28,702 nt of DNA from a virus. Below the pieces are notes generated by a model. That model saw nothing but the letters and a program-made list of their open reading frames with translations, had not been told where the DNA came from and did not search any database. The position numbers and the translations under genes are program-made. The stretch lies in IMG/VR virus record IMGVR_UViG_3300037502_003119, positions 1 to 28,702 of that record; one strand, 5' to 3'. Positions 1 to 28,702 of the stretch are shown here, piece by piece; within the stretch, counting starts at the first letter, position 1; each line of letters begins with the position of its first letter.

Positions 1-626
1 GAAAGATGTTTTACATAATGTAGTGGTTTTCCTTGAAATACTTGAAGTATACCATCCTCACAAGCAATTATGATTGCAAAATTTTCTATAATTATTCCTG
101 TTCTTTCTTGAAACATTAAGGCATATGCTGTTGCCTGTGCAAAATAATTATCTATGTCCTCTTCTCTTTTTTGTTTTGTACTGGCTTTAAAATCTATTAT
201 AGACAGTTTACCATCATAATCGGCTATACAATCTGTTCTACCGGCCAATCCCAATGTTTTAGACCACAAAGGAGTTTCAAGGGCAACGATATTATCTATT
301 TTATCTATTTCCGGTTTTATTAAAGCAAATAAAGATTTTTGTCCTGAATGAATTTCATCAATATTTAAATCTTCATTATTAATGTAATTTTCTAATAAAG
401 AATGAAATTCTGTTCCCCTTGATGAAACTCTAATACTTTCTTCAGGATTATTTTTTCTCCATTTAGCAAAAAACTTCTGTTTTTGAAAACCAACAACAGA
501 AGTCACACTTGGAAATTTTCCTTCGGGTGTTTCGTAAAATCTTTTCCCATCTATATTAATTTCTTTTAATTCAATATTTAAATTTATAGGTTTATGGATG
601 AATTTTTTTAAATTACTTAACGACAT
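1..626 (-). CDS. PD-(D/E)XK exonuclease (RecB/MGME1-like), 3' end beyond window
   Basis: The reading frame starts at ATG 626-624 and stays open to the window edge, giving about 208 residues without the C terminus. Visible motifs fit the Cas4/RecB/MGME1-like branch of the PD-(D/E)XK nucleases. They are an early R-G-T-E-F-H segment (about residues 70-75), the metal-binding Asp in G-R-T-D (D132), the catalytic D-F-K (D145 and K147), and a Q-A-T-A-Y segment near 164-168 resembling the family's QxxxY motif. T4-like phages of aquatic bacteria often carry such a nuclease, presumably for end processing in recombination or replication; that role is known of the family, not shown here. A sigma70-like promoter lies just upstream. 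Family fairly sure, exact role unsure. Confidence 0.75.
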   Translation of the reverse strand, partial: MSLSNLKKFIHKPINLNIELKEINIDGKRFYETPEGKFPSVTSVVGFQKQKFFAKWRKNNPEESIRVSSRGTEFHSLLENYINNEDLNIDEIHSGQKSLFALIKPEIDKIDNIVALETPLWSKTLGLAGRTDCIADYDGKLSIIDFKASTKQKREEDIDNYFAQATAYALMFQERTGIIIENFAIIIACEDGILQVFQGKPLHYVKHL

Positions 627-639
627 AATATTACGACTT

Positions 640-667
640 AATATAAAATATTTTTATTAAAAATCAA
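640..667 (-). promoter_or_regulatory. Sigma70-like promoter for the exonuclease gene
   Basis: On the minus strand TTGATT (667-662) and TATATT (645-640) are separated by exactly 16 bp. The -10 box ends 13 nt before the ATG at 626, so the predicted leader is only about 7 nt. The boxes are imperfect and the region is very AT-rich, so alone this is weak. It gains weight because the same 16-bp geometry recurs before two other minus-strand operons (17401-17428 and 21020-21047). Confidence 0.4.
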
Positions 668-673
668 GAATTA

Positions 674-1780
674 TTAAACGATTTTAAATCTATGTGCAAA
701 TCTACTCATTCCACCCCAATCACTAGTCAATCTTACATCACCACCATAAACTCTACCAAGTTCGCCAACATAAGTTGATGTTAGATCGTCATCTAAACCA
801 GGAAAGCCTGGAACAGGTTTGTCATTGTCTAGTGGAACACTAGGTTTACGTGGATTATATGGTGGTCTGTTTGTATCTCGTATACGATCTACATCTTGCC
901 TACCATCTGGTTTTTTGTCTGTTTTACGTTTATTTTTATCCTCATCTTTAGACTTTGTCAAATCATCGGGTTTTGGCGTTTCAATATCATCAGGTTTTTT
1001 TGGTATAATTGGCTGTGGCTCTGGTATTCCTGGAATTCTTGGTGTGATTGGCTGTGGCTCTGGTATTCCTGGAATTCTTGGTGTGATTGGCTGTGGCTCT
1101 GGTATTCTTGGAATTCTTGGTACGATTGGATTTTCTTCCGGCAATATTGGTCTCCAAGGACGAGGATCTACATCTGGAATACGAGGTACAACAGGTTTCG
1201 GTGGAGGTAGTCCAGGGACTTCTTTTGGGCCTGGAATTGTTCTTGGTGTTATTGGTGTTATTGGGCTCGGTGGCTTTGGTGGTTGTGGAACCATTGGGCC
1301 TGGAATTGTTCTTGGTGGCAAATTTGGCACCATTGGCGGTGGTTTTGGTGTTTGTGGAACTATTGGAGCAGGAACTGTAGTTGGAGGCAAAACTGGCTGG
1401 GGAACTGGATTTGGTGGTGGTGCCGGAGCTGGCAATGGTGCTGGCGTTGGTGGTGGTGCTGCAGGTGGTTTAGTTGGAGGTATTTCTAATGGAAATTTGG
1501 ATTGTGGAGTTGCAGATGGTAAAGCCGGTCTTGCTGTATTACCAGAGCTATTCCACCATTCAGCTGCCATGTTGGCCATACGTTCACCAAACTCTTGACG
1601 AATTTTTTGTAAAGCTGCCTTCAATCCCATTTTTTCTATCAAAGGGGCAACAAGTTTTCCTATATGTTTTAATAAAAATTCATTTAATACAACAGTTTCA
1701 TTCAAAGAATTATATTGACCGTTTAAATTTCTTTGTCTTCTTTGTTCTAAAATATTTAATATTATAGGTGGACCGTGCAT
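674..1780 (-). CDS. Proline-rich repeat protein, possibly virion-associated
   Basis: I do not recognise this 368-residue protein. Its N-terminal ~75 residues look helical and mixed-charge. Residues ~85-265 are dominated by proline (PPP, PxP and PRIP runs), including three tandem copies of a 13-residue unit (PRIPGIPEPQPIT type). A strongly charged Lys/Asp stretch follows, then a short ordered-looking C terminus with Y-V-G-E-L and W-G-G segments. The middle would be an extended polyproline rod or linker between two small folded ends. It is third in a minus-strand series (4719 to 674) with an 8-nt gap after the gene before it, which suggests cotranscription. No clear Shine-Dalgarno is seen. A structural or internal virion protein is a guess from composition and context. 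Confidence 0.7.
   Translation of the reverse strand: MHGPPIILNILEQRRQRNLNGQYNSLNETVVLNEFLLKHIGKLVAPLIEKMGLKAALQKIRQEFGERMANMAAEWWNSSGNTARPALPSATPQSKFPLEIPPTKPPAAPPPTPAPLPAPAPPPNPVPQPVLPPTTVPAPIVPQTPKPPPMVPNLPPRTIPGPMVPQPPKPPSPITPITPRTIPGPKEVPGLPPPKPVVPRIPDVDPRPWRPILPEENPIVPRIPRIPEPQPITPRIPGIPEPQPITPRIPGIPEPQPIIPKKPDDIETPKPDDLTKSKDEDKNKRKTDKKPDGRQDVDRIRDTNRPPYNPRKPSVPLDNDKPVPGFPGLDDDLTSTYVGELGRVYGGDVRLTSDWGGMSRFAHRFKIV
1011..1127 (-). repeat. Three tandem 39-bp repeats inside the proline-rich gene
   Basis: Units lie at 1011-1049, 1050-1088 and 1089-1127 with no spacer. Units 1 and 2 appear identical and unit 3 has a few substitutions. Each encodes 13 residues of the proline-rich rod, so copy-number change would lengthen or shorten the rod without breaking the frame. 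Confidence 0.9.
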
Positions 1781-1788
1781 AATGCTAT

Positions 1789-2907
1789 TTAGTTTCCATA
1801 TTTTTGGGCAAATTCTCTACTTAATGCTTCTCTTGATTTTTTTGCTTTTTCTTCATATGAACTTTGTGATGTATTTTTTGATTTTCCACCGGTGTTTAAG
1901 TCTTTTGTGGATGCATTAATTGGATTTCCAGCAATCAAATTGTTTATAGCTCTTGTTAATGGTCTTATTCCAAGTGCCATGTCAAGTGCTGTATTTGGCT
2001 CACTATAAAATAAATTACCCAATCTATCTAAAGTACTTCTTGCATTTTTATTTGGATCATCAATTACTGGAATTTTATAAGGAATATCAGCTCCTTTTTC
2101 AATTGTTTTACCGGCAACTGTTCCTATTGCTCCTGCTGCAGCCAAAGGTAATATTGCTCCAGCACCTAAACCCAATGCCGTACCTGCACCCGCTCCACCC
2201 AAATAACTGGACAAGGCAACTTCAGTTGCACCGCCTATACCGACATTTGCGGCGGTTCCCGCTATGTCTAATACATCTTGATTTTTTACACCAAGGGCTT
2301 CAAGTCCAGCTCTTGTTGTTTCATCTGTAGCATAACCAACACCCAATCCAGCTACTCCAGTTCCAATTCTTCCACCCAAACTGCCAGATCTTACTGGTTT
2401 TGGTGCTACGGGGGGTGCTTCTGTTTTTAACGTATCGGCTGTTTGTGTGCCAGATGTTCTTCTTTTTACTGCCTCTTCTGCTTGTCTAGCCCTTCTTGCC
2501 TGTTCTTCTGGGCTGTTTGCTCTAGCACGGTTAGCTTCATCGGCTGCTGCTTGCTTACGTGCTCTTTCTTCTGCCGCTTTTCGAAAAGCTTCTGCTGCAG
2601 TTCTTTGTCTTTCACTTTGAGCTGCTCTTTCAGCTGCTTCTTGTTCTGCACTAACTCTGGTATTTTGTTCAGAAGCCGATCTTTCACTTCTTCTTTTGTT
2701 AATTCTGGCACGATAACTTTCTTTTTCTTCCGGTGTGAGTGGTCTGCCACCAGCGCGAACTTGAGCATCACTTTGATCGTTTATCCATTTTTCAACATCG
2801 CTATCTGACATTTCAACGGCGCTATCTTCTACAATATTCATCAAATAATTATAGTGTTCTTGAAGCTGTTCGTATTTATTTTTATAAAAATTTGTTAAAT
2901 AATTCAT
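1789..2907 (-). CDS. Ala/Arg/Glu-helical and Gly/Ala-rich protein, possible internal virion protein
   Basis: This 372-residue protein is not recognised. Residues ~55-150 are an Ala/Arg/Glu/Gln-rich charged segment likely to form a long helix or coiled coil. Residues ~176-267 are Gly/Ala-rich and hydrophobic (for example G-L-G-A-G-A-I-L-P-L-A-A-A-G-A), a composition seen in membrane-interacting proteins. The C terminus is polar. The ATG directly abuts the TAA of the upstream gene (TAAATG), and a GAGG Shine-Dalgarno lies within the end of that gene, so translation is probably coupled. A protein that enters the host envelope during DNA ejection is one explanation, but this is inference from composition only. 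Confidence 0.7.
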   Translation of the reverse strand: MNYLTNFYKNKYEQLQEHYNYLMNIVEDSAVEMSDSDVEKWINDQSDAQVRAGGRPLTPEEKESYRARINKRRSERSASEQNTRVSAEQEAAERAAQSERQRTAAEAFRKAAEERARKQAAADEANRARANSPEEQARRARQAEEAVKRRTSGTQTADTLKTEAPPVAPKPVRSGSLGGRIGTGVAGLGVGYATDETTRAGLEALGVKNQDVLDIAGTAANVGIGGATEVALSSYLGGAGAGTALGLGAGAILPLAAAGAIGTVAGKTIEKGADIPYKIPVIDDPNKNARSTLDRLGNLFYSEPNTALDMALGIRPLTRAINNLIAGNPINASTKDLNTGGKSKNTSQSSYEEKAKKSREALSREFAQKYGN

Positions 2908-4719
2908 TTATCGTCCTCTATTCATTTGTTCTCTTGTGGGTGCGTTATCAGCATAATGAGAAGTCATCATAGAACCCGTTGAAAGTTCTACCTCTCCATT
3001 TGCAGTTTGTGCGTATACTTTGCCACTTCTACGAACAAGTGGTGCGGATGAAAGCTCAGAATCTCCTTTCACGCTTCGACGGGCAACCTCGTCCCAAGTG
3101 CTTTCTGGCTGTGATGCTGTGCGACCAACACCGATTCCTGTTTCACGTCCCGATGTGGTAAGTTGATTTTGATTTTTATATTCTTGACGATCTCTTGCGA
3201 GAATTTGCCCACGTCTTGCAACTTCAGAAGCACTCAAGGAAGTGTCCATTGGTGCTGTAGCGTCTCCTTTAAGAACAGATGTTACACCAAGACGCATTGC
3301 CTCAATTTCTCTAGCTGAATCCATACCAAATTTTTGTGCATGTCTGCGAACCCAATCTGGAGTATCATCTGTAAATCCAACCTGACCAATATTTTGTTTT
3401 TGGGCCACAGGTTGTTGATTTTGTGATTTTTGATTTTGTGCTCGTAGACTTTCTCTTTGTCCTTTTGTCAAATATCTACCATCCCAATTTGGCTCGCCTG
3501 TTATTGGATCTGATTCTTCTTCTTTTGTTTGGAAACCCATCAAAGCTTTGTTTGAATCAATTACAGTTTTAGCAGCACCACCGTATGCACTTGGGAATTG
3601 TTGTGCTCTCATTATATTTTGATGTTGTGGATTTGTTGGATCAAAATCAATTCCACCTGTTGTCTGCTTAAATTCTCCCAATTTTCTTGCCCAACTTTCT
3701 CTACGATTTCCTTGAATGATATCAAGACCACGTTGGAGAGCTCCCTCTCTTGGATGCATCTCATCATAAAGTTTCCTTTGTGATCGCATCATTTCATTTT
3801 TTTGTTTTTCAAGTTCACCAATTCTTGGATCATTGGGATTTGTTTTTCTCAAATCTTGAAGTTGGTTCATTACACCGCGCATATCTTCTTTTTGTTGGTC
3901 TGATATTGCTCTAAGTTTTAGATTTGAATCTCTTATTGCTGCATTTCTCGCTTCTGTTGCTTTTTTCCATTCAGAATAATTACTTGGTTTAGAAACTCCT
4001 GCGCTCAAATCTCTTCTTCCTGGATTATAAATTGGAACTGGCATAGAATGTGCTTTTCTTAAAGCATTAATCATATCATTTACAGTTTCAGGTTTTTCCT
4101 CTTCTTTTGGTATAGGTGTTTCCAAATCTACTGTATCTTTTGTAGACTCTTCATCTGAACCAAAAAGATCTTTTCCCAGCCCAACAAGACCACCAACACC
4201 CAATCCTACTAACAACAATTTTAACCACCCAGGAGCGCCTGTTGGTATCTTTGGTATGGTACTTCCTCCCGGTGATGGTAAAAGTTTTTGATCTGGGATT
4301 CTTAGAGGTGGCGTTTTTGGTGGTGTTGTAATTTTAGAAAATTCATATGGTTTTATAGATTTATCAGAAGAAATCCCAGGTCTTGAATTTTTGGTTGCAG
4401 ACGTAGCGCTTTCGCCTGATTGTTCCATCAAATAAAATGGATTATTGTTTAAAATATTTTTGTTTGATTTAATCTCTTTTGGCAATTGGGAGTTATAATT
4501 TTGTCTTTCTGTATAAATTGATTGACTAACTGTGTTTACTATGTTACTATTTTGTACAAAGTTGTTTACCGCAAAAGGATAAGGTTTGTTTTGTTCTAAA
4601 ACACTTTTAACACTTGATTTTAAACTTTTTGGATCTACTGGTGGCAAAGCTGGAGTTTTTGCACGACCCATAAAATTTTTGACTTCCCAATAAAATTGCT
4701 TATTATTTTTATTATCCAT
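2908..4719 (-). CDS. Large hypothetical protein with one hydrophobic segment, possible virion protein
   Basis: The 603-residue product is unrecognised. It has a polar Asn/Ser-rich N terminus, a Pro-rich stretch (~130-162), one hydrophobic Gly/Leu segment that could cross a membrane (~165-182), an acidic stretch, a Gln/Arg/Glu-rich region likely to be helical (~255-330), and a long polar C terminus. The ATG at 4719-4717 lacks a Shine-Dalgarno. An alternative ATG at 4671 (residue 17, M-G-R-A-K-T-P) has a GGGAAG 12 nt upstream and gives an N terminus more like other phage proteins, so the first 16 residues are uncertain. The gene heads the three-gene minus-strand series and faces the HNH gene. 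Confidence 0.7.
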   Translation of the reverse strand: MDNKNNKQFYWEVKNFMGRAKTPALPPVDPKSLKSSVKSVLEQNKPYPFAVNNFVQNSNIVNTVSQSIYTERQNYNSQLPKEIKSNKNILNNNPFYLMEQSGESATSATKNSRPGISSDKSIKPYEFSKITTPPKTPPLRIPDQKLLPSPGGSTIPKIPTGAPGWLKLLLVGLGVGGLVGLGKDLFGSDEESTKDTVDLETPIPKEEEKPETVNDMINALRKAHSMPVPIYNPGRRDLSAGVSKPSNYSEWKKATEARNAAIRDSNLKLRAISDQQKEDMRGVMNQLQDLRKTNPNDPRIGELEKQKNEMMRSQRKLYDEMHPREGALQRGLDIIQGNRRESWARKLGEFKQTTGGIDFDPTNPQHQNIMRAQQFPSAYGGAAKTVIDSNKALMGFQTKEEESDPITGEPNWDGRYLTKGQRESLRAQNQKSQNQQPVAQKQNIGQVGFTDDTPDWVRRHAQKFGMDSAREIEAMRLGVTSVLKGDATAPMDTSLSASEVARRGQILARDRQEYKNQNQLTTSGRETGIGVGRTASQPESTWDEVARRSVKGDSELSSAPLVRRSGKVYAQTANGEVELSTGSMMTSHYADNAPTREQMNRGR

Positions 4720-4741
4720 GGCTGTAAAATATTTAGATTTT

Positions 4742-4749
4742 CATAAATA
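4742..4749 (+). promoter_or_regulatory. Possible late promoter variant CATAAATA before the HNH gene
   Basis: CATAAATA differs from the T4-type late octamer TATAAATA only at its first base. It ends 10 nt before the ATG at 4760. The short distance leaves little room for a leader, so it could be chance in AT-rich DNA. Confidence 0.25.
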
Positions 4750-4759
4750 CTTAAAAGGT

Positions 4760-5254
4760 ATGAATAAACAGGTTCTCTTGTTAAACCAAGACAATACACC
4801 CCTGAATATCATTACCATTTCAAAAGCTTTTAAATTAGTTTCAAAAGATAAAGTTTGGATTGATGAATCACAAGATTGCTATGAAGTTGTATCAGTTTCA
4901 AAAATTATAAAAATACCTAAAGTTTTAATTTTAAAGTATTACGTAAAGCTTCCATTTAAAAAAGCTGCACCGAATAGAAAAAATATTTTAAGAAGAGATA
5001 ATTATTGCTGTCAATACTGTGGTATTGAATTATGTGATAAAACTGCTACTTTGGATCATATTGTTCCAAGATGTAAAGGTGGCGGACATACTTGGGTAAA
5101 TTTGGTAGCTGCTTGCAAAGACTGCAATTTGTTTAAAGGCAATAGAACGCCAAAAGAAGCAAAAATGGAATTAAAAAGAAAACCAAAAGAACCTTCTTAT
5201 GGATTCTTGTTTGATCAGATGCTAATTACTTTTAGGAATAAAGAAAATGCCTAA
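4760..5254 (+). CDS. HNH endonuclease
   Basis: The 164-residue product has a complete HNH nuclease core. From the chosen start these are a C-Q-Y-C zinc pair (C84, C87), the catalytic L-D-H (D99, H100), the conserved Asn in W-V-N-L (N114), and the second zinc pair C-K-D-C (C119, C122) followed by N-x-x-K-G-N-R-T-P. The N-terminal V-L-L-L-N-Q-D-N-T-P-L-N segment is typical of stand-alone phage and bacterial HNH proteins. That is why I start at 4760 rather than at the in-frame ATG 4718, which has no ribosome site; AAAAGG precedes 4760, though very closely. It cuts DNA, perhaps as a homing-type or packaging-related nuclease, but the context does not decide. It overlaps the next gene by 8 nt. Confidence 0.85.
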   Translation: MNKQVLLLNQDNTPLNIITISKAFKLVSKDKVWIDESQDCYEVVSVSKIIKIPKVLILKYYVKLPFKKAAPNRKNILRRDNYCCQYCGIELCDKTATLDHIVPRCKGGGHTWVNLVAACKDCNLFKGNRTPKEAKMELKRKPKEPSYGFLFDQMLITFRNKENA

Positions 5255-5552
5255 TTATGCTTTTAAATGCGAAAAATGTTTTTATCAATTTGATGAATTT
5301 TTAACTGCAGCAAATCGTGATGTGCCAATTAAAAAAGCATGTCCAAAATGCAAAAAGAAAAAAATTAAACGAGATTGGCAAGCATCAAATCCTTCTTTGG
5401 CCATGGATACAACTTTAACACCTTCAAAGGTTGTTGGTAGCCAATTTAAAGAGGTAATTGATAAAATTAAAAATAATGGAATGGTTCCAAAGCGTTTTCA
5501 TTCAAAATTAGATCAAAGCGCAAGTTTAAACGCCGGAAGAATTGTTCGCTAA
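5247..5552 (+). CDS. FmdB-type zinc-ribbon protein
   Basis: This 101-residue protein opens with M-P-N-Y-A-F-K-C-x-x-C, and four cysteines (C8, C11, C32, C35) form a zinc ribbon of the FmdB/CxxC_CxxC type. The rest is polar and basic, ending in a Lys/Arg-rich tail. Family members are often called regulatory proteins, but their molecular role is poorly known; nucleic-acid or protein binding is the usual guess. It overlaps the HNH gene by 8 nt in a two-gene plus-strand unit, and its 3' end overlaps the convergent RuvC-like gene by 27 bp. Confidence 0.75.
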   Translation: MPNYAFKCEKCFYQFDEFLTAANRDVPIKKACPKCKKKKIKRDWQASNPSLAMDTTLTPSKVVGSQFKEVIDKIKNNGMVPKRFHSKLDQSASLNAGRIVR

Positions 5553-6083
5553 CATAGTTTTTAAAATAAAATAGCTATCAACTATATCTGTTATAGGATT
5601 GGATAAAGTTTTTTGTCCAAAAACTGTCATTAGATTAGTTTTAGTTTCTTTAGAAAAATATTCATACATTAGCTGTTTGTCTGCATTGCCTTTTCCGGTA
5701 GCCAATTTTTTTGCCTTTGTTGGTTCTATTATTGTAACTGGCACAGCAGCTTTATAGAGTTTATGTTTAAATATACCCATGTTTTCAGCTAAATTAAAAA
5801 TTCTACCGGTGGCATTAAATGCATAACCTTCTATAGCCACATCTGAAGCCCCTATACATAGATTTACAGCCCAATCAGATATGCTGTCAAATCTATCAAC
5901 ATCAGCTACATATTCCTGAAAAGATTCTCCAGTAATATTTGGTAAAATTTTATCAGCAAATTTTTTTGTATTTGTTAGATAATAAAAACAACAATTATTA
6001 AAATTAAAAGGTTTGCGCTCATCATATAAGCACAAGCAGGGGCAAGATATAGAATAGTCAACTCCAACCATCATATAGAACAT
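5526..6083 (-). CDS. RuvC-like Holliday junction resolvase
   Basis: The 185-residue protein has the acidic residues expected of a RuvC/RNase H-fold nuclease. These are an N-terminal V-G-V-D-Y-S (D9), a central V-A-I-E-G-Y (E85) followed by G-R-I-F-N-L-A-E-N-M-G, then K-L-A-T-G-K-G-N-A-D-K (D135), and a C-terminal I-T-D-I-V-D-S-Y (D166, D169). In RuvC these bind two metals and cut four-way junctions. A phage would use this to clear branched DNA before packaging, the job done in T4 by the unrelated endonuclease VII. Late-type octamers lie at 6087-6094 and 6192-6199. Initiation from the nearer one would begin about 6081, inside the first ATG, so Met4 or Met5 (6074, 6071) may be used. Confidence 0.8.
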   Translation of the reverse strand: MFYMMVGVDYSISCPCLCLYDERKPFNFNNCCFYYLTNTKKFADKILPNITGESFQEYVADVDRFDSISDWAVNLCIGASDVAIEGYAFNATGRIFNLAENMGIFKHKLYKAAVPVTIIEPTKAKKLATGKGNADKQLMYEYFSKETKTNLMTVFGQKTLSNPITDIVDSYFILKTMLANNSSGV

Positions 6084-6086
6084 ATA

Positions 6087-6094
6087 TATTTATA
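6087..6094 (-). promoter_or_regulatory. T4-type late promoter octamer TATAAATA
   Basis: Minus-strand TATAAATA is an exact match to the T4 late -10 element and faces the RuvC-like gene. With T4 spacing, transcription would begin near 6081, leaving almost no leader before Met4/Met5 of that gene. No other -35 motif is expected, because T4 late promoters are recognised through the octamer with phage sigma and clamp proteins. Confidence 0.5.
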
Positions 6095-6101
6095 CCTTGG
6101 C

Positions 6102-6184
6102 CAGCAGTGGTGGTTCCTTAGCATTACGATGGGTTAATACTTAGAACGGCCCAAAAGGAATGCGTGGAACTTCCACCGCTGCTG
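6102..6184. other. Strong three-tier hairpin, candidate structured RNA
   Basis: This 83-nt stretch folds as nested stems. 6102-6113 pairs with 6173-6184 (12 bp, one G-U in the plus reading). TTCC 6114-6117 pairs with GGAA 6166-6169 across a 3-nt bulge. GCATT 6121-6125 pairs with AATGC 6159-6163. TGGG 6130-6133 pairs with CCCA 6150-6153 around a 16-nt loop. An alternative TTCCTT (6114-6119)/AAGGAA (6155-6160) pairing competes with part of this. It has no uridine tract, so it is not an ordinary terminator. The strand is undecided: the G-U pair favours a plus-strand RNA, but a minus-strand late-type octamer (6192-6199) would start transcription at about 6186, just at the foot of the stem. No known RNA family is recognised. 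Confidence 0.6.
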
Positions 6185-6191
6185 ACATAAT

Positions 6192-6199
6192 TATTTATC
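6192..6199 (-). promoter_or_regulatory. Late promoter variant GATAAATA upstream of the hairpin
   Basis: GATAAATA on the minus strand differs from the T4 consensus at the first position, the same variant as the well-placed site at 18740-18747. Initiation about 6 nt downstream (near 6186) would give a transcript whose 5' end starts the 6102-6184 hairpin and continues into the RuvC-like gene. Confidence 0.4.
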
Positions 6200-6211
6200 A
6201 CTTAAATTTTA

Positions 6212-6219
6212 TATAAATA
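6212..6219 (+). promoter_or_regulatory. T4-type late promoter TATAAATA for the structural gene at 6239
   Basis: This is an exact TATAAATA. T4 spacing puts the start near 6225, giving a leader of about 14 nt that contains the Shine-Dalgarno AAAGGA before the ATG at 6239. The fit of octamer, leader and ribosome site makes this the best-supported late promoter in the window. Confidence 0.75.
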
Positions 6220-6238
6220 TTTTAACAAAGGATAAAAT

Positions 6239-7345
6239 ATGGCAGTATATTACTGGACCGGAGCAGTTAGCGCAGACCCAAACAATTTACAAAATTGGAC
6301 TCTTTGGTGGCAACCTGGAGCAACTTTTTTTGTCTCGGCAACCTCTAAACCCGTCTGGGGATCTGATATCAGATTTGTCAAATGGGCAACTTCTGGAGCT
6401 CAACAATATCCCATTTTTGGCCCAAGTGGAACATTAACTGGAACTGCTGGCAATCCTTCAAGCACTCTTGGTATTAGATATTTAAATTCAGTAAAAATAG
6501 ATGCTGATTATGAAAAAAATATAGGAACTTCTACAGATTATTTTGTTGTATCACCTTCTAATGTAATTTTTGATAAAGCAGCAAATGGTTGGACTGCTTG
6601 TTATTTGCATACAACTACTCTTTTTAATGGTGCAGACCCCGTAATAACCCCGCAAACTGGAGCTGAGCCTTCTGCATCAGTTTATTTAAAAGGAGTTGGT
6701 CAATTTATAGAATCTACAACAGCAACACCATCAAAGTTTAATTTTTATCTTTACAATTTTGATGGATCAGTAAAAGTTTATAATACATTATCATCATCAA
6801 CTTATAATTTTGATACAACAAGTCAAATTGCTAATGATATGATAATTAATGGACAGTCTAGTCGTATTAATATAACAAAGGGATTTGCATTACAAAATGA
6901 TGGTATTTTGCGAATGAATAATGGAACTCTATCTACGCAATCATTATATTTTACTGCGCCCGGTATATGTGGTTCTTCGGGTCCATCAGAACTTACTAGT
7001 ACTACAATGAAGTTGGTTACATCTGGAACAAATGTAAATTCTCAAAGTATTAACGTAGATCATGGTGTTGATTTTGCAGATTTGCAGATGAATTCTGGAA
7101 CAATAAATTTTGGTAATGTTGGTCAAAATGATGGTTGCAGAATATTGCAAGGAACTATGTTAGCAACTACATGCAGAATGAACATTTCAGATACAGCAGA
7201 TGTTTCTATATTGGCTCCATTTTCTGGTAATCAGGGATTTGCAATAAAAAGTGATACCACTAACGTTATGCCAATTTATTTTAAAGGAAATTATAAAATT
7301 TCTGCAAACGATACAACATATAGTTATCCGGGTGGTGGGACATAA
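6239..7345 (+). CDS. Putative virion structural protein, beta-rich
   Basis: This is a 368-residue, Ser/Thr/Asn/Gly-rich protein with no charged clusters or catalytic motif. It opens with M-A-V-Y-Y-W-T-G-A-V-S, resembling the Y-W-V-G-G type N termini of phage structural proteins of beta-solenoid character. The body alternates short polar and hydrophobic stretches as in beta-helical tail or capsid-surface proteins. A late promoter and an AAAGGAT ribosome site precede it, and a strong terminator follows 13 bp after the stop, so it is a single-gene late transcript. The structural assignment is inferred from composition and late control; the exact position in the particle is unknown. Confidence 0.65.
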   Translation: MAVYYWTGAVSADPNNLQNWTLWWQPGATFFVSATSKPVWGSDIRFVKWATSGAQQYPIFGPSGTLTGTAGNPSSTLGIRYLNSVKIDADYEKNIGTSTDYFVVSPSNVIFDKAANGWTACYLHTTTLFNGADPVITPQTGAEPSASVYLKGVGQFIESTTATPSKFNFYLYNFDGSVKVYNTLSSSTYNFDTTSQIANDMIINGQSSRINITKGFALQNDGILRMNNGTLSTQSLYFTAPGICGSSGPSELTSTTMKLVTSGTNVNSQSINVDHGVDFADLQMNSGTINFGNVGQNDGCRILQGTMLATTCRMNISDTADVSILAPFSGNQGFAIKSDTTNVMPIYFKGNYKISANDTTYSYPGGGT

Positions 7346-7358
7346 AAAATTTAAATAT

Positions 7359-7386
7359 AAAAAAATCCCCGAAAGGGGATTTTTTT
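7359..7386. terminator. Bidirectional intrinsic terminator
   Basis: A perfect stem (ATCCCC, loop GAAA, GGGGAT) is flanked by an A tract and an 11-T tract, extending the pairing to 12 bp (7359-7370 with 7375-7386). It works on both strands: it ends the plus-strand structural gene at 7345 and, on the minus strand, follows the tRNA and RNR genes. Confidence 0.93.
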
Positions 7387-7394
7387 TTTTGATG

Positions 7395-7467
7395 CTCCTC
7401 CGACTGGGTTCGAACCAGTGACCCGAGAGTTAACAGCTCTCTGCTCTACCAACTGAGCTACAGAGGA
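7395..7467 (-). tRNA. tRNA-Asn (anticodon GUU)
   Basis: The 73-nt gene folds into a full cloverleaf. The 7-bp acceptor stem (7461-7467 with 7396-7402) has one T-G pair. The D arm is GCTC/GAGC-like, the 5-bp anticodon stem GAGAG/CTCTC holds the loop CTGTTAA (anticodon GTT), and the T arm is ACTGG-TTCGAAC-CCAGT. The discriminator base is G, as usual for tRNA-Asn, and the 3' CCA is not encoded. It lies 7 nt after the RNR stop on the same strand and before the terminator, so it is probably cut from the RNR transcript. A phage tRNA for AAC/AAU codons would suit an Asn-rich, AT-rich proteome. Confidence 0.96.
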
Positions 7468-7474
7468 TTGAGGA

Positions 7475-9364
7475 TCAGACTATCTGGCAACCGCCAGCGC
7501 TGCAGGCATATTCCTTTGCTGCCTCAGTATTGTCTTCTGCTTCATATTTAGACAGATCCTTAAAGTTAACTTTAACTTTTGGATGTGCCGAATAGGTAGC
7601 AGAATCAATTTGCTCAAATGGAGCCTGAGCGTATGTATGGCTATCACCACCAGGAAGGAACGAAATTCCTGTTGCCACATCAAAGTTTTCCCACAGCCAC
7701 TGACCGACTTCAAGGAACTCAGAGTCCCTGTAGTTCACGGTGATTGATGGCTTGTGGTGGCAATAGTGTTCCTGATATGTCTTCCACAGATCCAAGTGAT
7801 CCAATGCACGGAGATCTTCCGTGGTGATTGTTCCCTTGGGGGCCTTCATCGCAAAGGTGAAGACCGCTGTGTTTCCTGGATTGATAACATCATCTTCACA
7901 AGGAACGCCTTGATCCTTCATTAGATTGTAGATTGGATCCTTCTTGTCGATGCGAATTCTACGATAATAATAATCCGCATATCGTGGATGGAGTCCCGAT
8001 GCAGAATCCACCAAGCAAGAAGTTGTACCCTCTGGCTTGACACAAGTGATTGACTTACTTGGGTTGATACCAAGCTTTTCTGCCCACTTGAGATTTGTTG
8101 CTGTTGCGTGATCACGTAGGGTTTCAAGTAGACGGATCAACTTTGGCTTGCCTTCAAGACCACTGGTGAGTTTATTGTCATAGATACCCGTCATGCTGAC
8201 ACCCAGCAATCTTTCATCTTCGCAATTCTTCTTCCACTCTGGACGAAGGTATGGGAAGTTAGTAAAGGTGGATTGAACGGTTCCTATGATCGTGGCAATC
8301 TCAATTTTCTTCTTCAGAGTTGCTGCAGTGTCATCAGGACGAACGACAACAGTTGAAAGGTTGCAGAACTCAAATGGCTTGAGAATAATCTCTGAGCACG
8401 GGTTTGTTCCATATTCACAGTTTTCGTCGCGGCCCCACTTAGCTGCTTGCTCTTGCAAGGCTCTGCGGTTGATCATTCCACGCTCACCGCTGTGGCTGTT
8501 GTACAGTGATGTCCACTCTTCAAGGAACTGACCCATCGGTGGGCGACCACGGTATACAGCAGAGTTGTTTGCGTATGAACGGAAACCAGCCTGCTCCCAC
8601 CATGCACCACTTTTGCAGTGAGCCATCTCACGATCAGACAGATCGCTGAGAGAAATCATGGCAGAGCGACGAACACCACCAACGATCACAGCATTAGCAA
8701 TGGCGCAGCAAATATCATGGCACTCAAGAGCAGTCAACTTGCGTCCTTGTGCATTGTAGAAAACCTTGACAAGGAATTTAAACAAATTGTCAAGGGGTGC
8801 TGGGCCACTTGCACGACCACCAAATGTCTTGAGTCTTGCACCAGCAGGACGAATCTTGCTCAAGTCCCACTTGATATGGCGACCTGCATATAGATGATCC
8901 ATCAAGAACTTGACTGCATCGCCCCACCCTTCCTTTGAATCTTCAACAACGTAAGTCACGTTGAAGTGCTTTTCAATCTTGCTTGCAACTATTGGAAGTT
9001 TGTCTGTGTACTGGCGTTCGACAGAGTAACCGACTCCAGTACCGTTCATTAGAACAACAAACAACTCAGCAAATGATTCAAGAGAATCAATTGGCAAATA
9101 AGAGCAGTTGTACAAACAAGTATTGTCGTGGTCCAATGCTGGTCCAGCAGTCATCAGACTACGCATGGATGGAAGAACCTCAAGATTAAGAATTGCTTCC
9201 TTTACATCAGGACGTTCTGCGAGTTGAGGAACCTTGTTCGTAAAGTAATTCCACCAACGCTCCACGCATTCTTCCCAGCTTTCTCTGCGATTGTAATCAG
9301 GAAGCCATCTGGAATAGCGTGAGATGAAAATAAACGATTGAAACGGTGATAAAATTTCTGCCAT
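7475..9364 (-). CDS. nrdJ: Class II (adenosylcobalamin-dependent) ribonucleoside-triphosphate reductase
   Basis: The 629-residue protein reduces ribonucleotides to deoxyribonucleotides. The fold landmarks are those of monomeric class II enzymes: N-C-S-Y with the first redox Cys (C87), N-P-C-S-E with the radical Cys and Glu (N321, C323, E325), F-C-N-L with the partner Cys (C334), and a C-terminal C-S-A-G-G-C-Q-I-V pair (C621, C626) that re-reduces the active site. It is shorter than the Lactobacillus enzyme (about 740 residues), as phage forms often are. It needs B12 but no oxygen and no second subunit. AGGAG stands 8 nt before the ATG. The gene is richer in G+C than its neighbours (48% in the sample 8101-8160). 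It follows thyX, linking both to dNTP supply. Confidence 0.93.
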   Translation of the reverse strand: MAEILSPFQSFIFISRYSRWLPDYNRRESWEECVERWWNYFTNKVPQLAERPDVKEAILNLEVLPSMRSLMTAGPALDHDNTCLYNCSYLPIDSLESFAELFVVLMNGTGVGYSVERQYTDKLPIVASKIEKHFNVTYVVEDSKEGWGDAVKFLMDHLYAGRHIKWDLSKIRPAGARLKTFGGRASGPAPLDNLFKFLVKVFYNAQGRKLTALECHDICCAIANAVIVGGVRRSAMISLSDLSDREMAHCKSGAWWEQAGFRSYANNSAVYRGRPPMGQFLEEWTSLYNSHSGERGMINRRALQEQAAKWGRDENCEYGTNPCSEIILKPFEFCNLSTVVVRPDDTAATLKKKIEIATIIGTVQSTFTNFPYLRPEWKKNCEDERLLGVSMTGIYDNKLTSGLEGKPKLIRLLETLRDHATATNLKWAEKLGINPSKSITCVKPEGTTSCLVDSASGLHPRYADYYYRRIRIDKKDPIYNLMKDQGVPCEDDVINPGNTAVFTFAMKAPKGTITTEDLRALDHLDLWKTYQEHYCHHKPSITVNYRDSEFLEVGQWLWENFDVATGISFLPGGDSHTYAQAPFEQIDSATYSAHPKVKVNFKDLSKYEAEDNTEAAKEYACSAGGCQIV

Positions 9365-9389
9365 ATTTGAGACTCCTGTAGTGGTGTCT

Positions 9390-10121
9390 TTATTTAGTTG
9401 TTAGAGTATTCCACGAAACTGGGAAAAGTGGAGCAATTATTTTGTCAATTGCTTTAGCATATTGCTGAATTTCCCATTGTGCGTGAGCATCGATTCTCAG
9501 GTTATACACGCGGGCAAATGCGTAGAGAGAACCAGTCCACACAAATTCCGTATAAGTTCCTTGGGGAAGAATGGATCTTGCCTGTTCGGGGGCAACACCG
9601 TCCTGAATAAGTTTGCTGTAGAGATCCAAGCATTCCTTTGCAACAGCATCGTATTCCTGTCGTAGCCGAATGCAGAGATCCATATCTTCGATAGCACCGC
9701 TGCTTCCTTGTTTAGCACCATCTGTAGGTGCGTTTCTCCAAAGCGGAGTGTAGATCTCTGGCTCAAATGTAACATAACGACGACTAACCTCATTCATGAC
9801 CAAACCAATTTGATGCTTGCCTAGTTGCGCACGAACAAATATCGGGCACTTGATTCTAAGGCTAATCTGGGGGTGGCAGAATGGAGTAAAGTGATCGTGC
9901 TTTGCAAGATATTTAATTAGTTTGGAATCTTTTTCAGGCAATGACTTAATTGGAACATGGCTGTCAGCGTAGTCCCAAGAACTTTCCTTGTTGAAGGAAA
10001 CTCTTGCAGCATTAACGACACTAAGATCAGATCCCATATAGTCAATCAAATCAACATGTCCATGATCCAAAACATTAACTTTAATCTGCGCCGTGCTTCT
10101 GTTCAGAGTTTCCATCATCAT
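9390..10121 (-). CDS. thyX: Flavin-dependent thymidylate synthase ThyX
   Basis: The 243-residue protein makes dTMP from dUMP using methylene-tetrahydrofolate, FAD and NADPH. The family pattern is clear: V-L-D-H-G-x-V-x-L-I-D-Y-M-G-S-D-L-S-V near the N terminus, H-F-T-P-F-C-H-P-Q (77-85), a motif region N-E-V-S-R-R-Y-V, then P-E-Q-A-R-S-I-L-P (178-186) and a C-terminal R-x-x-A-H-A-Q-W-E-I-Q. The signature R-H-R is replaced by K-H-Q (102-104), with one extra residue before the N-E-x-S. GAGGA stands 8 nt before the first of three ATGs. The first 41 nt overlap the upstream gene. It lies 25 bp upstream of nrdJ in the same transcript. Confidence 0.92.
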   Translation of the reverse strand: MMMETLNRSTAQIKVNVLDHGHVDLIDYMGSDLSVVNAARVSFNKESSWDYADSHVPIKSLPEKDSKLIKYLAKHDHFTPFCHPQISLRIKCPIFVRAQLGKHQIGLVMNEVSRRYVTFEPEIYTPLWRNAPTDGAKQGSSGAIEDMDLCIRLRQEYDAVAKECLDLYSKLIQDGVAPEQARSILPQGTYTEFVWTGSLYAFARVYNLRIDAHAQWEIQQYAKAIDKIIAPLFPVSWNTLTTK

Positions 10122-10320
10122 TTAAATCCTCATCATTATCTACAAGTTCAACTCTAACACCAGGAATCTGTGTGAAATCTGCTGCATATGCTCTAGCTCT
10201 AGACCAAAGTTCTGGATCAATTTCTTTAATATATTCTCCAAATCTTTGTACAAAAGTTAAATATGCTTCACTGGCTTTTAAAATTTCTTCATTTGATAAT
10301 TCATCATCTTTATCTGCCAT
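10081..10320 (-). CDS. Small acidic protein, unknown
   Basis: This 79-residue, strongly acidic protein is not recognised. The N-terminal 45 residues look helical (E-I-L-K-A-S-E-A-Y-L-T-F-V-Q-R-F-G-E-Y). The C terminus is an Asp/Asn/Glu tail that overlaps the thyX start by 41 nt in another frame. Its ATG lies 1 nt after the primase TAA, and an AAGG ribosome site lies in the end of the primase gene. Position and coupling argue that it is real and expressed with the replication genes. Confidence 0.65.
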   Translation of the reverse strand: MADKDDELSNEEILKASEAYLTFVQRFGEYIKEIDPELWSRARAYAADFTQIPGVRVELVDNDEDLNDDGNSEQKHGAD

Positions 10321-10321
10321 T

Positions 10322-11299
10322 TTAAACCTTCTTCCAATAAGTGTACTTCATTTTAGCTTGAAGTCCAGAATATATATTATTTATTATAAGCTTGATTGCT
10401 ATCGAATGCCCATAAGCTAAAACCATTTCATTAATGTCTTTTTTATTAATTTCTTGTGGCCAAATTACAACATTACGACCAGCATCTATATATTTTCCTA
10501 CAAGATCTACAATTTCACTATTTCTCGGTTCATTGTCGAAAATAAAAACTATTTTTGAATTTTTTATTTTATTAGGAAAATCTGACAACCAATTAGCACC
10601 TTGCATCGAAACTCCATTTGGAATAAACATAGAATCTATTGGACCCTCGGTAACATAAACTGTAGAACGAGGATCTACTTTATCTAAATTATACCAAAGA
10701 CGTTCGCAACCCTCTTGTTTAAGGGTTATATAGCGGATTGCATTTTCTGTGAAGGCTCGTCCCTGGACACCAATAAGGTTTCCGGTTTCATCGTAGAAAG
10801 GGATAACAAGTCTTTCTTCCGTTTTTCCTTCTCTACCAAAGGACTGCATGATCTTATTGAAGTCAGAAGTGTAATAAAAATTGCTATACTTTTCTTTCGG
10901 TATTTCTCTAGATCTAACATATTTTATTGCCTTATGATCCTCATTTAATAAGTCAAGCCGGGTGCCGAGATTTGTAAATACAGGACATTTTTTTTCTTTT
11001 GTTTGTATGATTGGTTCTGGTTTTTTGTCTTTAAAAACTTCAAACGCATATTGTTTGCATAATGCTGGGCTAATATCTTCAAGAACAGAATATAAATTAC
11101 AAGAAATCCCGCAATTGTGACATTTGTATACATAATTTCCTTTGTATTCAAAAAAATATCCCCTTGTCTTGGACTTATTTTTTTTTGAATCGCCGCATTT
11201 AAAACATCTACATGTGGCTAAAGTATCTTTCTTCCATTTAAATTTTTGCAAAGATCCAGATACTAGATTTACATACTTTTTATCAATATATATACTCAC
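10322..11299 (-). CDS. 61: DNA primase, gp61-type
   Basis: The 325-residue protein would lay RNA primers for lagging-strand synthesis. An N-terminal zinc finger (C-F-K-C at 32-35 and C-H-N-C at 60-63) precedes a TOPRIM catalytic region with V-T-E-G-P-I-D (E218, D222) and I-F-D-N-E (D255). This is the T4 gp61 layout. The start is GTG (11299-11297), overlapping the helicase stop as GTGA, so the two partners are translationally coupled. The helicase-primase pairing and the order match T4-like replication modules. Confidence 0.9.
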   Translation of the reverse strand: MSIYIDKKYVNLVSGSLQKFKWKKDTLATCRCFKCGDSKKNKSKTRGYFFEYKGNYVYKCHNCGISCNLYSVLEDISPALCKQYAFEVFKDKKPEPIIQTKEKKCPVFTNLGTRLDLLNEDHKAIKYVRSREIPKEKYSNFYYTSDFNKIMQSFGREGKTEERLVIPFYDETGNLIGVQGRAFTENAIRYITLKQEGCERLWYNLDKVDPRSTVYVTEGPIDSMFIPNGVSMQGANWLSDFPNKIKNSKIVFIFDNEPRNSEIVDLVGKYIDAGRNVVIWPQEINKKDINEMVLAYGHSIAIKLIINNIYSGLQAKMKYTYWKKV

Positions 11300-12711
11300 T
11301 GAGCTTCCTCAAACGACCAATTAACTGCTTTGTTTTTCTTCTTTGAAAATTTTGGATTAAATGTTTTTTCATCAGATCCTGAACCAAATCCGTTTTCATC
11401 TGTATTATTTGAATTTACAAGATCATTATTAGAATTGTCCACATCAAAGAATTTCATCTTAGATTTGTTTACTCCAACTAAAAACTTTTTATTTTTAGTT
11501 GTATCGTTTCCTCTATTCTTGAGCTGTTTAACCATAAGTTGGCCTGCCGTTGCCAACTCTTCATTTTCAATCAAAGCAAAGAAAAAATCTGCTGTTTGTG
11601 GTAAACCAAAACTTTCAGATGTGTCTGTCATTTCCATATCACTGCTTTTGGCACCTTCTCGGTTTACTTGAGTGGCAGTCCACAGTGGAATATTATATTG
11701 TTTAGCCAAACCACGCAATTCTTCTGCAATACCTTTTACATAGGTATAACTATTCATTCCGTTGCCTAATTTGAATCTAGCACAAGAACAGATATTCAAA
11801 TAATCAACAAAAATAACATCCGGTATAAATTTCTTTTTAATTTTTAATTCTTCAATCAAATTTCTAAAATGTGTTACGTTTGCTGCTGCTGTGGGATATT
11901 CTTTAATAATAAGTTTTCCATGACATAATTTTTTAAATGAATCCACTTTTGTTTCGTATTGTGTTAATGGCATTTGTTCCAAAATATGCATATCACAATC
12001 CAGCAGATTAGCATCTATTCTTTTTGCAATCTCTTCTTCTGCCATTTCAAGAGTAATATAAAGAACATTTAAATTTTGAGATAAACATGATGCAGCGTGA
12101 TGGCATAAAAATGCGCTTTTACCTACGCCTGATGCGGCCATTACCACATTTAAAGTTTTCTTTCTTGTGCCACCGCGTGTAATCGTGTTGAACATTTGTA
12201 AATCAAAAGGAACTTTTTCTTCAACTCTATGATAATATTCATACCTAGAATCAACATCTTCAAGAAAATCATGGCCAACCCTAGTATCAAAGGATACCGA
12301 CAATGCTTTCGACATAATTTCTGGAATAGCATTTTGTGTTTTGTTTTTATCTTTTCCTTCAATGATACCTATTGATTCCATGATACCATTGTAAATTGCT
12401 TTTTCCTTACAAAATTTTTCAGTTTGATCTATAAGCCACTGGGTATCAGTTCTATCAGTTTGTTGAAACATATCATCAACAATCGATACTGATTTTTTAA
12501 AATCAGTTTCACTTAAAGTATTTTGATTTTCTAGAGATACTAAAATTGCATCTTTTGTTGGAAGATTATTATATTTTAATATAAATTTTGAAACAATATC
12601 AAATACTATTTTTTCACTAGTATTTTGAAAATAAGTTTCATGAAGAAAGGGAACTACCTTTCTTGAGTAGTCCTCGTTTAAAACGAGATTTTTCAAGATC
12701 ACAGATTCCAT
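11296..12711 (-). CDS. 41: Replicative DNA helicase, gp41/DnaB-type (SF4)
   Basis: The 471-residue protein is a RecA-fold hexameric helicase. The N-terminal half (1-165) is helical, as in gp41/DnaB. The motor shows Walker A A-A-S-G-V-G-K-S (192-199), the catalytic Glu in T-L-E-M (E222), Walker B V-I-F-V-D-Y-L (D303), and the DnaB-type T-Q-V-N-R (347-351). The C terminus is polar and Asn/Lys-rich. An AGAGGT ribosome site precedes the ATG at 12711. It unwinds DNA ahead of gp43 and pairs with the primase encoded next. Confidence 0.93.
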   Translation of the reverse strand: MESVILKNLVLNEDYSRKVVPFLHETYFQNTSEKIVFDIVSKFILKYNNLPTKDAILVSLENQNTLSETDFKKSVSIVDDMFQQTDRTDTQWLIDQTEKFCKEKAIYNGIMESIGIIEGKDKNKTQNAIPEIMSKALSVSFDTRVGHDFLEDVDSRYEYYHRVEEKVPFDLQMFNTITRGGTRKKTLNVVMAASGVGKSAFLCHHAASCLSQNLNVLYITLEMAEEEIAKRIDANLLDCDMHILEQMPLTQYETKVDSFKKLCHGKLIIKEYPTAAANVTHFRNLIEELKIKKKFIPDVIFVDYLNICSCARFKLGNGMNSYTYVKGIAEELRGLAKQYNIPLWTATQVNREGAKSSDMEMTDTSESFGLPQTADFFFALIENEELATAGQLMVKQLKNRGNDTTKNKKFLVGVNKSKMKFFDVDNSNNDLVNSNNTDENGFGSGSDEKTFNPKFSKKKNKAVNWSFEEAQ

Positions 12712-12741
12712 ATTTTTATTTTACCTCTTTATTTACATGAA

Positions 12742-13062
12742 TCAAACATTATCTTGGTGAACATCATCTTCAAGGTCTATTGGTTCATCCATTTTGGAAT
12801 CAATTCCACTTTCCACAATATGACTAAAAATATTTCCAACAATATTTGTAAAATCTGGTTCCTGCTGATCAAATCCTTCGGGACATACTAATACTTCAAT
12901 TTCCATATCAATTTTTAAATCCCCAGAATCTAATTCTGTTAAACCAATTTTTCCATATCTAAAAATAATATCTTTATACTTTCCTTCTAAAATTTTTATT
13001 GGGCAGTTTTTATTTAAATCTGTATTCAATTCATCAACAAAAGAATAATTAAGATTTTCCAT
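12742..13062 (-). CDS. Small acidic protein between uvsX and helicase, unknown
   Basis: I start this at ATG 13062 (106 residues, M-E-N-L-N-Y-S-F) because AAAAGGAT stands 8 nt upstream; an in-frame ATG nine codons earlier (13089) lacks such a site. The protein is mixed alpha/beta with a conserved-looking core (I-L-E-G-K-Y-K-D-I-I-F-R-Y-G-K-I) and an acidic tail. The start overlaps the uvsX end by 14 nt. T4 gene 40 lies at this spot in T4, but I see no sequence match to it. Function unknown. Confidence 0.7.
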   Translation of the reverse strand: MENLNYSFVDELNTDLNKNCPIKILEGKYKDIIFRYGKIGLTELDSGDLKIDMEIEVLVCPEGFDQQEPDFTNIVGNIFSHIVESGIDSKMDEPIDLEDDVHQDNV

Positions 13063-14068
13063 ATTTAAAATCCTTTTGAATTGCTTCATCCAGTTTATTT
13101 AGAATGTCCAAAGTAAAATATTTTTCTGGCTCATCATCAATATTTTTTTCAAAAACCTTAGATCCATCTGGCAACTCTACGCGAGTAGAAACTTTCTTGA
13201 AGATATTGTACTTCAAAGCAAGATCCGTTAAACCATAATATCTACTTAGACCGGATGTATAGTTTAGACGAGTTTCAACTTGCATGTTTTCTTTAACAAA
13301 ACGATTCTTGTAGTTTGTGCATTTGATAAAGTTGCCAACTACTCCATCTTCTGTTTTATCCTTACTCTTTGAAAGAGTAAGAATATTGCTTGCTGCATAT
13401 TTCAAACCAATGCCACCACCAAGTTCCTTTGTGGGTACATATGCTCCAATTACCTGATACGTGTGATTGGTAAGGAGCATGGGAATCTTGGCTTTGCCAA
13501 GCTTCAGGGTAAGAACTCTGAACGTTGCCTTGGTCTGTTGGGCCTTGGTCATGTCACGAACATCTTTCCCCTCAGCAGAGTCAGTCATCTCTTTACGAGT
13601 AGACAACATGCCAAGCGAGTCGAGAACCATGAAGACCGGCTTTCGATCTTCTTCGGGCTGCTCAAGAATGTCATTGACAATCTTCAGTGCCTGTGTCTTG
13701 AACTCTTCGATTGTTGCAACGGGAATGACTGCTACACGCTCAGGATCAACTCCCCGTGCAGTGAACATGTCAGATGTTACTGCTTGCTCGGTATCAAAAT
13801 AAATCACAACACCGTCTTTGTGATCCTTTAGGAACTGGCCTGCGATGCCAATGGCATAGAAGGTCTTTCCTGTTGCCGGATCTCCTGCCAAGCAGGAGAT
13901 CTTGTTGTTTGGTAGACCTCCAAAGATAGAACCAGATAACAATGCATTCAATGCATAGGAACCAGTGTCAATAAAACCGGTTACATCTGCACCATCAATT
14001 CCTTCCGATACAAGAGTTGCGTCTGGATTATCGATTTTGCTTATTAAGTTTTTTAGATACTTTGACAT
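13049..14068 (-). CDS. uvsX: UvsX recombinase (RecA-like)
   Basis: The 339-residue protein is the phage RecA/Rad51-type strand-exchange enzyme. It shows Walker A G-D-P-A-T-G-K-T (62-69), the catalytic Glu in F-D-T-E-Q-A (E94), Walker B V-F-M-V-L-D (D150), and L-L-T-N-H (199-203) near the DNA-binding loops. I start at ATG 14068 (M-S-K-Y-L-K-N-L) because the family begins there; the frame is open to an ATG at 14131, but those 21 extra residues look unlike UvsX. The start overlaps the upstream gene by 41 nt. The middle of the gene is clearly G+C-richer than its 3' end (52% in 13501-13560, 33% in 13201-13260). It drives recombination-dependent replication with gp41 and gp43. Confidence 0.92.
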   Translation of the reverse strand: MSKYLKNLISKIDNPDATLVSEGIDGADVTGFIDTGSYALNALLSGSIFGGLPNNKISCLAGDPATGKTFYAIGIAGQFLKDHKDGVVIYFDTEQAVTSDMFTARGVDPERVAVIPVATIEEFKTQALKIVNDILEQPEEDRKPVFMVLDSLGMLSTRKEMTDSAEGKDVRDMTKAQQTKATFRVLTLKLGKAKIPMLLTNHTYQVIGAYVPTKELGGGIGLKYAASNILTLSKSKDKTEDGVVGNFIKCTNYKNRFVKENMQVETRLNYTSGLSRYYGLTDLALKYNIFKKVSTRVELPDGSKVFEKNIDDEPEKYFTLDILNKLDEAIQKDFKYGKS

Positions 14069-14330
14069 TTTTTGCTTTCTTAACTGAAAGTATAACACTT
14101 GCATAATTATCTGCAAGATTGCTTTCATCAATTTCTATATTAGTGATTACAGGGTTGTCTTCAACATCAAGAAGTCTATCACCAATGATATAGCATGGAC
14201 CGCCTTCAAAGTCAAATAGACCAGTGCCGTGGCGAGTATAAAGAGACCTGCCTTCGATTCGGTAACGTCCGTCTTCAAGAAGCGTAATAGTTCGTTCATC
14301 ACCATATCTAGATTTAATTTTCTTCATCAT
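14028..14330 (-). CDS. Small hypothetical protein of the replication block
   Basis: A 100-residue protein of unknown function. Its N-terminal half contains R-Y-G-D-E-R, Y-R-I-E-G-R-S-L-Y-T-R and F-D-F-E-G-G-P-C-Y-I-I-G-D, a Gly-rich pattern I associate with conserved hypothetical proteins of T4-like phages, though I cannot name a family. The C terminus is Lys-rich. AGGAG 9 nt before the first of two ATGs lies inside the end of the upstream gene, whose stop is 3 nt away. The 3' end overlaps uvsX by 41 nt. Confidence 0.7.
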   Translation of the reverse strand: MMKKIKSRYGDERTITLLEDGRYRIEGRSLYTRHGTGLFDFEGGPCYIIGDRLLDVEDNPVITNIEIDESNLADNYASVILSVKKAKNVKVSKKLNKQNR

Positions 14331-14333
14331 TTC

Positions 14334-14552
14334 TTAACACTCCTGATTAATAGCTTTTAACATTTCAATTTCTTGTTTAAGATCTGATATCTCTTGTTCC
14401 AAGGTTTTTATGCGATCTGTTTGCTCTTGAAGTAATTTTTCATATTGAAAATTTTTTGATTGGAGTATATTCTTATTAAGAACATCATGAACCCATTCTT
14501 TGGTAGTGGTTCTATATTTTGTTTTTTGTTTATAATAATTTTTGTATCCCAT
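14334..14552 (-). CDS. Small coiled-coil protein
   Basis: This 72-residue protein has a basic, Tyr-rich N terminus (1-20). Residues ~38-68 form a heptad-like stretch (L-L-Q-E-Q-T-D-R-I-K-T-L-E-Q-E-I) predicting a coiled coil. It lies 15 bp after the polymerase stop and 3 bp before the next gene. Unknown function; a small oligomer or partner of a replication protein is possible. Confidence 0.65.
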   Translation of the reverse strand: MGYKNYYKQKTKYRTTTKEWVHDVLNKNILQSKNFQYEKLLQEQTDRIKTLEQEISDLKQEIEMLKAINQEC

Positions 14553-14567
14553 TTTTATTATTATACC

Positions 14568-17069
14568 TCAAACAAAAAACGATTCAAGTGTTAATTCATT
14601 GTTTATGACCCAACCAATTGCTTGAATAATATTATCCAAAGGTTCTTTAAAAGTTTTTTCAAATTGCTTTGTTCTATCAATATATTTTTCAAGTTCAAAT
14701 TCTTTGGCTGGTTTATTGATGAAACCCAAAACAGCATCTTTACCATTCATCCCATAGGGATTTGGAACTTTTACAAAAACAAATTTTATTTTATCGTTTT
14801 CTCTAATAACTTGAATGTCTTTTGTAAGATTTAATTTTTTAATATATGCATTATGTAATAATGCTGCCTTTGTGGCAATTGGGGTTCCCGTTTTGTAAAT
14901 TTTTGTATTGTCGGTATATTTGGCAATACCCTTGACTCCCCGAGGAGCTGCAATATCCTCAATAGGCATTTTCATAAACTCATCATAGAATTCATCCACA
15001 TATCTTCGCAACTCCTCTGGGGTTTTGGTCAGGATAATCTTTATGCATTCCTTTAATTTATTTCTAACAATAGCCGGGGTGCTGCTGCGAGCAGTTTCTA
15101 GACCCATTATTTTTAACTTCGGTTCAGTAAATCGAACACCTTCAAGATCCTGAACATAAAGAGCGTATCTCTTCTTAGCAATAAAGATACCGGCAGAAGC
15201 AATGGCTTCCCGTTTAAATACGATCTTATTCTCCGAACAATTCAGAGTGCGGCCAAGCAAATCCATTTCCTTTTTGAATTCGGGCTGAATCTTTTGTTCA
15301 CACACCTGATTGATGAAATCAGTAACATTTGGTATATTTGTCTTCTCTGAAATCTTTTTAACTATTGCATCCAAATCAAGATAAACCGAATCTGTATCAA
15401 CAGCGATTACATAGTCTTTGTTATCTTTTGTAAGACTTTGAATATAATCATTCATAGCCTTTTCCGCTTTACGGATGATGACTTGTCCTGTGACTGTGAC
15501 TGCAGTGGCCAACTCAGGAGATGAATAGACAAAAGCGGGATTGCCAAGACAACCATATAAACTATTTGCGAGAATCTTTTTAACTGATTGGCGAACTTTG
15601 AGTGCTGCGATTCTCGGCAATAGTTTTTCATCTTTTGTTTGTTCATAATCCTTTTCCAGTTCTATCATTTTATTCTTGGCTTCCTTGCGCTGATTAAATG
15701 TCCTCTCGATCAGAATGGGAATAAATCCCTTAAAATCGTTGGTGAACATAGAACCGTTACATGCTAGACAAGCATTTGTTTTTTTTACTTGCTCTAGTGA
15801 ATCAAATATCTCTTTTTTTCTTCCACCCAAGAAATCATCTGCATTGAATGCAACATTGGCCTTTATACAGGTTTCTGGTGAAATATTCCACTGCATTATA
15901 ATCGATGGATACAGACTGGTTGCATCAAAACTAACAACATTTTTGTAGAAACCGGGCGTGACATCTTTAACATATGCTCCTACAAATTGCTCATCCTTGG
16001 CATAGCTTTTCTTCAAAGGTGGTATTATGTTTTGCTTTAGCAAATAGTCACAGCAGATGGTTTCCCAAATTCGCGTGGCAAAAAATACAGTGTCGTAAGT
16101 TATTTTTGCCTCGTATGCGACTGAAACAGCAAGATCGATAAGTTTTAGTTTATTGTCAAGCCGTTCAACCAAGACAGCATCTTGGACGTTATATTCTGCA
16201 AACTTTTGAAAGTTCTTTTTGTAAAACTCACGCAGTGAACCATACTCGCTATAATCCAGTTTTTGTGCATCTAGTTCCACCTTTGCTATGTTTTGCAGTG
16301 CATAGCTTTCTTGGCTAGTACCGGAAAATTTTTTATACAGATCCATGTAATCCAGAATCGTATAGCCGGGGAATTCATAAATTTTATAATTCTTTCCGCC
16401 TATGTCAGTCTCTCGCATCTTCATCAAACCAAAAGGCAACCAACTCTGTATATCTTCCGGTTCGTAAAAAAGCAATGCCCTACCTATTATATAGGGCATA
16501 TCAAATAGCTTGATGTTCCATCCAGTTATGATGTCAACATCTTCTTTGGCCAGAACCTCAAAGATCTTTTTGATCAATTCTTTTTCGGATGCAACGATGA
16601 TCACCTTGCAATCTGGCAAGGTGATCGGAGTAAAACTTATTACATAGGTTGTACCGTTGATTCTTATTGTTATTAGATTAATTCTTTCATTGGGTGAATC
16701 TAAATCTGGAAATCCTCCTTCAGATTCACACTCCAAGTCAAGATATGCTACCTTGATTTGGGAAAGATCGTATTCCACCTCAGCCGAATAAGTCTCCATG
16801 AGGTATTGAGTAATAAAATCAGTGTTTCCATATATTGGGCAGTCCGGTATGTCTCTGTATTGGTCCAAAAATTCTCTACAGTCATAGAGAGAATCAAATA
16901 TCATTCTCTTTACTGATGTGTTCTTTAGACTTCTATATTTGGATTCTTTTTCTGAATGAATATATAAAGAAGGTTTGAAGTTCACGGAATCCATAAACCT
17001 CTTGCCCTTGTTATATCCACGAACCAAAATTTTATTGCCTTTGAGTGTGCAGGCAGTATAAAACTTCAT
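14568..17069 (-). CDS. 43: Family B DNA polymerase, gp43-type
   Basis: The 833-residue replicative polymerase keeps both activities. The 3'-5' exonuclease has Exo I Y-L-D-L-E (D111, E113), Exo II N-I-K-L-F-D (N185, D190) and Exo III Y-N-V-Q-D (Y293, D297). The polymerase has motif A F-D-A-T-S-L-Y-P-S-I (D382), motif B K-I-L-A-N-S-L-Y-G (K498, N502, Y505), motif C V-D-T-D-S (D558, D560) and K-K-R-Y (632-635). The last residues L-E-S-F-F-V look like a sliding-clamp-binding tail. The ATG overlaps the DUF1599 stop as ATGA. The 3' third is much more AT-rich than the middle (22% G+C in 14641-14700, 42% in 15241-15300). Confidence 0.96.
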   Translation of the reverse strand: MKFYTACTLKGNKILVRGYNKGKRFMDSVNFKPSLYIHSEKESKYRSLKNTSVKRMIFDSLYDCREFLDQYRDIPDCPIYGNTDFITQYLMETYSAEVEYDLSQIKVAYLDLECESEGGFPDLDSPNERINLITIRINGTTYVISFTPITLPDCKVIIVASEKELIKKIFEVLAKEDVDIITGWNIKLFDMPYIIGRALLFYEPEDIQSWLPFGLMKMRETDIGGKNYKIYEFPGYTILDYMDLYKKFSGTSQESYALQNIAKVELDAQKLDYSEYGSLREFYKKNFQKFAEYNVQDAVLVERLDNKLKLIDLAVSVAYEAKITYDTVFFATRIWETICCDYLLKQNIIPPLKKSYAKDEQFVGAYVKDVTPGFYKNVVSFDATSLYPSIIMQWNISPETCIKANVAFNADDFLGGRKKEIFDSLEQVKKTNACLACNGSMFTNDFKGFIPILIERTFNQRKEAKNKMIELEKDYEQTKDEKLLPRIAALKVRQSVKKILANSLYGCLGNPAFVYSSPELATAVTVTGQVIIRKAEKAMNDYIQSLTKDNKDYVIAVDTDSVYLDLDAIVKKISEKTNIPNVTDFINQVCEQKIQPEFKKEMDLLGRTLNCSENKIVFKREAIASAGIFIAKKRYALYVQDLEGVRFTEPKLKIMGLETARSSTPAIVRNKLKECIKIILTKTPEELRRYVDEFYDEFMKMPIEDIAAPRGVKGIAKYTDNTKIYKTGTPIATKAALLHNAYIKKLNLTKDIQVIRENDKIKFVFVKVPNPYGMNGKDAVLGFINKPAKEFELEKYIDRTKQFEKTFKEPLDNIIQAIGWVINNELTLESFFV

Positions 17070-17392
17070 TGGTTGTTCTTTTGGTCTTTGTCCTTCAATA
17101 GTCCAGCAAGCAGAACACTGTAGTTGATCATGTCAACAATTGCATCATAGACGCTTTCGTTTGCAAGAGAAAGATCTCCTTTGTTCAAAAAAGTTGAGAT
17201 TCTTGACATTTTATCCGTCATTCTGATAAGAACCCCAAGTTCTGCCGTTGCAAACCCCAAATATTCTGCTCGTCTAAAATTCATGAATGGATCAACGCCG
17301 GAAGCATAGTCATTGTTTTTCTTTTTCATCAATTCCAATGCTTCGGAACACATATCTTGATGTAATTTAAATAAGTCTTCTCTTGTAGTCAT
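17066..17392 (-). CDS. DUF1599-type protein, putative nucleotide-metabolism enzyme
   Basis: The 108-residue all-helical protein matches the DUF1599 (nucleotide modification associated domain 1) pattern. It has K-K-K-N-N-D-Y (24-30), D-P-F-M-N-F-R-R-A-E, R-M-T-D-K-M-S-R, then E-S-V-Y-D-A-I-V-D-M-I-N-Y. The spaced Glu/Asp and Lys residues recall MazG-like NTP pyrophosphatases. The family is found with nucleotide-modifying genes, but its reaction is not established. It heads the replication operon, right after a sigma70-like promoter and 2-8 nt from the likely RNA start, and is coupled to the polymerase by ATGA. Confidence 0.75.
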   Translation of the reverse strand: MTTREDLFKLHQDMCSEALELMKKKNNDYASGVDPFMNFRRAEYLGFATAELGVLIRMTDKMSRISTFLNKGDLSLANESVYDAIVDMINYSVLLAGLLKDKDQKNNQ

Positions 17393-17400
17393 GGTAGTTC

Positions 17401-17428
17401 AATATACACTAGTTATAGGGGTCGTCAA
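17401..17428 (-). promoter_or_regulatory. Sigma70-like promoter of the polymerase operon
   Basis: On the minus strand TTGACG (17428-17423) and TATATT (17406-17401) are 16 bp apart. The -10 box ends 8 nt before the ATG at 17392, so the predicted leader is about 2 nt. The operon behind it (DUF1599, gp43, uvsX, 41, 61, thyX, nrdJ, tRNA-Asn) would be expressed early by host polymerase. Confidence 0.7.
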
Positions 17429-17461
17429 GTCTAAATATTAAGACACGGAGAATTTCACAAG

Positions 17462-18067
17462 ATGTTGGCACTAATCCCAGATTTTTCTAAACTTATCGAA
17501 GTTATTTCCATAGCAGTTTTTGGAATTTTAGGAATGGGATGGGGGGTAGTAAAATTTATACAATCTCGTCCAAAATCAGACAACTTTATTGCCATACACA
17601 CAGAAATTCATGAATTATTAACAGAACTCAGAATAAACAGCAAGGCAATGCGTGTAAGTGTTTTGCAATTTCATAATGGTGAATACTTCATGGATGGAAT
17701 TTCCATGCGCAAGTTTTCAATCACACACGAATCGTCGCACAAAGGTTATATTTCACAATCTTTAAAATTCAAGAATGTTCTCTGTTCTTTGTTTATTCCT
17801 CTGCTCCACGCAGTACTTGATAACAAAGGAATTGTGCACCATGTTGAGGCAATGTCCAATTCTTATGCAAAACATTTCTTTGAGGATGAAAACATTTCTC
17901 ATTATGCCTGTCTGCCAATTAGAAACAAAAATGTAAACATTGGTTTTATTTTGCTTCAATGGCATTTTGATTTTCCACCTAACATGGAAAATGCACAATC
18001 CGTTACAGACTATTTTGAAAGCATCCGTGATTCGGTAGAAATACAACTTTCATATCAAAAAAACTGA
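17462..18067 (+). CDS. Membrane-anchored GAF-like sensor protein next to holin gene
   Basis: A 201-residue protein with one N-terminal membrane segment (~11-33) followed by R-P-K, which places the rest in the cytoplasm by the positive-inside rule. A short helix (H-E-L-L-T-E-L-R) leads to a soluble domain opening with S-V-L-Q-F-H-N-G-E-Y-F-M-D-G and continuing with alternating strands and helices (Y-A-C-L-P-I-R; I-G-F-I-L-L-Q-W). This pattern recalls GAF/PAS-like ligand-binding domains, but I cannot confirm it. Similar FHNG-containing membrane proteins occur in phages without known function. It is the first gene of a tightly spaced trio with a holin-like and a spanin-like gene, suggesting a role in lysis or in sensing host state. 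Confidence 0.6.
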   Translation: MLALIPDFSKLIEVISIAVFGILGMGWGVVKFIQSRPKSDNFIAIHTEIHELLTELRINSKAMRVSVLQFHNGEYFMDGISMRKFSITHESSHKGYISQSLKFKNVLCSLFIPLLHAVLDNKGIVHHVEAMSNSYAKHFFEDENISHYACLPIRNKNVNIGFILLQWHFDFPPNMENAQSVTDYFESIRDSVEIQLSYQKN

Positions 18068-18074
18068 GGTAAAT

Positions 18075-18509
18075 ATGAGCATAGAACTTTTATCTTTGAT
18101 TGGTGGGGGAGTAACAGGATTTCTATTCAAATATTGGGCTCAACGAGCTCAAGACCAAAAAGAGATATTTGAACGCCTGATTAAGTCCAACCAACAAACA
18201 ACAAACAATCAAGACAAAGCAGCCCAACGAGTCCCTTTGGATGTTGGTAGAAATGTAAGAAGATTTATTGTTCTGACATGCTTGTTTGCCGTTGTTGCTG
18301 CTCCTTTTGTACTCCCATTCTTTGGAATTCCAACCTTTGCGGAATTTGAACAAAAACAACCTGAAAGTATTTTTGGAATGATTCCCGAAACCACTAGAAG
18401 ATATTTTGTGGAGATCCCGGGGTATTTCTTGGCTCAAGAAAATCGACAAGTTCTGTTGGCAGTTGTTGGATTTTACTTTGGAACTTCGGTATCGGGAGAT
18501 AAAGTATGA
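18075..18509 (+). CDS. Holin-like membrane protein with three hydrophobic segments
   Basis: This 144-residue protein has hydrophobic segments at ~3-20, ~63-86 and ~124-140. A polar Gln/Lys-rich helical loop lies between the first and second, with R-R before the second. Size and layout fit three-segment phage holins, which form holes in the inner membrane to start lysis. The assignment is from topology and neighbours, not from a sequence motif. GAGGT lies 4 nt before the ATG, and the stop overlaps the next start as ATGA. No endolysin gene is in the window, so the cassette would be split or continue elsewhere. Confidence 0.6.
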   Translation: MSIELLSLIGGGVTGFLFKYWAQRAQDQKEIFERLIKSNQQTTNNQDKAAQRVPLDVGRNVRRFIVLTCLFAVVAAPFVLPFFGIPTFAEFEQKQPESIFGMIPETTRRYFVEIPGYFLAQENRQVLLAVVGFYFGTSVSGDKV

Positions 18510-18748
18510 AATATCTAATTCCTCTTTTTTTGATTCTATCATCCTGCACATCTCCAAATTTTGTCTATATGAAAGACAAAGCAGGAAACCCAATTCATAC
18601 AACTACACCAAATCCATTTTTTAGTACCCCCAACCAAGCTTCAGAATGGAGTTTTTGGTATTTTGTAATTTTAGCAACGGTATTATGGTTAATTTGGAGA
18701 GAATTTAAGTCTATTAAATTTTCAAAGCAAAATAATAAAGATAAATAA
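18506..18748 (+). CDS. Short lipoprotein with C-terminal membrane segment, unimolecular-spanin-like
   Basis: The 80-residue protein begins with a lipoprotein signal peptide (K-Y-L-I-P-L-F-L-I-L-S-S-C, lipidated Cys14), then ~33 polar, Pro/Thr-rich residues. A membrane helix follows (~48-64), then a Lys-rich tail. N-terminal lipid plus C-terminal membrane helix is the layout of unimolecular spanins (T1 gp11 type), which link outer and inner membranes and fuse them at the last step of lysis. The bridge is far shorter than in known u-spanins, so the role is not certain. It is coupled by ATGA to the holin-like gene. It implies a Gram-negative host. Confidence 0.6.
   Translation: MKYLIPLFLILSSCTSPNFVYMKDKAGNPIHTTTPNPFFSTPNQASEWSFWYFVILATVLWLIWREFKSIKFSKQNNKDK
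18740..18747 (+). promoter_or_regulatory. Late promoter GATAAATA for the structural gene at 18769
   Basis: GATAAATA lies at the end of the spanin-like gene, overlapping its stop codon. T4 spacing gives an RNA start near 18753 and a leader of ~16 nt holding AGGAA before the ATG at 18769. The geometry is nearly the same as for the late promoter at 6212-6219. Confidence 0.6.
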
Positions 18749-18768
18749 ATAGTATACAGGAACAAAAT

Positions 18769-19992
18769 ATGTCAAATAAAAAATTAATGGAAAACTTTTT
18801 TGCTAGTTTTTTAAACCAAACTACTAATCCAACATCAGGGCGTATTGTTAATACAGCAATGGGTCCATTTAGATATAATGCTGTAACCCAAATGTGGCAA
18901 AATGTAAACAATGGAATGATGATGAACAATGTGTCTTTCCAAGATCAATTTTTTATGATGGATTATAGCACAACTGCTGGTGATAAATTAACAGCCCAAT
19001 CTAGCACACCAATAGTAATAAGTTATAGAGTTCTAAGTGGTTGGACAACAGTAACTTCCAATTCTTTTGGTATAAATAGACCGAGGAGAACCTGGTGGCT
19101 AAGAAGTTCTGGCGGCGCAACTTTGACTTATTTAACTGGTGCTAGTGGAGCATTTGGTGGCAGTTTTGCTCCTGCGACATCATTTGGACCGACTTTTGCT
19201 GTTACTCTCTCTAATAATTTGCCTGGAGGTAATGTTACAGTAACTTTATCATTAAATCATGTTTCTGGTACAGGCCCATCGGGGCTTGAATATGTCATCG
19301 GTAGTAACCAAATACAACAATATACTTCTCCTTTTACGATCACAAATAATGAACCATTAAAAATTGGTGTGGTGTATCCTCTAGGAAATACGGGTGGTGG
19401 TACCGGTGCAGTAAATATATTTGGAACTACAACACCGGGTTTAGGTAATTCTTATCTTGGTTCAATTACATATGCTTCTAATATAGTTGGTGATTTGTTT
19501 CCAGGTTTATCTGCATATCCTGTTGGCGTGTGGACTAATATTGGTGATATGTCACCAGTGCCGGATGGAAATAGTAACTATTATTATCATACAGGTACAA
19601 ACACTATAACTACAAACTCTGCTTTAGCTTATGGGTTAACATTTGGCTTATTCAATACACCGGTTGAAATTGCTCTTTGTTGCTACCTTATATCAGCTGG
19701 ACCAAATGTTGGTGCTGGTTATACATTCAATTACAGATATTCCATCAACAATGGAGCTTATATTGATTATAAACCGGATTTCCCACCAAATATTAATAGT
19801 GTCATAACATTAAATCCAAATGATGTATTAAGATTTGCTGTAAACATTCCAACTGCACATGCACCTGGCTTCGCATTAAATAATAAATTAATGTTATATG
19901 CTTGGAATGTCGATAGATACATCAGTGCAGGAACTAGCACACCACCAAACGCATTATCTACTCCAGATATAAATATATCTACTGATGTTTAA
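18769..19992 (+). CDS. Putative tail or virion structural protein
   Basis: The 407-residue protein is Gly/Asn/Thr-rich with few charges, as in phage tail fibres. Its N terminus (G-P-F-R-Y-N-A-V-T-Q-M-W-Q-N-V-N-N-G, ~32-49) resembles a short segment seen at the head of tail proteins in T4-like phages, probably an attachment region. The centre (130-250) has beta-rich, Ig- or jelly-roll-like spacing; no catalytic motif is seen. A late promoter and an AGGAA ribosome site precede it. Its stop overlaps the convergent sulfotransferase-like stop by 4 bp, with no terminator between. Confidence 0.65.
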   Translation: MSNKKLMENFFASFLNQTTNPTSGRIVNTAMGPFRYNAVTQMWQNVNNGMMMNNVSFQDQFFMMDYSTTAGDKLTAQSSTPIVISYRVLSGWTTVTSNSFGINRPRRTWWLRSSGGATLTYLTGASGAFGGSFAPATSFGPTFAVTLSNNLPGGNVTVTLSLNHVSGTGPSGLEYVIGSNQIQQYTSPFTITNNEPLKIGVVYPLGNTGGGTGAVNIFGTTTPGLGNSYLGSITYASNIVGDLFPGLSAYPVGVWTNIGDMSPVPDGNSNYYYHTGTNTITTNSALAYGLTFGLFNTPVEIALCCYLISAGPNVGAGYTFNYRYSINNGAYIDYKPDFPPNINSVITLNPNDVLRFAVNIPTAHAPGFALNNKLMLYAWNVDRYISAGTSTPPNALSTPDINISTDV

Positions 19993-20495
19993 TTATATAA
20001 TAAAAAATCATCTTGATAATGATTAAAAACTTTATCGAGATGGTTTTTATTTATTTCTCTTTTTTGTAAATTTTCATTAATGTGAAAATATGTTTTAAAT
20101 CCATATTTTGTAATTAACAAAGGCAAATCCTCTGGAAATCTGTGAATTATGCTATTTTCTTTTTTCCAGTTAATTTGTTTACGTAAATATGGCAGTCCAC
20201 ACATTTTATCGTTATTTTCAAATGCTTGTATTATTTCTTCTATTGGAACATGTATATGTGTTCCAGAAGAGATCGCTGATATAAATCTTTCAATAGGATG
20301 CCTAACAAATAAAACTGTTTGTTTAGAGGGGTTGGGTTCGTTTGGAACAAAATTTTTTAAATATACCGGTTTTCTTATTTTATAATTTTCTTTATAAATA
20401 TCAGGATAAAAAGAATATAAAATAGATGCTCCAATTGTAGAGCAACCAGCTTTTGGAATCATCGCAATACTATAATTCGGAGTAATAAAATACAT
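19989..20495 (-). CDS. Sulfotransferase-like protein
   Basis: The 168-residue protein carries both PAPS-binding signatures of sulfotransferases: I-P-K-A-G-C-S-T-I (13-21), matching the 5'-phosphosulfate loop, and V-R-H-P-I-E-R-F-I-S (64-73), matching the 3'-phosphate motif. The C terminus has a late E-N-L and ends Y-Q-D-D-F-L-L-Y, as in the membrane-type Sulfotransfer_2 family. It would move sulfate from PAPS to a hydroxyl or amino group, probably on a glycan; the acceptor is unknown. It is shorter than most family members (200-350 residues). Its ATG shares one base with the dUTPase stop (TAATG), so the two are cotranscribed. Confidence 0.72.
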   Translation of the reverse strand: MYFITPNYSIAMIPKAGCSTIGASILYSFYPDIYKENYKIRKPVYLKNFVPNEPNPSKQTVLFVRHPIERFISAISSGTHIHVPIEEIIQAFENNDKMCGLPYLRKQINWKKENSIIHRFPEDLPLLITKYGFKTYFHINENLQKREINKNHLDKVFNHYQDDFLLYN

Positions 20496-21013
20496 TATTT
20501 TCCAGTACTTCCAAACCCCCCAACCCGATCAGATTTCTGGTCGGGTTCTTTATAAATTTCCTGGAAGTAGCACTGTTCGTATTCGACTACCTCAGCCTGA
20601 GCCACCCTATCCTTGTCATAAATTTTGATGGCATCGGTGGTATTGGTGTTAAGAATGATAATTTTGGTCTCTAAGGTGTAGTCCTCGTCCACAATACCTT
20701 CACAATTAGCCAGCGTTAAACCGTATTTAAGGGCCATCCCTGACCGGGGGTGCAGGCGGAGGGAATATTGCTCGGGCACGTTAAAAGTCAATCCTGTGCG
20801 GATTAAAGCCCTTTCTCCGGGCATAAGGGCAATGAAGTTCTTTTCATTGGAGGAATCGTATTCCGGGAATACTTCCGTAAAACTTTTGCCCTGATAAATT
20901 TTAATTTTCTCGTTTGTTGGGATATATGCAGCCAAGTCAAAGCATGCTGCCATGCGAGTTTGAAAATTTGGATCTACGACATCCGGTGAGTGTTTAAAAT
21001 ATTGAAGAATCAT
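20495..21013 (-). CDS. dut: dUTPase (trimeric dUTP diphosphatase)
   Basis: The 172-residue enzyme hydrolyses dUTP to dUMP and pyrophosphate, keeping uracil out of DNA and feeding ThyX. All five motifs can be read: A-A-C-F-D-L-A-A (22-29), H-P-R-S-G-M-A-L (88-95), N-C-E-G-I-V-D-E-D-Y (103-112), R-V-A-Q-A-E (136-141) and R-V-G-G-F-G-S-T-G (163-171). An inserted loop around 38-58 is longer than in short bacterial forms. It lies under its own sigma70-like promoter, whose -10 box ends 6 nt before the ATG, with no room for a ribosome site. A stem-loop sits in its 3' end. Confidence 0.93.
   Translation of the reverse strand: MILQYFKHSPDVVDPNFQTRMAACFDLAAYIPTNEKIKIYQGKSFTEVFPEYDSSNEKNFIALMPGERALIRTGLTFNVPEQYSLRLHPRSGMALKYGLTLANCEGIVDEDYTLETKIIILNTNTTDAIKIYDKDRVAQAEVVEYEQCYFQEIYKEPDQKSDRVGGFGSTGK
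20522..20547. other. 11-bp stem-loop inside the 3' end of dut
   Basis: AACCCGATCAG (20522-20532) and CTGGTCGGGTT (20537-20547) form an 11-bp stem with one G-T pair and a 4-nt loop ATTT. On the plus strand a T-rich stretch (TTCTTTATAAATTT) follows, so it could end plus-strand transcripts running past the 18769 gene. It is fully coding on the minus strand (P-D-Q-K-S-D-R-V), so chance is possible. Confidence 0.4.
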
Positions 21014-21019
21014 GAATAT

Positions 21020-21047
21020 AGTATAATAGGATATAAATTTTTGTCAA
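21020..21047 (-). promoter_or_regulatory. Sigma70-like promoter for dut
   Basis: TTGACA (21047-21042, a perfect -35 box that includes the TGA stop of the upstream gene) is 16 bp from TATACT (21025-21020). The -10 box ends 6 nt before the dut ATG, so RNA would begin at or next to the A of the ATG, giving a leaderless message. Confidence 0.72.
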
Positions 21048-21364
21048 GTTATTTCCATTACGGATACTATAACATGAGTTCCATAAGTATATCCAGCAGT
21101 ATATCTTAAAGTATTGTTGCTTTCTAAAACCATAGGTGCATCCAAAACTTGCAGGCTGCTGCCAACTGGTAAAGTTACTGAAGTAATTATAGAGTAAGCA
21201 GTAGACCCTTTTAATAATTGAACAGTACCCAAATTAGTTAATGACGTATTTACATTGCTAATATTAATAGAATTTACCAATGCTGTTCCCGTTACTCCAG
21301 AGTATATGGTAGTGGCCGCAGTAGTTCCTATTATTGTTCCAAAACTTTTATATGCTTCTGGCAT
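21044..21364 (-). CDS. Small beta-rich virion or tail protein
   Basis: The 106-residue product is hydrophobic/Thr-rich with no charge clusters. It contains G-T-T-A-A-T-T-I-Y-S-G-V-T-G-T-A, V-N-S-I-N-I-S-N-V and L-P-V-G-S-S-L-Q-V-L-D-A-P, and ends V-S-V-M-E-I-T, like a compact beta-sandwich. I associate this pattern with small structural proteins found beside tail fibres in aquatic phages, without a precise name. AGGAG stands 5 nt before the ATG. It is last of the tail-gene series, and its stop lies within the dut promoter. Confidence 0.65.
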   Translation of the reverse strand: MPEAYKSFGTIIGTTAATTIYSGVTGTALVNSINISNVNTSLTNLGTVQLLKGSTAYSIITSVTLPVGSSLQVLDAPMVLESNNTLRYTAGYTYGTHVIVSVMEIT

Positions 21365-21378
21365 GTTTCTCCTATTAT

Positions 21379-21594
21379 TTATTCAAAAAATTGACGTTCT
21401 GGTTCTTCTATAATTAGAGGCAAATCAAAAAAAGATCTTGCTTCATTTTCATTTTCAAACCAATACCACCCGTCTGTGGGATATGTATAAGTATCTTTTT
21501 GCTCTTTATATAAAGAATAGTTTGCATTAATTACAAAATTTGGCCCATGAACCAAATTATTTTCTTCCAATTTGTAAAATCCTGGTCCTCTCAT
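21379..21594 (-). CDS. Small tail-cluster protein, unknown
   Basis: A 71-residue acidic, aromatic-rich protein (P-T-D-G-W-Y-W-F-E-N-E-N-E-A-R-S-F-F). Similar short Trp-rich proteins lie beside tail-fibre genes in T4-like phages of aquatic hosts, where a chaperone or attachment role has been guessed. The ribosome site AGGATAAAAT lies over the stop of the preceding gene, so the two are coupled. Function unknown. Confidence 0.65.
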   Translation of the reverse strand: MRGPGFYKLEENNLVHGPNFVINANYSLYKEQKDTYTYPTDGWYWFENENEARSFFDLPLIIEEPERQFFE

Positions 21595-21597
21595 ATT

Positions 21598-23280
21598 TTA
21601 TCCTGTTACTGTCCATCCTTTTCCGGTTGCAATTGCTGTATTATCTGTAGCGGTTCCCCAGTTTCCTGTTACTGTAATAGTTTTTGCGGTTACTGTTCCT
21701 AAACTAGAATATAAAGCGTTTAAAGCAGTTGCACCCATGGATGCATTTGTAAAATCAACTGTTTGGCTGAATCCAGTAATACCACAAGAAGCCAAAGAAA
21801 AATTTTCTCCAAAAGCATTTGTTGTATTTGTTACCGCAGAAAAATTATATGCTGGAATGGTGTGGAGATTCCAATTTCTGTAAAACATAAGATTTATGTC
21901 TGTTACTGTTCCCATACTTATCCCAGGAGCGTATTGCAAATTTCGACAATCATTAAATAATGCACTTACAGCAGTAAGACCTGCTGGGGTATTCATGTCA
22001 GGAACATACTCTAAACTGTAGCATGTGCTAAACATGCTTCTTACATCGGTACAACTAGAAAAATTATACTGTGGTACTGTTTTCAGCGATACGGAACTTG
22101 CAAACATACTGTTCATTGTTGTAACATTTTGGGTGTTTAATCTTGGAACGCTTAAAAGATGTTGGCAAGAAGAAAATGTACCAACACAAGATGTAAAAGA
22201 GGCACCAAGAAGTTCTGGCTGTAGTTGTTTCAAAGACCTATTTGCAAAAAATAGATAATTTATGTTAGTTACTTTTCTTGTGTCAAGATAGGGAACATAT
22301 TCCAAAACATTGCAAGAATAAAAACAGCTATCCATATTTGTCACGTTGCTTGTGTCTAAATAAGGAATTCTTCTTAAATTAATGCAAGAAATAAAAGTTC
22401 CAACCATAGTTGTAACGTTTCTTGTGTTCAATGGCGGAAGTTTTCTTAACATGAAACAGTTATAAAACACATAATTAAATCCACCAGTTGCGTTTGAAAA
22501 ATCCATATTTTTTGGAATTTCTTGAAGCATATGGCAAGAATGGAACATATTTGTCCAGTTAGTTACATTTCTGCAAGATGGAAACGAAACTATTTTCTGC
22601 AATGAAGTCAAACCTAACATTTGCAGAGATGATATCGGAGCTTCGCCAATCCACTCTATTTGTTCTAATTTTGATGATCTGTTTTGATTGCTAAAATTAT
22701 AGTTAGAAAAAAGAGCCGTGGTACACGCTGGTGCCGATATTCTTAAGTCAAGCCAACCATTTGAATAATAAGAAGCCAAACCAGACTGATTGTGTTTTGT
22801 TGTTAAGGTTATGTTTGTAAAATTTGCACCAGAAGTTACTGGTGTTATTGTTATAAGTGCAGTTTTATAATTTCTAAAAACACTGCTGGTCAAACCAGCA
22901 TAAGAAGCCGTGGTGTATTGTTTGTATGCTGCAGATCCAGAGGCTATGGAGCCCGTTGTACCATCGCCCCAATTTACCAAATAATTTCCGCTGCTTGTGC
23001 TGATGGTAAACGAAGCAAAATTGCTGTCCGTATTGTATACAGCATAAGCACCGACAATTATGTTTCCTCCGGTAACTCCCGGAAGTTCAACCCACTGTGA
23101 TGGTCTTGTGTAATTTGGACCGCCAGAAATTCCATATCCTTGATAAAAATCCTCAGTAACTGGACAATCTCTCAAAGCCATCATATAATTTTTATTGCCG
23201 GATATTACACCATCATCTATATTTGTGGCTTCATAAGCACCAATATAACCATTATTTGTCCTGTTGCTTCTATTTTTCAT
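21598..23280 (-). CDS. BspA-type leucine-rich-repeat adhesin, probable tail protein
   Basis: The 560-residue protein starts at ATG 23280, which overlaps the stop of the tail fibre gene (ATGA) and has AGGAG 9 nt upstream. Residues ~90-165 form a PKD-like beta domain containing V-N-W-G-D-G-T. Residues ~220-500 hold about 11 BspA/DUF285 repeats of ~23 residues (pattern M-F-x-x-C-x-x-L-x-x-I-P-x-L-x-T-x-N-V-T-x-M), several with a conserved Cys. The C-terminal ~60 residues (A-L-N-A-L-Y-S-S-L-G-T-V-T) are typical of such proteins. BspA repeats in bacterial surface proteins bind host ligands. Here, beside tail fibres, receptor binding is the natural guess, not shown. Confidence 0.85.
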   Translation of the reverse strand: MKNRSNRTNNGYIGAYEATNIDDGVISGNKNYMMALRDCPVTEDFYQGYGISGGPNYTRPSQWVELPGVTGGNIIVGAYAVYNTDSNFASFTISTSSGNYLVNWGDGTTGSIASGSAAYKQYTTASYAGLTSSVFRNYKTALITITPVTSGANFTNITLTTKHNQSGLASYYSNGWLDLRISAPACTTALFSNYNFSNQNRSSKLEQIEWIGEAPISSLQMLGLTSLQKIVSFPSCRNVTNWTNMFHSCHMLQEIPKNMDFSNATGGFNYVFYNCFMLRKLPPLNTRNVTTMVGTFISCINLRRIPYLDTSNVTNMDSCFYSCNVLEYVPYLDTRKVTNINYLFFANRSLKQLQPELLGASFTSCVGTFSSCQHLLSVPRLNTQNVTTMNSMFASSVSLKTVPQYNFSSCTDVRSMFSTCYSLEYVPDMNTPAGLTAVSALFNDCRNLQYAPGISMGTVTDINLMFYRNWNLHTIPAYNFSAVTNTTNAFGENFSLASCGITGFSQTVDFTNASMGATALNALYSSLGTVTAKTITVTGNWGTATDNTAIATGKGWTVTG

Positions 23281-26200
23281 AAGAACCAACTCCTAGCATT
23301 ATTTGTCACTTTGATTGAATTTGCAGTTTCATAAAATCCATCAATTGCCACTATCGAATTAAAATTAGATATATATCCACCGTTTCCGTATAGTGTATGT
23401 TCATTCGATACATAATAAATATAATAACCAGTGTCAAAAACATTTGGATCTCCGATGGATATAACACCATAGGGATTACTAAGTTCTAAAGTTGTAGCAC
23501 CATCTCTAAGAAATATATTGGTTCCATTTCCATTAAAGTCATAATCACCGATAGCAACTCTAGCAGAAGCTCTATTGTCAATATCCAATTGAGTTTTGCC
23601 TGTTGTAGTAACAATTGTTGATGCATTTAAAGTATTTGGAGAACTTATAGTAACATCACTATTAAATGTTATTCCACCAGCCGCAGAAATTCCTGCATTA
23701 AATCTTACAAGTGAACTGAATGTTGCACCAGCAGCGGATATTCCTGCATTAGCACTGACCAAACCACTAAAACTTGAAGCTGGACCGCTATAACCACCAG
23801 AAGGAAGTATACTTGACAAAACTGTATTGCTGGGATTAATCCAGTCTGTCATACTTTGGGTTGGTGAGCCATTTAAAGTTGTGCCCTTTATTTTTAAAGG
23901 TGTATGACTACTAAAAACACTAGTAGAAGAAGCATCTATTTCAACGCCACCGATTATTTTTACAGCATTTCCGTTACCAGTATATCCTAAAGCCATTCCC
24001 AGGGCGCCCAAATTTATAAAAGTTGTTGGAGAGTATGCTCCAGGTGCTGGGCTATAGTGTTGTTGGATTAAAAAGCTTGAATTGCTATCAGTTTTGTGAT
24101 AAATATCAGAAGTTAAATTTATATCTCCAGTAAAGGTTGCACCGGCAGCACTAATGCCACCGGGAAAATTTGTAAGAGCATTAAAGGTCTTTTCGCCCGT
24201 AAATGTTTGAGTGCCAGAAAGTCCTGCAAGAGTTGTAGTAAAATTTGGGAGGGTTATTGTTGAATTTGAATTAGTAAAACGCAAAGATGTTAGAATTAAA
24301 AGATCATCATTGTAATAATCTATTCGTCTAAGAGAAGGGTCTACTACAAATCTAGCAGGCAAATCAGCATCTCTGACCGTTAGAGTAGCAGAAAGTTGAT
24401 CAATTGTTTGACTTGCACTAAAATTATTATCAACATTCGTTCTAGCGACATTCGTAATAGCACCAGTGCTACCATTAATGCTCAGTACCCCAGTGTTTGA
24501 AACAGTCAGAGTATTTCCAGACACATTCAAACCGATTCCGCTGCCGTTGGTGATTCCTACAGCACCAGTGAGACCGCGAACACTGTTAACACCAACAATT
24601 GCTCCAGTAGATCCATTGAAACTTGTAACAATATTTGGTGCGTTTATGTTTCCTTGGAAAGTTGCACCATTAACAAATGTCTGTGTACCGCTGAATGTTC
24701 CACCAGCAGCAGAAATTCCTGCGGTGAATCTTGTAAGAGCGGAGAATGTACCACCGGCAGATGAGATTCCTGCATTAAATCTTACAAGTGAACTAAATGT
24801 TGCACCGGCAGCATTAATCGGACCTGCAAAAGTATTGGTAGATGCCGGATTATATGAATTTATTCCTGAGCCAAATTCATGAATTAGCGTGCTAAGCACA
24901 CCGTTTTGACTTACCGTAAATGCCCCGTACCCCCCGGCATCTAAAATAATTAAACCGCCGCCTGCGGTGTTAGGATGCGTGCTTATTCTTAAATTTGAAG
25001 CATAAATATCACCGGCATCAGTTCCTATACCAAGAACTTTTATATTTACACCACCGCTTTCATCAAGCCCCAAGCCACCGTATCCTCTGTTTATTTGCAA
25101 ACCTATTGCTTCTTGATTGCCGTAATACCATAGACTACTGGTTGGTCCGGATAAAGACAATATATCAGTAATTTCTACAAGGTCGCCAGATTCAAGAGTA
25201 AAATAATTGTTTGCGGTAACTCCATTATTATAACGGAATTGAATATTCCCGGTAGTCCCTGCATATGTAACTACGGAACCGGTGGAGCCATTAACACTCA
25301 AAACTCCAGTGTTGCTAAAGGTCATTGTCTGACCAGAAACACTCAGACCGATTCCGCTGCCGTTAGTGATTCCTACGGCACCTGTAAGTCCACGGATAGA
25401 ACTCACAAGAGGCAAGGAAGTAACGGAACGATTTTCCCAACCCGTGGTACCGTCAACATAAGTAAGTACTTGGTAGTTTTGAGGAGATGTTATAATAACA
25501 TCAGTCAAATCATCCAATGTCAATGAGACCGATCCACCACCGCTCGTTGTGCTTCTAAAATTTCCTCCTTGTAAAATTAAAGCATCGGATGTGTTTGTTA
25601 TGTCAGTGCATCCGCTTTTAATCAAAAGGTATGCAACAAATATTGCATTAGTTCTAGTATTTTCAATTTCTGTAAAATTTTCAAAATTGATGTTTGCTGC
25701 CGCATCCGCCAAACTGGTGTATTCCGCTCTTCCATAATACACACCCAACAAAGTTGGAGTATTTGGATAGTAAAACAATCTTTGGATCGTATACTTTCCT
25801 CCCGGAACAGTGGCAAGCGTTCCAGTTCCATTATCATATTTTGTTGGGTCTATTACAGTCTGGTTTGGTACAGTGATAAAAGTTCCTGCAGTAGCACCTC
25901 TATAGTAACGATAAAATATGCAATCCGTCTGGGCACCATCCGTCACTACGCTTGGATTATCTGTGTCATTGATCCAGTTTCTTCCAAGGCTGAAAGCTGA
26001 ACCTGAAGTTCTATTTAATTTTAAATTTGCCCCGTTGGGTTGTATCGTGTGACCAGAGATTTTAATTGGACCGAAAGAACGAATAAACTGTTCGTATTGC
26101 TTATCAGTGGCATAAGCAACGTTCGGGTTTGTTCTTGCAAGATTGATAAAAGTTCTTGAAGGGTGAACCAGCTGACCAATTATAATGTTTTCTTCTAATT

Positions 26201-26618
26201 GTACGTCTGTGTAATATTCTGTTCTTTGTTGAACAATTCCTGCACTGTCAACATAAATCCAAGTGGTGTCATTGGTTGCAAGGTATGATAATGTAATTCC
26301 AGTTTGTGCTGGCCAAGTTACATATTGGAAAGTAGGCTGCGGATCTGAGGTGTATGTTGATCCAGATGTGTGAATCTGTCCTTTACCAGCAGTAATGTCG
26401 AAGTGTGCGCTGCTTCCGGCATTTATGCTTAAAATTCCACCGTAAAGCAAGCCCGTCGCTAGACTGGAGGCGTATATTGAGCCTGAAATGCCATATAGGG
26501 CATTTGCATCATCTGCAATTATTAGTTTGTCCCAAGCAACACCATTATATTCCCACTGCTGTCCTGCGTAGGCATATGTCTGTCCTGCTGTGGGGTTGTT
26601 TGGAAAATCAATTAGCAT
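23277..26618 (-). CDS. Long repeat-rich tail fibre protein
   Basis: The 1113-residue protein has tail-fibre hallmarks. The N-terminal D-F-P-N-N-P-T-A-G-Q-T-Y segment with W-E-Y-N-G-V-A-W-D-K (~4-31) is an attachment-like motif common in phage fibres. The body is Gly/Ser/Thr/Asn-rich and low in charge, with two ~43-residue modules (R-G-L-T-G-A-V-G-I-T-N-G-S-G-I-G-L) and a run of 17-residue repeats (S-A-A-G-G-T-F-S-x-L-x-R-F-x-A-G-I). These repeats are as in trimeric beta-helical shafts. The ATG follows the 47-residue gene at a TAATATG junction with no good Shine-Dalgarno, so it probably relies on coupling. No clear C-terminal chaperone or peptidase domain is seen. Confidence 0.82.
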   Translation of the reverse strand: MLIDFPNNPTAGQTYAYAGQQWEYNGVAWDKLIIADDANALYGISGSIYASSLATGLLYGGILSINAGSSAHFDITAGKGQIHTSGSTYTSDPQPTFQYVTWPAQTGITLSYLATNDTTWIYVDSAGIVQQRTEYYTDVQLEENIIIGQLVHPSRTFINLARTNPNVAYATDKQYEQFIRSFGPIKISGHTIQPNGANLKLNRTSGSAFSLGRNWINDTDNPSVVTDGAQTDCIFYRYYRGATAGTFITVPNQTVIDPTKYDNGTGTLATVPGGKYTIQRLFYYPNTPTLLGVYYGRAEYTSLADAAANINFENFTEIENTRTNAIFVAYLLIKSGCTDITNTSDALILQGGNFRSTTSGGGSVSLTLDDLTDVIITSPQNYQVLTYVDGTTGWENRSVTSLPLVSSIRGLTGAVGITNGSGIGLSVSGQTMTFSNTGVLSVNGSTGSVVTYAGTTGNIQFRYNNGVTANNYFTLESGDLVEITDILSLSGPTSSLWYYGNQEAIGLQINRGYGGLGLDESGGVNIKVLGIGTDAGDIYASNLRISTHPNTAGGGLIILDAGGYGAFTVSQNGVLSTLIHEFGSGINSYNPASTNTFAGPINAAGATFSSLVRFNAGISSAGGTFSALTRFTAGISAAGGTFSGTQTFVNGATFQGNINAPNIVTSFNGSTGAIVGVNSVRGLTGAVGITNGSGIGLNVSGNTLTVSNTGVLSINGSTGAITNVARTNVDNNFSASQTIDQLSATLTVRDADLPARFVVDPSLRRIDYYNDDLLILTSLRFTNSNSTITLPNFTTTLAGLSGTQTFTGEKTFNALTNFPGGISAAGATFTGDINLTSDIYHKTDSNSSFLIQQHYSPAPGAYSPTTFINLGALGMALGYTGNGNAVKIIGGVEIDASSTSVFSSHTPLKIKGTTLNGSPTQSMTDWINPSNTVLSSILPSGGYSGPASSFSGLVSANAGISAAGATFSSLVRFNAGISAAGGITFNSDVTISSPNTLNASTIVTTTGKTQLDIDNRASARVAIGDYDFNGNGTNIFLRDGATTLELSNPYGVISIGDPNVFDTGYYIYYVSNEHTLYGNGGYISNFNSIVAIDGFYETANSIKVTNNARSWFL
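24463..24588 (-). repeat. Copy A of a ~128-bp fibre module
   Basis: Encodes the R-G-L-T-G-A-V-G-I-T-N-G-S-G-I-G-L ... N-G-S-T-G module. It is closely similar to 25279-25404, about 815 bp away in the same gene. Boundaries are approximate. Confidence 0.8.
24693..24845 (-). repeat. 51-bp tandem repeats in the tail fibre
   Basis: Diverged units begin at 24693, 24744 and 24795 with exact 51-bp (17-residue) spacing. The unit encodes S-A-A-G-G-T-F-S-x-L-x-R-F-x-A-G-I. Related units recur at ~23664-23770. Confidence 0.85.
25279..25404 (-). repeat. Copy B of a ~128-bp fibre module
   Basis: Near-copy of 24463-24588. The stretch encoding G-I-T-N-G-S-G-I-G-L is almost identical, whereas the V-S-G-x-T-x-T-x-S-N-T part is more diverged. 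Boundaries are approximate. Confidence 0.8.
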
Positions 26619-26619
26619 A

Positions 26620-26763
26620 TTACAATACGCTTACTCTTTCCGGATTAGTTAGTTTAAACACAAAGTAACTGGATGCTGGCTCTAGAGCTACAATATTTCC
26701 ATTTGCTTGAGATGGTATCTCAAAGAAAAAATATGCGCTGTAGAAAGTGATATCGTCTATCAT
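26620..26763 (-). CDS. 47-residue protein between two tail genes
   Basis: ATG 26763-26761 to TAA 26622-26620 encodes 47 residues beginning M-I-D-D-I-T-F-Y-S-A-Y-F-F-F-E-I and ending E-R-V-S-V-L. It fills the gap between the two large tail genes exactly: the upstream stop and its start form TAATATG, and its own stop with the next start form TAATATG again. The acidic, aromatic N-terminal half and lack of a signal peptide suggest a small soluble or virion protein. No family recognised. Precise packing makes a real gene likely, but this rests on context. Confidence 0.65.
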   Translation of the reverse strand: MIDDITFYSAYFFFEIPSQANGNIVALEPASSYFVFKLTNPERVSVL

Positions 26764-26764
26764 A

Positions 26765-28702
26765 TTATGCCTGCGTTAGTAGTGCCCTTACTGTCACACC
26801 ACTGTATCCAAATGTTGTTCCAGTATAGCGAATGTAATTTCCAACAGCATCTGCAGAACTGGACCAATTTGCCCAGGTTGTTCCCGAGTTTACCGAATAT
26901 TGCCAATTCCCATAGGCAGAACCTGTTACCGTATCATTCAAAATTTCATTGTTTGTAGCGGCATCATACAGACGAATTCTCAAGTTTGGAATAGTTCCGC
27001 CCCACGATGAAACTTGTTGCCATGCAAATATCTTGCTTGCAGCCGAAGACTTGCTGAGTGAAGGCTGGTAATGAGAATCCTGTGAAGAATCTTCATATGT
27101 TGCTGCTATTGAGTAGATGCGTGTTGGAGCGCAAATCTCGCCCAAAATGTCAAATGCAATCTTGAACTGAATGTAGTCACCCACCGCAGCAGCGTCCAAG
27201 TCCGCTCCAACCGGAACTTCCGTCCACGCACCGCTATTGTCGTCTATGCCGCTTGTTCGATACCACAACTTGTAGGACTCAACGGGGAACCCAAGTCCGT
27301 AGTCTCCTGCGTATTCCATGTGGTCAACATAGGCGTGATACAGTTTGGTCGCACCCGTGGTTGCAAGTTTGGGTGTGATGATGTGTTGGTTTGTTGTGCT
27401 GTTGTAGTAAGCATCCATACCAAAGGGGAACACATATAACCAGTTTTGTCCCGAGGTAGTTGAGTTTGGAATAACAAACATCCATCCGTCTTCTGTCCAA
27501 AGTGTAAGCGTAGTCTGCGGAAACAACCCATCACTTGCACCACTTGGTGTTGTGGTAAGTTTTAATCTGTTAAGGTTTGCACCAACATATTTTTCAAACT
27601 GACTTCCATCAGTCGTATATGGCGTAATATAAACACCAAAACGACCACTCGCGTTTGTGACAAACAAACGATCAATTGTGGAGGAATAATCCACCTGAGA
27701 CATATTACCAAGAGCAGTGTATGTAACGCTACCTCCAGGTGGAACTTCAAGCATTGCATCCACAAGCCAGTTTACAGAACCATCGGTTATGTTTGAGTCA
27801 GGAACACGATATACTCTCGTTGTTGTCACAAACCACAAAGACTTTACTCCCGACGCAGAGCCGTGGTTTACTGTAAATATTCTTCCAGAATTCACCTGTG
27901 AAGGTGTTCCCGTAACCGCTTGTGTTGTGGTGGATAGCACATACGCACTTGTTGAAGTTCCTGCGGTTATAAACGACCCCATTGCACCAACAGTAAGTGC
28001 TGCTCGTAGATTATACTCTGTTATAGAACAAGCCGTGCCATATGTAGAAACCATGTAGATGCTGTGGTCTGTTTTGCTGACCTCATCATCTATTGCCAAA
28101 GTTGCGCTTACATTTTTTGCATGGGAGTGCAGAGTATGAGTTCCGCTCTGAGAACCGCTTGTATTGATTGCCGTGCCGTTGAGTGTCGTTGAGAGATTGA
28201 ATGTGTTTGTGGATGCGTTGATAACAAAATATGGAGTTGCAGCAGTAGTGGGTGATGCAGTCAAGTTTGTTGGCAATGCACCAGTTGTCGTGAGAATAAC
28301 GACATCGCCATTTCTCAATCCGTGGCTGTTGCAAGTCACTACTGCGGGTGAAGCAATCGTAACCGTAAATGTCTGTATATCATCTCCGTTGATTCTTGCA
28401 TCGGTAAGGAGATACGAGGCACGAATGTTGTCTACGGTTGTTGCCTCTGGGATGTTAGTTCCACCGTTTGCAAATGTGCTATAGTTTAATCCCTTGATGT
28501 AATGCAAACCGCTGTTGAGAACAACAGTACCCGTACCTGATTGAGTGCAGGCAAGAGCAATACGAATCTCCTCTATGACATACGAAGTTCCTGCTGAAAG
28601 TGTTACGGGTGCATTTATCGTTAGAGTGGTGTTATCCGTGATTGCCGTGATTTCATACCATGTAGTAACTGCGGTTGGATCGGTGGTTCCAAAACCGATT
28701 CT
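26765..28702 (-). CDS. Large virion/tail protein, 5' end beyond window
   Basis: The frame is open from the right edge (codons R-I-G-F-G-T-T at the start) through to TAA 26767-26765, so at least 645 residues are present and the true start lies outside. A shorter reading from TTG 28507 would be an artefact. The protein is Thr/Ser/Gly-rich with repeated strand patterns such as S-L-W-F-V-T-T-T-R-V-Y-R-V, R-L-F-V-T-N and W-T-E-D-G-W-M-F-V-I-P, which suggest a beta-propeller-like core. The C-terminal ~100 residues look like a beta sandwich. It leads the tail cluster and is coupled to the 47-residue gene. A baseplate, fibre or adhesin role is likely; the exact one is unknown. Confidence 0.7.
   Translation of the reverse strand, partial: RIGFGTTDPTAVTTWYEITAITDNTTLTINAPVTLSAGTSYVIEEIRIALACTQSGTGTVVLNSGLHYIKGLNYSTFANGGTNIPEATTVDNIRASYLLTDARINGDDIQTFTVTIASPAVVTCNSHGLRNGDVVILTTTGALPTNLTASPTTAATPYFVINASTNTFNLSTTLNGTAINTSGSQSGTHTLHSHAKNVSATLAIDDEVSKTDHSIYMVSTYGTACSITEYNLRAALTVGAMGSFITAGTSTSAYVLSTTTQAVTGTPSQVNSGRIFTVNHGSASGVKSLWFVTTTRVYRVPDSNITDGSVNWLVDAMLEVPPGGSVTYTALGNMSQVDYSSTIDRLFVTNASGRFGVYITPYTTDGSQFEKYVGANLNRLKLTTTPSGASDGLFPQTTLTLWTEDGWMFVIPNSTTSGQNWLYVFPFGMDAYYNSTTNQHIITPKLATTGATKLYHAYVDHMEYAGDYGLGFPVESYKLWYRTSGIDDNSGAWTEVPVGADLDAAAVGDYIQFKIAFDILGEICAPTRIYSIAATYEDSSQDSHYQPSLSKSSAASKIFAWQQVSSWGGTIPNLRIRLYDAATNNEILNDTVTGSAYGNWQYSVNSGTTWANWSSSADAVGNYIRYTGTTFGYSGVTVRALLTQA

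Follow-up and report, generated by a model that had tools for sequence, protein, structure and literature searches.

The tRNA region of phage T4 gives rise to two stable RNAs of unknown role, RNAC and RNAD (PMC3014915). In phage HK022, the nascent put RNA folds into two stem-loops (~70 nt) and occurs in two copies, at early promoters; it binds RNA polymerase and acts in cis against pausing and termination. Its position can vary, from the promoter itself to ~270 nt downstream (PMC9378689), and it is indifferent to the gene that follows. In the long early transcripts of T4 genes e, soc, 49 and I-TevI, hairpins hide the ribosome binding site (PMC3014915), and gene 49 is also a Holliday junction resolvase gene (PMC3014915). 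MalH-type mRNA-derived small RNAs lie within a message and have a presumed second role (PMC8081044).

Like RNAC and RNAD, the hairpin described here would be a small phage RNA encoded beside tRNA genes, but a T4-type late octamer, a long irregular hairpin, a conserved loop and another place in the genome set it apart from them by description. With put it shares the traits of a structured nascent RNA near a promoter, at variable distance and indifferent to the following gene; it has, however, one long stem, one copy and a late-type octamer, and the single long stem, in place of the two stem-loops of put, is seen in all families of the element. The start-site-sequestering hairpins of T4 likewise stand beside a late promoter (PMC3014915), but here the stem begins at the late octamer and stops before the start region: its outer helix P1 ends at 6100, and the RuvC-like gene downstream starts at 6083 or 6074, outside the pairing. 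The difference from MalH-type RNAs is that the RNA segment persists in genomes without the surrounding ORF (PMC8081044).

The hairpin and its surroundings

The window, meaning the whole stretch of DNA analysed, is a 28.7-kb virus contig (an IMG/VR record) of a T4-like phage. It encodes a family B DNA polymerase, a UvsX-like recombinase, a replicative helicase, a primase, a RuvC-like resolvase, ThyX and a class II ribonucleotide reductase. On one side of the hairpin lies the RuvC-like gene (minus, 5526-6083), on the other a gene that runs on the plus strand from 6239 (Table 1). The latter (6239-7345) encodes a structural-looking protein, whose N-terminus is similar to a minus-strand protein of contig L141 (MATYYWTGA...); it has no Pfam or PHROG match, and no relatives were recovered when it served as query. 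Elsewhere on the minus strand are a tRNA-Asn (GTT) gene (7394-7467), which many relatives also have just before the element, and a gene (674-1780) for a long protein rich in proline, in which EPQPITPRIPGIP-type units recur.

Table 1. Positions of the element, its helices and the neighbouring signals in the window.
Feature	Position	Strand	Basis or remark
Structured RNA element, 93 nt	6095..6187	-	Whole model match, R2 77.7 bits
P1 5' arm	6173..6186	-	Fold and alignments
P1 3' arm	6100..6113	-	Fold and alignments
P2 5' arm UUCC	6166..6169	-	Fold and alignments
P2 3' arm GGAA	6114..6117	-	Fold and alignments
P3 5' arm GCAUU	6159..6163	-	Fold and alignments
P3 3' arm AAUGC	6121..6125	-	Fold and alignments
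P4 5' arm UGGG	6150..6153	-	Fold and alignments
P4 3' arm CCCA	6130..6133	-	Fold and alignments
Apical loop motif UCUAAGUA, consensus UC(G/U)AAG(U/C)A	6138..6145	-	Loop comparison, 49 sequences
T4-type late-promoter octamer GATAAATA	6192..6199	-	Predicted +1 at G6186, first base of P1
Second late-promoter octamer TATAAATA, downstream of hairpin	6087..6094	-	Predicted +1 at 6081
Divergent octamer TATAAATA for gene at 6239, outside element	6212..6219	+	Octamer scan
RuvC-like Holliday junction resolvase gene, downstream of element	5526..6083	-	Start more likely ATG at 6074

On the minus strand, which is the sense strand of the element, P1 comprises 14 positions with one C.A mismatch. All the stems named in a previous sequence-only reading are found in the window sequence; the competing TTCCTT/AAGGAA pairing that it also listed is present too, but is not the conserved pairing. 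The minimum free energy is -34.7 kcal/mol for the minus strand and -39.8 kcal/mol for the plus strand, and none of 200 dinucleotide shuffles matches the stability of the native fold on either strand. Past P1 the sense strand goes on CCAAGGUAUAAAUA; the GC-rich stem followed by a U run of an intrinsic terminator is not found there, nor was any terminator or other 3' end signal seen after P1. The RNA may therefore never occur except at the 5' end of a longer message.

By kind, the element belongs with the structured RNAs of phages; the family appears to be new, and its coding and non-coding lives are unusual. At the gathering threshold, Rfam 15 matched only a tRNA elsewhere in the window, while a permissive search of 5950-6350 gave at best 18.3 bits against a threshold of 108. 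The same collection gave no match at the element in seven relatives, and its ribozyme models (the described self-cleaving classes) were not among the matches for the window or these relatives. The element was not found in the literature searched, which left out bioRxiv and most subscription papers.

Distribution, covariation and strand

A search with the RuvC-like protein retrieved 73 viral contigs. At 46 of the 73 RuvC loci, the stretch immediately before RuvC forms a hairpin of this plan, which ends ~15-20 nt ahead of the start codon. At 21 others, the element was detected with a model made from family B; there it lies within a protease ORF, ~700 nt before RuvC. At the other six the contig ends within ~650 nt upstream of RuvC. 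The element is kept in every related locus that reaches far enough to contain it. The neighbours vary: it stands before fibre-like genes in three contigs, with RuvC 2.4 kb further on (L126, L134, L135), and before another gene in two, ~1 kb before RuvC (L314, L315). A gene-blind scan of IMG/VR for the late octamer plus the loop motif again arrived at RuvC-like genes.

Two families, told apart by sequence, were distinguished: the window-like family A, with 17 distinct sequences, and family B, with 19. Model R2, built from 32 intergenic A and B sequences only, the window included, scores the window at 77.7 bits (E 2.4e-17 for its contig), and R1, built without the window, still detects the element there (31.1 bits, E 4e-5). 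The window element has the four nested helices and the UC(G/U)AAG(U/C)A loop that define the R2 family. In 20 phage contigs that measure 14-137 kb, R2 finds exactly one copy per contig. The model also detects a distant intergenic family D (L297, L305, L307, L314 and L315; E 3e-5 to 2e-3 in 174 kb). The RuvC of these phages was retrieved with the L204 protein as query, which shares 47% identity with the RuvC of the window.

All family members are metagenomic contigs, and the element is shared by a sizeable set of uncultured T4-like phages. R2 finds no element in the isolates Mosig, pf16, Cr30 and Melnitz, and neither megablast nor distant blastn against phage records returned a relative. The core pattern matched 29 times in 84,980 bacterial and archaeal genomes, none of the matches being supported by R2, and these are taken as chance. 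In G021, a first-look genome search missed a D-type element to which R2 gives 31.1 bits in L307; absence from that first-look search is therefore weak evidence.

Other structures were noticed in more remote contigs. In L203 and L204, directly upstream of RuvC, and also in L241, a long stem with an apical CGAAGUA lies between two late-type octamers; the L203/L204 stem differs from that of the element and receives no R2 score, and the hairpin resembles the element in a remote form. L253 and L257 carry a different structured region ~140 nt before RuvC, after a late-type octamer, with an outer stem GUCCCCACA/UGUGUGGGGA around a part that folds as two hairpins. At ~140 nt before RuvC in L293 and L295 there is another large hairpin, whose outer stem differs in both arms from one contig to the other (CACUUGGG/CCCAAGUG and CACGCGG/CCGCGUG). 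Very stable inverted repeats (-45.7 and -43.7 kcal/mol), apparently within HNH-type genes, precede RuvC by ~400 nt in L194 and ~300 nt in L195. Three relatives carry a permuted (two-piece) tmRNA gene with the tag ANIKAAPMRMAA, which follows phage tRNA genes and lies immediately before the element (L041 2603-2910, L045 2623-2930, L048 810-1117), called by ARAGORN and by Rfam RF04321 above threshold. Two-piece tmRNAs are known in aquatic T4-like phages (PMC9004378), which these matches fit; they may also hint at a betaproteobacterial host.

The fold is upheld by covariation. In plain alignments, 8 of 29 pairs of family A and 18 of 29 pairs of family B show pair-keeping changes on both sides; 95.5% (A) and 91.8% (B) of the cells are paired, as against 27-57% and 34-47% in controls whose partners were slid by 1-3 columns. 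In the joint alignment, with 49 distinct sequences, each of the 28 modelled pairs shows two-sided pair-keeping changes (295 such cells), with 91.5% of cells paired versus 34-46% after sliding and a covariation score of 0.618 versus 0.056-0.129; this alignment is model-fitted, and so biased to structure. The same holds for all of alignments A4 to A8, while A2 and A3 are not model-fitted, although the structures used for their counts were defined manually. When MAFFT and RNAalifold were applied to the two families at once, P1 was misaligned and only six pairs emerged; A and B were then aligned apart and afterwards to a model. The sequence-only reading had proposed a candidate new structured RNA, to be checked by covariation and by an Rfam scan: homologous regions do retain the fold with massive compensatory change, and the lack of any Rfam match fits the word "new". 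That a selected RNA exists seems to us virtually certain from these comparisons.

The tolerated mismatches point to the strand. Read on the RuvC-sense strand, the separate alignments contain 63 G-U against 13 A.C, and the joint alignment 69 against 16 (~4:1), made up of 56 to 11 in families A and B, 8 to 0 in the protease versions and 5 to 5 in four distant ones. Such an excess of G-U over A.C implies that an RNA of this strand is selected, and not the DNA or an antisense RNA. The selected molecule is thus very probably RNA of the minus strand. Its best-conserved feature is the apical loop UC(G/U)AAG(U/C)A, which is almost invariant: TCGAAGTA occurs in 38 of the 49 sequences and TCGAAGCA in 5, the six others having one or two changes.

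Late-type octamers and the protease version

In T4, a late promoter is an 8-bp TATA box placed roughly one helical turn before the start (PMC2988020). Among the 32 A and B sequences that have enough upstream DNA and the element directly upstream of RuvC, the octamer NNTAAATA precedes the first paired base by 5 nt in 29 and by 6 nt in 3, which places the predicted beginning of the transcript at the foot of the stem. Within the window, TATAAATA is weakly enriched (5 seen, 2.7 expected), and conservation of the octamer at a fixed spacing in relatives is the better evidence. We infer the exact +1 from the geometry of T4 late promoters. It is likely that the octamer at 6192-6199 is used to transcribe the element.

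In most A and B members, a second octamer follows the hairpin. In the window this octamer (6087-6094) probably serves RuvC without the hairpin; it would start the RuvC message inside the annotated first ATG, so that the true start is probably the ATG at 6074. The second octamer is absent from L135 and L137, where the downstream gene therefore probably relies on the transcript of the element. The sequence-only reading had placed the hairpin between divergent promoters, with a minus-strand start at ~6186. The two octamers that it described, at 6192-6199 and past the other end, are present, but both lie on the minus strand and point to RuvC, and divergence exists only through a third octamer, the plus-strand TATAAATA at 6212-6219 for the gene at 6239. 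The start it predicted agrees with the strand indicated by covariation and with the octamer spacing.

In the protease version, the host gene encodes a trypsin-like protease with a lipoprotein-type leader, and R2, although made from non-coding versions only, recovers this coding form with per-contig E of 1e-6 to 1e-7. Across 27 distinct protease genes, codons that specify one and the same residue differ in 12% of comparisons in the hairpin; outside it, at positions equally conserved, the figure is 37%, and no other sliding window falls below 27%. Codons of the protease 5' leader are also low (7-18%), and the constraint may therefore reach upstream of the hairpin. The intergenic versions were considered as coding sequence too and rejected: their lengths spread evenly over the three frames, and stops occur in most frames.

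A protease protein query recovered only four loci. Distant phages also carry a protease upstream of RuvC, and in 14 of 15 of these outgroup proteases no outlying fold was found at the homologous codons (z above -3). In the fifteenth, L238, the stretch from leader to protease of a distant trypsin-like gene, ~770 nt before RuvC, forms a hairpin of -51.5 kcal/mol whose sequence is unrelated to that of the element. The protein alignment passes through the stretch coded by the hairpin into a C-V-G motif, whose codons the 3' arm of family D resembles; the RNA was thus perhaps born in the gene. The comparison suggests that it arose in the protease gene and outlasted its loss, while another possible origin is that the gene took up an RNA element. 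We hold only tentatively, at a little short of evenly balanced belief, that the RNA leads a double life, as a stand-alone non-coding RNA in some phages and as part of a protease ORF in others, selected as RNA in both.

How the RNA may act

The explanation that we favour, on which our belief is evenly divided, is a late-transcribed structured RNA that is independent of any one gene and acts through its loop. Transcription from the octamer at 6192-6199 would begin on the first paired base of P1, so that the 5' end of the RNA would be closed in a stem of 12-14 bp, with the nearly invariant loop displayed at the tip. Carried on an irregular stem, the loop would be offered to a partner, either a protein or another RNA through loop pairing; the paired 5' end would lengthen the lifetime of the RNA. 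The start of transcription, the independence and the action in trans are all deduced from comparison. Since the neighbouring gene changes while the RNA stays, the element behaves as a unit of its own and not as the leader of one gene, and independence from any one gene is rather probable. Its presence within the protease mRNA in one branch implies that the function does not conflict with a place inside a message. A single copy, a variable neighbour and a near-invariant loop argue for an RNA acting via its tip, most simply in trans, though we put trans action at evenly balanced at best.

The main competitor, which we rate as possible but somewhat improbable, is a cis-acting leader of late mRNAs that is likewise indifferent to the gene it precedes: a protective 5' stem, a processing site of the RNase III type, or a put-like antitermination RNA. 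The predicted start on the first paired base would suit such a leader, as would the constant position of the element near the head of a late transcript, with following genes reached without an intervening terminator and with no 3' end signal after P1. The variable promoter distance at which HK022 put works (PMC9378689) parallels the intergenic and ORF versions seen here, and in L135 and L137 there is no second octamer. Yet only one copy is found per contig, despite the many late transcripts of such phages, and neither 5' protection nor RNase III needs an almost invariant loop. Moreover, RuvC usually has its own octamer past the hairpin, and in the protease ORF ribosomes would unfold the stem, while cleavage would destroy the message. 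A leader or translational operator specific to RuvC, for example for autoregulation, is improbable. This idea, raised in the sequence-only reading as a 5' leader regulating the RuvC-like gene, draws on the window and the 46 of 73 loci where the element ends ~15-20 nt before the RuvC start; it is countered by the many relatives in which the two are separated by 0.7 kb (protease), ~1 kb (L314/L315) or 2.4 kb (fibre genes), the same RNA preceding other genes or sitting in the protease ORF. In addition, the octamer and predicted start that RuvC usually has of its own lie downstream of the hairpin, and its start region is outside the stem.

The same reading had also allowed for a DNA element. A long inverted repeat beside a resolvase gene, able to fold on both strands, could be a cruciform, a packaging or origin site, or a resolvase substrate, selected as a double-stranded inverted repeat. 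A DNA hairpin, however, would not be expected to tolerate G-U about four times more than A.C on one strand, and the internal loops and the apical loop are conserved on that RuvC-sense strand; we consider this explanation very improbable. Least credible of all is a functionless, decaying remnant of the protease gene: a protease does occupy the same place in distant relatives, and the 3' arm does resemble C-V-G codons, but pairing has been kept through 295 two-sided changes in versions with lengths even over three frames and stops in most frames, which contradicts decay.

Few phage RNAs have covariation support this strong. With non-coding and protease-ORF forms at one locus, the origin of an RNA gene is open to comparative study alone. 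If the RNA acts in trans, it would be a new phage regulator working through an 8-nt loop; if it acts in cis, it would be a new kind of late-mRNA leader. Should its double life be true, it would be a clear example from nature of a functional RNA that outlived the gene around it or was absorbed by that gene.
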